A stretch of DNA of 64,000 nt. Source: Gimesia chilikensis (GTDB lineage: Bacteria > Planctomycetota > Planctomycetia > Planctomycetales > Planctomycetaceae). Below, piece after piece: positions 1 through 64,000 of the stretch. Position 1 is the stretch's first letter; each line of letters starts with the position of its first letter. Under the pieces are notes generated by a model. It searched no databases and had not been told where the DNA came from. It saw only the letters and a list, made by a program, of their open reading frames with translations. The position numbers and the translations under genes were made by a program. The stretch lies in assembly GCF_007744075.1 (NCBI RefSeq), contig NZ_CP036266.1, forward strand, positions 5,069,748 through 5,133,747, written 5' to 3'.

Positions 1-656
1 GTCTGGGTCAGGCGAATGCCCGTCAACGCAGGCAGGGTGTGATTGACGAACTTATGGATCGCTCGCACGACGGTTCACGCTACGACGAACCAGGTGAGGT
101 CATCAAGAATGACAAATACTCGATTCTGGATACCCGTACGGACGACTTCGACCATCCGCAAGCCAAAGCGAATGCGGAAGACGCGATTGCCAATCATCCC
201 AATTTAAAATGCATGGTCGGTCTGTTTGCTTACAATCCTCCGCTCTGCCTGGAGGCGATTCGTGACGCCGGGAAACTGAAAGAAATCAAGGTTGTCTCAT
301 TTGACGAAAATGAAGCCAGCCTGCAGGGAATCATGGATGGCACGGTCGTAGGCACCGTCGTTCAAAACCCTTATCAGTACGGCTATGAATCGGTACGCGT
401 TTTGAAAGCACTCGCTAACGGTGACAAATCAGTGATCCCGGAAAATGAGATTCTGCACATTCCGGCTCGCAAGATCCGTAAGGACAATGTTGAGGAGTTC
501 TGGACCGAACTGAAATCACTGCTCGGCGATTCTGCGAAAAAAGATCAGGGTCAGCCCGCAAGCGAGACAACAAAATCCGCAAAGAAAACAGATCCGGGAG
601 CAACACCAGACCCCCGTTACCCACAACAGCAGAAGGAACCGCAGAAGGATGAGTAG
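1..656 (+). CDS. Ribose-type sugar ABC transporter substrate-binding protein (5' truncated)
   Basis: The frame is open from base 3 through the left edge, so only the C-terminal ~217 residues are present; the GTG at 39 is internal. The fold matches the periplasmic-binding-protein-1/RbsB family: a segment ending in a D-E-N-E sequence around base 310, then [11 protein letters not shown], which is the typical C-lobe hinge region of this family. The last ~40 residues are a Lys/Pro/Gln-rich tail that is probably disordered. The stop overlaps the start of the ATPase gene by 8 bases, so the two are translated together. It should bind a sugar or polyol outside the membrane and deliver it to the permease; the exact ligand cannot be read from the sequence. 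Confidence 0.85.
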
Positions 657-2184
657 TCCTGCCACGACTCATCCGGCACCACTGCTCGAAGTAGTTCAGA
701 TCTCCAAACAGTTTCCTGGCGTTAAAGCCTTGAGCCAGGTCAGCCTGACCTTAAACCATGGAGAAGTACTGGCCGTCATTGGTGAAAATGGTGCCGGTAA
801 AAGTACGCTGATGAAAATCCTGGCGGGTGTCCAGCCTCCGGATTCAGGAAAACTGCTGATTGAAGGAGCTGAAGTCTCAATCTCTGACGTAGAGGCTGCG
901 TTGGAGAACGGGATCGCCCTGATTCACCAGGAGTTGAACCTCTGTGAGAATCTGGACATCGCAGCCAATATTTTTCTGGGACGAGAACCCGCTTCCTGGA
1001 ATGTGATAAACCAGCAGCAGACTTACCTCGAATCCGAAAAACTGCTCAAACAGGTGGGGCTGAATCTTCCCCCGCAAACTCTGGTAGGGGACCTGACCGT
1101 CGGGCAGCAACAGATGGTCGAAATTGCCAAGGCTCTTTCGATCAATGCCCGAATCCTGATTATGGATGAACCCACCTCATCTCTTTCTCTGCATGAATCG
1201 GAGGCCCTGTTTGCCGTCATTCGTGAGCTGAAGGCACGAGGGGTCAGTGTGATTTACATTTCGCATCGGCTGGGTGAGGTCAACGATCTGGCAGACCGTG
1301 TCGTCGTCTTACGCGATGGCGAAAACGCAGGCGATCTGGATCGTGCCTCGATCTCTCATGAACGGATGGTGCAATTAATGGTGGGCAGGAATGTCTCCCA
1401 GTTTTTTCCACATACGCCCCATGAACCCGGCCCGGTCGTTATGGAAGTCAAGAATCTCCGCACCCCTGCTTATCCGTCTCACTTCATCAACTTCTCGATC
1501 AGGCAGAATGAAATCGTTGGGATTTCAGGACTGGTCGGAGCAGGCCGTACAGAACTGATGCAGGTGCTGTTTGGCATCGACGCCCCTCTCAGTGGTTCCA
1601 TCTCTATCAACGGACAGGCAATACAGATCAATTCTCCCAAGGATGCCATTCGTGCCGGTCTGGCACTGGTGCCTGAAGACCGTAAATTGCAGGGACTGGT
1701 GCTGGAGATGGCAGTCCGCGAAAACATGAGTCTGGCCAGCCTGACGCGCGATCGAAAATCACTGGGTAGAATTAATTTTAATCAGGAACGCAACATCTCC
1801 GAAGAGATGATCGCGGCGATGAAAATCAAAACTCCCAGCGATAGTCAGATCGTGCAGTTTTTATCTGGCGGAAATCAACAGAAGGTCGTGCTGGGAAAAT
1901 GGCTGGCCATGAATCCCCGCGTGCTGCTGCTCGACGAACCCACCCGCGGCGTTGATATTGGGGCGAAGGAAGAAATCTACACACTGATGAATCAACTGGC
2001 CTCTCAAGGCATGGCGGTCCTGTTCGTCAGTAGTGATCTGGAAGAGATCCGCGGTATCTCTGACCGTGTGCTGGTCATGCATGAGGGACAGATGACAGGC
2101 GAACTCTCCCGCGATGAATTGAGCGAGGAGGCCATCATGCAACTGGCGACCGGCCAGACACTCAGCCACAGTCAGACGCAATGA
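649..2184 (+). CDS. Sugar ABC transporter ATP-binding protein, RbsA type (two ATPase domains)
   Basis: A 511-residue protein with two nucleotide-binding domains in tandem, the layout of RbsA/MglA/XylG. The first Walker A is G-E-N-G-A-G-K-S-T near residue 48, with Walker B L-I-M-D-E-P-T-S near 166. The second half has the characteristically degenerate P-loop (G-L-V-G-A-G-R-T-E) and an intact signature L-S-G-G-N-Q-Q-K-V followed by [11 protein letters not shown]. It powers import of a monosaccharide with the permease encoded next. The start overlaps the binding-protein gene by 8 bases. The transported sugar is not determined. Confidence 0.93.
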
Positions 2185-2220
2185 TCATCTAAGCTGAAAT
2201 CATACCTGAGAATCAGAATC

Positions 2221-3210
2221 ATGAAAAAAATACTGGGAATTTTAATCTTACTGATTGTTGTCTGCGGCGTGACTGCCATCTCGAATGAGAACTTTGTGTC
2301 TGCATATAACATTCAGAATGTCACGCGACTCACATCCCTGTTTGGAATTATCAGTATTGGCGTCGCCTTTGTCATCATTTCCGGCGGCATTGATCTGTCG
2401 ATCGGTTCGGTGATCTGCCTGATTGGGACCATGTTGCCATACCTGCTGGCCAAAGGGGTTCCCGTTCCGCTTGCCTTCCTGATCGTCGGCGCTCTCTCAA
2501 TCTGTATCGGCCTCGCACATGGTTTACTGATTACCAAATTGAAACTGCAACCCTTTATCGTGACCCTGTGTGGCCTGTTGATCTATCGGGGTGTCGCCCG
2601 GGGGATTACCGAGGATCAAACCCAGGGCTTCGGTACGGCTCATGCAGGACTCCGCTATCTGGCAACGGGCAAAATCGATCTCCCCTTCATCGAAGGTTTC
2701 AAGTTACCTGTCCCGTTCTTAATTATGCTGGGCCTGGCTCTGCTGGCTGCTTTCCTGCTGAATAAAACGATTTTTGGCCGCTATCTGAAAGCTATCGGAA
2801 ACAATGAGGCAGCCGCCCGGTATTCCGGCATCAAGACCGATAAAGTGGTGATTACGGCCTATGTGATCTGCTCGTTTCTGGCAGGCATCGGGGGCATCCT
2901 GTTCGGCCTGGATATCAACTCGGTCCAGCCCGAGGGGATTGGTAATTTCTACGAACTGTACGCGATTGCAGCAGCGGTGCTGGGGGGATGCAGTATTCGC
3001 GGCGGTGAAGGGACGATTCTGGGAGTGGTAATCGGTGCCGCTCTGATGCGGGTTCTACGTAATTCAATCACCATGCTGGGGATTCCCTCCCAGCTGGAAT
3101 TTGCTATCATTGGTGCAGTAATTCTGGTCGGCGTCGTCTCAGACGAACTTGTGAAACGTTATGCACAGAAACGCCGGGCGATTCAGCAGGCCAGACAGAC
3201 ATCGGGATAG
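2221..3210 (+). CDS. Sugar ABC transporter permease, RbsC type
   Basis: A 329-residue, very hydrophobic protein with about 8-10 membrane segments, matching the BPD_transp_2 family (RbsC/XylH/MglC). The diagnostic stretch I-S-G-G-I-D-L-S-I-G-S-V lies near residue 55, and the cytoplasmic coupling region with the conserved G-N-N-E-A-A-A-R-Y-S-G-I lies around 192-203. It follows the ATPase gene by 36 bases and completes a binding protein/ATPase/permease set. Its start has a purine-rich stretch (GAGAATCAGAATC) but no strong Shine-Dalgarno. Confidence 0.93.
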   Translation: MKKILGILILLIVVCGVTAISNENFVSAYNIQNVTRLTSLFGIISIGVAFVIISGGIDLSIGSVICLIGTMLPYLLAKGVPVPLAFLIVGALSICIGLAHGLLITKLKLQPFIVTLCGLLIYRGVARGITEDQTQGFGTAHAGLRYLATGKIDLPFIEGFKLPVPFLIMLGLALLAAFLLNKTIFGRYLKAIGNNEAAARYSGIKTDKVVITAYVICSFLAGIGGILFGLDINSVQPEGIGNFYELYAIAAAVLGGCSIRGGEGTILGVVIGAALMRVLRNSITMLGIPSQLEFAIIGAVILVGVVSDELVKRYAQKRRAIQQARQTSG

Positions 3211-3238
3211 TCGTTTCGAAAGCTTCGGAATCATCAGT

Positions 3239-3496
3239 ATGATCACCTACGAATATTTTTGTGAATCAAACAACGAAACAGTTGAAGTCAGCCATCGCAT
3301 GAGCGAATCGCTCAAAACCTGGGGTGAAGTCTGCGAGAAAGCAGGAGTCCCCCTCAACGGCACTCCCGCGGCAGCTCCGGTCGAACGTCTGATCTCAGGC
3401 GGATTGCTTTTCAAAGGGGAAAGCAGTAATAAAAAATCTCAACTTCCCATGGCCGATCCCGGCTGTGGACGATCCAATTGCTGCCGCCACCATTAA
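3239..3496 (+). CDS. Small FmdB-like protein with Cys/His-rich tail
   Basis: An 85-residue protein whose opening (M-I-T-Y-E-Y-F-C) and general layout resemble the FmdB putative regulatory family, although the CxxC pair expected near the N-terminus is reduced to a single early Cys. The C-terminus ends in a compact G-C-G-R-S-N-C-C-R-H-H cluster that could bind a metal. I chose the ATG at 3239 because upstream in-frame codons run into the permease gene. It sits 28 bases after the permease and 67 bases before fhcA. FmdB was named for its linkage to formylmethanofuran/formamide genes, so the neighbourhood fits, but the function is unknown. Confidence 0.6.
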   Translation: MITYEYFCESNNETVEVSHRMSESLKTWGEVCEKAGVPLNGTPAAAPVERLISGGLLFKGESSNKKSQLPMADPGCGRSNCCRHH

Positions 3497-3563
3497 TCTT
3501 CACATTTCCGCGTCATTGCATTGTGCTGCTGCCTGATGTGACTGTCACGACAAAAGGTATCCC

Positions 3564-5228
3564 GTGTCACTCTTCCGGATAAAAAATGGAACGGTCTACG
3601 ATCCAGCCAATGGAGTCAATGGTGAGGTCCGCGACCTCTGGATTCAGGATGGTAAGATCATCGACCGTCCCCTGGATGCAGACTCGTTCACCGGTAAAAC
3701 CCTGGATGCCAGCGGCTACACCGTGATGCCGGGTGGGATCGATATGCACTGTCATATTGCCGGTCCCAAAGTGAACGCAGGCCGAAAAATGACGCCCGAG
3801 ATGAAGCGTCAGGCTGCTCCCATCTTCCGCACAGAACAGACGCGTTCCGGCACAGGAGGCGTGGTGCCCAGCACCTTCGCCACCGGATACCTGTTCGCCA
3901 GTATCGGCTATACCACGGCCATGGACGCTGCTATTCCAGGATTGCACGCCCGCCATGCCCATGAGGAACTGCAGGACACCCCGATTCTGGATAAAGGCTT
4001 CTACCTGCTGTTCGGCAACAATCATTTCGTAATGAAGCATCTGCGGAATCAGGATCAGAATGCGCTGGACTCCTATTGCGCCTGGCTGCTGGAATCGGCC
4101 AAGGGTTACACGATCAAAATCGTGAACCCGGGTGGTGTGGAAGACTGGAAACAGATCAGTCGCAAATCGATGTGGGAACTGGATGCACCCGTAGAAGGTT
4201 TCGGCGTGACTCCCCGCCAGATTGTACGCGGACTGGCAGGCACCGCTGATCGCCTGGAACTCCCCCACTCAGTACATATCCACTGTAATAATCTGGGAAT
4301 TCCCGGCAACTGGGAAACGACTCTAAACACGATGGAATCGCTTGAGGGGCACCGAGGCCATTTAGCACACGTCCAGTTTCATTCGTATGATGGCGATCCT
4401 AACGACCCGAGCAGCTTTTCCTCGGCTACCCAGAAACTGGTTGATTACGTCCAGTCACACGAAAACATTACCGTCGACGTGGGACACATCAATCCTGGGC
4501 TGACTCTCTCCATGACCGGAGACACGCCGTTCAGTCAGTTCCTGCATAATATCAATCGCAATAAGTGGTACACCGCCGATTGTGAACTCGAAAGCAGCTG
4601 TGGTGTGATTCCGATTGAATACCGACCGCAGCGGAGCCTGATTCATGCCGTCCAATGGGCAATCGCCCTGGAATGGTATCTGCTGATGGAAGACCCCTGG
4701 CGGGTCGTGATGACCAGTGATCACCCCAACGGCGGTGCCTTCTATCATTACCCCGAGATCATTTATCTGTTGATGGATAAAAGCTTCCGAGATGAATTCC
4801 TGTCACAGATGCCCGAAGCAATCCGCGAACGAAGCGTGCTGGCCGATCTGACGCGTGAGTATTCGCTCTATGAAATCGCTATTATTACCCGGGCTGCTCC
4901 CGCTCGTGTGCTGGGCATGAAAGACAAAGGGCATCTGGGCACCGGCGCTCACGCTGACATCACAATTTACTCCCCGCAGCAAAACCGCCAGGAAATGTTT
5001 GAACGCCCCCGCTGGGTCTTTAAAGATGGAGAGATGGTTGTTGCCGATGGAGAAATTCAGGCGCACCATTTCGGACGCACCTTCTTCACCGCTCCTGAAT
5101 TTGACCAGGAATTCCTGCCTCAGATCAAGGACTGGTTTAACGATAACTACTCGATCCGCTTTGGTAACTACCAGATCGATGAGGGTGAACTGCCGCTGGC
5201 TGAAAAAATAGCCTGCACACCCGAATAA
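3564..5228 (+). CDS. fhcA: Formylmethanofuran dehydrogenase/formyltransferase complex subunit A
   Basis: A 554-residue amidohydrolase-fold protein. The N-terminal G-G-I-D-M-H-C-H motif near residue 57 supplies metal ligands, and further conserved His residues follow in H-S-V-H-I-H-C-N-N and in the M-T-S-D-H-P-N-G-G motif. These are the FwdA/FmdA/FhcA signatures rather than those of dihydroorotase or urease. In bacteria with the H4MPT-linked C1 pathway, FhcABCD hydrolyses formyl-H4MPT to formate through a methanofuran-like carrier; planctomycetes are known to carry these genes. The GTG start is preceded by AAGG with 7 bases spacing. The B, C and D subunits are not in this window. Confidence 0.85.
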   Translation: MSLFRIKNGTVYDPANGVNGEVRDLWIQDGKIIDRPLDADSFTGKTLDASGYTVMPGGIDMHCHIAGPKVNAGRKMTPEMKRQAAPIFRTEQTRSGTGGVVPSTFATGYLFASIGYTTAMDAAIPGLHARHAHEELQDTPILDKGFYLLFGNNHFVMKHLRNQDQNALDSYCAWLLESAKGYTIKIVNPGGVEDWKQISRKSMWELDAPVEGFGVTPRQIVRGLAGTADRLELPHSVHIHCNNLGIPGNWETTLNTMESLEGHRGHLAHVQFHSYDGDPNDPSSFSSATQKLVDYVQSHENITVDVGHINPGLTLSMTGDTPFSQFLHNINRNKWYTADCELESSCGVIPIEYRPQRSLIHAVQWAIALEWYLLMEDPWRVVMTSDHPNGGAFYHYPEIIYLLMDKSFRDEFLSQMPEAIRERSVLADLTREYSLYEIAIITRAAPARVLGMKDKGHLGTGAHADITIYSPQQNRQEMFERPRWVFKDGEMVVADGEIQAHHFGRTFFTAPEFDQEFLPQIKDWFNDNYSIRFGNYQIDEGELPLAEKIACTPE

Positions 5229-5286
5229 ACACCCCATCTCTATTTAAGAAACAAGGCAGAGCGGGCAGCAGGCTTCTCCAGTGACG

Positions 5287-5961
5287 TTAGATGGGGGAGA
5301 TAGGTGGCATCGCTTTATCCAATGCCTTTTCGGATAAGACGTCTTCTTCCAGAGGCAGGAACTGCCCCTCATCCGGATTAAAATTGAATACCTCGCCAGT
5401 TTCGAATTTATAAACCCAGCCGTGCAGCTTTAGCTCTCCCCGGGATACAGCAGCAGCTACCGAGGGGTGAGTTTTCAGGTTTTCAATCTGTACGAGTACA
5501 TTTTCCTGAACGGTCAGAATTAGACGTTTTTCGGGCTCGGTAAGATGCCCGTAATTCTCATCCACAATCCGACGCGTACACTCGGCGTGCTCCAGATAAC
5601 TTTTGACAGCAGGCATCTTCTCTATGAGTTCGGGATTGAGCAGACCTGACATGGCCCCGCAATGGGAGTGGCCACAGACGATAATGTCTTTCACTTTGAG
5701 TGCACTGACAGCATACTCGATTGTCGCTGCTTCACCACCGTGAACCGCTCCATAAGCTGGTACAATATTACCGGCAGTTCGCTGAATAAACAGCTCTCCA
5801 GGTTTGGTCTGAGTCATGTAATTCGGATTAATTCTGGAGTCCGAACAGGTAATGAACAAGGCGAGCGGATGCTGCCCCTCAACCAGAGTTTCAAACAGCT
5901 TCTGGTCCTGGCTGAAATAGTTTCTTTGAAACTTGTGAATTCCATCGACAAGTTTTTGCAT
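5287..5961 (-). CDS. Beta-class carbonic anhydrase
   Basis: A 224-residue cytoplasmic enzyme interconverting CO2 and bicarbonate. The zinc ligands are visible: C39 in C-S-D-S-R (with D41 and R43 forming the catalytic dyad), H98 and C101 in G-H-S-H-C-G. Length and the A-G-N-I-V motif fit the plant-type beta class. It is transcribed away from the DabA operon across an 877-base spacer. Because DabA is itself a carbonic-anhydrase-like protein that traps bicarbonate, pairing with a soluble enzyme suggests a shared role in supplying CO2 or bicarbonate. A perfect 14-base palindrome lies 33 bases upstream of the start. Confidence 0.93.
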
Positions 5962-5994
5962 CTCATTACTCCCAAGATATTTAAATGTTGTTCA

Positions 5995-6008
5995 ATTACC
6001 GCGGTAAT
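5995..6008. promoter_or_regulatory. Perfect palindrome upstream of the carbonic anhydrase gene
   Basis: The sequence ATTACCGCGGTAAT reads identically on both strands and lies 33 bases before the carbonic anhydrase start. On the minus strand a TTGACT hexamer (6016 to 6011) sits just upstream of it, so the palindrome would fall inside the promoter spacer. Such placement is typical of a dimeric repressor or MerR-like activator site. No regulator gene is adjacent. Confidence 0.4.
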
Positions 6009-6202
6009 GTAGTCAAAGAGAAGGTTTGATAAAACACCTTTTCTCAGACATTCTAGTCAGTCTCTCAGACAATAAATGTTGATTTCAGTATAATAAAATA
6101 AATGTGTGACAGGTGAGATAAACTTCTTATTCGATTACCATACACTCAAAATATACATTCATACACATCCGTAGTCTCGCCTGTTCCAAGGGTTCTACAG
6201 AC

Positions 6203-6231
6203 TTGTCACCCCTGTTAAAAGTACGTATATT
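6203..6231 (+). promoter_or_regulatory. Strong sigma-70-like promoter
   Basis: TTGTCA (6203-6208), a 17-base spacer and TATATT (6226-6231) predict transcription starting near 6238. It points to the small secreted-protein gene at 6337 and, beyond it, the dab genes. The surrounding 5962-6336 region is AT-rich and holds no other convincing gene. Confidence 0.55.
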
Positions 6232-6336
6232 GTTTTCCCGTATACCAGTTTTTGACCTCTGCTATTAGCGGTTAAGTTTCGTCCTTCTGACTGTTTTTCA
6301 GCGGCGAAACTGAAACTGTTAATGCTGGAACCATTA

Positions 6337-6633
6337 ATGAGACTCCTCGTTTATTTAATTCTCTTCTGCGTACTGATCTTTGGATCTATGCCTTCGCAGG
6401 TTGCTGTCGGGGAAGGACAATCCTCCCCCATCAATCAGCCTGTGGGTAAAGAGAGTAAATCCAAGGACGAGTTAAAAAAATGGGAACTCACTTTTCAGCT
6501 TCTGAGAATATCGAGCGACTACTTTAATCAGACAGATTATGTTGATCGCTCTATTCATGATGTTGCTGTCACCCCCACAAGAATCGCTTACAGCCCCGAC
6601 TGCTCCCGGGCCCCACCAGTTTCTGCAGTCTAA
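6337..6633 (+). CDS. Possible small secreted protein
   Basis: I do not recognise this 98-residue protein. It begins with a convincing signal-peptide-like stretch (M-R-L-L-V-Y-L-I-L-F-C-V-L-I-F-G) followed by a hydrophilic Lys/Ser-rich segment. I prefer the ATG at 6337 over the in-frame one at 6322 because a GGAA lies 7 bases before it. A strong promoter lies ~100 bases upstream. It ends 205 bases before dabA and could be co-transcribed. The last ~25 residues look less protein-like, so the frame may be decayed or the gene may be spurious. Confidence 0.4.
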   Translation: MRLLVYLILFCVLIFGSMPSQVAVGEGQSSPINQPVGKESKSKDELKKWELTFQLLRISSDYFNQTDYVDRSIHDVAVTPTRIAYSPDCSRAPPVSAV

Positions 6634-6838
6634 TTGCGCAAATTCATTTTCAAAGATTTGCCTGCTGACTTCAACAACTCTGTCTTTATGCTGCGTGCTC
6701 GCGATATTTAAGCAGCCTTCATTTTAATCTCTGACTGTCTTTGTAGCAGGCCCCCTGCTTTCCCGAGACGGTTGTTGATCCCTCATACGGAAGTTATGCG
6801 CACACTCAACCGGGCGCAGCGATAACTTGTGATTCATC
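6634..6838 (+). other. Leader region before dabA
   Basis: No gene is seen. A short hairpin (AGCAGG-ccc-CCTGCT, around 6746-6760) is present, and no Shine-Dalgarno is visible in front of the dabA ATG at 6839. Confidence 0.3.
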
Positions 6839-9800
6839 ATGAATAAACCTACTGAAATCAAACCAGGTGATCAGCCTGAGTTATCGACAGACTCTGAAAA
6901 ACATGCTGAGCTGATCCAGGTTATAAAACATGCCGCACATTATCTGCCAGCTCAGGGTCCGATTACGGTCTTCGTGCACCACAATACGCTGCATGCCTTT
7001 GAAAGCCTCCCCTTTGAGAACGGTGTCTCCGCAGGCGGCAAGATCTTTGGCTGCCACCCATACCTGCCAGAAGAGCGCTATCGAAAAAAACTGGAAAACC
7101 AGCGGATCCGCGTCCAGGACCTGCAGGCAGTCTTACACGATGAACTTGCTGAACGGGCAGATCAACTGATTGGTACGTTTGGAACCCGGTACGCCCTCCG
7201 CCTGGCCATGTTAGAGTTTCCCCTCCATTCAGGCCCCGTAGCGGAATTACGCTGGTTCATTGCAGAAACCGATGCTTTACGTCGCTTTCGACAGGAAGTT
7301 TCGCCCGCCACCCGAGCCCAGACGATTGCCAAAACACAAAACTGGATTATGCGGGACTTCCGCGAAGGTAAGCATCCAAATGATCAAAAGTCCGAAATGA
7401 TCATGAGCAGCCTTTGTAGTCAGTTTAATACGAAATCCATGGATTCATGGAATGCGCAGAAGTGGGAATCATTTGCATTACACTTCCTGTGGGAAGTCTG
7501 CCACAACCGCGTCCAGTCCGCTAATATCAAACCGATGAGCACTACTCATAAATCGGTCAGACACCGAGATCTGTTAATGAGTGCAACCGGCGTTGATTCC
7601 GATCTGATCGTAAACGAAGTCTTAATTCGATTCTGTGCAGCATTTCTCGATCAGGGATTTGGCGCATGGACGCTCCCCGAGCGCAATACAGGATTTTATC
7701 ATGCATTCCTGAATTTATATTCCGGTTCAAAACTGAGTCCCTCTGTCACACTCTCAGGACTCAACAGCGAAATCAATCGTCTGCTGGTCTCTAACCTCAG
7801 CCCCCTGGAATCAATCAGCGAATCCCTCTCGCTGCTGGGAGTCCCTGACGAAGAACGCGATGATTATATTTCTCAAACGCTGCTTGCGCTGCGGGGATGG
7901 TCAGGAATTGCCTGGCAAATGGAATCCAATGCGGAATGGGCTCCCCACCCCGCTCCCAAAGGAACTCTGATCGAATTCCTGGCGGTCCGCCTGATCCTGG
8001 ATCGTCTCGCTGTGACGGCAGTGATGCAGGAATCACTTCATTTTGAGGGCTCCCTGGAAACTGTCCGCAATGAGATCCTGAAAAACACCCACCCCAGTAT
8101 GAAAGACCATCAATATCAACTGGCGTTTACTTTATTTCAGCTTTCACAAGTGCGTGGCTGGAACCCGGAAGACCTGATGTATCTGTCGGATGAACAGTGG
8201 AGACTGCTCATTCAGGAAATTGAACAATTTTCGAGCCTGGAACGTCGACGCATATTCCACCTGGCCTATGAACGAAAATACCGAAACGACATCCTCAACG
8301 CAGTTTCAGCACATACAAAACGCTACCGGGAATTAAAGGCTCAGGCTGAGCCCCAGCAACCGATGCAGCCCGCATATCAGGTCGTCTGTTGCATTGATGA
8401 ACGTGAAGAATCATTCCGCCGGCACCTGGAAGAAATCGCTCCTGATTGTGAAACGTTTGGAATCGCCGGTTTCTTTGGTGTCGCGATGTACTATCGCGGC
8501 GCCGCAGATGCCCATTTCACACCGCTATGCCCGGTTAACATCAAACCGGTTCATTTTGTGCAGGAAGAGACTCTCTATTCGCTCGAACGCATCAGTCGTC
8601 GCCGCGCGGTCACACGTCGTCGCCTCGGTCGAGCCACCCATCAGACGCATGTAGGGACCCGGACTTTCCTCGGCGGTTTGTTAACCGGTCTGGTTGGTTC
8701 ACTGGCGGCGTTTCCCCTGGTTGCTCGCACGCTCTTTCCACGTACAACAGCCCAGATCCGCGGGATGTTTCAGAGCATCGTTGCCCCTCCCACGACTCAA
8801 TTAAGGCTGGAGCGAATCAGTGCCGAGCCAGGGAATCATGGTGATCAACTGGGGTATTCGATTGTAGAAATGGCTCAAATCGTTGAAGGCGGATTACGAG
8901 CCATGGGCTTGGCACGATCAGAACAGTTTTCTCCCCTGGTCATTATTTGTGGCCACGGATCTTCCAGCATGAATAACCCGCACGAAGCCGCGCATGATTG
9001 TGGCGCATGCGGTGGGGGTCGTGGAGGCCCCAATGCACGCGCGTTCGCTCAAATGGCAAACGATCCCCGAGTACGACGTATCCTGTCTGAACACAGTCTG
9101 GTTATCCCCGACGAGACAAATTTTTTAGGCTGCTATCATAACACCTGTAACGACAACGTCACCTGGTATGACCTCGACCGTCTTCCGGTCTCCCACCGGA
9201 AACTGTTTGAAACGGCAGACAAGCACATCTCCGCAGCCCGCGCTCATAATGCCCATGAACGTTGCCGCCGGTTTGAATCGGCCGATCTTGATCTCTCAGT
9301 TGATGAAGCACTGCGACATGTCGAAGGTCGTGCAGAGGACCTATCACAGGTACGTCCCGAGTATGGCCACGCGACTAACTCGATCTGCTTTGTCGGTCGC
9401 AGAGAATGGAACCGTGGACTGTTTCTGGATCGTCGTGCTTTTCTGACATCCTATAATCCCCTGCAGGATGATGAAGACAGCAAGATTCTGGAAAGGCTGC
9501 TCCAGGCGGTCATACCCGTTTGTGCCGGGATCAATCTGGAATACTATTTTTCATACGTCGATTCAACGGGTTATGGCTGTGGCACAAAGCTGGCACATAA
9601 TATCACATCTCTGTTAGGTGTGATGGACGGTTCTGCCAGCGATCTTCGACCTGGACTTCCCTGGCAGATGGTCGAGATTCATGAACCCGTACGGTTACTC
9701 CTCGTCATCGAAACGACAAAAGAGGCCATGTCCCGGATTATCAATGACAATCCAGGAATTGCGAGACTGGTGAATGGTAACTGGGTACAGTTAGCGATCC

Positions 9801-9994
9801 TTGATGTGGAAACCTCCCAGATCCATGAATATCGAAATGGATTTTTCACACTATATCGGCCTGAGTCAGAGCAACTCCCGCGTACAAACTCTTCCATAGA
9901 CTGGTACCGTGGCAAACGGGATCATCTTGGTTTTGCCTCCATTGAAAATCCTGCCGTCTCCCCTTCGCTGAAACAGGTATCGGTTACCCAATGA
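6839..9994 (+). CDS. dabA: DabA-type inorganic carbon accumulation subunit (DUF2309)
   Basis: A 1051-residue member of PF10070, the beta-carbonic-anhydrase-like subunit of the DAB bicarbonate accumulation complex (also called MpsB). By spacing, the zinc and catalytic residues are C518 and D520 in C-C-I-D-E-R, then H706 in C-G-H-G and C721 in H-D-C-G-A-C-G-G; the 15-residue gap between the last two equals that of the characterised Halothiobacillus protein (H524/C539). It should convert CO2 to bicarbonate vectorially at the inner membrane, driven by the ion gradient through its NuoL-like partner. The stop overlaps the next gene by 4 bases. The length is larger than the roughly 800 residues of the best-known members, with the extra length mainly N-terminal. 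Confidence 0.9.
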
Positions 9995-11379
9995 ATTCTG
10001 AAATTGCATTCCAGTTCCTCGGCGTATGTATTGTAGCAGGACCTGCCCTGCTCCTGGCATTATTCGGTACAACATCGCTGATCAACAAACCACTTGGAGA
10101 GCGACTGATTGCCCAGGCGACCCAGACGGTCGTCGTCATGGGACTGTTTGCCTCGATCGCTGTCCTGGTTCTGATGCTTACCCTGGGCAAACGATATGTT
10201 CCCGTCGAAATGGGTAACTGGGTCGTGCTCCCCGAGCAACATTTTCACTTCCATCTGAAGTTTATTTTCGATCGATTATCAATTCCCTTTTGTATTCTAT
10301 CGTTTATCCTTTGTGGCACCGTTGGCGCATTCGCCAGTCGCTATCTGCATCGGGAATCCGGCTATAATCGTTTTTTCATCTGTTATGCCTTGTTTCTGCT
10401 GGGAATGATAGTTTCTTCGCTGGCAGGAACGATTGAGACACTCTTTTTCGGCTGGGAATTAGTCGGACTCTCTTCAGCACTGCTGGTGGCATTTTTTCAC
10501 GAACGCCTCAACCCCGTTCGAAACGGGCTGCGGATCTGGTCGATCTACAGAATTGCTGATGCCGCATTTTTGGTGGCGGCAATCATGCTACACCATTTAA
10601 CTGGCGCAGGTGACTTCGCCGAACTGATGGGAACAGGTTCATGGCCCGATGGTCAGGCTACGATTTCAGAGCAACACGCGTTGATTATCGGACTCCTGCT
10701 GTTATTCGCGGCAGCGGGAAAATCAGCTCTTGTACCATTTTCCGGATGGTTACCGCGCGCCATGGAAGGCCCCACGCCCTCGAGTGCTGTTTTTTACGGA
10801 TCACTTTCCGTCCATCTGGGCGCCTATCTGCTGTTGCGTGTCAGTCCGATTCTCGAGCTATCCCCGCTACTCAGCCTGGCAGTCATTCTGCTGGGACTGG
10901 TCTCCGCGATCTATGGTACTCTCGTTGCCCGCGTGCAAACTGATATCAAAAGTGCACTCGCCTTTGCCTCACTGACTCAGGTGAGCATCATCGTCGTCGA
11001 AATCGGATGTGGCTTACGTTACATCGCGCTGATTCACATCATCGGGCACGCCTGTCTGAGAACATTACAGTTGCTGCGAGCGCCGTCATTATTTCATGAT
11101 TACCATTCACTCGAAAATGCGATTGGGGCTCATCTGACACAAAAACCATCACTGTGGGTTCGAATTATGCCCGAACGGTATCGTGTATCACTGTATCGAT
11201 TTGAACTGGAACGAGGCTATCTGGATATGCTTTGTAACCGATTCATCATCACCCCCTTTGTTGGCCTGTTTCGTTATTGTGACAGTTTAGAATCGCGCTG
11301 GACTAATCTGATTTCCGGAGAAGATCAAAGAGAATCTGAATCCGTCTCCCCTGTCTCTGATTCTCTGGAGGATAATTAA
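9991..11379 (+). CDS. dabB: DabB-like proton-translocating subunit (NuoL/MrpA-type membrane protein)
   Basis: A 462-residue membrane protein of family PF00361. Key antiporter-type charged positions are visible: Glu in [11 protein letters not shown], Lys in [11 protein letters not shown], the following [14 protein letters not shown] loop, and Lys in [11 protein letters not shown]. This is the NuoL-like partner that couples DabA to the proton or sodium gradient. It overlaps dabA by 4 bases and touches the next gene by one base, so all three are one transcription unit. The C-terminal ~60 residues are hydrophilic. Confidence 0.85.
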
Positions 11380-12839
11380 TGTTGCCCGAACTCCATCTCC
11401 CCTGGATGGAAATCTCCGTCCTGATCACTCTGCTGGGATCAATCTGGCTCAAATTCACTCCAGATCGGGATCGTGCTTACAAGCGCTGCATCCGCATCTG
11501 CACATTGACCTGTCTGGTCACGATCTGCGGATGGATCGACTTTGTAAGTCTCAAAACGTTTGCTGCCTCTGAACCGTTCTCCCTGTTTTATCGACTGTTC
11601 CATAAAAACCTCTTTGTGGTCGATGACTTGAGTGCCCCTTTGCTGCCGCTGGCAGCGCTGCTTTACCTCCTGACGGTGCTTTCCACGCTGAAAACCAAGG
11701 GACATAGTTTTTCTTTCAGTAACACCTTAATCTCCGAAGCGATCCTGCTGTCGACGCTCAGCAGTAAAGAACCGTGGATCATCATTCTCTTACTTTCCGT
11801 GGCAACAATCCCTCCCTTACTGGAATTCCGGTCCAATAAACGCTCAAGCCGTGTCTATGTTCTACACATGGGGCTGTTTGTCCTGCTTCTGGTCGCTGGA
11901 GGCTTACTTTCCAGCTTCAAGGATCAAAGCGGTACACTCTCACTGATCGCTGGCGCGCTGCTGACCACCGCTGCCTTATTGCGTAACGGAATCATTCCAC
12001 TTCACTGCTGGATGACAGATCTATTCGACAAAATCACATTCGGAACCGCCTTACTGTTCGTCACTCCCATGACGGGCGCTTACGCCATTTTACGGCTGGT
12101 CTTCCCCATTGCCCCTGACTGGGCATTGCAGGGCATCGCGATTGTTTCCCTGATTACAGCAGTCTATGCAGCCGGCATGGCGCTGGTGCAACAGGAAGCC
12201 CGCCGTTTTTTCTGCTATCTGTTCTTGAGCCATTCTTCCCTGGTGCTGGTTGGTTTAGAAATGGCGACTCCTCTGGGACTGACAGGCGGATTATGTGTCT
12301 GGATTTCTGTTGGAATTTCGCTGGCCGGATTTGCATTAACCCTGCGTTCTGTCGAAGCCAGAACCGGTAGGATTTCCCTGAAAACCTATCATGGACTTTA
12401 CGAACATACTCCCACCCTGGCAGGGTTATTTCTGGTTACGGGCCTCGCTTCAATCGGCTTTCCCGGAACGCTGGGCTTTATCGGGACTGAACTTCTAATT
12501 GAAGGAGTGATTGAGGTCTACCCACTGGTCGGTACTGCGGTTGTGATTGCGACCGCTTTAAACAGCATTGCGATTCTACAGGTCTACTTTCGGGTCTTTA
12601 CGGGAACGCATCATTCGGCGTCTATATCGCTCCGGGCACGGATCCCAGAACATGTCGCCATTCTGATCCTGGTCGCACTTGTCATCGGCGGCGGCCTGTA
12701 CCCACAACCGGGTGTCATCTCCCGAAATCATGCAGCCATTCAATTAATTCAACAGCGTGATGAGGCCTTTCAAGAAAACAAAGTTTCCGTTGATTACAGT
12801 CTCAGCGAACATAAACATCATCTAACGACGTCTCCCTGA
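11379..12839 (+). CDS. Second NADH-dehydrogenase-like (NuoM/NuoN-type) membrane subunit of the dab operon
   Basis: A 486-residue polytopic protein, also related to PF00361, with [14 protein letters not shown] (equivalent to the K-x-x-x-x-P-x-H-x-W-L loop of NuoM/N) and a later [13 protein letters not shown] motif. The start codon overlaps the stop of the preceding gene by one base. Described DAB systems usually need one antiporter-type subunit; here the operon supplies two. It may be a second ion channel or a scaffold for DabA. The function is inferred from position and fold only. Confidence 0.75.
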
Positions 12840-12932
12840 ATCAGCTGGCGATCAGTACTGTTACAACGGAATAAGTAGGTTTAAAAGTCTGTTTAGCAAG
12901 CAATCTCTTTTTAAATTCAGTCCACGAATCGT

Positions 12933-12938
12933 TATAAT
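12933..12938 (+). promoter_or_regulatory. Consensus -10 element upstream of mogA
   Basis: A perfect TATAAT sits 70 bases before the mogA start, inside the 12-base string TCGTTATAATCC. The same 12 bases recur at 39503-39514 before the DUF1080 gene. No good -35 hexamer is seen at the expected distance in either place. Confidence 0.4.
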
Positions 12939-13007
12939 CCAGCAGTCAGGTAGTAACGTGTTTGAGACCTGAGATACCTTATTGCTCTCTTTTCAGATCG
13001 ATAATAA

Positions 13008-13538
13008 ATGACAGCCAAAATAGGAATTGTGACCGTATCCGACCGCGCCAGTCGAGGCGAATATGAAGACCGGGGAGGCCCGGCAATCCACGAGTACCTG
13101 AAAGAAGTACTGACCAGCGACTGGACACCTGAGGCACGTGTCATTCCCGATGAACTCTCCACGATCACAGAAACTCTGATTGAGCTTTGTGATCAAGATC
13201 AGTGCTGCCTGGTAGTGACAACCGGCGGAACCGGTCCTGCCAGACGGGACATCACGCCGGAAGCGACACTCGCAGTCGCGGAAAAAGAGATGCCCGGCTT
13301 TGGAGAACTGATGCGTAAGGTCTCACTGGAAAAAGTCCCAACCGCCATTCTCTCCCGGCAGACCGCCGTGATCCGAGGCGGGACGCTGATCATCAATCTG
13401 CCTGGTCAGCCCAAGGCGATTCAGGAATGCCTGGACGCTGTCTTTCCGGCTGTCCCGTATTGTATCGACCTGCTGGAAGGTCCCTTTCTGGAGACCGATG
13501 AGGAACGTCTGGTCGCTTTTCGCCCAAAGAAGAAATAG
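13008..13538 (+). CDS. mogA: Molybdopterin adenylyltransferase (MogA/MoaB family)
   Basis: A 176-residue protein with the MoCF-binding motif T-T-G-G-T-G-P-A-x-R-D-I-T-P-E-A near residue 71 and the later P-G-Q-P-K-A motif. It should adenylate molybdopterin before metal insertion. Formylmethanofuran dehydrogenases in archaea are Mo/W enzymes, but bacterial Fhc complexes are not thought to be, so no link to fhcA is claimed. It stands alone, with its own promoter-like element and a strong terminator 26 bases after the stop. Confidence 0.9.
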   Translation: MTAKIGIVTVSDRASRGEYEDRGGPAIHEYLKEVLTSDWTPEARVIPDELSTITETLIELCDQDQCCLVVTTGGTGPARRDITPEATLAVAEKEMPGFGELMRKVSLEKVPTAILSRQTAVIRGGTLIINLPGQPKAIQECLDAVFPAVPYCIDLLEGPFLETDEERLVAFRPKKK

Positions 13539-13563
13539 GCGTTATCCTGAGATCCGCGCAGCA

Positions 13564-13600
13564 AAACAGGAGTCGAGCATAAACCCGACTCCTGTTTATT
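13564..13600. terminator. Bidirectional intrinsic terminator between mogA and the TatD-like gene
   Basis: A perfect 12-base inverted repeat (13564-13575 and 13586-13597, arm AAACAGGAGTCG) with a 10-base loop. The plus side ends in TTTATTTCTTT and the minus side in TTTTGC, so it can stop transcription of both converging genes. Confidence 0.85.
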
Positions 13601-13621
13601 TCTTTCCGAGATCTGGTCGTT

Positions 13622-14467
13622 TTAGACCATATCTGTAATTTCTTCCTCGATCGTTTCCAGTTGAATCGGCTTGATATCGAACTTGGGATTCTGTCCCAGG
13701 AAGCGCGCCGGATTGTTGTGGAAGATTTCAATCGCATCCTGAACCGAGTAGCCACGTGCCCGGTACTGCACGACACACTGCTGCAGGGTAAAGGGATCAC
13801 TGGGTCCCCAGTCAGCTGAGGAGTTCACCAGGATTCGTTCGTGACCATACATTTCGAGCATGTCACAGGCCCGTTTGGGCGAGCACTTGGTAATAGGATA
13901 GAGAGTGAAGCCGACCCAGTAGCCCGCTTCCAGCGGTTCGCGGATCGTGTGTTCTTCGACATGGTCGATCCAGACCCGTTCCGGATTGACGTTCATGTGT
14001 GCCAGGACTTCCAGGGTCCGCTTGGTTCCGCGGACTTTGTCCTGCAGGTGAGGCGTATGAATCAGAATCAGCTGATCATATTTGATCGCCTGCTCGACCT
14101 GAGCTTCGAAGATCTCTTCTTCATTCTTGGTCGTCTTATGGAACCCGATTTCTCCCACGCCCAGCACGTTCGGCTTTTCGTAGAATTCCGGCATGTGCTT
14201 GAGCACTTCGTGGCTCAATGTCGGGTTTTCAGCTTCCTTGGGATTCACGGCAACCCAGCAGTAATGCTTAATGCCATATTCAGCGGCACGGGTTGGTTCG
14301 AATTCACTGATCTGGCGGAAGTAATCCACAAAGGTTTCCGGATACAGACGGTCAAAGCCGGCCCAGAAAGCAGGCTCAGCAACGGCTACGACACCGGACA
14401 TTGCCATCCGTTCATAGTCCTGGGCTGTTCGGGCGATCGCATGATAATGAGGTTGGATGATTTGCAT
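13622..14467 (-). CDS. TatD-family metal-dependent hydrolase, EboB-like
   Basis: A 281-residue TIM-barrel protein. An H-Y-H pair at residues 6-8 replaces the usual H-x-H at the first metal site; E near residue 122 (G-V-G-E-I-G-F), the H of I-H-T-P-H and the H of I-D-H-V-E-E supply others; the final Asp is in S-A-D-W-G. The opening (V-A-V-A-E-P-A-F-W) and N-P-K-E-A-E-N-P are typical of the EboB subgroup found in eboABCDEF clusters, whose products help export periplasmic metabolites. No other ebo gene is present here. It probably forms an operon with the small gene upstream at 14525-14764. Confidence 0.75.
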   Translation of the reverse strand: MQIIQPHYHAIARTAQDYERMAMSGVVAVAEPAFWAGFDRLYPETFVDYFRQISEFEPTRAAEYGIKHYCWVAVNPKEAENPTLSHEVLKHMPEFYEKPNVLGVGEIGFHKTTKNEEEIFEAQVEQAIKYDQLILIHTPHLQDKVRGTKRTLEVLAHMNVNPERVWIDHVEEHTIREPLEAGYWVGFTLYPITKCSPKRACDMLEMYGHERILVNSSADWGPSDPFTLQQCVVQYRARGYSVQDAIEIFHNNPARFLGQNPKFDIKPIQLETIEEEITDMV

Positions 14468-14524
14468 ATTCGTCTCGCTGAAAATTTAGATCATTAAATG
14501 GCGGGGAGGAAGAACGTAGGAGAA

Positions 14525-14764
14525 TCAGTCCAGGTCGGAGAAAAGCAGCAGCAGACGCTCCGATCGATTGGGCAGGTGACTTTCTTCACTCAAGATCTTG
14601 ATTGCCTGATTCAGTTGGTCCAGACGGGAATCCTGAAAATTGTTGGCCGCTTCTTCATGATCGTGAGCGCGATCAACGCGATCCAGAGCCGCAGCCAGTT
14701 CCAGCAGGGCACAGCGGGCTTCGAGGTATTCCCGGTCCAAAACCTGTAAAGCTGTTTGCATCAT
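14525..14764 (-). CDS. Small conserved-looking hypothetical protein
   Basis: A 79-residue, Leu/Ala/Asp/Glu-rich protein predicted to be helical, unknown to me. An AAAGG lies a few bases before the ATG, supporting real translation. It precedes the TatD-like gene by 57 bases on the same strand, so the two are probably co-transcribed. No metal motif or membrane segment is seen. Confidence 0.5.
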   Translation of the reverse strand: MMQTALQVLDREYLEARCALLELAAALDRVDRAHDHEEAANNFQDSRLDQLNQAIKILSEESHLPNRSERLLLLFSDLD

Positions 14765-15040
14765 TAAAACCTTTCGGGTTATCGTAACAGGTCGTGATCC
14801 ATCATCTCAAAACAGTGATTTATCCACATTATATACCTTACATCGGTACTTCCTACTCCCTCAACTGAACTCAACCCGAAATCCAGCGAACCGGAAACAG
14901 AAATTCAGTATAAATGCAGCAGTCGTAGTAATTGGCCCAATCAAGTTCTGGTGGCCGATCCCGTCTGTTTTCGGGTTTACGAGTCCTGAGACCTCTGAGA
15001 AAGGCAGAATTCGTACAGTCTCAAAACATAGATATACCAA

Positions 15041-16003
15041 TTACTTGGGATTTTTTTCGTCGGCGGAGACTGGCTGATTTGATTTCAGAAACTGTGCCAG
15101 TTGTGACAGCTGCTCCTGCATCACGGTGAGATAATCTCCCTTTGCCGGTTTTGTGGTCAGCGGGTTGAGGACGAATGAATTCAGGCCCTGCTCATCCAAT
15201 TTCTCACGCAGTTTTTTACCCGGAGACCGTTCCCAGAGGACACCTGAAATCTGATGTTCTTTCTGCAGCGTTTGCATCTGTTCCCACTCACTTTCAGTGG
15301 GCGCTGCCCCCGGTTTCCAGTGCAGGTGAAACATTTCCCAGCCGCACCTCCGGGCCAGGTATTGATAGACGGGACGCCGGGAAAACCAGTGCCGTCCTGA
15401 ATAATCAGCTTTCATCTGATCGAGCTGCTGATTGAGTGGCGCGAGCGCTTCCTTGAACTTGAGTAGTCGGGACTCAATCTGCTGCTCATCAGCAGGGTTC
15501 AAATTGACCAGGCGTTGCGCGATGGCTTCCGCCTGTCGGTACATCAGATTGGGATCGAGCCAGAAAAACGCGACAGTACCCGCATGGGAATGTGCTCCCC
15601 CAGTGCCATGACTGTGAACTTCAAAATCAGGGACTGTCACCAGCGCATCTTTGAGTGACAACGATGTCCTCAGAACCTTCGATCGCGGGAGAGAGAGCTT
15701 TTTCACCCAGTCAGCAAAATCAGCCCCATTCGTGATAATCAGGTCTGCCCGTTGGATCGTTTCTGTGACTTCATCGTCGGGAATCCACGTTTCGGGGTCT
15801 GCCCCGGATGGAACTGGATTCAGAACTTTGACTTCCGAACCAGCCAGTGAGACCACAATGAATTCCAGTGGGTAATTGACGACCACCACGACAGGAGGTG
15901 CGTCAGCTGTTGACTCCCCGGTTGGCGAGCTCTCTTTTGACTCACAGGCAGACAACAAAAACAGCGCGGTCAGCACTAACCACAGGGCAGAATTTCGCAT
16001 CAT
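15041..16003 (-). CDS. ZnuA-like metal ABC transporter substrate-binding lipoprotein
   Basis: A 320-residue protein with a lipoprotein signal (M-M-R-N-S-A-L-W-L, lipobox L-S-A-C around residue 20). It belongs to the cluster-A-I metal binding family (ZnuA/TroA): a His-containing loop H-S-H-G-T-G-G-A-H-S-H-A-G, then W-L-D-P-N, and a conserved H-W-F-S-R-R region. The His-rich loop suggests zinc or manganese. I prefer the ATG at 16003; an in-frame ATG at 16024 would overlap the permease gene by 16 bases. It is the last gene of a four-gene unit whose permease is FtsX-type rather than the ZnuB type normally served by such proteins. Confidence 0.75.
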   Translation of the reverse strand: MMRNSALWLVLTALFLLSACESKESSPTGESTADAPPVVVVVNYPLEFIVVSLAGSEVKVLNPVPSGADPETWIPDDEVTETIQRADLIITNGADFADWVKKLSLPRSKVLRTSLSLKDALVTVPDFEVHSHGTGGAHSHAGTVAFFWLDPNLMYRQAEAIAQRLVNLNPADEQQIESRLLKFKEALAPLNQQLDQMKADYSGRHWFSRRPVYQYLARRCGWEMFHLHWKPGAAPTESEWEQMQTLQKEHQISGVLWERSPGKKLREKLDEQGLNSFVLNPLTTKPAKGDYLTVMQEQLSQLAQFLKSNQPVSADEKNPK

Positions 16004-16008
16004 CAGAC

Positions 16009-17190
16009 TCAATCTATAATCCATATTCGCAGCAGCTGTTCGGCATACACTCGCACGACAGCTGTAATACATAACACCAGAACCAGACTGCTGACCAGAA
16101 TCAAGAGCACTTCGGTCAGTTGCAGCTTCCAGATCATCGAACGACTGCAGCCCAGTTGAAACATCGTCTGCCGTTCGCGGCGACGGAGACGCAACGACAA
16201 TGTAAACACCAGCACCAGCAGCAGTCCCACAGAGAACGAAACCAGGAAAGTATTCACGTCAAACAGCTGCTTGACTCGAAACACAACCTGTAACAGTTCA
16301 TCTACAATTTCGACAGGCCGAATCATCTGCACATCGGCATCCTTAGAGTCATACATGCCCAGCAGCAGGACCTCTGATTTGGCATCATTGGGTACCACGA
16401 TGATCGAAGACACCGGGAACGTACCGGTATTCCCATGGAAGTGAAACGATGCCAGATTTTCATCGGTCACTTCATTGAATTGAGGTACCGCCGCATTAGC
16501 AACAGTCTGCTGGTCATTTTGTCCGAGCACCAGATCTTTGCTGGTCTCTGCATTAATGGTCTGATGCCCATGACCGATTCCGGAAATGATCCATTCCGTT
16601 TTCAAATCCACAAACACAGCTTCATCATCCGGCGAATGGGCTCGCTTGAGCACTCCCACTACTCGCATTTTCAACGGGTAATTCCCCGACAGATCGAAGA
16701 CATTCAACGGATCGGACATCAGGCTGTCGCCGGGTTTCAACTGCAAACGCTCGGCGACACTGGCCCCCAGCACACAATCCCCGAGTCGTTTCAGGCTGGT
16801 TCCTTGAGCTAACTCCAGCTTTCGAAATTCAAAATAGTCGAGCGAAGTCCCCACGACTGGTGCGTCTTGCGCAGTAAACCGGACTGCCAGCGGAATCGGC
16901 ATGGCGTAACCCGATTCCTGAATGGTTTCCACAGCCTGCATATCGGTCGGTTCCAGATCAGCCCGACTGAAATACATACTCTGCAGTGCCAGGTCGAATC
17001 GACTGCCTTTCACACCCGCCACCAGGGGTGTGGCTTTGGCGCGGGAGTGCAGATCCTGCTCGAACCAGCTGACAGCAAATTGCAGCAGGACCGGCAGCAG
17101 GACCGCCAGCGTCACACATAGAATCAGTGTGACTGTTTTGAGTTTGTTATACGCCAGGTAGCGTAATGTGAGACGCAGAATCCCATTCAT
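16009..17190 (-). CDS. FtsX/MacB-type ABC transporter permease
   Basis: A 393-residue protein with one N-terminal membrane helix, a large extracytoplasmic domain and three C-terminal helices, the FtsX/LolC/MacB topology. The C-terminal helices flank a cytoplasmic L-R-L-R-R-R-E-R-Q-T-M-F-Q-L-G-C-S-R coupling segment. The start overlaps the ATPase gene by 4 bases (ATGA). These permeases move no small solute by the classical route; they extract lipoproteins, export molecules or act mechanically. With a metal-binding lipoprotein downstream the likely subject is a metal-related periplasmic process. Confidence 0.8.
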   Translation of the reverse strand: MNGILRLTLRYLAYNKLKTVTLILCVTLAVLLPVLLQFAVSWFEQDLHSRAKATPLVAGVKGSRFDLALQSMYFSRADLEPTDMQAVETIQESGYAMPIPLAVRFTAQDAPVVGTSLDYFEFRKLELAQGTSLKRLGDCVLGASVAERLQLKPGDSLMSDPLNVFDLSGNYPLKMRVVGVLKRAHSPDDEAVFVDLKTEWIISGIGHGHQTINAETSKDLVLGQNDQQTVANAAVPQFNEVTDENLASFHFHGNTGTFPVSSIIVVPNDAKSEVLLLGMYDSKDADVQMIRPVEIVDELLQVVFRVKQLFDVNTFLVSFSVGLLLVLVFTLSLRLRRRERQTMFQLGCSRSMIWKLQLTEVLLILVSSLVLVLCITAVVRVYAEQLLRIWIID

Positions 17191-17858
17191 GCCGTTTTCA
17201 CCATTTCATGAAAACGCTCGATGTCGATCGTCCGGTCGAACTCATCCAGCAGGCGATCATCATGAGTCACCATAATCAGTATGGCGTTGGTACGGGTGGC
17301 ATGCTCCAGCAGCAGATCCCGGATCAGGCGTTTGTTGGCCGGATCCAGATTCCCGGTTGGCTCATCAGCCAGCAGGATCTGAGGTTGAGTCAACAGTGCC
17401 CGGCAGATCGCAACCCGCTGACGTTCTCCCTGGGAAATCTGATCAATGCGTGAATTAAGATACTGCTCGATCTGCATCGAGGCAGCCAAATCACGTGCCC
17501 GTGCCTGCACACTTTCATCCAGCTTGAGAGTCTGATTGATATAAAAAGGCAGCAGGATATTTTCCCGGACATTGAGATAATCAATCAGCTCAAATTCCTG
17601 AAAGACAAAGCCGATTTGAGAAATGCGATAGGCTCGTCTCTGGCTGTCATTTAGAGTCCGCAAATCAACATCACCTGCAGTCAACTCACCCTGATCCGGA
17701 ATCAGGATCCCGGAGATCAGATTCAACAGGGTCGTTTTGCCGCAGCCACTGGGACCAATGACGGCGACTTTTTCCGCATCCTGAATCTCCAGCTCAGGAA
17801 TATTTAACCGGAAACTCGATTCCGGATAGCCAAACTTGAGCTGTCTGATCTGAATCAT
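17187..17858 (-). CDS. ABC transporter ATP-binding protein (LolD/MacB-ATPase type)
   Basis: A 223-residue ATPase with Walker A G-P-S-G-C-G-K-T-T near residue 36, Q-loop F-V-F-Q-E-F-E-L, signature I-S-Q-G-E-R-Q-R-V, Walker B I-L-L-A-D-E-P-T-G-N-L-D and switch His in M-V-T-H-D-D. The signature starts I-S-Q-G rather than L-S-G-G. It overlaps both neighbours by 4 bases and energises the FtsX-type permease. Confidence 0.9.
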   Translation of the reverse strand: MIQIRQLKFGYPESSFRLNIPELEIQDAEKVAVIGPSGCGKTTLLNLISGILIPDQGELTAGDVDLRTLNDSQRRAYRISQIGFVFQEFELIDYLNVRENILLPFYINQTLKLDESVQARARDLAASMQIEQYLNSRIDQISQGERQRVAICRALLTQPQILLADEPTGNLDPANKRLIRDLLLEHATRTNAILIMVTHDDRLLDEFDRTIDIERFHEMVKTA

Positions 17859-19831
17859 GAGGAACTCGAATCCGAGGATTTAGTAGTCTTGCCTTTGCGC
17901 GATTTTTTTCTAACGGGTTCAGGCTCCGGCTTAACTTCTTCGATCTTGACTTCCCGCAAACCGGTTTCAAACCGCAGACGTTCCTGATCGAGCAGATTCA
18001 TGCCCGTCAGTTTCCAGACACCTTCCACCGGCTGAAGATAGAAAACGGCCTGATAACGATTGGTGCGGGTATGGATATGCCCCCAGTGTTCTACAGTGCC
18101 CGAGACCGTCCAGGTCGACTGAACCGAAAAACTACGCTCATCAGTTGGCGAGATTGTATCCGCGGTGGAAGCGGAATGGGGTTCGATGGTCTTCCATTGC
18201 ACGTCGGTCACCCGCGCTACGGCGCCCCCCTGCTCCTGCATTTTCAGGCTCTGGTTAATCTGCCGATAAAGTGTCTCCAGAAAAGAACCATCTGCACTCT
18301 TGGCGAGTGCATCGTAGATATCGCTCTCGGTGTGATAGTCAAAAGAGCGATAAATATTTTTGTGCAGGGTTTTGAAAACCGTTTCTGCTTTTTCTGCCGA
18401 CACATGCGGAACCGGTTCCAAGGGACTGGCAAAAGTCACACGGGAGACCGGCCAGCAGAGCAGACTCGCCACCAGTAAAATAGCCAGCATGGTATAAGTC
18501 GATTTCCGTCTCTGACGTTGGCTGATCAAGCTTAATGCCAGCAGAAGGCAGAGAAATAATCCCCCTGCCGTCAGCATCGAGACCGACCACTGTGTCCGCG
18601 GCTGCAAAGCGACTTCTACCGGATTGACCTCCAGGCTGACTTTGCGTCCCGGATTGGTCCACACAAATTCGCTGTTCCGTTCCAGCTTGGAAAAGATCGG
18701 CTTGTAAGCTTTGTCGAATGCGAAGCAGACGGATTCCACGCTCCACACACTACGATTGAACATATCCCAGGTTACCTTGACTTTGTCGGGAGTCCCCTTG
18801 GTACTGTATGTCAAGATGATACCCACGCGGGCATTCGCAACGCTGACCCGCTTCTTATCCGCCGGCTTCGCGAAATCCTTGAAATCCAGCCCGTAAAAAT
18901 CGAGGCGGCTGATCACCGGCTTCACTACAATTCCATCAATCTCGATCGGATTCGCTTTGGCAAAAAATTCCTCGATCGTGTCGCGCGATGCTTCCTGCTC
19001 AGCGACAGACAGAAAATCTTCATCCTTGCGTTCGAGCGTGAAGAATGACTCCAGCGTCGCCAGCGGAATCAGAATTTCGTGACGGATTTCAAAATCCTCA
19101 ATGTAGAGAAACGAGTAAACGGTACCATAACTGGTAATCCCCAGCGTCTCTTCACGACGTTCTTTCAACCACTTCTGCCAGTCTTCCTCTGAAGCATCTG
19201 GAGCCAGCGGCGGGTGATCCCAGTTAAAGCGAATTGTCTGGGGCTCGCGGGGTTTCATTGAGACCGAATAGGGAGTCTCCGATCCTTCCTGCTTCAGGTT
19301 GAACTGAACCATGGCTGGAAAGCCCGCATTGGAATCGACGAGTTGCTGGCTGAAGGTCAAAAACTCTGGGGGCTCTTTGAGTGGATACTCCAATTGGAAA
19401 TCCAGCATGAAGGCCATCAGGTCGCTCATGGCCACCCCTTTAGAGGAGACCGAAGAATCGTCGACCGAGACGACTTTTCCCTTGAGCCGCTCACCGTTAA
19501 TGTCCCGCACCAGCAGGCGATCCAGCAGAAACTGTTTGTGCTTTTCGATCGCTTCTTTGATTTGTTTCTGCGAGACAATGTTCTCTTTGTCTGGTTCCAG
19601 CTTTTGAAAGAAGTAGAGATCCTCGACATAAATCTGCATCGAGATCACCACTTTTTCCCGCGTGACATAGACGTTTTCCTGGCTGACCGAAATGGGATGT
19701 GCTTCGGCTTTTTCTGAAAACCAGAGCCCCGACAGCAGCGTCAGGCAAATCAGCACAAGCAGTCGAGCAGACCGGAACAGTTTCCTGTCAGGGGCAGAGA
19801 GAAACGGGGAGTAAGCAACGCGCGTGAACAT
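17855..19831 (-). CDS. Membrane protein with HupE-like periplasmic N-terminal domain
   Basis: A 658-residue protein not assigned to a known function. After an N-terminal signal/anchor (around 22-45) the mature part begins H-P-I-S-V-S and runs on with spaced motifs (L-E-P-D-K-E-N, then a basic/acidic repeat) much like the extracytoplasmic N-domain of HupE/UreJ-type metal permeases. Two membrane helices lie near 413-437 and 447-470. A ~140-residue domain with an NTF2-like look follows, and the protein ends in a Lys/Ser-rich tail. It opens the operon for the ATPase, permease and ZnuA-like lipoprotein. A role in metal handling is inferred only from the HupE-like domain and from the downstream gene. 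Confidence 0.6.
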   Translation of the reverse strand: MFTRVAYSPFLSAPDRKLFRSARLLVLICLTLLSGLWFSEKAEAHPISVSQENVYVTREKVVISMQIYVEDLYFFQKLEPDKENIVSQKQIKEAIEKHKQFLLDRLLVRDINGERLKGKVVSVDDSSVSSKGVAMSDLMAFMLDFQLEYPLKEPPEFLTFSQQLVDSNAGFPAMVQFNLKQEGSETPYSVSMKPREPQTIRFNWDHPPLAPDASEEDWQKWLKERREETLGITSYGTVYSFLYIEDFEIRHEILIPLATLESFFTLERKDEDFLSVAEQEASRDTIEEFFAKANPIEIDGIVVKPVISRLDFYGLDFKDFAKPADKKRVSVANARVGIILTYSTKGTPDKVKVTWDMFNRSVWSVESVCFAFDKAYKPIFSKLERNSEFVWTNPGRKVSLEVNPVEVALQPRTQWSVSMLTAGGLFLCLLLALSLISQRQRRKSTYTMLAILLVASLLCWPVSRVTFASPLEPVPHVSAEKAETVFKTLHKNIYRSFDYHTESDIYDALAKSADGSFLETLYRQINQSLKMQEQGGAVARVTDVQWKTIEPHSASTADTISPTDERSFSVQSTWTVSGTVEHWGHIHTRTNRYQAVFYLQPVEGVWKLTGMNLLDQERLRFETGLREVKIEEVKPEPEPVRKKSRKGKTTKSSDSSSS

Positions 19832-19896
19832 ATTTGATTTCGCAGCAGGTCGTATCGGGCTATTTCTGACAGGTGAGACGTCAACAGGCAGGATCG

Positions 19897-19946
19897 TTAC
19901 AATTCTATATTTTTTGATCGTACCGAGACCCGGTATAGAATTGCAA
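19897..19946. promoter_or_regulatory. Inverted repeat in the divergent promoter region
   Basis: Arms CAATTCTATA (19900-19909) and TATAGAATTG (19934-19943) are perfect inverted copies 24 bases apart, and extend to 13 bases with one mismatch. Each arm contains TATAGA, a possible -10 hexamer pointing towards one of the two divergent operons. It could be a shared operator or a symmetric pair of promoters. Confidence 0.4.
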
Positions 19947-20010
19947 TCGTGGTCCGCTTATAAGACACTACGAGTAGAAGATTCACAATGATTGAGAAAA
20001 AGGGACTCCC

Positions 20011-20976
20011 ATGGAAGAAAATCAGGAATCTGTTCAACCCGAACCCGAGACAGATCAAGGTGTTACAGAAGAGCTGCCTCCCAACGAGAGTATCCGACTG
20101 CTCAAACGGACCGGACTCTGGTCCCTGGCATTTGTTCTGGCCGCTTCTGCGATGATTTACCAGCGTGCAACTGGTCCTACCTATCCCATGAAAGTTGAAG
20201 TGACGGGAGACATCGTCGCAAAATTGATCCGAACACACGAATCGACCAGCGACGCAATGGTAGAACTGCCGGTCGAGCAGAGTAAGGAACAGCCCCCCTC
20301 AGGCACACTGTATTATAAACGCTTCCGGACCGACGACGAATTCACGGCTGTTCCGATGCAGGCCGCCGAAAAAGATAAGCGTTATCAACTGGAAGCGCCC
20401 CTGCCCAAACAGCCGGCAGCGGGTAAGCTCGAATACTATATCGAGGCCAATCTGGAAGGTCAGGAACGCCGGTTTCCCCCGACTCAGGATTCGAACGTCG
20501 TCATCCGCTTTAAAGATCCTGTTCCTGACGGAGTGTTGATTCCGCATGTGACCCTGATGATTTTTTCGATTCTACTTGGCATGCGCACCGGACTGGCAGC
20601 CCTGTTCGCCCCTTACAACATGCGACAACTGGCGTGGCTTACTCTGTGCGGTATGACCGTAGGTGGGATGATTCTGGGTCCTTTTGTACAAAAGTATGCC
20701 TTCGGTGAATATTGGACCGGGTTCCCCCTTGGTGGTGACTGGACCGACAATAAAATGTTGTTCATGTTTCTGGCCTGGGTCTTTGCCTGCTCTGTAATCG
20801 GGTTGAATCCCCGGAAGAAAACCACGGCTCTGCATCGGGTCGTCGTGTTTACTGCAGCAATCGTCATGACGGTCTGCTATCTCATCCCGCACAGTATGGG
20901 GGGCAGTGAACTCGATTACAGCCAGGTCGATAAAGGTGTCGATCCCAGCAAAGCGATTGAGACAGGTCGGAAATGA
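20011..20976 (+). CDS. Hypothetical membrane protein
   Basis: A 321-residue protein with a cytoplasmic acidic N-terminus, a helix near 33-50, an extracytoplasmic domain of ~120 residues that looks like a beta sandwich, and four closely spaced helices from about 170 to the C-terminus. A conserved-looking segment reads F-G-E-Y-W-T-G-F-P-L-G-G-D-W-T-D-N-K. I do not recognise the family. It overlaps the following membrane-protein gene by 4 bases and is divergent from the HupE-like/ABC operon. Proteins of this shape are often found beside respiratory or electron-transfer genes, but no such gene is adjacent. Confidence 0.65.
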   Translation: MEENQESVQPEPETDQGVTEELPPNESIRLLKRTGLWSLAFVLAASAMIYQRATGPTYPMKVEVTGDIVAKLIRTHESTSDAMVELPVEQSKEQPPSGTLYYKRFRTDDEFTAVPMQAAEKDKRYQLEAPLPKQPAAGKLEYYIEANLEGQERRFPPTQDSNVVIRFKDPVPDGVLIPHVTLMIFSILLGMRTGLAALFAPYNMRQLAWLTLCGMTVGGMILGPFVQKYAFGEYWTGFPLGGDWTDNKMLFMFLAWVFACSVIGLNPRKKTTALHRVVVFTAAIVMTVCYLIPHSMGGSELDYSQVDKGVDPSKAIETGRK

Positions 20977-21467
20977 ACGCAGCTCATCTTCATCTGATGA
21001 CAGTCCATGTTCCTGTTGTCGGTTGCTGGGGGCTGTTCATCCTGTTCCTGTTGTCAGCCCACTTACGTGATGAACGACTGTTTAAAATCAGCTGCTGGCT
21101 GCTGCTCTCCGTGCTCCTGCTGGCGACCGTGGCTTACTTTTCAGGGCCTCCCGCATATGAGCTGCTGGGAGACCAGTATCAGTTGGATCAGGAAACCGTC
21201 GAATTTCACGCGGTCCTGGCGCGGTCCTGCCTGCTGGCGATGGTCGTACTCTCGATGGTCGTCGGGAATGCACTGATCCAGGGTTTTCAGGGAGAAACTG
21301 TCCCACGCTGGCAACGCACGGTGATCATCGTCGGCACCCTGGCGCTCGCAGGCTTCTGGAGCGTGGCAGCACACTGGGGCGGCAGAATTCGCCATCCGGA
21401 AATCAAGTTCGAGACAACCGCTCCGGTCGAAGCGGTCAAGCCAGTTCTGGAATCAATGGAGGGGTGA
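20973..21467 (+). CDS. DUF2231-like small membrane protein
   Basis: A 164-residue protein with four membrane helices. The opening (H-L-H-L-M-T-V-H-V-P-V-V-G) and the arrangement of helices resemble DUF2231, a family in which paired His residues in the membrane may hold heme or copper. Other His residues occur in F-H-A-V-L-A-R and A-A-H-W-G-G. It overlaps its partner gene by 4 bases and ends 9 bases before the oppositely oriented argB. Confidence 0.55.
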   Translation: MNAAHLHLMTVHVPVVGCWGLFILFLLSAHLRDERLFKISCWLLLSVLLLATVAYFSGPPAYELLGDQYQLDQETVEFHAVLARSCLLAMVVLSMVVGNALIQGFQGETVPRWQRTVIIVGTLALAGFWSVAAHWGGRIRHPEIKFETTAPVEAVKPVLESMEG

Positions 21468-21476
21468 ACCGAAACG

Positions 21477-22385
21477 CTATTTAACGATTTCCGTTCCGAT
21501 CCCTCTATCAGAATAAATTTCCAGCAGAATCGAATGGGGCAGTCGGGCGTCAACGATGTGCACTTTTCCCACACCGCTGGCCAGGGCCTCCAGGGCAGCG
21601 TCGACCTTGGGAACCATTCCGGATTCGATCGTGCCATCTTTAATCAGTGCCCGGCAGCGTTCTGTTTCCAGATGGGATACCAGTGTCCCCGGATCGTGTC
21701 GATCCAGGAAAATTCCCGGCACATCGCTGAGAAAGACCAGTTTTTCCGCTTTGAGGATCCGGGCCAGGGCTGCGGCAGCTGTGTCTGCATTCACGTTCAG
21801 CTTCTGTCCGGAAGCATCCAGGGCGACCGAGGGAATCACCGGAATCGCATCTGACTGACAGACCTCGGCAAGGAGTCCCTGATCAATATCATTGACATAG
21901 CCCACGTGTCCCAAGTCGATGGGACTGCCATCCTCGGCCTGTAGTGTCAGTTGCTCACCGCGCAGACAGTTTCGGGTGCCGAAATGCAGGGGTTCTGCCT
22001 GGGCTCCCTGGGCGCGGATCTCCTGAGCCAGTGATTCACTGATCTGATTCGCCAATACGCCGGTAGCGATTTCCAGTGTTTTCTCATCAGTATAGCGCCG
22101 TCCGTTCACGAAATGAGGTTCGATGCCGGCTTCATTCATGGCCTGACTGATCGCTTTTCCGCCGCCATGTACCAGGATCGGATACATGCCCACGGTGCGC
22201 ATGAAGATGACATCGGTCAAAAAACTTTTGACTGCAGCCTCTTCTTCGAGGGCACTCCCCCCCAGTTTGATGACCACGTAGCGTCCTCGAAATCTTCTAA
22301 TCCAGCTTAACGCTTCAATCAGGACGACTGCTTTACGAACGGCATCTTCCACTGTGAACCTTATTCCTTCCGAACTCATCAACAC
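21477..22385 (-). CDS. argB: Acetylglutamate kinase
   Basis: A 302-residue amino-acid kinase that phosphorylates N-acetylglutamate in arginine synthesis. The motifs are clear: V-I-K-L-G-G-S-A near residue 39, V-H-G-G-G-K near 73, and the C-terminal segment [14 protein letters not shown]. The N-terminus has an extra helix, as in arginine-inhibited enzymes, which suggests feedback control. It stands apart from other arg genes. Confidence 0.93.
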
Positions 22386-22915
22386 TTATTGATTTAACTG
22401 CGAGCATACCAGCTGGTGGACTCTCTGCTCACCCCGGCGGGTTTCATTTGAATCGATCCATTTTAGAAGACGGGGAGACAGTGTCAAACCACTGGCCCGG
22501 CTCACTGTAGCCAGAATCGGCTCCGGCGGCCTACCCTGTAATTTCGTTGTTTCCCGTTGAATTTTTTGATTTTGCCTCAACTTCAGTAGCAAATGATGCA
22601 AATCACAAATTCAATGATTTTTTCTCCGGGCAATACGACATAATCGAACTTGAGCCGGGCCCTGGGAAGGCAACACAATCGGACTGATCAGTACGGCCCC
22701 GGCAGATAGCGGGAATGGTGCGACAGTCCGCTTCGGCAATTTTGCGCCCACGCACACTCGAAGCATCTCATCTCCCACGAAGAACAGAATTGTTGTGTGG
22801 TCTTTCTTGTGAATTCCCCGATACTTAACACTACAACCCCCAATTGCAACACCTGAGAGAGTGCATAATACTTCTTCCCCAGAGACCCCCAGAAGATTGA
22901 GACGGAGAAACAACG
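22386..22915. other. 530-base intergenic region
   Basis: The divergent space between argB and the next gene. Short open frames on the minus strand (22386-22601, 22611-22928) have no recognisable domain and overlap likely leader sequence. No tRNA, terminator or clear promoter was found. Confidence 0.4.
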
Positions 22916-23413
22916 TTGGCCCATTCACACTTGCCGATTCAACACCTGATGAAACAGATGGAAAACTTCAATTCGGAATCAATGAATCTGAATTGTCGCC
23001 CCTTATGGCTCAACAGCTTTGTCGACGAAGTTGCCGATATCTTTAACCCCTATGAAGAAGTCGGTCGCGTCGGTTTTGATTGTCAGTTCACCGAAGAATG
23101 CTGGGAAGTGGGCCTCTTCCTGGGCAGCACCGAAATTGTCGGCGGTGAACGGGACGGTCAATTTATCGCCGCCAGCTTTCAGTTCGACCTGCTGCAGCTG
23201 CTCGACCGGTTCGAATCTGTGAACCGATTCCATTTTAACTTCCTCGAACAGATTGAAGCCCAAAGCACATGCGATCCGGCTTCAGCCTATATCACCATCG
23301 AAGGACATCTGGCCGACCTGGAACTGGTCCGCCTGAATGTCTATGCGACTCCCCCGGAAGAAGCGGGACCGGGATTTCGCAAATCGCACGATGGGAAAAT
23401 TGATACCGTCTGA
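22916..23413 (+). CDS. Conserved-type hypothetical protein
   Basis: A 165-residue acidic soluble protein of unknown function. The start is uncertain: a TTG at 22916 has GGAG about 10 bases upstream, while an ATG at 22949 would give 154 residues. It alternates short hydrophobic strands with acidic loops and contains W-E-V-G-L-F-L-G and Y-I-T-I-E-G-H-L segments. No motif that would suggest an enzyme is visible. A strong terminator follows 62 bases after the stop. Confidence 0.6.
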   Translation: MAHSHLPIQHLMKQMENFNSESMNLNCRPLWLNSFVDEVADIFNPYEEVGRVGFDCQFTEECWEVGLFLGSTEIVGGERDGQFIAASFQFDLLQLLDRFESVNRFHFNFLEQIEAQSTCDPASAYITIEGHLADLELVRLNVYATPPEEAGPGFRKSHDGKIDTV

Positions 23414-23475
23414 GCCTCCCCGGCTCAGAAATAGACTCAACCAATCGTAAGCAGCGTCAAATATTTCGATTGCGC

Positions 23476-23516
23476 CATTCAGCTGCGATCCTCTGGTATC
23501 GCAGCTGAATGTTTTT
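23476..23516. terminator. Bidirectional intrinsic terminator
   Basis: A perfect 14-base inverted repeat (23476-23489 and 23498-23511, arm CATTCAGCTGCGAT) with an 8-base loop and a TTTTT run on the plus side. It separates the hypothetical gene from the converging ABC exporter genes. Confidence 0.85.
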
Positions 23517-24213
23517 ATGACGCGTCTGTCGACAATGCTTCCGCCTGATGATCTTCAGCAAGCTTGCCATCACGCAGACGGAGAATGTGATCTGATTCCC
23601 TGATGTAGCGTTCGTCATGTGTCACAATCACGACCGTCGTCTTGTATTGCTCACTCATCTGCCTGAGGCAACTGAATATCTCTGCGCCGGTCTCGGTATC
23701 CAGTTCGCCCGTCGGTTCGTCTGCCAGAATCAGCAGAGGCCGCTTGAGCAATGCCCGGGCAATCGCCACCCGCTGCTGTTCCCCGCCGGAAAGCTGATTC
23801 GGACGATGTGTAATCCGCTGCTCCAGCCCCACCTGCTTTAGTAACTCCCGCGCCCGCTCTTTCTGTTCGGCAGTCACTCCCTGAGGCAGATAAGGAGCCA
23901 GCACGTTTTCCAGGGCATTCAGGTTCTTCAGCAGATTGAAATTCTGAAAGACAAAACCTACCTTCTCCCGACGGTACGTATCACGTTCACTCTGGGAAAG
24001 GGCTGCCAGGGAACGGTTCTGGACGAAGATCTCGCCGCTGGTAGGTGAATCGAGTGCCCCCATCAGATAGAGCAATGAGCTCTTGCCACTCCCAGAGGGC
24101 CCGAGGATGAACGAAAATGTGTGACCGGGGAATCGACAGCTCACGCCGCGAAGTGCATGGACTTCGGTTTCACCACTCTGATGAACTTTCGTGACATCTC
24201 GCACTTCAATCAT
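23515..24213 (-). CDS. ABC transporter ATP-binding protein (LolD/MacB type)
   Basis: A 232-residue ATPase. Walker A is G-P-S-G-S-G-K-S-S near residue 40, the signature is L-S-G-G-E-Q-Q-R-V, Walker B is [12 protein letters not shown], and the switch region is V-T-H-D-E-R. I take the ATG at 24213 (M-I-E-V-R-D-V-T-K) as start since the family begins there; an in-frame ATG at 24240 adds nine residues. It follows its permease gene by 47 bases. Confidence 0.9.
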
Positions 24214-24260
24214 AATTTCGCTACTCACTCTCTGATACAAGTCAATTCTTTGATTTCAGC

Positions 24261-25616
24261 TTAACCGCGTCGAATCGCATCAATGGGCGTCATCCTGGTC
24301 GTCCACCAGGCGGGATACAGGCCGCCCAGAACTCCCAGGCTGGTACTGAAGAACACGCCAAACAGTAACAACCCCGGGCTGGCATAGAGGTGAATCTGGT
24401 CTGCGAACTTCCAGTTGACGATTGCAATCGCGATCAGCCCCAGGATTCCACCCAGAACACCGCCAACAACGCCCAGTAACGAGCTCTCTGCAGTAATCAG
24501 CAGCATTACATCCCGATTGGACCAGCCATTGGCCTTCAGAATTCCGAAATCAACAATCCGCTCCATCACGCTCATCAACATCGTATTGATGATGCTCAGC
24601 ATGGCAATCAACACACCGATGCCTGTCAGCAGTCCCAGAAAGATATCCAGATCCGCGGTAAAGGTTTCCAGACGATCTCCCCAGTCCGCAGCCGCCCGGA
24701 CTTCCAGGGCACTCGGAGATTCTTGCTCTCTATCCTTAATGTTGGCTTCGGTCGATTTCGCAGACTGTTTTTTCACAGGAACCTCAGCCTCGTTCGGTTT
24801 CGATTCAGCAGGAGGATTGCCCTTTAGTCCCTGATCGAGGCTCTGCATGAGATCCTTGAGGAGATTGGAAGACGAGCCATTGGCCAGTGCCAGTGAAGCG
24901 GGCTGCCAGGAGGCCAGCTCACGATCCCGGAACTGGTCTTTAATCGATTCAACGAGCGGATCGTTTTTTATCTCGCCGGTCTGCTCGATATAGAAACAGC
25001 TGACACTCTCCGGATCAAAACGGGTGATTTCACGAACCACATTAATATCCAGAATAATGGCGACATCAAGCAGGATGGAGTCTGTTTCATAGAGCCCGAT
25101 GATCTGGAGATCCTGACCATTCACCTCGATCGTATCTCCCACCTGTTTCTCATGCTGCTCGGCAATCTGGCGACTGATGACCGCGTTTAATTGGCCCTGA
25201 TCATTGAGGTCCAGGAAGCGGCCTGCGTAAATAGAATCCCGGTAGATTCCATGTTTGAGCCGGGTGCGGGTCGGGAGATCAGTTCCAAACAGGAAGCGAG
25301 GTGGACTCACCACCGGTTTCCCATCGATGATATTGACCCGCGACCAGATTTCCGGATTCACAATAGCCACACCGGGGATCGTTTTGATTTCTTCCCCCCA
25401 GGCGCGAGGAACCCGTGAGAAGAGGGGGATGGGGGCCCCGGGCTGCATGGCCACAATACCTGAAATCTTCCCAAACGTCTGGGCGACCGTCTTTTCCAGT
25501 CCCCCCGCGATGGAGAACAGGCCTACCATGCCCGCGATGGCAATGGTTAACCCCATCAAGCACAGAAACGATCTCAGTGAGCGGCTCAGCAGGTTTCGAA
25601 AGGCAAATTTCAGCAT
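24261..25616 (-). CDS. MacB/FtsX-like ABC exporter permease
   Basis: A 451-residue protein with an N-terminal helix, a large periplasmic domain of the MacB_PCD kind, and three C-terminal helices ending in T-T-R-M-T-P-I-D-A-I-R-R-G, the classical end of this family. A charged Lys/Glu-rich insert (about residues 265-305) interrupts the periplasmic domain and is unusual. With the downstream ATPase it forms a two-gene exporter or lipoprotein-handling pump; no periplasmic adaptor is adjacent. Confidence 0.88.
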   Translation of the reverse strand: MLKFAFRNLLSRSLRSFLCLMGLTIAIAGMVGLFSIAGGLEKTVAQTFGKISGIVAMQPGAPIPLFSRVPRAWGEEIKTIPGVAIVNPEIWSRVNIIDGKPVVSPPRFLFGTDLPTRTRLKHGIYRDSIYAGRFLDLNDQGQLNAVISRQIAEQHEKQVGDTIEVNGQDLQIIGLYETDSILLDVAIILDINVVREITRFDPESVSCFYIEQTGEIKNDPLVESIKDQFRDRELASWQPASLALANGSSSNLLKDLMQSLDQGLKGNPPAESKPNEAEVPVKKQSAKSTEANIKDREQESPSALEVRAAADWGDRLETFTADLDIFLGLLTGIGVLIAMLSIINTMLMSVMERIVDFGILKANGWSNRDVMLLITAESSLLGVVGGVLGGILGLIAIAIVNWKFADQIHLYASPGLLLFGVFFSTSLGVLGGLYPAWWTTRMTPIDAIRRG

Positions 25617-25880
25617 GCAGGCAGTATTCCAGTCTCAAACAACATCCCTGACTTCAGACAGTACAGGCATTCTATGCAGATCGTTTCCAGCAATGAATGA
25701 ATTTCATTCGTATTCTTTAAATAAAAGGACTGATTATAAGGAGTTATAGACGAAGCAAACTTGAAAACCAGCTAAAATCAAACGTAGAATGCTGCCAGAC
25801 CTGAATCAGCTGAAGTGTGTGACTTCGGCCCTGATTCTCACTAAGAGCATTCGTTTAGTGTCAGTGTTTTCAGATACTCG
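25617..25880. other. Divergent intergenic region before dnaJ
   Basis: AT-rich spacer holding the promoters of the exporter operon and of dnaJ. Only a 19-codon frame (starting at 25690) without a recognisable role is present; no RNA gene is seen. Confidence 0.3.
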
Positions 25881-25917
25881 CCAGAGGGCAGGACTCACCC
25901 CTGCTAATATCCTCTGG
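25881..25917 (+). promoter_or_regulatory. Stable hairpin in the dnaJ leader
   Basis: Outer arms CCAGAGG (25881-25887) and CCTCTGG (25911-25917) and inner arms GCAGG (25888-25892) and CCTGC (25900-25904) give 12 pairs around a 7-base loop, with TAATAT bulged out. It ends 23 bases before the dnaJ ATG and overlaps a GGGAG. It could be an RNA control element, for example temperature-dependent, or part of the promoter. Confidence 0.4.
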
Positions 25918-25940
25918 GAGCCAGTACGAATAAAATATCC

Positions 25941-26870
25941 ATGAGTAAACGCGATTATTACGAGATCCTGGGAGTTTCCCGCAGCGCTTCTGCAGATGAA
26001 ATCAAGAAAGCGTACCGCAAACTGTCCCGTAAGTATCATCCCGATATGGCTCCGGACGATAAAACCGCTGATCAGAAATTCAAGGAAGTCCAGGAAGCCT
26101 ACGAGGTCTTGCGCGACGAGAATAAACGCAAACAGTACGACCAGTTCGGCCACGCATTCCAGCATGCCGGCCAGGGCGGTGGCGGCGGAGGTTACTATCA
26201 GGCCGGAGGCGGTGGTGGTGGCCCTGTTGACTTCGAGGATCTGTTCGGCGGAGGAGGCATCGATCTGGGAGACCTGTTCGGCGGTGCGTTTCGTGGTGCC
26301 AAGCGTTCTCAGCCCCGTCCGCAGAAAGGGGAATCGAAACGTCTGCAGATTGAAATTCCCTTCCACCTGGCAGCGGTCGGCGGACAGCATGAAATCAGCG
26401 TCCAGCGGGGAAGTTCTACCGAACGACTGACAATCAAAATCCCGGCGGGCGTCGATAATGGCTCCGTCATCAGACTCAGTGGTCAGGGAGGCCCCGGAGT
26501 TCACGGTGGTCCCACCGGCGATTTACTGATTACACTTAAGGTCGGCAGTCACCCCTATTTCAAGCGGGACGGAAGCAATCTGCTGCTGGAAGTTCCCATC
26601 ACCCTGACCGAAGCGGCCCTCGGAGCGAAAGTTGATGTTCCGACTCTTTCCGAAGGGGAAGTCACGGTGACAATTCCCGCAGGTACATCCAGTGGTAGCA
26701 AATTGCGACTACGAGGTAAGGGAATCACAAATCAGAAAACCAAACAACCGGGTGACCAGATCTGCTCGATCAAAATCGTGGCCCCCAAAGACCTGAGTGA
26801 TCAGGAAAAAGAACTCTACGAACAACTGCAGCAACTGAAACACGATAATCCCCGTTCGAAAGTATGGTGA
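25941..26870 (+). CDS. DnaJ-class co-chaperone, CbpA-like
   Basis: A 309-residue protein with a J domain (H-P-D at 34-36), a long Gly-rich linker around residues 74-115, and the two beta-sandwich C-terminal substrate domains. The four CxxCxGxG zinc motifs of true DnaJ are absent, so this is a type B (CbpA-like) J-protein that stimulates DnaK ATPase. The stop overlaps the next gene by 7 bases. Confidence 0.9.
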
Positions 26871-27319
26871 TCCCGATGAATGTCATCCAGAGGAAAACCG
26901 GGCATCCAGCCACTCACTCACTGCTGATCATCTGCCTGACCGTCACTTGCATGCTGCTGACCTCAACAGCAGTACCGGCACAGGCCCCGGAAGCGGGTTC
27001 GGCAACGGTCGAAGAAATGAAGCAGGCGGATGTCGATCTGCCCGCAGGTTCCACTTCAGAGGACGCGAACTCCGAAGATGAGAAAAAAGACGAACGCCCC
27101 CGGGAACTGGGTGTCATGATTCTGGTGGTCTGGATTCTGGCAGGGGCAGGAATCGGAATTCTGATCTTCACATCCCTGTTCGGACACTCGGTGCGCACGA
27201 TGATCAGAAGACCGTATCCGCCACAGTCGCACGCCAGACATCTGCCTCCGACGGAAGAATCGGAAAGCGAACCGGAAGACGAATCTGCGACAGTTGAAAA
27301 AGATCCGCCTCAATCCTGA
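26864..27319 (+). CDS. Hypothetical membrane-anchored protein
   Basis: A 151-residue protein with an N-terminal signal-like helix (around 18-40), an acidic Glu/Asp/Ala-rich segment, one membrane helix ([19 protein letters not shown]) near residue 84 and an acidic C-terminal tail. The start is 26864 or the in-frame ATG at 26876. It lies between dnaJ and rnpA and overlaps both. No known function. Confidence 0.6.
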
Positions 27320-27719
27320 TGTATCAGCCGCGTGTCGGCAGGCAGAAATTCTCTTGAAACAATACGGCCACCCTCCTACAAACCGGATTCGCAGTCAGCA
27401 GGATTTTGCTGCAATCTACGAAGCGCGCCAGCGGGCCGGAGACCAGAATCTGCTGTTGTTTGCGATTCGCAACTCACTGGGGCACTGTCGGCTGGGGGTC
27501 AGTGTTTCTAAAAAAAACGGGAATGCGATCCTGCGAGCCAGAAAGAAAAGACTGCTGCGGGAAGCATTTCGCCTGATCCGTCATCGGTTACCTGCAAACC
27601 TGGATCTGATCGCGATCCCGCGTCCTGATGTAGATGGGGACCTGAAAGCGTATCAGCAGTCCTTCCAACGTCTGACACGGAAACTGGACCAACGTCTGCC
27701 AACAGTTGAAAGCCCATGA
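27294..27719 (+). CDS. rnpA: Ribonuclease P protein component
   Basis: A basic protein with the RnpA signature: an R-I-R-S-Q-Q-D-F opening to the fold and the RNA-binding [17 protein letters not shown]. It helps the RNase P RNA bind and cleave tRNA precursors. The long form starts at a TTG at 27294 within the preceding gene; a TTG at 27354 would give 121 residues, nearer the usual ~115-120. The stop overlaps yidD by 4 bases. Unlike most bacteria there is no rpmH in front; a J-protein gene and a small membrane protein are there instead. Confidence 0.85.
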
Positions 27720-27967
27720 AAGCCACGCTTGCCAGCATTGGCCGATTTCTCTATCAACTGCCGGCCATGATTCTTATTGGCCTGGTTCGCGTCTACCAGA
27801 TGACACTCAGCCACCTGATCGGAAAACAGTGTCGCTTCCACCCGACCTGCAGCGCCTATTTCATTGAAGCCGTAAAAAAATACGGAGCCATGAAAGGCTC
27901 CGTAAAAGGTATATTGCGTATCTGCCGTTGTCATCCCTTTCATCCGGGGGGCTATGATCCCCCTTAA
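27716..27967 (+). CDS. yidD: Membrane protein insertion efficiency factor YidD
   Basis: An 83-residue protein with a hydrophobic N-terminal helix, [20 protein letters not shown] and the terminal [15 protein letters not shown], which are the family's hallmarks. It helps YidC insert inner-membrane proteins. The rnpA-yidD overlap is conserved in bacteria; yidC itself does not follow. Confidence 0.95.
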
Positions 27968-28031
27968 GATCAGGACTCCAAAGTCAACGCGAGGTGCTCT
28001 GAACCTGCGTGTGATGAGCGACCGATCGGCT

Positions 28032-29072
28032 CTATTTGCTCCAGTTAATTTTCCGGACGGGAGCCGCTTCTTCCTGTGAGATCATGGAAGGTACGGTCAA
28101 TTCCCGGGGGTGATTCAGTTCCGGTTGAGTTTCCAGAGTGCGTGGTGCGGAGACCGGGGTTGCAGTCTTGAAATCAAACTTTTTGGCCTGCTGCATCCGC
28201 TGTTGAGAATACGGCCACATTTCGATCTGGTCATCCAGTGTTGAATAATCTTTCACGGGCAACTGTTCCAGGGTTGCAGAGACCCGCCAGGATTCATCCC
28301 ATTTTGTCGCTTCTCCCGGGGGGGGCAGTTGCGGAAGCTGCTGCGATTTCAGTTCAGGCTGAGGCTGCAGTTTCTGAGGTGGCTCAGTCAGGGAACGAGC
28401 CGGTGGTTGTGGTGCCGAATACGCTGGAGTAGGCTCCAGATCGATCGACTCTGATTCCATCAGCACCTCCTGTGGAAAAGGAGATGATTCGATACAGGAC
28501 ATTCCTTCAGAGATGACTTCTGTTTCCGACACTTCCACGTAGCTGCCGGAAACCTTGCGTACCCAGTCTGGAGTTTTGACGTGTGATTTCATTTTCGAGT
28601 AGATATCTTTCACTTTGCCATTCATCTGTTTCACCTTGCGGGAAACAGAACTGGAGACTGTGGAATAATGGGGTACCAGTCCGAGGTGTTTCTCGGCTGG
28701 CTCAACCGGTTCCGAATCGAACATCGATTTGAAGTATTCCTGGTCTTCGACCTCCTCTTCCTGCGACGTTCTCAGGATATAAGAAACTCGTTCGTTAGCT
28801 GCCTTTTCCGGCTGGGGTGGAATCATGCTGGGCGGTGCTGCCGGGGGGAACGAATCATCTACGGGAGCTGGAGCAGGTTCGCTCAGGTAACGACTTGGGC
28901 TCTGGTAGCGCGGCAGGGGTTCCTTTTCGGTGAACGTCTCTATGTCATAGTCGGCTCCGGAGCGGGCCGCCTGCTGATAGACCTTCTCTTTTGCGTACTG
29001 ACAGCCATATAACCCCGTCATGGTGGACAGACAGAGTGCTAATGAAATCGATTTCGAATATGGCAGTGACAT
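28032..29072 (-). CDS. Proline/glutamate-rich lipoprotein of unknown function
   Basis: A 346-residue protein starting at the ATG at 29072, where GAGGAAC lies 5 bases upstream; a longer frame to 29141 lacks such support. The signal ends in L-Y-G-C, a plausible lipobox (Cys near residue 24). The mature protein is rich in Pro, Glu, Gln and Ser with a low-complexity P-Q-P-rich stretch, so it is probably extended in the periplasm or on the outer surface. No enzyme motif is seen. Confidence 0.6.
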   Translation of the reverse strand: MSLPYSKSISLALCLSTMTGLYGCQYAKEKVYQQAARSGADYDIETFTEKEPLPRYQSPSRYLSEPAPAPVDDSFPPAAPPSMIPPQPEKAANERVSYILRTSQEEEVEDQEYFKSMFDSEPVEPAEKHLGLVPHYSTVSSSVSRKVKQMNGKVKDIYSKMKSHVKTPDWVRKVSGSYVEVSETEVISEGMSCIESSPFPQEVLMESESIDLEPTPAYSAPQPPARSLTEPPQKLQPQPELKSQQLPQLPPPGEATKWDESWRVSATLEQLPVKDYSTLDDQIEMWPYSQQRMQQAKKFDFKTATPVSAPRTLETQPELNHPRELTVPSMISQEEAAPVRKINWSK

Positions 29073-29573
29073 GTTGAGTTCCTCGTTGCATCCCGTGTGG
29101 CGGGCAATTTGAAAAAACCACAATAGCCGTTTGACAAACAATCAGAATGTGGTATGGCACACGCAATCAAAATCGGTTTAACTGGTCACGACCTGCCAGC
29201 GGAAAGTGCTGAAACGATTAGAATCGCTGCAACCGCCCTCCGTTTATTCTTGGAAAAACGATTTCTCATAAATGCAAGTGTCGTGATTGATAAATCTATT
29301 TTTTGAGCTCTAACGGTCGTATAACCTGTAACTGATCTGTACCTGCTGATTTACACGGATCAAATCGGTTGTTCAGAATCAGACAGAAAAAACAGCTGGC
29401 CCGGTTGTAGCAGTTCTTCCCCATTTTTCAGGGCTACCGGTTTTGTCTATCTGATGGGATCTGATGAATTTCTGATAAGAGAGCCAGCCGGTATCGGCAT
29501 TGCCCGGGGATATTGATTACAATAGAGGATGTAATCGTTCTGATCATGAAATGGAGCCACGAGGAGTAAACCG
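29073..29573. other. Intergenic region between the lipoprotein and usp genes
   Basis: It contains a perfect TTGACA (29131-29136, plus strand), a 50-codon open frame at 29154-29306 and a TACAAT -10-like element (29518-29523) about 50 bases before the usp start. Nothing else was recognised. Confidence 0.3.
29154..29306 (+). CDS. Possible 50-residue small protein
   Basis: An unlisted short frame beginning M-A-H-A-I-K-I-G-L-T, with an amphipathic helical middle (E-T-I-R-I-A-A-T-A-L-R-L-F-L-E-K-R) and ending D-K-S-I-F. A TTGACA lies just upstream but there is no clear Shine-Dalgarno. It could be chance. Confidence 0.2.
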   Translation: MAHAIKIGLTGHDLPAESAETIRIAATALRLFLEKRFLINASVVIDKSIF

Positions 29574-30044
29574 ATGATCGATCTCAAAAAAATTCTTGTT
29601 CCCACTGACTTCAGTGAATTCGGGCAGCACGCTCTGCTCTATGGATGTGAATTAGCCAAACGTTTTGGAGCCGAATTACACCTGCTGAACGTAGTACAGG
29701 ATGCGGTCGCCATGTTTCCGGAACCCAATATGATGGGGACCTCCATGAATGACCTGGTGGCTGACATGCAGAGCCTGTCAGAAAAGCAGCTGGCAGAAAT
29801 GCCGGGACTTCCCGGATCAGAGGATCTTAGTGTCATCCGCAAGGTCTGTGTGGGACCAGCCTTTCTGGAGATCATCAGATATGCCAAGGAGCAGGAAATC
29901 GATCTGATTGTGATCGGCACCCACGGGCGAACTGGCCTCAAGCATATGCTGCTGGGAAGCGTCGCAGAGAAAGTGGTCCGCAAAGCCCCCTGCCCGGTAC
30001 TGACGGTTTCCCACCCGGAACACGAATTTGTGATGCCAACCTAG
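29574..30044 (+). CDS. Universal stress protein (UspA family, ATP-binding type)
   Basis: A 156-residue cytoplasmic protein with the ATP-binding signature G-x2-G-x9-G-S visible in G-T-H-G-R-T-G-L-K-H-M-L-L-G-S around residues 120-135, and V-P-T-D-F-S at the N-terminus. GAGGAG sits 7 bases before the ATG. Such proteins accumulate in starvation and low oxygen. Confidence 0.92.
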   Translation: MIDLKKILVPTDFSEFGQHALLYGCELAKRFGAELHLLNVVQDAVAMFPEPNMMGTSMNDLVADMQSLSEKQLAEMPGLPGSEDLSVIRKVCVGPAFLEIIRYAKEQEIDLIVIGTHGRTGLKHMLLGSVAEKVVRKAPCPVLTVSHPEHEFVMPT

Positions 30045-30162
30045 GAATTCTCCCCTGTTATCATCAAACAGAATGCATATAATTCGTAATATAGTAATCT
30101 GTTAACACGTATCAGTTCATGATGAATTTTGATTTTAATCACCACCGTAAATTGAGGATCTA

Positions 30163-30522
30163 ATGCCAAAACTGACAGTAGAAAATGTAGGAGAATTCGA
30201 TGTGGAACCAGGCAAGCGTCTGGTTTTAGCCCTGACGGACGATGCCCAGATCGATCAATTACATGCCTGCGGAGGCGCAGGACGCTGTACGACATGTCGG
30301 GTTGAGTTCATCGAAGGCGAACCGGACAAAATGACGGTCGCTGAGAAAAACACCCTGGAAGCCCGCGAAGTTACCGGTTGCCGCCTGAGCTGTCAGATCC
30401 TCTGCGATCATGATATGACTGTCCGGGCCATCAGTCGTCTGGAAGGCAGCGGCCGTGCCGATGCCGGCAATCGCCCCAATGATGAGATTGAACCTCAGCC
30501 TGTTGAATGGGTTGAAAAATAA
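30163..30522 (+). CDS. [2Fe-2S] ferredoxin
   Basis: A 119-residue ferredoxin. Cluster ligands are C-x5-C-x2-C in A-C-G-G-A-G-R-C-T-T-C around residues 35-43, with a fourth Cys in C-R-L-S-C-Q about 36 residues later. It should carry single electrons; the partner is not adjacent. A hairpin that may end transcription follows. Confidence 0.9.
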   Translation: MPKLTVENVGEFDVEPGKRLVLALTDDAQIDQLHACGGAGRCTTCRVEFIEGEPDKMTVAEKNTLEAREVTGCRLSCQILCDHDMTVRAISRLEGSGRADAGNRPNDEIEPQPVEWVEK

Positions 30523-30544
30523 TTACCTGAAGAATCTGCAGACT

Positions 30545-30594
30545 TCCTGAGTCAGAACGTCTCGCTGACGACTCAGGAGCCTGCAGCGTTTTTT
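30545..30594 (+). terminator. Probable intrinsic terminator after the ferredoxin gene
   Basis: Arms TCCTGAGTC (30545-30553) and GACTCAGGA (30570-30578) form a 9-base stem with a 16-base loop; a TTTTTT run follows about 10 bases later. The gap between stem and T-run makes this weaker than the other terminators here. Confidence 0.5.
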
Positions 30595-30644
30595 ACCCGC
30601 TCAGATGAGGGGGTACCTTTTCCTCTGAACAGAGGGAGTTTTCT

Positions 30645-31673
30645 ATGCACAAAACTCTGATCGGAATCCTTTTCTCAGTCTGGTTGACTCTGTGTGGAGC
30701 AGACTCCACCTTCGCCAAGAACCGCGATCCCAAGTACCAGAAGGCCGTTTCGAACGCACTGGAATACCTGGCTCGTGAACAACGACGACAGGGTTACTGG
30801 GAAGCCAATGGGGGCCAGTACCGGGTCGCGATGACGGCGCTCGCCGGCAATGCGCTGCTGGCCGAAGGCTCGACGACTACTCGCGGGAAGTACGCCCGCA
30901 ACATTCAGAATGCCGTCGATTACCTGCTGGAAATGAGTCAGCCGAACGGGCTGATCGGGTACAAGAACGACTATCATTACACCTATGGCCACGGCTATTC
31001 GATGGTCTTTCTTTCCCAGGTTTATGGTGAGGAAGAGGATGCCCTGCGTCGAGAAGAACTCAAAAAAGTCCTGATCAAGGCGGTGGAGTTTTGCGCCAGC
31101 GCTCAAACCACCCGTGGAGGCTGGGGCTATGTCTCCGCCAAAGATGGGAACGACTTCGATGAAGGTTCGACCTGCATCACCCAGGTTCAAGGCTTACGCG
31201 CCTGCCGTAACGCGGGCATTCCGGTCGACAAAAAAATCATCGACCGGGCCAAAAAGTACATCTCTGATTGTACGACTCAGGAGGGTGGGGTGCAGTACAG
31301 CATCCGTGGGGGCGGTGCCCGTCCCGCGATCACCGCCGCTGCCTGTGCCGCATTATTCAATGCCGGAGAATACGACTCCGATCACCTGAAAAACATGCTG
31401 GATTACTGTAAGAAAAATGTCTGGCCTGGCGGAAACGCCAACCGGTATTTTGGGCACTGGCATTACGCCCACTTTTACTATGCCCAGGTCATGTACCGTG
31501 GAGAAAACAAGGATTGGGACAAGTACATCAAGGATATTGGTCAGCAGATCCTGCGCAAGCAGTCGGCTTCCGGTGCCTGGATGGAAGGGCATGTAGGGCC
31601 CGTCTATACCACCGCTATCAATGCCACGATTCTGCAGCTCGATAACGGTTATCTGCCCATCTATCAGAAGTAG
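30645..31673 (+). CDS. Secreted prenyltransferase/squalene-oxidase-repeat protein
   Basis: A 342-residue protein with a signal peptide (M-H-K-T-L-I-G-I-L-F-S-V-W-L, cleavage near residue 24 after F-A). The remainder is an alpha/alpha barrel repeat protein with repeats such as G-G-W-G-Y and G-G-V-Q-Y, as in terpenoid cyclase folds. The D-x-D-D catalytic motif of squalene-hopene cyclase is not seen, so it is probably a non-cyclase repeat protein of the kind common in planctomycetes. Activity unknown. Confidence 0.7.
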   Translation: MHKTLIGILFSVWLTLCGADSTFAKNRDPKYQKAVSNALEYLAREQRRQGYWEANGGQYRVAMTALAGNALLAEGSTTTRGKYARNIQNAVDYLLEMSQPNGLIGYKNDYHYTYGHGYSMVFLSQVYGEEEDALRREELKKVLIKAVEFCASAQTTRGGWGYVSAKDGNDFDEGSTCITQVQGLRACRNAGIPVDKKIIDRAKKYISDCTTQEGGVQYSIRGGGARPAITAAACAALFNAGEYDSDHLKNMLDYCKKNVWPGGNANRYFGHWHYAHFYYAQVMYRGENKDWDKYIKDIGQQILRKQSASGAWMEGHVGPVYTTAINATILQLDNGYLPIYQK

Positions 31674-31685
31674 TCTGGATCCCGA

Positions 31686-32618
31686 TCAGGCAGCCCCTAA
31701 CTCCTGCAGATGGCAGACCACAGACTCTGCCAGTCGCTGGGGGTTGTAGCCTCCTTCCAGCAGACTGACGATACGGCCTTCACAATACTGGTTCGCCACG
31801 CCAGCCACGAGTCTGGTTAATCGGCCAAAGTCTTCCGTCTCCAGCCCCAACGAGCCGATCGGATCCTCTTTATGAGCATCAAAGCCGGCACTGATCAGCA
31901 CCAGTTCCGGTTGACATTTCTCAGCGGCCTGAAGCAGCATTCGCTCAAACTTTTTAAAGTAGTCTTCGCGAGAAATCCCAAAGGCCAGGGGCAGATTCCA
32001 GATTGTCCCCAGCCCTTTCCCTGTTCCCGTTTCATCCCCCATCCCGGTTCCAGGATAAAATGGATGACGGTGCGCGGAATAGAAATAGACCTGGTCTTCT
32101 TCGTAAAAGATATCCTGGGTGCCGTTACCATGATGTACATCCCAGTCCACAATCAGGACCCGATTCAACTTGTGCTGAGCGACTGCATGCTTCGCAGCTA
32201 CAGCCACATTGTTGATCAGGCAGAACCCCATCGCCTGTTTTGAGAGTGCATGATGCCCCGGCGGCCGCACTGCACAGAAGATCCGTTTCGTTTTCCCCAG
32301 TAACACCTGATCCACCGCCTTAACAGCACAGCCGGCTGCATACTGGGCGACTTCGAAAGACCGGGGACAGACGACCGTATCAGTCTCAATCCGCCCTCCA
32401 CCATCCGCGCAAAACTGCTGCACTGATTTCAAATAGTCGGTGGAATGGACGCGTTCAATCTCCTGTCCGATTTTGATTATCGGATCGTTCTCCACTGTCA
32501 GACCGGCAATCTGTTTCGCTGCCACTTCGTCCATCACGGCCTGTAAGCGTTGAGGGCTTTCGGGGTGAGATCCGGTTTCGTGTTGCAGAAAGGTTTTGCT
32601 CTGGTAAAAAACGGTCAT
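31686..32618 (-). CDS. Histone-deacetylase-superfamily hydrolase
   Basis: A 310-residue zinc-dependent deacetylase of the AcuC/HDAC class II-like fold. The active-site segments are intact: R-P-P-G-H-H-A, the metal-binding V-D-W-D-V-H-H-G-N-G-T-Q, S-A-G-F-D-A-H-x-x-D-P and L-E-G-G-Y. It may act on acetylated lysines, acetylpolyamines or acetoin-related substrates; the sequence does not decide. It converges with the preceding gene 12 bases away. Confidence 0.88.
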   Translation of the reverse strand: MTVFYQSKTFLQHETGSHPESPQRLQAVMDEVAAKQIAGLTVENDPIIKIGQEIERVHSTDYLKSVQQFCADGGGRIETDTVVCPRSFEVAQYAAGCAVKAVDQVLLGKTKRIFCAVRPPGHHALSKQAMGFCLINNVAVAAKHAVAQHKLNRVLIVDWDVHHGNGTQDIFYEEDQVYFYSAHRHPFYPGTGMGDETGTGKGLGTIWNLPLAFGISREDYFKKFERMLLQAAEKCQPELVLISAGFDAHKEDPIGSLGLETEDFGRLTRLVAGVANQYCEGRIVSLLEGGYNPQRLAESVVCHLQELGAA

Positions 32619-33252
32619 TGATCATCCTTCCTACTGGATCTGTTCAATTCCTGAGTCCGCTTCAGGTCCCCCTGCCACGCAGCTTGTCAGCCCTCTGCCT
32701 GCAGAATCGACTCCTGCCACGCCAGGTTGCTTTGCAGGGAATATACCGGTTCCACGCATTACTACGAGAGCTCTGTTTATAAATTTTGCGGGAAGACGCC
32801 AGCCTCCGTCAGATTCAGACCCGAAATCGGAGCCAGAAAGGGGAAAAAACTTGACAGCTCGTAAGGTAAAGCGATAACGTAAGATAATACAACCATCGGT
32901 TTTAAAACAACCTGAAGTCGCGCTCCGGGAATTCTCTCGATATTTCAGACAGTTCAATTCATACGAGCCGGTGGTTAACCACTTCGATTGTTATTAAATA
33001 CTAGATTTAATTGGTAACGGCACAGCATTTATCGTATTATTATACTAAGTCATCTCCTCATTCCGTTTCATTCGGAACCATTTAAGCGGTCGGTATTTTA
33101 TCACAGGAATTCTTTTCGGCTGCCATAGAGTTTTTTGCCTTATTTGTGTAATATTTTCTTGAATGTCACGCTCCCAATTGTAGTCGAGAAGACCCCGTAA
33201 GTTGTTCCGCGGAACAGGGGTTCGAGCAGAACGTTGAATGAAGGAACTTTCC
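32619..33252 (+). promoter_or_regulatory. Long leader region upstream of the HEAT-repeat gene
   Basis: No gene is seen in ~630 bases. It holds a TTGACA (32851-32856) with GATAAC 16 bases later (32873-32878), the perfect palindromes GTGGTTAACCAC (32971-32982) and GTTCCGCGGAAC (33204-33215, flanked by CCCC and GGGG), and an interrupted repeat ATTAAAT-n5-ATTTAAT (32993-33011). This suggests a long regulated 5' leader or a small RNA. Confidence 0.35.
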
Positions 33253-34578
33253 GTGCGACAATCCAGATGCTCGTATGAGGCCTTTTCAGTAACTGAAGTG
33301 CCAGCCGCCAGAATTACTGGTTTCTTTCTGCTGGTTGCCGGATTATTCTTCGCAGACAGCTCCCTGCTGTTCGGTCAGAACGAGGCTCCAGCCAATCCGC
33401 CTGAGGCAAAACAGCAGGACGATAAAGCGCTCTCTGAATACAAACCCCTGATGAAGCCGGAAGAGGCCGTCAATTTTCGCAAGACCAAATTACGCGATTT
33501 TGATGAGCTCCTGCGGGGAGGAAAAATCAGCAGTAGTGCAGACAAGAAGCTGATTGCAGATGGTGCCCGTTACCAGTTGTACCTGATGACGTTTAAAAAC
33601 GATCCCAACAAACCCGAAAATGCCACCGACCTGAAAAAGCTGCGTGCCAATATTCTGCGTGACATTCAATTTTCCGGACGCGTCTCTGGTAACTACCAGG
33701 CGCGTGAACTGTATCTGGAAGAATTAACCAAACAGGCTCCCGATCTGTTTGACAATCATCGCCTGGTCCGTTTCAGTGCGGTCGTGCTGCTCTCCGAACT
33801 GGACCTGCGAGATGAAGACCGCCGCAAGAAGACCAAACGGACCGCCTACACCCTGGCATACGCTCCGTTACTGAAAGTAATCGAATCCAAAACACAACCG
33901 ACTGAAGTCAAAATCGTCGCCGCCAATGGCCTGGGTCGCATCGGTGAGATGGGTGATCCCAGTAATGCTCTGCGTGTGAAAATTGCTGAAGCCCTGATTC
34001 CCCAGCTCAAGAACTCGATTCAGGATCATTCCTGGTATCAGCGGAGCCTGGTCGATGCACTGGGATCTCTGGGAATTACCGACAACCTGGCGCGTCAGCC
34101 TGTTGTTGTCGATGCTTTACTGGACGCTATGAAAAACCCGAAGCGAACCTGGGGAGTCCGTTCTGCAGCCGCCTATAATATTGGTAAGCTGCCTCTCAAT
34201 TCCCGTTCCGATATTAAATTGATTACGTACTCCATTGTAGATCTGACCCGCAAAATGGTTACGGAGTACAATAAGAACAATAATGCCCGTTTCTGGAAAC
34301 GCTGTTTCTGGAATGTCTACCTGGCATTCAAACCGGCAAATCAGGGTTCTGAAGAGGGTTTGACACAGAAAAAAGTCAACCAGACAGTCGTTAACGATGC
34401 TTACAAGCAGATCATCAAACCGGTGGCGACCATTGTTCAGCCCGGCAATACTCCCAAAATCGGTGCTGATGTCACCAAGTCGATGGATGACTGGCTGAAA
34501 AAGAACCTGCCTAAAAACTTCCGGGTCGCTCCCGTTCAGGTTAAACCCAATAATCAGCAGGTTGCAGAAGGTAACTGA
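33253..34578 (+). CDS. Secreted HEAT-repeat protein
   Basis: A 441-residue protein. I prefer the GTG at 33253, preceded by AAGGAA at 6 bases, to the ATG at 33238. A signal or anchor helix is at about 18-40 (G-F-F-L-L-V-A-G-L-F-F-A). The rest is rich in paired helices with repeats such as A-A-N-G-L-G-R-I-G and A-A-A-Y-N-I-G-K-L, typical of HEAT or Armadillo units, and a Gln/Asn-rich C-terminus. It is probably a periplasmic binding scaffold; the ligand is unknown. Confidence 0.65.
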   Translation: MRQSRCSYEAFSVTEVPAARITGFFLLVAGLFFADSSLLFGQNEAPANPPEAKQQDDKALSEYKPLMKPEEAVNFRKTKLRDFDELLRGGKISSSADKKLIADGARYQLYLMTFKNDPNKPENATDLKKLRANILRDIQFSGRVSGNYQARELYLEELTKQAPDLFDNHRLVRFSAVVLLSELDLRDEDRRKKTKRTAYTLAYAPLLKVIESKTQPTEVKIVAANGLGRIGEMGDPSNALRVKIAEALIPQLKNSIQDHSWYQRSLVDALGSLGITDNLARQPVVVDALLDAMKNPKRTWGVRSAAAYNIGKLPLNSRSDIKLITYSIVDLTRKMVTEYNKNNNARFWKRCFWNVYLAFKPANQGSEEGLTQKKVNQTVVNDAYKQIIKPVATIVQPGNTPKIGADVTKSMDDWLKKNLPKNFRVAPVQVKPNNQQVAEGN

Positions 34579-34692
34579 CCGTTCTCTGTTTAGCTGCTGC
34601 CAGGTTGAACCTCCGCGAAAATTCTCTTTCCCGCAGATCAAATCAGAAATCAGATCGCTGCATTTTGTATTGAGATCCGCTAGACTGTCTGT

Positions 34693-35730
34693 ATGAAAAT
34701 TATAGACGTTCGCGCAATACAACCCGTGGGTAAGAACTCTCCCCCCGACTGGCGTACCAGCCTGGGACAGATTCTGGTTGCCATCGATACCGACTGTGGA
34801 ATCACAGGCTACGGAGTCGGCGGCGGTGGACTGGCAGGGATTCACGTCGTCAAAACCGTCTTGCGTGATCTGCTCCTCGGTCAAAGCCCCAAAGATATCT
34901 CCCGGCTCTGGGATGAAATGTATCAGTCCACGCTGGCTTTCGGACGCAAAGGTCTGGCCATCATGGCCATCAGCGGCGTTGACCTGGCTTTATGGGACCT
35001 CAAGGGGAAAGCCGAGAAAGTACCCGTAGTTTCACTCCTGGGTGGCCAACCAGGTCAGCAGCTTCCCACTTATTGCACCGTCTGGAATACGCAAGATCTG
35101 GAGTCGATTGACTCTCACGCCGGCTATAAACTGCATCTGGGAAAAGTTTCCAATGCCGGTCAACAGGATGAAATGATCCAGGCTATTGAAACCGCCCGGA
35201 CACTGATCGGCCCCGATCCCCTGCTGATGGTAGATGCCTGGATGAAATGGACGGTGGAATCAACCATTGCCATTTCCCGGGCGATCGAGCCTTTTCAAAT
35301 CGACTGGATTGAAGAGCCGCTCTCTCCCGATGATCTGTCCGGTTATGCACAACTCAGCGAACAGTCGGCCGTCGCCATTGCAGGAGGCGAACATGAATTT
35401 ACAGCAGCAGCGTTTACTCAACTGATAGACCAGAAACTGCACACCGTTTTGCAACCTGATGTCTGCTGGTGTGGCGGTATGACGGAATTGATCAAAATCT
35501 ACAAGATGGCAAATCGTGCCGGCCTGCGTGTCTGCCCCCATCGCGGTGCGGAAATCTGGGCTCTGCATGCCATCGCAGCGCTGGATCCTGACCCGTTAGC
35601 TGAAACTGGCCGGCCCTGGATGACCTGGGTCACTGGTCAACCTGAAATCGACGGGGGGCTGATCTCTGTTACAGATCGCCCCGGCTGGGGACTGACATTT
35701 GACGAACAGTCTCTTGAACTGGTTTACTGA
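34693..35730 (+). CDS. Enolase-superfamily sugar-acid dehydratase (rhamnonate dehydratase-like)
   Basis: A 345-residue protein of the mandelate racemase/muconate lactonising group. Ligands for the magnesium are visible as D in M-V-D-A-W, E in I-E-E-P-L and E in G-G-E-H-E; the K-x-H pair (Y-K-L-H-L-G-K) and the H in C-P-H-R-G-A-E are likely acid-base residues, as in L-rhamnonate dehydratase. A TAGACT -10-like element ends 6 bases before the ATG, so the message may have almost no leader. Substrate not certain; a hexonate or pentonate is likely. Confidence 0.7.
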   Translation: MKIIDVRAIQPVGKNSPPDWRTSLGQILVAIDTDCGITGYGVGGGGLAGIHVVKTVLRDLLLGQSPKDISRLWDEMYQSTLAFGRKGLAIMAISGVDLALWDLKGKAEKVPVVSLLGGQPGQQLPTYCTVWNTQDLESIDSHAGYKLHLGKVSNAGQQDEMIQAIETARTLIGPDPLLMVDAWMKWTVESTIAISRAIEPFQIDWIEEPLSPDDLSGYAQLSEQSAVAIAGGEHEFTAAAFTQLIDQKLHTVLQPDVCWCGGMTELIKIYKMANRAGLRVCPHRGAEIWALHAIAALDPDPLAETGRPWMTWVTGQPEIDGGLISVTDRPGWGLTFDEQSLELVY

Positions 35731-35779
35731 TATTTTCAAAACGAATTAGATTCTTCTGCCTGCGAAAGCACGTTTCTAT

Positions 35780-36691
35780 ATGAACCTGTATCCTCACCTG
35801 ACCAGCGTTATTGTATTTTGTCTTGTTGCCTCTCCGATGATCAGCGCCGGCTGCTCAGAAGAGCAACCTGCCGAGCCAGAGGCCCAGGTCACCAGGGAAG
35901 ATCCTCCGATTCCTACCGCCCCGCCTGCACCCGTCGTATTGACTGAAGAAGACATCCACGAGCGACTGAAGAAAGATAACCCCAAGTATCAGAACACTGC
36001 TGAATTTGGTAAACGCCAGGGGAAAATCATTTCAGTGAATCTGTTCAATATGAACGTCGAAAACATCTCGGCGCTCAAAGGGCTCGAACTGGAATATCTG
36101 GACCTGACCAACTGCCCGGTAAGTGACTTGAGTCCCATCAAAGGCATGAAGCTGGAGCAACTCTTCCTGGAAGGAACCTATGTCACAGATCTGCGGCCCC
36201 TGCAGGGAATGCCGTTACAGGTTCTTCGCATGGAACACACGCCTGTCTCCGATATTGCACCTCTGGAAGGTATGCCGCTGAATCAGCTGAATCTGTTCGA
36301 CACTAAAGTAAAAGACCTGAGTTTGATTAATACGCTCCCGTTGAGAACCCTCTGGATTCCCAAAACAGAGATCTCTGACATCAGCCCGCTGAAAGGGATG
36401 CTGCTGGAAAGCCTGGACTTTGAGAAAACCAAAGTTTCCGATCTGACCCCTTTGAGAGGGATGCAGATCCTGCGTTTGAATATGACGGGATCTGAAGTGA
36501 CCGATTTAACTCCATTGAAAGGCATGCCTCTCCAACGTCTGATTTTCACCCCGTCGAAAATCACAAAAGGCATTGAAGTCATCAGGGATAACCCTACTCT
36601 GCAGGGCATTGGCACAAACTTTGACAATGTGAAAGCAGCCGCTGAATTCTGGCAGGAGTACGATGCCGGCAAATTCAAAAAGCAGGAATAG
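35780..36691 (+). CDS. Leucine-rich-repeat lipoprotein-like protein
   Basis: A 303-residue protein with a signal peptide ending S-A-G-C (lipobox-like Cys near residue 25), a proline-rich linker, and about seven leucine-rich repeats of ~23 residues with the pattern D-L-x-P-L-K-G-M-x-L-x-x-L. Such exported proteins are common in planctomycetes and probably bind proteins or glycans. It converges with the glycosyltransferase gene 9 bases away. Confidence 0.8.
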   Translation: MNLYPHLTSVIVFCLVASPMISAGCSEEQPAEPEAQVTREDPPIPTAPPAPVVLTEEDIHERLKKDNPKYQNTAEFGKRQGKIISVNLFNMNVENISALKGLELEYLDLTNCPVSDLSPIKGMKLEQLFLEGTYVTDLRPLQGMPLQVLRMEHTPVSDIAPLEGMPLNQLNLFDTKVKDLSLINTLPLRTLWIPKTEISDISPLKGMLLESLDFEKTKVSDLTPLRGMQILRLNMTGSEVTDLTPLKGMPLQRLIFTPSKITKGIEVIRDNPTLQGIGTNFDNVKAAAEFWQEYDAGKFKKQE

Positions 36692-36700
36692 CCACAACAC

Positions 36701-37498
36701 TCAGTCGATGAGCTGAGGCTGTTTCTCTTTAAACAGTTCTGACTTCCAGATCCCGAGTCGGTGCAGCCAGTACTGCAACATGACGTTGAGCGTCAACAGA
36801 CCATATTGGGCACTGCGTTTGAAGTTAATGCTGGAGGCTTCCTCGAAATACCGCACGGGCACCGGGATGTCGCTGATTTTAAAGCCGAACCGAACCGACT
36901 GCGCCAGGAACTGGCTGTCGAATACAAAATCATCCGAGTTTTTTTCAAAGGGGACTTTCTCCAGCACTGCGCGACTGTAAGCACGAAACCCGCTGTGAAA
37001 GTCTCCCAGGTTCTGTCCCAGGGCAATATTTTCGATAATCGTCAGAAACCGGTTCGCAATGTACTTGTAGAGAGGCATCCCCCCCTCCAGGGTTTCTGCA
37101 CGGGTTCTGATACGTGAGCCCAGAATTACGTCGCAGATTCCCAGTCGGATTAATTCAACCGCAACCGGGATCACTCGACTGTCGTACTGATAATCCGGGT
37201 GAATCATGACTACGTAATCAGCGCCCGCTTCCATTGCATACCGATAACAGGTTTTCTGATTTCCGCCATAGCCGGTATTACGCTCATGCTGGATGACCGT
37301 CAGCCCCAGTTGCCTGGCGACTTCGACAGTGTTGTCGCTACTGCAGTCATCCACGAGTACGATCTCATCAACAGAACCTGCGGGGATATCGGCTACAGTC
37401 CGTTCCAGTGTACTGGCTGCATTGTAGGCTGGCATCACAGCGATGACCCGACCTCTTTCAGAACGGGAACCGGGTTGGTGGGAAATCGAATCAGACAT
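36701..37498 (-). CDS. Family 2 glycosyltransferase (dolichyl-phosphate mannose synthase-like)
   Basis: A 265-residue GT-A enzyme with V-M-P-A-Y-N-A near the N-terminus, [11 protein letters not shown] and the metal-binding H-P-D-Y-Q in place of D-x-D. It has no obvious membrane helix. It transfers a sugar from a nucleotide- or polyprenyl-activated donor in envelope or glycan synthesis. It lies 118 bases after the diguanylate cyclase gene on the same strand. Confidence 0.85.
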
Positions 37499-37616
37499 CG
37501 GAATACTATACTTCGAATCGGAGACAGAGACTGAGCTTCAGACAATTGGTGCCAGATCATTGTTCATGACATCCACTGCTGAGACAAGCCTGAAAGCGAG
37601 AGATTTGAAGATTCGC

Positions 37617-39413
37617 TCAGACTGGTGCAGAAGTCAGGCTGCAAACTCGATTTCGACCATCCGATTTCGCCTGATATAGCGCTCCATCGGCGGCTGCGAC
37701 CAGCGTCTGTACACTTTCCATGGCTTGTGAAGTGTAGGTTGAAAGCCCCAGACTGGCAGTCACAGGAATCCGAGTATCATTGAACTCGATGGTAGCCGTT
37801 TCTATGGAATGCCGAATCACCTCTGCAATTCGTTCAGCCCCCGCCAGGCCGATCTCGGGCAGCAGGATTGCGAGTTCCTCACCTCCGTAGCGGGCCGCGA
37901 TCACATTGTCCGACGAACGGATTTCTTTAATCCGATCCTGTAGAATTCGGGCTACCCGTCGTAGAACCTCATCCCCCGCCTGATGCCCGTAAGTATCGTT
38001 GATTGACTTGAAATGATCGAGGTCAATCAGGATCAGAGAACAGGCAGACTGAGCCGCCTGGGCCCGTCCGAATGCATTGTCGATCAATTCATCGAACGAA
38101 CGCCGATTTACCAGTCCAGTCAAACCGTCCTGCCGGGCCTGCTTTTCAATGTTGGCATGATTGAGAACTTTGAGCAGCGTATTGGAGAGAAACTGTGATG
38201 CCCACGAAATCAGACGCAGAGCTCTTTCATCGAATGGTTGGCATTCCTGATTCGTCAGACAGATCGCCCCGATCCGTTTACGGTTTGTAATCAAGGGAGA
38301 TACCAGTGCCGCACCAATCAGCGACCGAACTCCATGATTCTCCAACTGCTCACCTGACAGTGATGTATTCTCACCGGAGTTGAGTCCGAGTCGAACAAGA
38401 GTCAGTTCATGTTCTTTCCAGCGGGTTTTGACTCCCGCCTGCAGGGTCATGCCACAATCCACAATAGACTTACAGTTTGAAAATTCATGGGGTGTGGAAA
38501 GAAACAGACTTGCTCTGCTCGAGTTTGTTAACTGACGGAGTCGATCCAGAAATTCTTCCAGCATGATTACCGGAGTTTTAAACTGCTGGTCGGCGAGTGC
38601 CCGTAATTCAAGTTGCTCGCGGGTGACACGTAATTCAAAGCGATACGATTCGTAATCCTGATTTTTCACGATGTTCCGAGAAACGCAGACCAGCAGTCGC
38701 TTGGCCAGCTTAATCTGCTGCTGTTCATCCACCCCATCGGGGTAGAGGTTCGTCGTCAGGAACACACCAGAGATGGCATTTTTATCATAAACTGCGAGCA
38801 GACACAATTTGTGAATCCGCGGCTTGTCCTGCTCATCAAAGCATTGATAAATTTTCGAATTTCGTAATTCCTGCCCGCGCAGGATGATTACATTCTGTGT
38901 CTTTAACTGTTTGAGCTGACGCTCGTCGAACTCGAAAACAGCTTTGGAATTCCTGGTAATCCCCCGCGAGTCACGTACTTTGAATTCGCCGTTCACTCGG
39001 TTTAAGTACAATCCCAGCCCTTCCCGGATGGACGGTACATAGCGTTTTAACAGCAGGTCAATGGTCTGATCAAATTCAGACTGGGCCACAAACTCACGCA
39101 GGATGTGATTCTCAATCAGAGTCATTGCCCGGTCTGACTGGACATCATTCAGCTCTTCTTCCACATCGTGATAATGCTGCTGGAATTCCGCATTTTCCTT
39201 ACGGACAGCAGACATTTTCATCGTGTAAACGACATATTGAAGCAGACACACACTGGCAATCGCCAACACGCTGGCACTGGACGCACCCGAAGCGACGTGG
39301 TTTGTGAAGACTTCAATAATCGAGGCAATAAGAAAATACAACGGGGCCCTGCGCTTTCTGAAAATCCGGCTGAATGAATAGAATTTTTCCATCCGTCTTG
39401 TGATAGCTTGCAA
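37617..39413 (-). CDS. Membrane diguanylate cyclase with GAF domain
   Basis: A 598-residue protein: two membrane helices near 25-70, a coiled coil, a GAF-like sensory region in the middle (with a second likely fold at 310-420), and a C-terminal GGDEF domain. The active site is A-R-Y-G-G-E-E-L, so it should make cyclic di-GMP from GTP. An R-x-x-D motif (R-S-S-D) lies upstream but two residues farther than the canonical inhibitory site, so product inhibition is uncertain. It may control envelope or adhesion functions with the neighbouring glycosyltransferase. Confidence 0.88.
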   Translation of the reverse strand: MQAITRRMEKFYSFSRIFRKRRAPLYFLIASIIEVFTNHVASGASSASVLAIASVCLLQYVVYTMKMSAVRKENAEFQQHYHDVEEELNDVQSDRAMTLIENHILREFVAQSEFDQTIDLLLKRYVPSIREGLGLYLNRVNGEFKVRDSRGITRNSKAVFEFDERQLKQLKTQNVIILRGQELRNSKIYQCFDEQDKPRIHKLCLLAVYDKNAISGVFLTTNLYPDGVDEQQQIKLAKRLLVCVSRNIVKNQDYESYRFELRVTREQLELRALADQQFKTPVIMLEEFLDRLRQLTNSSRASLFLSTPHEFSNCKSIVDCGMTLQAGVKTRWKEHELTLVRLGLNSGENTSLSGEQLENHGVRSLIGAALVSPLITNRKRIGAICLTNQECQPFDERALRLISWASQFLSNTLLKVLNHANIEKQARQDGLTGLVNRRSFDELIDNAFGRAQAAQSACSLILIDLDHFKSINDTYGHQAGDEVLRRVARILQDRIKEIRSSDNVIAARYGGEELAILLPEIGLAGAERIAEVIRHSIETATIEFNDTRIPVTASLGLSTYTSQAMESVQTLVAAADGALYQAKSDGRNRVCSLTSAPV

Positions 39414-39507
39414 TCAAACCTAGTTCAGAAACGGGTAAATGATGAACACATTTTTCATCACGGACCGGGGAATCAGCAGCCTCACATTCACTGTTCCCTG
39501 AATTCGT

Positions 39508-39513
39508 TATAAT
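39508..39513 (+). promoter_or_regulatory. Consensus -10 element before the DUF1080 gene
   Basis: A perfect TATAAT within TCGTTATAATCC, the same 12 bases seen upstream of mogA. It predicts a leader of about 100 bases. The -35 position (CATTCA) is poor. Confidence 0.45.
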
Positions 39514-39620
39514 CCCGATAAACTGTATTTTTTCGCTTTCAGATCAACGCCCGTTGTTTTCTAATAGAAGCTTATCTAACCCCCTGACAACTCACTTGTT
39601 ATACAGTTTCGGAACATCCC

Positions 39621-40376
39621 ATGTACAAAAACTTCGCGACGTTCGTATCGAGTTCGAATGCTTCTAATTACAGTTTCCGTCTGCTCTTAATGAGCCTGGT
39701 AGTTGCAGTTTCCACGAGCACTTTCGCTGCTGATAAAAAACAGGAAGCTGGTAGCGACAAACCGGCAGCCCAAGCCAAAAAAACCAAAGAATGGGTCTCC
39801 CTCTTTAACGGGAAAAACCTGGATGGCTGGAAAAGTCCCCAATTCGGAGGAGAGGGAGAGGTCCACGTCGAAGACGGGAAAATGATCCTCGAAATGGGTG
39901 TCGATCTTACCGGTGCCACATTTACCGATGCCAAAAAGCTGCCAGAGACTAACTATGAAGTCGAACTGGAAGCCATGCGTGTCGATGGCACCGATTTCTT
40001 CTGTGGTCTGACCTTTCCTGTGAAAAAAGATCCCTGCTCATTTATTCTCGGAGGCTGGGGTGGTGCTCTGTGTGGTCTTTCCAGTATTGACGGCGACGAT
40101 GCCTCACAGAACAGCACAACCACATTTCAAACCCTGAAAAAAGGGGAGTGGTATAAAGTGCGTCTGCAGGTTACCGATCATAAAATCCAGGTCTGGTTGA
40201 ATGAGAAACAGATCGTTGATCAGAATCTGAAGGATCGTAAAATTTCGATCCGCCATGAGGTCGAGCTTTCCCGCCCCTTCGGAATCACATCCTTCGCCAC
40301 CACCGCCGCCTTGAAGAACATCCGCCTGCGGAAACTCTCTCCGGAGGAAGTCGCGAAAACGGCACCGAAAAAGTGA
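39621..40376 (+). CDS. Secreted DUF1080 (3-keto-disaccharide hydrolase-like) protein
   Basis: A 251-residue protein with a signal peptide (helix near 20-35, cleavage after T-F-A-A-D) and a single DUF1080/GH-like jelly-roll domain beginning W-V-S-L-F-N-G-K-N-L-D-G-W, the diagnostic motif. Planctomycetes carry many of these; some members hydrolyse 3-ketosugars or bind glycans. A very strong terminator follows. Confidence 0.85.
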   Translation: MYKNFATFVSSSNASNYSFRLLLMSLVVAVSTSTFAADKKQEAGSDKPAAQAKKTKEWVSLFNGKNLDGWKSPQFGGEGEVHVEDGKMILEMGVDLTGATFTDAKKLPETNYEVELEAMRVDGTDFFCGLTFPVKKDPCSFILGGWGGALCGLSSIDGDDASQNSTTTFQTLKKGEWYKVRLQVTDHKIQVWLNEKQIVDQNLKDRKISIRHEVELSRPFGITSFATTAALKNIRLRKLSPEEVAKTAPKK

Positions 40377-40443
40377 GCTCGTGTTGATTTTTATCAACAC
40401 GCTGGTGGATTAGCTCAGCGCTGAACCCCGCACAAAAATTCAT

Positions 40444-40492
40444 AACTCTCTCATAAACCGCTACATATAAGGCGTTTATGAGAGAGTTTTTT
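40444..40492 (+). terminator. Intrinsic terminator after the DUF1080 gene
   Basis: A perfect 15-base inverted repeat (arm AACTCTCTCATAAAC, 40444-40458 and 40474-40488) with a T-run TTTTTT overlapping the end. A second small hairpin GTGTTGAT-tttt-ATCAACAC at 40381-40400 lies between it and the stop codon. Confidence 0.9.
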
Positions 40493-40612
40493 ATTTGGAG
40501 AGGGAACTGGTATCAGTTTTGCGAAGTATCAGGCACAGGGGATAGAACATTCCCCTGGTAAACGCTCTCGCTTGATTATCTAATTCATCTCTCAGCTCGG
40601 AATGGTACTAAA

Positions 40613-41551
40613 TTGAATTCTCAACTGACCGCTCAGGTGGCTGCACTGATCAGTTCTCAAAGTTTTTCTCTGGTGGAGGGTTCCGATCCTTTCGCGCCAG
40701 AACTCCTGTGTGATTTCTGGTCGCATGGACAGAAACATATCAAACATCGACGAGCGACACTGGATGCATTCACCCAGTCAGAATCGAAAATTGAAGCTGC
40801 AGAGAACGAACTGGAAATCATTATTAGAGATTTCTTCGCCGAAGAGATGCTGATTCGAGTTGTCACCGCGATCTTCACAGCCGCTGATCAACGACGCGGA
40901 CAATGTCAGGCCGAACCCATTGCCCGCAGCCTGTTCCTTTCCTTTCTGGATGTGAAACGGATCATTTTAAAAATACTGGTGTCCGAACAGGGATTAAGTA
41001 CAGAGACTCTCAAACGCATCAATGCCACCCGTCGTTCGATTGAACGCTGGACCGACATGCTGCTTGGCCCATACGTGCAGAGACTGGGCCTCGAAGAATT
41101 TGCCCACGACGTAGAACGCGCTCGTGATTTTGGTGAAGATCAGTTGTCCGAACAGAATGCCATCCATGCTGCACAAACCTGGAATCTGATTAACGCCGGC
41201 CTGCGGATTTCATTTCCATCCGGTCTCACCAGTCAGACCACTGCGGACTGGGAGTCCATGCTGGGAGCCGTGCTGGCCTGCTTTCCGGCAGACTGTTTCA
41301 GTCAATCTGCGACGATCAAATCACTCCGACAAATACGCTACGAACGCAGCGGAACCGATGCTGAATCATCGCCAGACGGGTTGCCTGAGATTATTCGCCA
41401 GCGAATGCTTGGTCTCTTAATCAGTGATGTCAGTCCTGGTAAAATGAGCAAACAAATCAGCCCCTCTGATTCCCAAAAGCCTGCGTTCCCTTCCCCTCAG
41501 TCGATCAGTTTCACCCAGATCAGACACCGCAATCAGAAAGAGTCTTCCTGA
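40613..41551 (+). CDS. Hypothetical helical protein
   Basis: A 312-residue, mainly helical cytoplasmic protein starting at a TTG with GGAATGG 8-14 bases upstream. No signal, membrane segment or catalytic motif is visible. It is rich in Leu, Ser, Gln and Arg and ends in a Ser/Pro/Gln-rich tail. Function unknown; the next gene has its own promoter. Confidence 0.6.
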   Translation: MNSQLTAQVAALISSQSFSLVEGSDPFAPELLCDFWSHGQKHIKHRRATLDAFTQSESKIEAAENELEIIIRDFFAEEMLIRVVTAIFTAADQRRGQCQAEPIARSLFLSFLDVKRIILKILVSEQGLSTETLKRINATRRSIERWTDMLLGPYVQRLGLEEFAHDVERARDFGEDQLSEQNAIHAAQTWNLINAGLRISFPSGLTSQTTADWESMLGAVLACFPADCFSQSATIKSLRQIRYERSGTDAESSPDGLPEIIRQRMLGLLISDVSPGKMSKQISPSDSQKPAFPSPQSISFTQIRHRNQKESS

Positions 41552-41589
41552 GAGCAGAACCCGGTGCGGGAATCTTTCCGGAAAACCGG

Positions 41590-41619
41590 TTGACTTCAAA
41601 CAGGACAGAGCGGTATGAT
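41590..41619 (+). promoter_or_regulatory. Strong promoter of the aroF leader
   Basis: TTGACT (41590-41595), an 18-base spacer and TATGAT (41614-41619) predict transcription starting near 41626, about 47 bases before the leader-peptide start codon. Confidence 0.7.
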
Positions 41620-41672
41620 CAATCTGTTGATATTTTTCTGAATCCGAAAATTCTCCGATTTGGAGTTTCTCT

Positions 41673-41801
41673 GTGACACATCGGTTTGGTACTTTTAGCT
41701 TTAATTTTGTGCGGCTGTCATTTTATTCAGCCTGGCACTTTTTTAGCTATTGGTTTACCGGAACAGGTTACCTGACCGATCGAAGCATACACCGTTCATA
41801 G
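41673..41801 (+). CDS. Aromatic-rich attenuator leader peptide upstream of DAHP synthase
   Basis: An unlisted 42-codon frame starting at GTG (41673) and ending at TAG (41799-41801). A TTTGGAG ribosome site ends 7 bases before the start. Eight Phe (codons 5, 8, 10, 12, 17, 23, 24, 28), three Tyr (18, 26, 33) and two Trp (21, 27) codons fall between codons 5 and 33, so 13 of 29 are aromatic. Codons 23-28 encode F-F-S-Y-W-F. A promoter lies upstream and a perfect intrinsic terminator begins 28 bases after the stop, before aroF. This is what is expected of a ribosome-mediated attenuation leader such as pheL. The peptide itself probably has no function. Confidence 0.8.
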   Translation: MTHRFGTFSFNFVRLSFYSAWHFFSYWFTGTGYLTDRSIHRS

Positions 41802-41844
41802 TACTTGAACAGCCCCCGAAATTCGATTGGCCCTGTAACCTGCC
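41759..41844 (+). promoter_or_regulatory. Alternative RNA pairings of the aroF attenuator
   Basis: CAGGTTAC (41764-41771) is an exact complement of GTAACCTG (41835-41842), extended by GG (41760-41761) with CC (41843-41844) across a two-base bulge. Pairing these would destroy the terminator stem and act as an antiterminator. The same upstream bases can instead fold locally (CGG 41759-41761 and CAGG 41764-41767 with CCTG 41771-41774 and CCG 41776-41778), freeing the terminator. Confidence 0.65.
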
Positions 41845-41863
41845 TGGTTACAGGGCTTTTTTT
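41830..41863 (+). terminator. Intrinsic terminator in the aroF leader (attenuator)
   Basis: A perfect 11-base stem, GCCCTGTAACC (41830-41840) with GGTTACAGGGC (41846-41856), a 5-base loop and seven T residues (41857-41863). It ends 35 bases before the aroF ATG, inside the leader transcript, so it must control rather than simply end transcription. Confidence 0.9.
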
Positions 41864-41898
41864 ATTCCCTGAAACTGAATTAGAAATGAGTCAAAGCC

Positions 41899-42915
41899 AT
41901 GATTGTTGTAATGAAACCAGGCGCCACGGAAGAAATGGTTCAGGCCATGGTCAAACGGGTCGAGGAAATGGGCCTGAAGGCACACGTGATCGTTGGTGAA
42001 GAGCGCACCGTCATCGCGGCCGCGGGCATCAAACGTGACAGCCATCAGGAAGAACTGGAATCCTGTGCAGAGGTCGAAAAAGTCGTCCCGATCGTAGCTG
42101 CCTACAAGGTTGCCAGTAAAGAGACGAAACCAGAGCCGACCGTCGTCAAAACCCGGGATCTGACTATCGGCGGTTCTCACGTAGGCGTGATTGCCGGCCC
42201 CTGCTCCGTAGAAAGCGAAGAACAGATCCTGCAGGTTGCTCACCAGGTTAAGGCAGCAGGCGCGACGGGGCTTCGCGGGGGCGCATTCAAACCACGTACC
42301 AGCCCTTACTCTTTCCAGGGAATGAAAGAAGATGGCCTGAAGCTGCTGGCGCTGGCCCGCGAAGAAACGGGACTGGCAGTCGTCACGGAAGTCATGACTC
42401 CGCATCATGTCGACCTGCTCTGTCAATATGCCGACGTACTTCAAATCGGTGCCCGAAACATGCAGAACTACCACCTGCTGCAGGCCGTGGGTGAGACACG
42501 CCTCCCCGTGCTGTTAAAACGGGGACCAGCGGCTTCCATCGAAGAGTTCCTGCTGGCCGCAGAATACATCCTCGATCAGGGTAATCAGCAGGTCATTCTC
42601 TGTGACCGGGGTATTCGTACTTTCGAAACTCACACCCGCTTCACGCTTCCTTTGGCAACAGTTCCCTACCTGCATGAGCGAACTCACCTGCCTGTCGTGA
42701 TTGACCCGAGTCATGGCACCGGCGTTGCCAGCCTGGTGCCTCCCATGTGTGCCGCTGCTATCGCCGCGGGTTGTGATGGACTGATTCTGGAAGTTCATCC
42801 AGATCCCTCACGGGCCATGAGCGATGGCGCCCAGTCATTGACCCCCGAGGCATTCGCCGAGACCATGGAAACCTGTCGTAAAGTTGCAGCTGCACTCGGA
42901 AAAGAGCTGGGATAA
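41899..42915 (+). CDS. aroF: 3-deoxy-7-phosphoheptulonate (DAHP) synthase, type I beta
   Basis: A 338-residue enzyme that condenses PEP and erythrose 4-phosphate, the first step to Phe, Tyr and Trp. A ferredoxin-like regulatory domain occupies residues 1-75, as in Thermotoga maritima DAHP synthase where it binds Tyr or Phe. The catalytic barrel shows A-G-P-C-S-V-E-S, K-P-R-T-S-P-Y-S-F-Q-G, I-G-A-R-N-M-Q-N and D-P-S-H-G-T-G. Expression is probably controlled by the attenuator just upstream, giving two layers of feedback. The next gene follows after 38 bases. Confidence 0.95.
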   Translation: MIVVMKPGATEEMVQAMVKRVEEMGLKAHVIVGEERTVIAAAGIKRDSHQEELESCAEVEKVVPIVAAYKVASKETKPEPTVVKTRDLTIGGSHVGVIAGPCSVESEEQILQVAHQVKAAGATGLRGGAFKPRTSPYSFQGMKEDGLKLLALAREETGLAVVTEVMTPHHVDLLCQYADVLQIGARNMQNYHLLQAVGETRLPVLLKRGPAASIEEFLLAAEYILDQGNQQVILCDRGIRTFETHTRFTLPLATVPYLHERTHLPVVIDPSHGTGVASLVPPMCAAAIAAGCDGLILEVHPDPSRAMSDGAQSLTPEAFAETMETCRKVAAALGKELG

Positions 42916-42953
42916 TCGGGAACTCTGGATCGTTTCAGAATAGGAATCACAAC

Positions 42954-43841
42954 ATGAAGTTCTGCCTGTTTTCGGTGAGTTATGCCGGTTTCTGGGGTCA
43001 GCAGCAGCTCAGCCTGACGGAATTTATCGCTCAGGCTGCTCAAACCGGCTACGACTCTGTCATGCTCATGGGGAAACGGCCTCATCTGTCACCGCTGGAT
43101 GTCACTCCCGAGCAGTTGGAGTCCATCAAAGATGCGCTCGCAGAACACCAGATTCAGTGTGCGATCATCGGTGGCTACACAGATTTCGCAGGCTCTTCAG
43201 CCACAGAGGTTCCTCTTCTGGAACTGCAGATCCAATACGTTCAGCAACTCTCCCAGATCGCCCGGGAACTGGGAGCCGGCACCGTGCGGATCTTTACCGC
43301 CTACGATACGCCCCGGATGAGTCCCCACGCACTGTGGGGACAGGTGGTCTCGGCTCTGCAGGAATGTTGTGATCGGGCAGCCGAGTATGACGTCACACTG
43401 GCAGTCCAGAATCATCACGATGTGGGTGTCCATTCCGACGCCCTGCTCGAACTGCTGCACGACATTGACCGACCAAACTGCAAGCTCGGATTTGATGCCT
43501 GGTCCCCTGCCCTGCGGGGGGAGAACCTGTATGATGCTGCCCGGAAAATGGCTCCGCACACCGCGATTACCACAAATGCAGATTACATCAGGCTACCGCG
43601 ATATTCTTATCAACCCGAGCTGATCAATTACCAGAAAGAGGAGCCCGATCTGGTCCGGGCAGTCAAATTCGGTACCGGTTTCATCGACTACTCCGCCTTC
43701 TTCCATGGTCTGAAAGAGGGGGGCTTCAATGGAATCGCCACCTATGAAATGTGCTCTCCTATCCGGGGCGGAGGCAGCCTGGAAAATCTGAATGCCTACG
43801 CGGCTGAGTATTTGACCTGGATGAAAACTCATTTACTCTGA
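42954..43841 (+). CDS. Sugar phosphate isomerase/epimerase-type TIM-barrel protein
   Basis: A 295-residue AP-endonuclease-2/xylose-isomerase-like barrel. Metal-ligand candidates are the E or H residues near V-Q-N-H-H-D, L-G-F-D-A and T-Y-E-M-C. It should act on a sugar or a hydroxypyruvate-like substrate. It is co-directional with aroF and may share its attenuated transcript. It overlaps the convergent sulfatase gene by 13 bases. Substrate unknown. Confidence 0.75.
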   Translation: MKFCLFSVSYAGFWGQQQLSLTEFIAQAAQTGYDSVMLMGKRPHLSPLDVTPEQLESIKDALAEHQIQCAIIGGYTDFAGSSATEVPLLELQIQYVQQLSQIARELGAGTVRIFTAYDTPRMSPHALWGQVVSALQECCDRAAEYDVTLAVQNHHDVGVHSDALLELLHDIDRPNCKLGFDAWSPALRGENLYDAARKMAPHTAITTNADYIRLPRYSYQPELINYQKEEPDLVRAVKFGTGFIDYSAFFHGLKEGGFNGIATYEMCSPIRGGGSLENLNAYAAEYLTWMKTHLL

Positions 43842-45307
43842 GTGTCCGGGATCGCCTCTAGCAGCTGATTCACGAGTTCCGTTTTCTCTTTCGCCAGATT
43901 CTGCACTGGGTCAGGAGTCTTGGAAACATCATAGAGTTCGACGCTGGCAGGCCGACCTTTCTTCAGCGTCGCCGTCAGCCGATAAGACTGGTCTCGCACG
44001 CTGACTGCAGAATTCCAGTAGCTGAATGCAAAATCACGTACCTTACTTTTCTGACCATTGAGAATCGGCTTGAGGCTGACGCCATCCAGTGGAAATTCGG
44101 TTTTCCGGAACGCCGGCTGACAAAGATCTACCAGGGTGGGATATAAATCGATGGTCTCGACCAGAGCGGCTGTTTTCAGTCCCGGTTGTGATACCCCCGG
44201 TGCCCGGATAATCAGAGTGCTGTTCAAGGCCCGCTCCAGTGGAGCATGCTTGGCCCAGAGTGCAGAATCCCCCAGAAACCAGCCATGGTCTCCCCAGACG
44301 ACAACAATTGTATTTTCACTCAGGCCCAGTTCCTCAAGTGCAGTGAGAACCTTTCCCACCTGGCGATCGACATAGCGCACACAGGCCAGATAGCCGCGTC
44401 TGGTCTGTAAACGGTTTTCCCGGGCCAGCGGTCGGGTTTTGGGAAACTCCATATTATAGCTGTAGAACTCCCCGCTTTTATGCCAGTAGCTCGATTCCGT
44501 TTTCTCAGGGTGAGGTGCATCAGGAATCTCGATCTGGGAAATCGCCTCCCAGTCCTGTCGTGGCGCGACAAAGGGTAAATGCGGCTTGAAGAACCCCAGT
44601 CCCAGGAAGAACGGTTGTGTTCCGGTCTTGAATGCTTTGAGTTTTGTGATTGCTTCCTGTGCCAGCAATCCATCGGGCAGATCCTCATCCTTTTCGACGG
44701 TGAACTGCATCAGATCCCGAATTCCGCTGCCGTCTTCCCTGCTCCGTCCATTTGCATAGGCAAAAAAGATTCCCCAACCCCGCTTCCAGGAACCGAAGGG
44801 CGTCACCAGTTCATCCCATGCGTGCGGAACTTCGTCTCGACCATCACCACTGCCATTGTATTCAAATACGCGACCATCGGCCGTATGTGAGATTTTACCA
44901 ATGCAGGTCGTCTGATAGCCGCTTCTGCGAAACAGTTCCGGCATGGTTTGCGCCCCGGCCGTCTTCTCTGCGGAAAGTGCAGATTTACCGCGATAGAAGG
45001 CCTGGTTGCTGCGGGTCACTCCCGAATTTCTCGGACTGCGTCCGGTCAACAGGGCATAACGAGAGGCGCCACAGGTGGGAACCTGTACGAAGTGATTTGT
45101 GAACAGGACCCCCTGCGCTGCCAGCCGATCCAGCGCGGGACTCTGCACGTGCGGATGACCATAACAGCCCAGTTCCGTACGGAGATCATCAATGGCGATG
45201 AATAATACATTGGGCGGCTTTTTCTCTTCAGCCCGAATGGAATCAGCCTGACTAAATTGTAAGAACGCAAAAGTGCAAATCATCACACAGGTAAAAACAA
45301 AGCGCAT
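43829..45307 (-). CDS. Secreted sulfatase (iduronate-2-sulfatase-like)
   Basis: A 492-residue arylsulfatase-fold enzyme with a signal peptide (residues ~1-26). The formylglycine site is C79 in C-G-A-S-R, a C-x-A-x-R variant of the usual C-x-P-S-R. Metal ligands D40-D41 in I-D-D-L-R-T are the hallmark of the iduronate-2-sulfatase subgroup, with D and H in V-W-G-D-H-G-W further on. It removes sulfate esters from polysaccharides outside the cell, a common planctomycete trait. A formylglycine-generating or anaerobic maturase must be encoded elsewhere. Confidence 0.9.
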   Translation of the reverse strand: MRFVFTCVMICTFAFLQFSQADSIRAEEKKPPNVLFIAIDDLRTELGCYGHPHVQSPALDRLAAQGVLFTNHFVQVPTCGASRYALLTGRSPRNSGVTRSNQAFYRGKSALSAEKTAGAQTMPELFRRSGYQTTCIGKISHTADGRVFEYNGSGDGRDEVPHAWDELVTPFGSWKRGWGIFFAYANGRSREDGSGIRDLMQFTVEKDEDLPDGLLAQEAITKLKAFKTGTQPFFLGLGFFKPHLPFVAPRQDWEAISQIEIPDAPHPEKTESSYWHKSGEFYSYNMEFPKTRPLARENRLQTRRGYLACVRYVDRQVGKVLTALEELGLSENTIVVVWGDHGWFLGDSALWAKHAPLERALNSTLIIRAPGVSQPGLKTAALVETIDLYPTLVDLCQPAFRKTEFPLDGVSLKPILNGQKSKVRDFAFSYWNSAVSVRDQSYRLTATLKKGRPASVELYDVSKTPDPVQNLAKEKTELVNQLLEAIPDTQSK

Positions 45308-45437
45308 CGGAAGCCTCTAAATTAATCTGGTACTAAAGCAAAGTATCTCGTCGAACTTCCAGTATAACCAGAACCTTCCACTGCACGCATCCGCAGAGTC
45401 AGTCTAGAGAGATTCGCTCACAAAAGTAATTCAGAGG

Positions 45438-46442
45438 TCAGTCATCCATAACCAGTACGCCGGTACCGTTGATCTCATCGTTTTTGAGCAGGTTAAGCGC
45501 CTTGTTCGCTTCTTCCAGCGTAAATGTGGTGAGGTGTGGATGGATGGGAATCTGTGCGGCTTCCTGCAGGAGATGCTGACCGTCCTGACGTGTATTCGCG
45601 GTGACCGAACGCAGGTTGCGTTCGTAAAAGAGACTCTCCTCATAATTCAGTTGAGGGATGTCCGTCATGTAGATTCCTGCCAGTGCGAGTGTCCCCCCTT
45701 TTTCCAGGTACTTCAGAGCGGGAGGAACCAGCTCTCCCGCGGGAGCAAAGACAATTGCCGAATGTACTTTTTTCGGCATCTGCTCAGCATATTCCCCGAC
45801 CCAGGTCGCCCCCATGGGCCGAGCGAGTTGTCGATGCTTCTCTCCCCGGGTGACCACATAAACTTCACAGCCCCGATGTTGCGCAATTTGAATCACCACA
45901 TGGGCACTCGAACCAAATCCATAAATCCCCAATCGCTGGCCGGGCTGCAGTTCGCTGCGTGACAGAGCGCGATAACCAATGATGCCGGCACACAGTAACG
46001 GTGTCGCCTCTGTATGACTGAAAACATCAGGAATCGCGTACGCATACTCCTCATGCACGATAGCCAGTTCAGCGAAGCCGCCGTCCGCGTGATAACCGGT
46101 AAACAGCGACTGCTCACAGAGATTCTCTCTGCCGGACTGACAGAACTGACACTGGCCACAGGTCTTGCGGAGCCAGGCGATTCCAACACGGTCTCCGATC
46201 TGGAAACGCTGACAATCGGCCCCAGTCTGAATAACACTCCCGACCACCTGATGTCCGGGAATCACCGGGGATTTCGCTGCGGGTAGATCCCCTTCAATCA
46301 CATGTAGATCGGTGCGACAGATCGCACAACAGTGTACCTTAATCAGGATTTCATGTGGCCCCGGTTCAGGGTTGGGAACATCCTGGCAGACCAGTGGTTC
46401 GGAACTGATCATCGCACGCTGTTTTAAGACCATGGCTTTCAT
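45438..46442 (-). CDS. Zinc-dependent alcohol dehydrogenase (AdhP/AdhA-like)
   Basis: A 334-residue medium-chain dehydrogenase. The catalytic zinc site is C-R-T-D and G-H-Q near residues 38-63; four Cys in C-G-Q-C-Q-F-C-Q-S-G-R-E-N-L-C bind the structural zinc; the Rossmann motif is G-I-Y-G-F-G-S-S-A. It interconverts primary alcohols and aldehydes with NAD(H). Same strand as the hemerythrin-like and PEP synthase genes, 74 bases downstream of the former. The group suggests fermentative or low-oxygen metabolism. Confidence 0.88.
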   Translation of the reverse strand: MKAMVLKQRAMISSEPLVCQDVPNPEPGPHEILIKVHCCAICRTDLHVIEGDLPAAKSPVIPGHQVVGSVIQTGADCQRFQIGDRVGIAWLRKTCGQCQFCQSGRENLCEQSLFTGYHADGGFAELAIVHEEYAYAIPDVFSHTEATPLLCAGIIGYRALSRSELQPGQRLGIYGFGSSAHVVIQIAQHRGCEVYVVTRGEKHRQLARPMGATWVGEYAEQMPKKVHSAIVFAPAGELVPPALKYLEKGGTLALAGIYMTDIPQLNYEESLFYERNLRSVTANTRQDGQHLLQEAAQIPIHPHLTTFTLEEANKALNLLKNDEINGTGVLVMDD

Positions 46443-46516
46443 GCGTCTGACGAACTCCTGCTGTCCCTGTCAGCAACATTGTCTGGAATATTTTTGAGTG
46501 CTGCCACTCACAGCCT

Positions 46517-47002
46517 TTAATCTCCGGCTGATTTCTCGAAGGCTTCCTGAACCAGCCTGATTTCCCGGTTCTCATGATCGCGAATGTCCGACATCAGACT
46601 ATCAAACTCCCGCATGGCCTCGCTCCAGTTTTTAAATGGAGGCTGAGACTGCTTGAGCCGATCAATAAAATCGTCAAAGCGTGACAGGGTCACTGCATGC
46701 TTCTTCTGGAAATCGGGAACCATGATGCAGAAGCCAGGCTCTTCATCCATCAACGGTTTGAAGTAGCCTTCCTGCTCTTCGTCCTCAAAATGCTTCGCCA
46801 GTAAATCACGAAAACCGGCAACACGTGTTCCCATTTCACCAAATTTGGGTAAGCCATGCTCATCCAGTTCCGTCCACCAGCGATTCAGATCCTTCATGTG
46901 AGCCAGAAGCTGTTCATGCTCATCGAGCAGATATTGCAGGTGTTCATGGGGATCTTTCTTTTTGGTGTTTCCTTCTTCAGACATCATTTTGCGCTTATTC
47001 AT
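46517..47002 (-). CDS. Hemerythrin-like HHE-domain protein
   Basis: A 161-residue helical protein carrying the metal-binding pattern H-E-H, L-L-D-E-H-E, H-F-E-D-E-E, K-K-H-A-V and D-H-E-N-R-E spread over four helices, typical of hemerythrin di-iron domains that bind O2 or respond to oxidative or nitrosative stress. The start is the ATG at 47002 or one a few codons later. It lies between adh and ppsA in one orientation. Confidence 0.75.
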   Translation of the reverse strand: MNKRKMMSEEGNTKKKDPHEHLQYLLDEHEQLLAHMKDLNRWWTELDEHGLPKFGEMGTRVAGFRDLLAKHFEDEEQEGYFKPLMDEEPGFCIMVPDFQKKHAVTLSRFDDFIDRLKQSQPPFKNWSEAMREFDSLMSDIRDHENREIRLVQEAFEKSAGD

Positions 47003-47031
47003 TGCCTGATCCTTTCTCTATGGAATCACTT

Positions 47032-49479
47032 TCACACAGTAACATCACTCCTGGTCTGGGAAGCAGAACCCTGTGAATCCAGTTCTGCTTCGACTTCTAC
47101 AATGCGGGAGACCGTTTTCATCACGGCATCGGGGTTCAGTGAAATACTGTCAATCCCCTGCTTAACCAGGAACGCGGCGATCTCCGGATAATCACTGGGA
47201 GCCTGACCACAGATACCAATTTTTCTTCCGGACGCTTTCACCCGTTGAATCGCGGTCGCCAGCGAATCCATGACTGCCGGATCCCGTTCATCAAAGATAT
47301 GTGCCACGACTTCTGAGTCACGATCGACGCCGAGGGTTAGTTGTGTCAAATCATTGGAGCCGATCGAAAACCCGTCGAAGATTTCCGCGAAAGCCTCGGC
47401 CTGAATGACGTTACTGGGAATTTCACACATGATGTAAATTTCCAGCCCGTCTTCGCCCCGCTTGAGTCCATGTTCTGCCATGACTTCCAGTACCTTGCGG
47501 CCCTCTTCCACAGTCCGGCAGAAGGGGATCATCAACTTCATATTCTTGAGTCCCATCTCTTCACGAACTTTTCGCATCGCCTGGCATTCGAGCCCGAAAG
47601 CGTCGCGGTAGCGCGGGTGGTAGTAGCGGGATGCACCGCGGAAGCCGATCATCGGGTTCTCTTCTTCCGGCTCATACTTCTCGCCCCCGATCAAATTCGC
47701 ATATTCATTTGTTTTGAAGTCACTCATTCGCACGATGACATCGCGGGGATAAAAGGCCCCTGCGATCATTCCGACACCCTGGGCCAGAGTATCTACGAAG
47801 AAAGCGGGCTTATCACTATAAGACGCCGTCAGACGATCGATCTCTGATTTAAGTATCGGATCTTCCAGTTTGTCGTACTCCAGTAAAGCCATGGGGTGAA
47901 TTCGAATGAAGGAGTTGATGATGAACTCCATCCGCGCCAGCCCCACCCCCTCGCTGGGCAGCATTGACAGGCGGAACGCTTCATTGGGATTTCCCACAAT
48001 CATCATGACTTTGGTTTTCGGATGCTTGAGTTCGGACAGATCGACTTCCTGAACTTCGTAATCCAGTTGACCATCATAGACCTGCCCCGTATCACCCTCG
48101 GCACAGGATACGGTAACCATCGATCCGGAGGGAATCGCTGTCGTCGCATTTTCGGCTCCCACGATCGCAGGAACCCCCAGTTCGCGACTGATAATCGCGG
48201 CGTGACAGGTCCGGCCTCCACGGTTGGTCACGATGGCGGACGCCTTCTTCATGATTGGTTCCCAGTCCGGGTCGGTCCGGTCGGTCACCAGCATATCTCC
48301 TTCCTCAACCTGATCCAGGTTTTCAGCACTTTCCACGACCCGGGCAACACCATGGCCGATCCGCTCTCCCACGCTATGCCCGGTCGCCAGCACGTGGCCA
48401 TGTTCTTTCAGATGAAATGTTTTGAGGACTTTGAGTTCCTTGCCCCCATGAATGGTTTCCGGTCGTGCCTGGACAATAAACAGTTCATCGGTCAGACCAT
48501 CTTTGGCCCATTCGATGTCCATGGGACAGAAATGCCCACGGACTTCTGAATAATGTTCCTCGATGAGACAGGCCCAGCGTGCGAGTTTGAGAATGTCTTC
48601 GTCGTCGATGGCGAACCGTTTCCGATCGACCGGATCCACGGGGACATTGCGAGTCATTTTCTCCCCGCCGGTATCGTAGATCAGCTTGAACTCTTTCGAT
48701 CCCAGTGTTTTCTTAAGAATCGGCTTGAAGCCTTCTTTGAGAGTCGGTTTAAATACGTAAAACTCGTCCGGATTGACACTCCCCTGGACGACATTTTCTC
48801 CCAGCCCGTAAGCAGCGTTAATCAGAACTGCCTGCCGAAAACCGGTTTCCGTATCGATGGAGAACATCACTCCCGAAGCGGATTCGTCAGAACGAACCAT
48901 CCGCTGTATGCCGATCGACAGGGCAATATCGAAGTGATCGAAACCTTTTTCCGTGCGATAAGAAATCGCCCGGTCAGTAAACAGGGAGGCAAAGCAGCGG
49001 CGGCAGGTATCCAGCAGACTGCTTTCGCCATGCACGTTCAAATACGATTCCTGCTGACCTGCAAAGCTCGCATCAGGCAGATCCTCTGCGGTCGCACTAC
49101 TGCGCACAGCCACATCCAGGCCGCCTTCAATGTCCTCGCTCAACTTGCGATAGGCTTGCAGAATTTCTTCACGCAAAACTTCGGGTATCTCAGTAGCCAG
49201 GATCGCCTGACGGACTTCCCTGCCGTGAGACTGCAGATTGGAAATATTCGCGGTATCCAGATCATCGAGTATCTCTCTGATTTTCTGATCCAGCCCCGTC
49301 TCCGACATAAACAGTCGATAAGCGGCAGCAGTAGTCGCGAAGCCATTGGGAACCGCGATTCCCCGGGCACTCAGATTACAGTACATTTCCCCCAGCGAGG
49401 CATTCTTGCCTCCCACGGAAGAGACATCATCAATCCCGATCTGCTCAAACCACAACACCAGTGGTTCCTGTGCCGCCAT
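47032..49479 (-). CDS. ppsA: Phosphoenolpyruvate synthase
   Basis: An 815-residue enzyme making PEP from pyruvate and ATP. Three parts are visible: an ATP-grasp domain (residues ~10-350), the swivelling phosphohistidine domain with catalytic H in G-G-R-T-C-H-A-A-I-I-S-R (around 440) and the PEP-binding barrel with G-S-N-D-L-T-Q-L-T-L and the catalytic Cys in G-I-C-G-Q-A-P. It first transcribes a unit continuing to the hemerythrin-like and alcohol dehydrogenase genes, divergent from the ATPase operon. Confidence 0.95.
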   Translation of the reverse strand: MAAQEPLVLWFEQIGIDDVSSVGGKNASLGEMYCNLSARGIAVPNGFATTAAAYRLFMSETGLDQKIREILDDLDTANISNLQSHGREVRQAILATEIPEVLREEILQAYRKLSEDIEGGLDVAVRSSATAEDLPDASFAGQQESYLNVHGESSLLDTCRRCFASLFTDRAISYRTEKGFDHFDIALSIGIQRMVRSDESASGVMFSIDTETGFRQAVLINAAYGLGENVVQGSVNPDEFYVFKPTLKEGFKPILKKTLGSKEFKLIYDTGGEKMTRNVPVDPVDRKRFAIDDEDILKLARWACLIEEHYSEVRGHFCPMDIEWAKDGLTDELFIVQARPETIHGGKELKVLKTFHLKEHGHVLATGHSVGERIGHGVARVVESAENLDQVEEGDMLVTDRTDPDWEPIMKKASAIVTNRGGRTCHAAIISRELGVPAIVGAENATTAIPSGSMVTVSCAEGDTGQVYDGQLDYEVQEVDLSELKHPKTKVMMIVGNPNEAFRLSMLPSEGVGLARMEFIINSFIRIHPMALLEYDKLEDPILKSEIDRLTASYSDKPAFFVDTLAQGVGMIAGAFYPRDVIVRMSDFKTNEYANLIGGEKYEPEEENPMIGFRGASRYYHPRYRDAFGLECQAMRKVREEMGLKNMKLMIPFCRTVEEGRKVLEVMAEHGLKRGEDGLEIYIMCEIPSNVIQAEAFAEIFDGFSIGSNDLTQLTLGVDRDSEVVAHIFDERDPAVMDSLATAIQRVKASGRKIGICGQAPSDYPEIAAFLVKQGIDSISLNPDAVMKTVSRIVEVEAELDSQGSASQTRSDVTV

Positions 49480-51718
<2,239 letters not shown>

Positions 51719-51726
<8 letters not shown>

Positions 51727-52075
51727 GCTGCCCCCGGAACAGGAAAACGGCTCTGAGATCCCCGGGAATCAGGGGCACCCGTTACACCTGCATAATCGCA
51801 GTCAGATTGAAAAACGGATTGCTTCACAGGAGACTCGGAAACTGAAAGCCCGTGAAGAAAAGCATCATACCATCTGGTTCGGTCTGGGCATGTTCGGTCT
51901 GATCGGCTGGTCAGTCGCGATTCCAGCTGTGATCGGTGCACTGGCGGGAATGTGGATCGACTCCCGCTGGCCTTCCCGTTATTCCTGGAGCCTGATGCTG
52001 TTGATTGGTGGAATTACCCTGGGCTGTTTCAATGCCTGGAAGTGGTTACATAAAGAAGGAAACGTGGACCGATGA
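51719..52075 (+). CDS. atpQ: N-ATPase AtpQ (AtpI-like) membrane protein
   Basis: A 118-residue protein with a charged N-terminus and two membrane helices near 62-82 and 92-112. The position (third gene) and length match AtpQ, an AtpI-type accessory protein thought to help c-ring assembly and magnesium handling. I place the start at the ATG at 51719, which overlaps atpC by 8 bases. Confidence 0.8.
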
Positions 52076-52389
52076 ATCTTCCCTTGAGTATGCAACTCTT
52101 CGTCAGCCTGCTCGCCGGGCTATTGTTGGGGGCCATTTTTTTTGGTGGACTCTGGCTGACCGTGAAACAACTTCCCAAAGTCTCAGCCCCCTGGCTGCTG
52201 TTTCTGGGTAGTGCCCTGGGTAGAACCCTGATCATTCTCACGGGTTTCTGGTGCGTGGGGATCTGGTTGTCGGAATCATTTCGCTGGCAACGCACCGCAG
52301 TTTGCCTGGCAGGATTCATCATCGCGCGGATGATGATTACCCGCTATACGCGTTCGTCAACTGTGCCCGCCACTGGAAAGTCTGCCTGA
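52072..52389 (+). CDS. atpR: N-ATPase AtpR membrane protein
   Basis: A 105-residue protein with three hydrophobic helices, at the location of AtpR, which is found only in N-ATPase operons. Its helices carry conserved Arg residues (G-R-T-L and F-I-I-A-R-M-M-I-T-R). AtpR is proposed to interact with the acidic c-subunit helix. It overlaps atpQ by 4 bases and abuts atpB. Confidence 0.85.
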   Translation: MNLPLSMQLFVSLLAGLLLGAIFFGGLWLTVKQLPKVSAPWLLFLGSALGRTLIILTGFWCVGIWLSESFRWQRTAVCLAGFIIARMMITRYTRSSTVPATGKSA

Positions 52390-53124
52390 ATGAATATTTC
52401 CCCCGACGTCCCACTCTGGCAGTGGGAATGGATCATCCTCAATCGCACCATTCTGTTTACCTGGCTCGTGATGGCGATCCTCGTGATCGTTTCCTGGTTC
52501 ATCACCCGCCGACTGACCAGTGGCCCCAGGATTTCACGTGGACAGAATCTGCTGGAGGTCCTCGTGGTGGGACTGAGGAACCAGATCAGAGAAGTCAGTC
52601 AGCAGGAACCCGGTCCTTACATGCCGTTTGTGGGAACCCTGTTTCTGTTTATCGTCGTCTCGAACATCCTCTCGATCGTTCCCGGATACGATGCGCCAAC
52701 CAGTTCGATTTCCACTACCGCTGCTCTGGCGACCTGTGTCTTCGTCGCAGTCCCCATTTATGGCATCGCACACCAGGGGCTGCCTGGTTATCTGAAACAA
52801 TATATACAGCCTTCGGTATTCATGCTCCCCTTTAATATCATTGGCGAATTTTCGCGGACCCTGGCCCTGGCGGTTCGCCTGTACGGCAACATCATGAGCG
52901 GCTCGGTCATCGGGGCCATCCTGCTCGGTTTCGTGCCCCTGTTCGTGCCGATCCTGATGCAGGCCTTCGGTCTCTTAACCGGGATGATCCAGGCTTATAT
53001 TTTTGCGGTGCTGGCGATGGTCTACATTGCCTCCGCTACGCAGAACGGTCAGGGGCCCACGGAGCAACAGGACACTGAAAATACAGATTCAGATACAACT
53101 TCGACTCACACTCCAACATCATAA
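52390..53124 (+). CDS. atpB: N-ATPase subunit a
   Basis: A 244-residue membrane protein with about six helices. The essential stator arginine is in A-L-A-V-R-L-Y-G-N-I-M-S-G (around residue 160), which forms the half-channel with the c ring. The C-terminus is a hydrophilic Thr/Asp-rich tail. Confidence 0.93.
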   Translation: MNISPDVPLWQWEWIILNRTILFTWLVMAILVIVSWFITRRLTSGPRISRGQNLLEVLVVGLRNQIREVSQQEPGPYMPFVGTLFLFIVVSNILSIVPGYDAPTSSISTTAALATCVFVAVPIYGIAHQGLPGYLKQYIQPSVFMLPFNIIGEFSRTLALAVRLYGNIMSGSVIGAILLGFVPLFVPILMQAFGLLTGMIQAYIFAVLAMVYIASATQNGQGPTEQQDTENTDSDTTSTHTPTS

Positions 53125-53140
53125 ATGAGGAACGTCTTCT

Positions 53141-53419
53141 ATGGATCCAGATACCGTCATTGCAGCAGTTTCCATCTTTACCGCAGGCATCACGATTGCC
53201 ATCGGCTCGGTTGGCCCCGCGCTCGGGGAAGGCCGCGCCCTGGCACAGGCCTTGAGCGCGATTGCCCAGCAGCCCGATGAAGCCAGTACGATTACCCGTA
53301 CGCTGTTCGTCGGCCTGGCCATGGTGGAATCCACGGCGATTTACTGCTTCGTGATTTCCATGATTCTGATCTTCGCGAATCCGTTTTGGAATCACTTCCT
53401 GCAAGCCACCGGCAGTTAA
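53141..53419 (+). CDS. atpE: N-ATPase subunit c
   Basis: A 92-residue hairpin of two helices. Glutamates at E30 (G-P-A-L-G-E-G-R-A) and E63 (A-M-V-E-S-T-A-I-Y) would both face the ion site, the two-carboxylate arrangement typical of N-ATPases. Na+ binding was first predicted from this; the one c ring measured (Burkholderia pseudomallei, c17) proved H+-specific, so the ion here is undecided. GAGGAAC precedes the ATG by 8 bases. Confidence 0.93.
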   Translation: MDPDTVIAAVSIFTAGITIAIGSVGPALGEGRALAQALSAIAQQPDEASTITRTLFVGLAMVESTAIYCFVISMILIFANPFWNHFLQATGS

Positions 53420-53449
53420 TTACTTTAGCAGTACACTCGGGATTAGATC

Positions 53450-54250
53450 ATGTCCATTGATTGGTTTACCTTTACCGCTCAAATCCTCAACTTCCTGGTG
53501 CTCGTCTGGTTGTTGACGCACTTTCTGTATCAGCCAATTACAAAAGCGATGCAGGAACGGCAGCAGAAAATCGCTGACGAACATCAGAAATCTCTTGAAA
53601 TACAACAACAGGCAGCCGCCAAAGTCACGGAATATGAGGAGAAGACCGCAGAACTGATACACGCCAAAGACGAACTGCTGGCCGAGGCCGGCAAAGAAAT
53701 TCAAAGCTGGCGAGAAGAGCATCTGGCACGCGCCCGGAAGGAAGTGGATCAGGAAAAAGAGGACTGGTACCGAGCCCTGCATCGGGAACGGGAGTCGTTC
53801 CTCCGCGAAGCCCGCGTACGGATGGCCGGCCACATCCACCACATGAGCCAGTGCGTCCTCAAGGAACTTGCCAATGCCGACCTGCAGCAGCAGACGATTT
53901 CTGTGTTCCTGGAACGCATCAGCCGGATTGAAGAGCAGCAGAAGCTCAAATTCCGTGATCTGCTCAGAACGCCCGACAGCCGGGTCCTGGTGGAAAGTGC
54001 CCTCGAACTGGAACAATCAGATCGTGACCGCATCAGTAAGTTCATCTCTGAATTTCTCGATATACAGGTCGACGTCGAATATCGCGAACGTCCCGATCTG
54101 ATCTGTGGGATCGACCTGCATATCTCCGGATATAAAGTTGCCTGGAACCTGCAGGAGCCACTCGAAGAACTGGAAGAAGAATTTGTCCGTTCCCTCAACG
54201 AAGTCATCACCCTGGAATCCGGCGTCGAAAGTACTCCCTCTGCCTCCTGA
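53450..54250 (+). CDS. atpF: N-ATPase subunit b with delta-like C-terminal domain
   Basis: A 266-residue protein: one N-terminal membrane helix, a long charged coiled coil to about residue 175, then a C-terminal region ending in L-I-C-G-I-D-L-H-I-S-G-Y-K-V-A-W-N-L, which resembles the end of F-type delta. A typical b is about 160 residues. The operon lacks atpH, so this fused tail probably does the work of delta. Confidence 0.9.
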   Translation: MSIDWFTFTAQILNFLVLVWLLTHFLYQPITKAMQERQQKIADEHQKSLEIQQQAAAKVTEYEEKTAELIHAKDELLAEAGKEIQSWREEHLARARKEVDQEKEDWYRALHRERESFLREARVRMAGHIHHMSQCVLKELANADLQQQTISVFLERISRIEEQQKLKFRDLLRTPDSRVLVESALELEQSDRDRISKFISEFLDIQVDVEYRERPDLICGIDLHISGYKVAWNLQEPLEELEEEFVRSLNEVITLESGVESTPSAS

Positions 54251-54289
54251 AATGATACGAGACCGACACAACCTGCGTGAAAGAGCTTT

Positions 54290-55825
54290 ATGAGTATTCA
54301 TCCTGATATCCAGATTCTGCTCGATAACACATTCGGTAAATTCGGTGGTGTTTTGGAGCAGCACGATTTCGATCCCCGGTTGATTGAAATCGGAAAAGTC
54401 ACCTACGTCGGTCGCAGTCATGCCCGGGTCAGCGGGCTTCCCAACGTTCAATCAGAAGAACTGCTGCAGTTCCCCAATCATGTACTGGGACTGGCGTTGA
54501 ATTTGGATCCGGACGAAGTAGGCGTCGTCCTACTGGATCCCAGCGACCAGCTGACAGCCGGCGATGAAGTCCGCCGCACACATCGACTGTTAGACGTTCC
54601 GGTCGGTGAATCGTTGATCGGACGTGTGATTGACCCGGTGGGGCGGCCCCTGGATGGTCACGGCCCTGTCTCTGCGGCCGAACGTCGTCCTTATGAACGG
54701 GATCCGGCATCGATTACGGATCGCTCCCCCGTCACGGTTCCACTACAGACCGGCCTGAAAGTGATTGATGCTCTGATCCCCATCGGTCGCGGCCAGCGGG
54801 AGCTAATCCTCGGAGACCGCCAGACCGGGAAGACCGCCATCGCCCTGGACACGATTCTTAACCAGAAAAACAAAGACGTGATCTGTATTTACTGCGCCAT
54901 TGGCCAGAGAAATACCGCAGTCGCGAAAGTCATAGACGATTTACGCAAACATGGTGCGCTGGATTACACTGCTGTCGTCGTCGCCGAGAGTGATGCCCCC
55001 CCGGGGCTGCAGTTCGTAGCCCCATATGCAGCGACCACCCTCGGCGAGTATTTTATGGACCGTGGTCAGGATGTGCTGGTCATTTATGACGATTTGACTT
55101 CTCACGCCCGTTCCTATCGTGAACTTTCTCTGCTGCTCAGACGGCCTCCCGGTCGCGAAGCCTTTCCTGGGGACATCTTCTATCTGCACTCCCGGCTGCT
55201 GGAACGGTCCACGCACCTGCATGAACGACTGGGAGGTGGTTCGTTGACCGCCCTACCCGTTGCAGAAACGGAAGCTCAGAATCTCTCTGCCTATATTCCG
55301 ACGAACCTGATTTCGATCACCGATGGCCAGATTTATCTGTCTCCTCAGTTATTCCAGAAAGGAATTCTGCCCGCTGTGGATGTGGGGCGTTCCGTTTCCC
55401 GGGTTGGCGGTAAGACACAGCTGCCCGCCTACCGGGCAGTCGCCGGCGATTTACGGCTCTCTTACAGTCAGTTTGAAGAACTGGAAACATTCTCCCGCTT
55501 CAGCAGTCGTCTGGATGAGGAAACGCTGGCAACACTGGAACGGGGACGACGGGTGCGTGAGATCTTTAAACAGCCTCAGTACCAGACACTTTCCGTGCCG
55601 GAACAGATCTCGGTACTGGTCGCGATGTCTGCAGGTGTCTTCGATGATACCGATTTAAAACACATCCGGACTTTGGAAGAACGCATCGCGCCCCTGCTCG
55701 AGTCCGACTTCCCCAACTTGAGTGAAGCCATTCTGGAGGGGAAAAAACTGACCGACAGTGACCAGCGTGCGATTGTAGAAGCAGCGCAAGAACAAGTCGC
55801 ATTATTCACACAGGACCAGGCTTGA
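54290..55825 (+). CDS. atpA: N-ATPase alpha subunit
   Basis: A 511-residue non-catalytic nucleotide-binding subunit with P-loop G-D-R-Q-T-G-K-T near residue 180 and the alpha-specific S-x-R region in [13 protein letters not shown]. It alternates with beta in the head. It lies 39 bases after atpF. Confidence 0.95.
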
Positions 55826-55839
55826 AGTGAAGCAGAAGC

Positions 55840-56727
55840 ATGCAGGACTTTGAAACTTTAAAACGCAGTATCGATAGCACACGCGACCTGGAATCGGTGG
55901 TGCGGACAATGAAAACCCTGGCCGCGGTCAGCATCCGCCAGTATGAACAGGCCGTGGATTCACTGGAAGATTTCGCGGAAACGGTCAATCGCGGATTAGC
56001 CATGGTCCTGAAAAACGTGCCTCCGCAGACCAGCCTGTCTGAACTGCAGGGAACCGGTTCAACAGGTATTATTGTCTTCGGTTCGGACCAGGGAATGTGC
56101 GGTCAGTTCAATGAGCAGATCGGTTCGTTCGCACTGGATTATTTTGCGGATGATCCCCAGCCAGCGACGCAGCATGCCTGGATGGTTATCGGATCCCGTA
56201 TCTCCGGGAAACTCCTGGACGCGGGTTGCCAGCTCGACTACGAATTCAATCTACCGGGAGCCGTTACCGGCATATCCCCCCTCGTCGCAGACATCCTTGC
56301 AGAAATTGATCGCTGGCGATATGAACGACACCTGGGGAAAATCTATATCTTCTACAATCAGCGGGTTTCCGCTTCATCCTATAAGCCACATGCCCAGCAG
56401 CTGCTCCCCATCGATGTCGCCCAGCTCGCACAAAAACAAACGCCCGCCTCAACATCCCGGTCGCTGCCCCTGTTTACAATGGCTCCCGGCGTTTTACTCT
56501 CGCGGCTCATTCGACAATATCTGTTTGTTTCGCTGTTCCGCGCCTGTGCTGAATCTCAGGCGGGTGAAAACGCAAGTCGGATTGCGTCCATGCAGGCAGC
56601 AGAACACAATATAAAAGAGCGGCTGATGAATCTTCAAGCCGAATTTAATCAACGTCGCCAGACCGCAATCACAGAAGAACTCCTCGATGTGGTCACCGGC
56701 TTTGAAGCTCTCAAAGAGGAGAAATAA
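55840..56727 (+). CDS. atpG: N-ATPase gamma subunit
   Basis: A 295-residue central-stalk subunit. The N- and C-terminal helices form the coiled coil; the N-terminal V-V-R-T-M-K-T-L-A and C-terminal I-T-E-E-L-L-D-V-V-T-G regions are as in F-type gamma. It is the last gene of the operon. Confidence 0.92.
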   Translation: MQDFETLKRSIDSTRDLESVVRTMKTLAAVSIRQYEQAVDSLEDFAETVNRGLAMVLKNVPPQTSLSELQGTGSTGIIVFGSDQGMCGQFNEQIGSFALDYFADDPQPATQHAWMVIGSRISGKLLDAGCQLDYEFNLPGAVTGISPLVADILAEIDRWRYERHLGKIYIFYNQRVSASSYKPHAQQLLPIDVAQLAQKQTPASTSRSLPLFTMAPGVLLSRLIRQYLFVSLFRACAESQAGENASRIASMQAAEHNIKERLMNLQAEFNQRRQTAITEELLDVVTGFEALKEEK

Positions 56728-56787
56728 AACACCAACTGTCTGAATATCTAATTTCAACACACTTAATATAACAGAAAGCGCAGTACC

Positions 56788-57300
56788 ATGACCGATCAGC
56801 CCGCAACTCCCGTAGCCAGTGATTTCATGACCACCCACGTGGAAGTTGTCACTCCCGACATGCATTTGTCTGATGTGATCCATTTTCTGTTAAAGCATCA
56901 TGTCTCAAATGCGCCCGTGGTCGAGCTCAAGGATGGCAAGAAGATCCTACAGGGTTTTATCTCCGAACACGATTGCCTGTGTGCGCTCTCTGATGAAGTC
57001 TTTTTCGGCTTTCCCAGCCCTCCGCAGACAGCCCGTACCATCATGACCGCGCATCCGATCTGCATAGCCCCCCACACAGATCTGTTCTCGATTGTCTCAG
57101 TCTTTAACAGCCACAAACTGCGACATCTGCCGGTTGTTGAAAATGGGCACCTGCTGGGGATTGTCAGTCGGCACGATATCCTCAAAGAGATGGATGAATA
57201 TTACAAAAAAAACCTGCATCACCAGGATCACGAACGCATGCTGCGTGACACATCGCAAACCTTCAACCTGCGATTCACCATCGATCGCGATCACGAGTAA
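56788..57300 (+). CDS. Tandem CBS-domain protein
   Basis: A 170-residue protein consisting of two CBS motifs (residues ~10-70 and ~85-145), each with the V-S-N-A-P-V-V or L-R-H-L-P-V-V pattern. Such stand-alone proteins bind AMP or ATP and sense energy state. It follows the ATPase operon by 60 bases and may be part of its transcript. It converges on hypE with 14 bases between. Confidence 0.88.
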   Translation: MTDQPATPVASDFMTTHVEVVTPDMHLSDVIHFLLKHHVSNAPVVELKDGKKILQGFISEHDCLCALSDEVFFGFPSPPQTARTIMTAHPICIAPHTDLFSIVSVFNSHKLRHLPVVENGHLLGIVSRHDILKEMDEYYKKNLHHQDHERMLRDTSQTFNLRFTIDRDHE

Positions 57301-57314
57301 ACCAATCTTCAGAG

Positions 57315-58391
57315 TCAGCAGATCCGAGGCAGCGGACTCCCCAAAGGGTCCGCCAGTGGCTGTTCCACTCCCAATGTGCGTTGCACTGTCACGGGAGCAA
57401 CACCGCGTTCTCTGACAACACCGATCCGGCTGGCCCGCTCCATGCCCGGAATCGTCTGCAACTGCGCAACAGCCTCTGCCGCCGCCCCCTGCTCCACAGC
57501 CAGCAGCATTGTCCCTTCGTTAGCGATATGCAGCGGATCGAGTCCGAGCAGTTCACTGATACCCCGTACTTCAGGCGTTACAGGCAGAGTTCGTTCCTCG
57601 ATACTCAATGTCTTTCCACAGGCTTCTGCCCATTCGTGCAAAACTGCCGCAACGCCGCCTCGCGTCGCATCGCGCAAGCAGCGGATTCGTGACCCCAGAG
57701 TGAGTCGCAGTTGATCTACGGCAGGAAATAAGGAACCCGAATCACTTTGCGGCAGCGGCTCGATGCCCAGTTCTTCCCGCACCGCCATCACCGCGATCCC
57801 GTGCTGGCCCAGAGGACCACTGACGATCAGTTCGTCACCCCTCTGGAGCTGAGCCGGACCGGGGGGAACCGGCTCCAGTAACTCCCCGACCCCCGCGGTG
57901 TTGATAAACAGTCCATCCACCGCCCCTCGTGGTACAACCTTGGTATCTCCGGCCACGATCTGTACTGCAGTCTCTCCCGCTGCTCGTGCGACACTTTCCA
58001 GAATTCGTTCCAGCACCGCCAGGGGGAGCCCTTCCTCGATCATCAGTGAGAGGGTCAGCCAGCGTGGTCTGGCGCCGCTGACCGCCAGATCGTTTACCGT
58101 ACCGTAAACCGCGAGCGAACCGATGTCTCCTCCCGGGAAAAACAAAGGGGTGACGACAAAACTGTCCGTTGTCAGTGCCAGTGGTTGCCCGCTATGGGGC
58201 AATCGCGCGGCGTCATCCAGAGACTGAGAAGAGACCGGCTGCAGGATTATGAGAATCCGCTCCTGGATCAGTTTCCGCGACAGCCGTCCCCCTTCTCCGT
58301 GCGCCAGGGTCACGCATTCCGCATGATCGCGCACCGAGACCGGACAGTTCAGCTGCCAGCCGCCTGGAGATTTTCCTTCCCGTTCGGTCAT
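57315..58391 (-). CDS. hypE: [NiFe] hydrogenase maturation protein HypE
   Basis: A 358-residue enzyme that dehydrates carbamoyl on its C-terminal Cys to thiocyanate, the CN donor for the hydrogenase iron. The protein ends in P-R-I-C as required, and H-G-E-G-G and V-A-G-D-T-K-V motifs fit. It is the last gene of the operon and lies 41 bases after hypD. Confidence 0.95.
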   Translation of the reverse strand: MTEREGKSPGGWQLNCPVSVRDHAECVTLAHGEGGRLSRKLIQERILIILQPVSSQSLDDAARLPHSGQPLALTTDSFVVTPLFFPGGDIGSLAVYGTVNDLAVSGARPRWLTLSLMIEEGLPLAVLERILESVARAAGETAVQIVAGDTKVVPRGAVDGLFINTAGVGELLEPVPPGPAQLQRGDELIVSGPLGQHGIAVMAVREELGIEPLPQSDSGSLFPAVDQLRLTLGSRIRCLRDATRGGVAAVLHEWAEACGKTLSIEERTLPVTPEVRGISELLGLDPLHIANEGTMLLAVEQGAAAEAVAQLQTIPGMERASRIGVVRERGVAPVTVQRTLGVEQPLADPLGSPLPRIC

Positions 58392-58432
58392 CTTCCGTCA
58401 CTTCCTGATAAATTCCGTTACTCAGTTCCGCA

Positions 58433-59533
58433 TCAAGTTGTGTTGTCCGCAGGCACACCATAACGATAATAGGCAGCACAGGCGCCTTCTGACGATACCA
58501 TCGGTGCTCCCAAAGGAGAATCGGGGCTGCAGCGTTTACCGAATTCGGGACAATCCGTTGGCTTCAGCTGACCGGTCATGACTTCATAACTGCGACACGC
58601 ATCATTCTCCAGCACTGGCAGCTCAGATTTTTCAAAACGCAGTCGCGCATCAAAGTGACTCCACTCAGGTCGTAGTTCCAGGCCTCCACGGTGAATCACA
58701 CCGAATCCGCGCCACGCGCGATCGTTGATCTGGTAGATCTCCTGAACCAGGTCGCGTGCGGCCCGATTCCCTGCGGCCTGCACAGCCCGGGCATAACAGT
58801 TTTCCAACCATGCCTGTCCCTGTTCGAGTTGTCGTGCACAGGCCAGTATCCCTTCCAACAGATCCAGGGGCTCGAAGCCGGTGACGACCACGGGTAACTG
58901 ATAGCGTTCCACAAATGATTCATACGATTCGTAGCCCATCACGGTACAGACATGACCTGCCGCCAGAAATGCCTGGACACGATGGTTGCTTGATTCCACC
59001 AGGGACTCCATCGCCGGCTGAACACGCACATGCGAAACCAGCAGACTGAAATTCTGCACTTCATCCCGTTCCGCCTGTCTGACGGCCAGTGCCGTCGCGG
59101 GGGCCGTCGTTTCGAAGCCGACTGCGAAGAAGACGATCTGTCGCTGGGGATTTTTCTGAGCCAGCCTGACCGCATCCAGAGGCGAATACACGATCTGCAC
59201 CTGCCCCCCCGCGGTGCGGACATCGAGCAGCGACCGCTTGCTGCCCGGCACACGCAGCATATCACCAAAGCTGGCGAGGATCGTGTCTTCCCGCTGTGCC
59301 AACTCGCAGGCGAAATCGATGTCTGCCTGACTGGTGACACAGACCGGACAACCGGGACCATGAATCAGTTCTACGGTTTCCTCCAGTTCTGCAGCAATCC
59401 CGTGTCGGAGCAGGCTGTGGGTCTGGCCTCCGCAGACCTCCATCAACGTCCAGCAGCGTGTGGCGCTCTTACGGATTTCATTCAGCAGGTGTTTTGCTGC
59501 AGCCGGGTCTCGATATTCATCCAGATACTTCAT
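58433..59533 (-). CDS. hypD: [NiFe] hydrogenase maturation protein HypD
   Basis: A 366-residue scaffold (start ATG at 59533, overlapping hypC by 4 bases) that with HypC assembles the Fe(CN)2CO unit. It contains M-E-V-C-G-G-Q-T-H, G-P-G-C-P-V-C-V-T, and the C-terminal iron-sulfur motif C-P-E-F-G-K-R-C-S-P-D-S-P-L-G-A-P with later S-S-E-G-A-C-A-A-Y-Y. Confidence 0.95.
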   Translation of the reverse strand: MKYLDEYRDPAAAKHLLNEIRKSATRCWTLMEVCGGQTHSLLRHGIAAELEETVELIHGPGCPVCVTSQADIDFACELAQREDTILASFGDMLRVPGSKRSLLDVRTAGGQVQIVYSPLDAVRLAQKNPQRQIVFFAVGFETTAPATALAVRQAERDEVQNFSLLVSHVRVQPAMESLVESSNHRVQAFLAAGHVCTVMGYESYESFVERYQLPVVVTGFEPLDLLEGILACARQLEQGQAWLENCYARAVQAAGNRAARDLVQEIYQINDRAWRGFGVIHRGGLELRPEWSHFDARLRFEKSELPVLENDACRSYEVMTGQLKPTDCPEFGKRCSPDSPLGAPMVSSEGACAAYYRYGVPADNTT

Positions 59534-59805
59534 GATTCGTACCCCGTGTCGTCTGACTCGGATCCCTGCCAGCCTTCGTCGTCCCCCATCGCAGCCAGCG
59601 TTTTGAAGATCTGTTCTGCTTCCTCGGGATCCACCCGACTGATGGCAATGCCGGCATGGACGATAACGAAATCTCCTTCCTCCGCTTCCGTGACACAGGC
59701 CATATGCACCACGCGACGTACGCCATCGAATTCCACTTCCGCCTGTGCAAAGACGCCGTCCCGTTCCAGCCAGCGTACAATTTTTCCCGGGATACCTAAG
59801 CACAT
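59530..59805 (-). CDS. hypC: [NiFe] hydrogenase maturation chaperone HypC
   Basis: A 91-residue protein beginning M-C-L-G-I-P-G, with the catalytic second Cys and the invariant L-G-I-P-G. It holds the iron centre with HypD and delivers it to the large subunit. It overlaps hypD by 4 bases and hypF by one. The C-terminus is acidic. Confidence 0.95.
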   Translation of the reverse strand: MCLGIPGKIVRWLERDGVFAQAEVEFDGVRRVVHMACVTEAEEGDFVIVHAGIAISRVDPEEAEQIFKTLAAMGDDEGWQGSESDDTGYES

Positions 59806-62087
59806 TAGTTCGTGTCCTTCCTTTCCCGTCTGGCTAGCGCAATCGCCAGCTGACCCGCCGCCAGGCCGCTATCGTTGGGGGGGATCCGTCCCGGGAAACC
59901 AAGCTCCTGTCCATTCTGTCTGATTTCAGCTGCGACCGTTTCGACCAGGCAACGATTCTGAAACACGCCCCCTCCCAGAACAACGGGAAACTCCGCATAC
60001 GAAGCACAAAAACGGGCAATCCCGCGTGCCAGCCCCCGATGAAAACGCATCGCCATCCGCCCCGGTTCAACTCCCTGCAGCCGATCCTCCCAGATCTGTC
60101 TGACCGCCGGTCGCCAGTCGAGTTCCCGCAGATCGCCCTCCTGAACCGGAAAGTCATATGCGCCTGGTTCTTCTGCATCACAAGCCGCTTCCAGCAGCAT
60201 TGCTGCCTGGCCCTCAAAACCGGAATGTCTACAGCCCAGGATCAGTGAGGCCACTCCATCAAACAGCCGCCCCGCGCTACTCGTCAGTGGGGAGAGACGT
60301 CGGGATTCCGCGATTTTGAGCAGCGTCGCCACCTGTGCCTGCTCGATTTCCAGATGATATGCCGCCTGGTCTCCTACCGCGTCTGTAAGTAATGTCACCG
60401 CAATTCGCCACGGTTCGCGAATCGCCTGTTCGCCACCCGGTAATGCGAACGGCAACAATCGCCCGATGCGTTCATATTCCCGAGCGCTCGCGAGTAAGAA
60501 TTCGCCTCCCCAGATGGTCTGATCTTCGCCCCAGCCGGTTCCATCGAATGCGACTCCCAGGACACGTCGTTCCAGCCAGCCCTGCTCCAGCATGCCTGCT
60601 GCGATGTGTGCATGATGATGCTGCACCAGTTCCAGTGGAATGTTTTCACGTTCCGCCCACTGAGTCGTGAAATAATCCGGGTGTTGATCACAGACCAGCC
60701 CCGCAGGCGAGACATCGTAAAGTTGTTTGAGAGCCTCTAACTGATCCAGATAGCGTTCACAAGCGGCTACGTTATCCAGCTCTCCGATATGCGGTCCCAA
60801 TATCGCCTGCTGTCCGTTACACAGCGCGAAAGCAGACTTCTGCTGCCCTCCTGTGGCTATCAGTGGTTCACCTCTTCCCACAGGCAGGGAGAGCGGAGCC
60901 AGCCCGCGGGCCAGCCGAATGGTGACACTGCGTCCCGCCATGACACGGACGACACTGTCATCGACGGGGCGCTGAATCGGCCGGTCGTGTTCCAGCCACA
61001 GTTCTGCACCTTCACGGATCTCGGCTTCGATTGCCTTTGATTGACAGGGGATGGGCGATCCTTCCCGGTTCGCGCTGGTGACAACCAGAGGAAATCGGCA
61101 TTGATCCAGCAGCAGTGCATGCAGCGGTGTCGTGGGTAACATCACCCCCAGGGTCTGTAATCCGGCATTCAACTTACGTGACAGACCAGACTCCTGCCGG
61201 GCACGCAGCAGTACAATCGGCGACATGGCGGAACTGAGCTCCCCGGCTTCCACGTCGTCTACAATCGCCAGTCGCTGTGCTTCTGCAAGCGATCGGACCA
61301 TGACAGCCAGGGGCTTGGACGGTCGATGTTTCAGTCGACGTAATGTCTGAACCGCGGCATCAGAACGGGCATCGATAAGTAACTGATAGCCTCCCAGGCC
61401 CCGCAGCCCCACAATCTGCCCACGTGCTAATGCCTGAGCTGCTCTCTCAATTGAAAGCGGACCTGAGGCAACAGTATTTCCTTGAGAATCCGTCCCCCAG
61501 ACTTGAGGTCCACAGTCCGGACAGGCGATGGTTTGCGCATGAAACCGTCTGTCAGTCACGGACTCATATTCGGCGGCACACGCTTCACACATGTCGAACT
61601 CTGCCATTCCTGTCTGCCGTCGTTCGTAAGGCATGGCTTTAATCAGCGAATAGCGGGGACCACAGTCCGTGCAGCTGTTAAACGGATATTGATAACGACG
61701 ATCGTCAGGATCGAAGGTTTCTGCGAGACACGACTGACAGACGGCCTGATCCGATGGAACTGCGGTTCTCAGCAAGCCAACCTCGTCACTCTCCTGAATT
61801 TGAAATGAACTCATACCCTCATATTCAACAGATTGACGCTCCCGTGTTTCCAGTTCTGCTGGTAGACGTGACTCCAGCCCCTCTTCGAAACGTTGCACCA
61901 GTGACACAGGTCCCTCTATGTACAGCTTTACCCCCGCTGAGGTGTTACAGATTGAACCGGCCAGTCCCAGTTCGTACGCCCAGCGTGCTACCGCGGGTCT
62001 CAAGCCGATTCCCTGCACACGACCGTTGTACGTAATCTGTACGGCGATCTGTGTTACTTCCGGATTACTGATTGCCTGCCGGTTCAT
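59805..62087 (-). CDS. hypF: Carbamoyltransferase HypF
   Basis: A 760-residue enzyme supplying the carbamoyl group of the CN ligand from carbamoyl phosphate. N-terminal acylphosphatase domain has G-R-V-Q-G-I-G-L-R-P; two zinc fingers follow (C-Q-S-C and C-T-D-C, then C-E-A-C and C-P-D-C); the YrdC-like and Kae1-like domains come next with H-H-A-H-I-A. The start at 62087 lies inside the end of hypB by 23 bases; a longer frame to 62165 is unlikely. Confidence 0.94.
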   Translation of the reverse strand: MNRQAISNPEVTQIAVQITYNGRVQGIGLRPAVARWAYELGLAGSICNTSAGVKLYIEGPVSLVQRFEEGLESRLPAELETRERQSVEYEGMSSFQIQESDEVGLLRTAVPSDQAVCQSCLAETFDPDDRRYQYPFNSCTDCGPRYSLIKAMPYERRQTGMAEFDMCEACAAEYESVTDRRFHAQTIACPDCGPQVWGTDSQGNTVASGPLSIERAAQALARGQIVGLRGLGGYQLLIDARSDAAVQTLRRLKHRPSKPLAVMVRSLAEAQRLAIVDDVEAGELSSAMSPIVLLRARQESGLSRKLNAGLQTLGVMLPTTPLHALLLDQCRFPLVVTSANREGSPIPCQSKAIEAEIREGAELWLEHDRPIQRPVDDSVVRVMAGRSVTIRLARGLAPLSLPVGRGEPLIATGGQQKSAFALCNGQQAILGPHIGELDNVAACERYLDQLEALKQLYDVSPAGLVCDQHPDYFTTQWAERENIPLELVQHHHAHIAAGMLEQGWLERRVLGVAFDGTGWGEDQTIWGGEFLLASAREYERIGRLLPFALPGGEQAIREPWRIAVTLLTDAVGDQAAYHLEIEQAQVATLLKIAESRRLSPLTSSAGRLFDGVASLILGCRHSGFEGQAAMLLEAACDAEEPGAYDFPVQEGDLRELDWRPAVRQIWEDRLQGVEPGRMAMRFHRGLARGIARFCASYAEFPVVLGGGVFQNRCLVETVAAEIRQNGQELGFPGRIPPNDSGLAAGQLAIALARRERKDTN

Positions 62088-62754
62088 AGATGGACTCGAT
62101 TTTTTCCTGATACTGCTGTTCCAGAAATTCACACCATTCCTGAATGCCACCATTATCGATTGCACACGTCGTCAGGACATTCAGCTCGGGTTGAATTTTC
62201 AACGCATCCTCGGTCACTGCTTCGAGGGAAAACGGGACATACGGCAGCAGATCCTGCTTGGTCACAACCATGGCCTGACTGGTGCGAAACATCTTGGGAT
62301 ACTTTCCCGGCTTATCGTCCCCTTCCGTGGTGCTGATCAGGACCACTCGAAGGTGCTCTGCCAGATCGTGGGACGCCGGACAGACCAGGTTGCCCACGTT
62401 CTCGATAAACAGAAAGTCGACCGCTGGATCTCCCAGTGCCTGCAATCCCCGCTGCACAAGAGGCAGTTCCAGATGACAGGCGCCCCCCGTTGTCAACTGG
62501 GCGACCGGGACTAAGGGCGCCAGGCGTTGTGCATCCCGGTCTGTTTCCAGATCACCAACCAGCACGGCCATGCTGCGGCGACCAGCCCAATGCCGGGCCG
62601 TCGCTTCCAGCAGAGAGGTTTTCCCTGAACCGGGGGAGGAAAGCAGGTTGATCACCAACGTCCCCCGCCGACCGAGTCGTTCCCGTTCTGCAGCCGCGTC
62701 TGCTTTCTGTTCCGCCTGAATGTCCCGTCTGACAGATAACACGCGGGTGTTCAT
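62065..62754 (-). CDS. hypB: Hydrogenase nickel incorporation GTPase HypB
   Basis: A 229-residue GTPase: P-loop S-S-P-G-S-G-K-T-S at about 39-47, metal-site C-H in G-G-A-C-H-L-E, I-E-N-V-G-N-L-V-C-P and T-K-Q-D in the NKxD position. The N-terminal C-x2-C-G-C motif and His-rich nickel-storage stretch of some HypB proteins are absent. It overlaps hypA by 4 bases. Confidence 0.95.
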   Translation of the reverse strand: MNTRVLSVRRDIQAEQKADAAAERERLGRRGTLVINLLSSPGSGKTSLLEATARHWAGRRSMAVLVGDLETDRDAQRLAPLVPVAQLTTGGACHLELPLVQRGLQALGDPAVDFLFIENVGNLVCPASHDLAEHLRVVLISTTEGDDKPGKYPKMFRTSQAMVVTKQDLLPYVPFSLEAVTEDALKIQPELNVLTTCAIDNGGIQEWCEFLEQQYQEKIESIYEPAGNQ

Positions 62755-63122
62755 AATTTCGCTCCTGTCACTGTATTTTCAGAATCGACAGTAATACTCA
62801 TCAGTTTCACCTGGTCTCCCTGAATCACCTCAACGGGGCCGGTTCCACAAGCCGGACAGAGAAACTCAAATTTCTGCACTTCAAAACACTGACCACACAG
62901 TCGACATTCCGCTTTGACCGGCACGATCTCCAGCACGAGACGACATTCCTTCGAGAACCATTCTCTCGCCAGTTCTGTAAAAGCCGATTCAAACAACAGT
63001 GGTTCGACTCCCGACAGGTCTCCGACCTGCATCTGAATCTCTTTCACCACGCCCCCGCCATCGTCGGCAACGATCTGCTGAACCTGATTCAACAGCGTCT
63101 GTACCAGAGACCGTTCATGCAT
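62751..63122 (-). CDS. hypA: Hydrogenase nickel incorporation protein HypA
   Basis: A 123-residue protein starting M-H-E-R-S-L; His2 and Glu3 are the nickel-binding residues of the family and fix the start at 63122. A zinc site is formed by C-R-L-C and C-P-A-C around residues 77-98. It overlaps the protease gene by 8 bases and passes nickel to the hydrogenase with HypB. Confidence 0.94.
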   Translation of the reverse strand: MHERSLVQTLLNQVQQIVADDGGGVVKEIQMQVGDLSGVEPLLFESAFTELAREWFSKECRLVLEIVPVKAECRLCGQCFEVQKFEFLCPACGTGPVEVIQGDQVKLMSITVDSENTVTGAKL

Positions 63123-63594
63123 GATCGACCCCCAGAGCGCGTCTCGCATCCCATTCCCGACAGATCGACTCGACTGCGCGTTCCACGCCGGCAGACACCT
63201 CTGACGAGATGACATCTCCTGGAACTGTCTCTGCGATTTCTACGCCCCAGATGATAACCTGAGCAGGAAGGAGCCCCAGTTCTTCCGCCAGCAATAACAC
63301 ACCCGGCAGTGCGATCTGATGTGTCCCCGACCAGTTCACCTGATCCAGTTCAGCAGTAGGCCACTGCCAGTGATGTATGCTCCCCACCGGGCCAGCGCCG
63401 CGACAGGCATCACAGATGACGAGAGGAGACGCAGGATCGAGCCAGTTGAGCAGATCATCCGGCGTGCGAGAGAGGTGAACGATCGCCTGAGACAGGTCTC
63501 TTGTCTTCAGTGCGCGGACTATTTCCCAGCCAGCCTGATCATCGCCGTGCGGACTGCCGAGCCCTGCGATCTGTATCTGTCGGGAATCTGTCAT
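63115..63594 (-). CDS. Hydrogenase maturation protease (HoxW/HycI type)
   Basis: A 159-residue endopeptidase that trims the C-terminal tail of the hydrogenase large subunit after nickel insertion. It has the family opening G-L-G-S-P-H-G-D-D-Q-A-G, with Asp residues for the nickel probe, and I-C-D-A-C-R-G-A-G near residue 60. It follows the large-subunit gene by three bases. Confidence 0.85.
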   Translation of the reverse strand: MTDSRQIQIAGLGSPHGDDQAGWEIVRALKTRDLSQAIVHLSRTPDDLLNWLDPASPLVICDACRGAGPVGSIHHWQWPTAELDQVNWSGTHQIALPGVLLLAEELGLLPAQVIIWGVEIAETVPGDVISSEVSAGVERAVESICREWDARRALGVDHA

Positions 63595-63597
63595 AAA

Positions 63598-64000
63598 TCA
63601 GGATCGTTCTATTGTGACATTCAGAAAATGGGTGGAACAACTGATGCACGGATCATAGGCCCGTACCAGATTTTCACAGAGACGGGCTACCTGTGACTCT
63701 TCTTTCTTTATTACTTGACGTACCCACGCTTTCAGATCGAGTTCAATCTGTGCCTGATTCTGTGAAGTCGGAGGAATAATGTCCGCCTCGACGATCTTTC
63801 CTTCAGTGTCAATTTCATAACGATGAAAGAGTGTTCCGCGGGGCGCTTCCGTCGCCGACATGCCCACACCTGCCTGGTATTCATAAGTCATGCGAGGCTG
63901 CTTTGTGGAATGCTCGTCGCGAAGAATCTGCAGCGCCTCTTCGTACGAGTGCACCAGTTCCAGCCCCCGGGCAATGATGGCTCGATGCGGATTCCTGCAC
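63598..64000 (-). CDS. [NiFe] hydrogenase large subunit, C-terminal part (cut by window edge)
   Basis: The frame runs open to base 64000, so about the last 133 residues are seen. N-P-H-R-A-I-I-A-R and the C-terminal D-P-C-I-S-C-S-T-H, which carries two nickel-binding cysteines, are diagnostic. A nine-residue tail (F-L-N-V-T-I-E-R-S) would be cut off by the protease. The D-P-C-x-S-C-S-T-H form fits group 3 cytoplasmic NAD(P)- or F420-linked enzymes. The remaining subunits lie outside. Confidence 0.88.
   Translation of the reverse strand, partial: CRNPHRAIIARGLELVHSYEEALQILRDEHSTKQPRMTYEYQAGVGMSATEAPRGTLFHRYEIDTEGKIVEADIIPPTSQNQAQIELDLKAWVRQVIKKEESQVARLCENLVRAYDPCISCSTHFLNVTIERS

Follow-up and report, generated by a model that had tools for sequence, protein, structure and literature searches.

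The aroF locus and its leader region

The window, i.e. the whole stretch of 64,000 nucleotides of Gimesia chilikensis DNA analysed here, carries aroF, the product of which has an N-terminal ferredoxin-like domain (PF18152), scores 382.5 bits against TIGR01361 (cut-off 267.75) and belongs to the DAHP synthase class termed type I-beta. Upstream of aroF, a promoter, a ribosome-binding site, a short frame rich in codons for aromatic amino acids and an intrinsic terminator follow one another on the same strand (Table 1). These elements had been pointed out in a first-pass annotation, and they were recovered as described there: the two promoter hexamers and their spacing were found at the same positions, the ribosome site, the GTG frame with its 8 Phe, 3 Tyr and 2 Trp codons and the stop agree to the base, and the 11-bp stem, the seven T and the 35 bases that separate the T run from the aroF ATG are present, with a closing G-U pair in addition.

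The frame encodes the peptide MTHRFGTFSFNFVRLSFYSAWHFFSYWFTGTGYLTDRSIHRS. The promoter matches the consensus at 10 of 12 positions, although a match of this quality is by itself at chance level (1 found and 1.7 expected between positions 40500 and 43500). The terminator stem combines 11 Watson-Crick pairs and the closing G-U pair, to which the first T of the run belongs, with a 5-base loop, and its predicted fold of -22.6 kcal/mol (z -5.97) was equalled in stability by none of 200 shuffles. Thus, composition, sequence and folding point to a short leader frame rich in end-product codons and to an intrinsic terminator between this leader and the structural gene. The region around leader and terminator is T-rich. 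Scanning the window for the combination of leader and terminator gave a hit at 1 of 68 ORFs of at least 150 codons, namely aroF; with the controls from related loci, given below, the combination exceeds chance.

Table 1. Features of the aroF upstream region; coordinates refer to the window.
Feature	Coordinates	Strand	Description or basis
Sigma-70-type promoter TTGACT-18-TATGAT	41590..41619	+	TTGACT 41590-41595, TATGAT 41614-41619, 18-base spacer
GGAG ribosome-binding site	41662..41665	+	7 bases 5' of leader GTG 41673
Predicted leader peptide gene	41673..41801	+	42 codons from GTG, stop TAG 41799-41801
Predicted region 1:2 hairpin of the leader coding sequence	41680..41780	+	outer arms 41680-41691 and 41769-41780
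Putative control codons W-H-F-F-S-Y-W-F (codons 21-28)	41733..41756	+	genus conservation, folding model
Region 2, predicted antiterminator 5' strand (CAGGTTAC and CCGATCGAA)	41764..41784	+	folding, pairing, co-variation across loci
Region 3, predicted antiterminator 3' strand (TTCGATTGG and GTAACCTG)	41822..41842	+	overlaps terminator 5' arm
Intrinsic terminator	41829..41863	+	stem 41829-41857, T run to 41863
aroF, DAHP synthase with N-terminal ferredoxin-like domain, 338 aa	41899..42915	+	TIGR01361, PF00793, PF18152

Mutually exclusive hairpins

Two further RNA elements, an antiterminator and a competing leader hairpin found in the genus, are absent from the first-pass annotation and were found here. 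In the leader frame lie CAGGTTAC (41764-41771), of which GTAACCTG (41835-41842) is the perfect reverse complement, and CCGATCGAA (41776-41784), whose pairing partner is TTCGATTGG (41822-41830). The resulting hairpin has a predicted energy of -27.1 kcal/mol (z -5.39; 0 of 200 shuffles equally stable) and holds the leader stop codon inside its loop, and Tyr26-Trp27-Phe28 border its edge. As the pairing of regions 2 and 3 consumes the 5' arm of the terminator, this hairpin would be an antiterminator, i.e. antiterminator and terminator are predicted to be mutually exclusive pairings. Tested as a plain duplex between leader and terminator arm, the pairing in the window does not reach significance (19 of 50 shuffles as good), and thus the significance of the antiterminator in the window derives from the full hairpin and from the family of related loci. 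The competing hairpin, into which the coding sequence of the leader folds back (region 1:2), occupies part of region 2 (z -4.19, 0 of 200 shuffles, folded on 41676-41784).

Conservation within the genus

The genus set comprised 17 genomes including that of the window, all 17 of which contain aroF. Upstream regions were read from 16 of these genomes and from the loci of the species-genome search, yielding 14 sequences that are distinct over the last 150 bases; in the 17th genome (G126) the match ends at the contig positions of locus L007, which has the leader. All 14 sequences retain TTGACT-18-TAT(G/T)AT with varying spacer letters, the ribosome site TTTGGAGTTTCTCnGTGA, an open leader frame of 42-44 codons and the terminator. 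Eight genus regions that had been merged as duplicates were re-read separately and retain promoter, ribosome site and frame as well. The first-pass annotation had named loss of aromatic codons or of the stem in close relatives as an outcome that would refute its proposal; an aromatic leader and the stem are retained in all 14 distinct sequences.

Codon by codon the picture is mixed: the aromatic codons 8, 10, 21, 23, 26, 27 and 28 are invariant among the 14 sequences, whereas codons 5, 12, 17, 18, 24 and 33 vary; in one merged duplicate (L145) codon 23 is Leu instead of Phe. Substitutions within the genus are spread evenly over the three codon positions (327, 345 and 289 in pairwise comparisons), i.e. 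an excess at third positions was looked for within the genus and is absent, and hence it provides no support for coding. Given this even spread, for which the RNA hairpin 1:2 may be the cause, the constraint within the genus looks like one on RNA plus residue rather than on residue alone.

The region 1:2 hairpin is predicted to be paired in 99.6% of 448 cells of the 14 genus sequences, with 2 cells broken. All 6 changed cells of its outer helix are still paired, and one inner pair is swapped on both sides (G-C to A-U) in 3 sequences. However, as 24 of its 32 pairs are invariant and the observed number of pairs changed on both sides is matched or exceeded in 272 of 500 column shuffles, co-variation lends this hairpin modest support, within the genus only.

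Distribution across Planctomycetota

Upstream regions were obtained by a protein search of species genomes, from which the best 80 of 138 relatives were used, and from further genomes of the family, class and phylum. After removal of 40 duplicates, defined by identity of the last 150 bases before aroF, a span that does not cover the whole leader, and of 4 short regions, 157 of 201 regions were tested with a single detector. It asks for an intrinsic terminator at most 330 bases from the gene, for a start codon followed by a frame in which a stretch of 12 codons holds 5 or more F/Y/W, and for a frame end that lies between 12 bases inside and 110 bases before the terminator.

Of the 157 distinct regions, 102 have an aromatic leader and a terminator in front of aroF. 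These comprise 14/14 regions of the genus, 47/67 other loci of the species-genome search (nearly all planctomycetes by title; L063 is titled Nealsonbacteria), 21/29 from further genomes of the family and 9/12 from further genomes of the class. For other classes of the phylum the count is 11/31, which is not an unbiased rate, because 192 of 234 phylum genomes matched and 32 from other classes were chosen manually from the upper end of the list, one being too short. The detector found nothing at 350 other ORFs of at least 150 codons on both strands of related loci (not all of them real genes), on the reverse strands of the 157 regions (0/157) or in four records of the species-genome search titled Pelotomaculum, Pseudomonadota, Orenia and 'bacterium' (0/4).

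The remaining 55 regions fail the detector. Six of them (L056, L063, L115, L119, L169 and L195) have a frame with at least 6 aromatic residues and no terminator above the threshold; on the reverse strands of the 55 regions, 2 likewise reach 6 aromatics. In several others (L009, L011-L014, L020, L025 and L049) aroF is found a short distance 3' of an M20 peptidase-type gene, identified by Pfam for L011 and by sequence likeness for the rest.

One family of another class (f34; L185, L186, L189, L193 and L194) has mostly A/T-rich terminator stems (CCCTAAAAC...GTTTTAGGG) and extreme leaders, e.g. KYCYWVFYYFKYYYKRGGY.

The aromatic code of the leaders

The leader frame is the most aromatic of the three frames in 102/102 positive loci, with a mean of 6.6 aromatic residues per 12-codon block as compared to 1.55 and 2.44 in the other frames; as the blocks were selected as aromatic in frame, the selection itself accounts for some of the magnitude of this contrast, but not for the recurrence before aroF alone. 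The blocks contain F, W and Y in 77 of the 102 loci, F and Y in 16 and F and W in 9. Order and spacing of the residues are scrambled between lineages, as illustrated by HFFSYWFT in the window, SFWYSFWFTYRDSRGW (L026), WYGFYFWFTTWRFPGG (L022), WYSFSFYYFTDF (L071) and KYCYWVFYYFKYYYKRG (L193, another class), and the aromatic runs differ accordingly, e.g. SYWF, FWYSFWF, YYWFFF and FYYFKYYY. Moreover, the choice of Phe codons in the leaders is reversed relative to the aroF genes, the ratio TTT:TTC being 145:38 in the leader blocks and 70:281 in aroF (53 passing loci of the species search; first 1000 bases of the gene).

The antiterminator behaves differently from a coding element: the string GGGATTTCC and its variants, which directly follow the block, are read in all three frames depending on the lineage (2, 5 and 11 cases), giving TGISG, SRDFR and SPGFPG, and are thus kept as RNA and not as peptide.

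Co-variation of the antiterminator and ribosome positioning

Co-variation of the two antiterminator strands was assessed from the best pairing of the 95 bases before each terminator with the terminator's own 5' arm and loop. Across 68 non-redundant loci, own partners give a mean duplex energy of -21.18 kcal/mol and re-dealt ones a mean of -16.01 kcal/mol (sd 0.34), and 0 of 10,000 permutations were as good; an earlier set of 50 loci had given -22.0 and -17.1 kcal/mol, respectively. The covariation check suggested in the first-pass annotation thus came out in favour of a switch, as the strands of antiterminator and terminator co-vary across the phylum, e.g. GAGGGATTTCGGGGC with GCCCTGAAGTCCCTC (L120) and TAATGGTTTCAGG with CCTGAAGCCATTG (L135). 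At the level of single loci, at most 2 of 50 shuffles were as good as the real duplex in 47 of 77 loci, 30 behaving otherwise, and in 32 of 77 the own duplex ranked within the best 10% of cross pairings. A contiguous helix of at least 8 bp, a weaker test, occurs in 37/68 loci as compared to 30% of cross pairs and 15% of shuffles, and some of the longest contiguous helices fall outside the expected place. Taken as a whole, these comparisons argue for an antiterminator whose pairing precludes the terminator and whose strands co-vary with those of the latter.

The effect of a ribosome on the leader was modelled by equilibrium folding, each ribosome position being represented by folding only the RNA 3' of the ribosome. 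The predicted probability that region 3 is paired upstream, at a point when the 3' arm of the terminator has yet to be transcribed, averages 0.76 over the 68 loci for a ribosome halfway through the aromatic block and 0.22 for one at the stop codon, the former exceeding the latter in 67/68 loci. With a shuffled spacer the mid-block value is 0.51, and the real sequence gives the higher value in 65/68 loci. A first set of 77 loci had yielded 0.72 and 0.21, with block above stop in 76/77. In the window, the pairing is predicted at 0.72, 0.72 and 0.64 with the ribosome on Tyr26, Trp27 and Phe28, respectively, at 0.25 one codon past Phe28 and at 0.20 at the stop codon; in between it partly recovers, to about 0.5 at Tyr33-Leu34 (0.51 at Tyr33) and 0.45-0.49 at the last codons. 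According to this model, Tyr26-Trp27-Phe28 would be the last positions at which stalling of the ribosome still helps fully, and the control codons appear to be placed such that a stalled ribosome would free the antiterminator and a finishing ribosome would not. In the ribosome-free RNA, region 3 is paired upstream with a probability of 0.69 on average and 0.72 in the window, the stalled state exceeding the ribosome-free state in only 53/68 loci, and thus the equilibrium model does not predict termination of an untranslated leader.

A model for the control of aroF

Based on sequence comparison and folding, we consider it highly likely, with a probability of about 90%, that aroF is subject to ribosome-mediated transcription attenuation of the trp/phe type that senses Phe, Tyr and Trp together. 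The first-pass annotation had recognized the design of the phe and trp attenuators on the first shared step of the aromatic pathway, and this view is supported, the antiterminator being the part that completes the design. RNA polymerase would start at the promoter and a ribosome would translate the aromatic leader right behind it. If charged Phe-, Tyr- or Trp-tRNA became scarce, and scarcity of any one of them may suffice, the ribosome would stall on the aromatic codons and break the 1:2 hairpin, leaving region 2 free to pair with region 3, which would prevent formation of the terminator and allow transcription of aroF. If all three were plentiful, the ribosome would cross region 2 and arrive at the stop codon in the antiterminator loop, so that the antiterminator could not close and the terminator would end transcription 35 bases before aroF.

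A structured leader in front of a terminator would also be compatible with direct binding of an aromatic amino acid or of uncharged tRNA by a riboswitch or T-box, the frame being incidental, and T-boxes and candidate riboswitches have been reported for aromatic genes elsewhere, according to the accessible parts of PMC1262725 and PMC11109978. Nevertheless, this is very improbable, as the feature that recurs throughout the phylum is the aromatic frame together with the switch, and no Rfam family reaches its gathering score between 41400 and 42000, the best match being trpB with 23 bits as compared to 59. A known Rfam leader RNA or T-box was rejected on the same grounds, i.e. sub-threshold matches only in 41400-42000. 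Less probable still is a TnaC-like arrest peptide, where free Phe, Tyr or Trp or another metabolite would stall the ribosome via the nascent chain, a shortage of charged tRNA playing no part. The peptide is rich in aromatic residues and stalling is needed either way, but arrest peptides are known to keep a definite order of residues, whereas order and spacing are scrambled between lineages here, and an amino acid that switches on its own synthesis would have the wrong sign. Least probable of all is that the terminator merely ends the upstream gene (40613-41551) and that T-richness of the DNA gave rise to the aromatic frame incidentally. The upstream frame is co-oriented with 277 bases from its end to the terminator stem, the region is T-rich and the promoter score by itself is at chance level, but aromatic leaders precede aroF in 102/157 regions and 0/350 other long ORFs, aromatic codons are much scarcer in the two alternative frames of this T-rich stretch, and the antiterminator co-varies.

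Ribosome-mediated attenuation of aroF would have consequences beyond this locus. To our knowledge, little has been described of how amino acid synthesis is controlled in planctomycetes. The unusual membranes and nucleoid of these bacteria have cast doubt on the coupling of transcription and translation; if the proposed mechanism is true, the two processes are closely coupled in planctomycete cells. One attenuator would read three amino acids at the shared first step of their synthesis, with a leader gene predicted at 102 distinct loci. We lean, by a little, towards the broader view that this three-input attenuator is as old as the phylum, that in Planctomycetota the supply of Phe, Tyr and Trp, read jointly by one leader peptide, governs how carbon enters the shikimate pathway, instead of control by repressors of the TyrR/TrpR kind, and that an antiterminator strand in the last codons of the leader encloses the stop codon, so that the finishing ribosome sits in the switch.

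Relation to known attenuators

The trp and phe attenuators of E. coli respond to a single amino acid each, control end-branch operons and have their region 2 after the leader stop codon. The planctomycete leaders differ in that the leader strand with the best pairing does not extend past the stop codon in 56/68 loci, and resemble the E. coli leaders in their end-product codons, in the predicted exclusive pairing of antiterminator and terminator and in the proposed coupling to translation, traits of the E. coli systems that are outlined in the accessible text of PMC11802643. For E. coli aroF itself an attenuator has been hypothesized, as stated in parts of PMC8632094 and of PMC2659441, the latter citing Camakaris 1980.

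A close parallel is Corynebacterium glutamicum, where an aroR leader (Phe-Tyr-Phe) precedes aroF (PMC11802643 citing Neshat 2014; PMC4046766) and where, as far as the accessible parts of both sources go, aroF is transcribed more strongly when Phe is limiting and does not respond to the supply of Tyr. Both cases appear to share attenuation of a DAHP synthase gene by way of a leader that carries aromatic codons; C. glutamicum belongs to another phylum, and unlike its Phe-Tyr-Phe leader, as given in these excerpts, the planctomycete blocks carry F, Y and W in 77/102 loci. In Acholeplasma, the candidate frame uORFC-13-1 before aroF, with a U run coding for Phe and a terminator, has 24 representatives in Acholeplasma and environmental sequences, each with at least one Phe codon, according to the accessible part of PMC8632094. 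It thus resembles the leaders described here in its upstream frame, its Phe codons and its terminator, but, unlike them, is presented in that part of the source without naming Tyr or Trp. Moreover, Merino predicted attenuators, i.e. terminator and antiterminator, before operons with aroA I-beta, and hence before the same type of DAHP synthase gene, in Thermus thermophilus, Enterococcus faecalis and others (Table 7 of PMC1173090, as far as accessible); in contrast to the present case, the text of PMC1173090 contains neither 'leader peptide' nor any of four planctomycete terms.

As aroF attenuation is known in Corynebacterium and has been proposed in Acholeplasma, leader-peptide control of DAHP synthase is not new as such. 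For planctomycetes, PMC4833913 gives statistics on the number of leader genes at short distance and does not use the words aromatic, aroF or DAHP in its main text, and the accessible parts of PMC11109978, PMC1262725 and PMC2864571 show no such element for this group. The statement of the first-pass annotation that no such control of aroF had been described in planctomycetes thus stands for the open-access literature in its accessible parts, where no leader-peptide attenuator of a planctomycete gene was found. Attenuation itself is classic; the three-amino-acid leader before aroF, widespread in Planctomycetota, would be a form of it for which this literature gave no earlier description.

Other aromatic genes and neighbours of aroF

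Many genomes of the family hold a second DAHP synthase copy with 46-51% identity to the query. The leader was found in 0 of 20 such copies (L206-L225) taken from 38 listed; two of them, L211 and L215, have a terminator and weak frames with 1 and 4 aromatics, respectively. Likewise, in the genome of the window the detector found no leader at three further genes, two with PF04715 (anthranilate/aminodeoxychorismate synthase type) and one with PF00800 (prephenate dehydratase type), with start sites set mechanically. The switch seems to be tied to one enzyme, that of the entry step.

Next to the leader, the 312-aa frame on its 5' side (40613-41551, + strand) has no Pfam-A or NCBIfam match at E 0.001. 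The gene directly 3' of aroF (42954-43841, + strand) encodes a xylose-isomerase-like TIM-barrel protein (PF01261) with no obvious link to the pathway and is possibly co-transcribed with aroF. Among 120 genomes of the family, 39 have only a weak aroF match, with best E values between about 1e-27 and 1e-5, and in 3 there is no match; these genomes may use another type of DAHP synthase, and 4 of the 39 are 64-78% complete. In one genus genome, a weak second match with 31% identity (G119:C1:6270633-6271484) spans three in-frame TGA codons.
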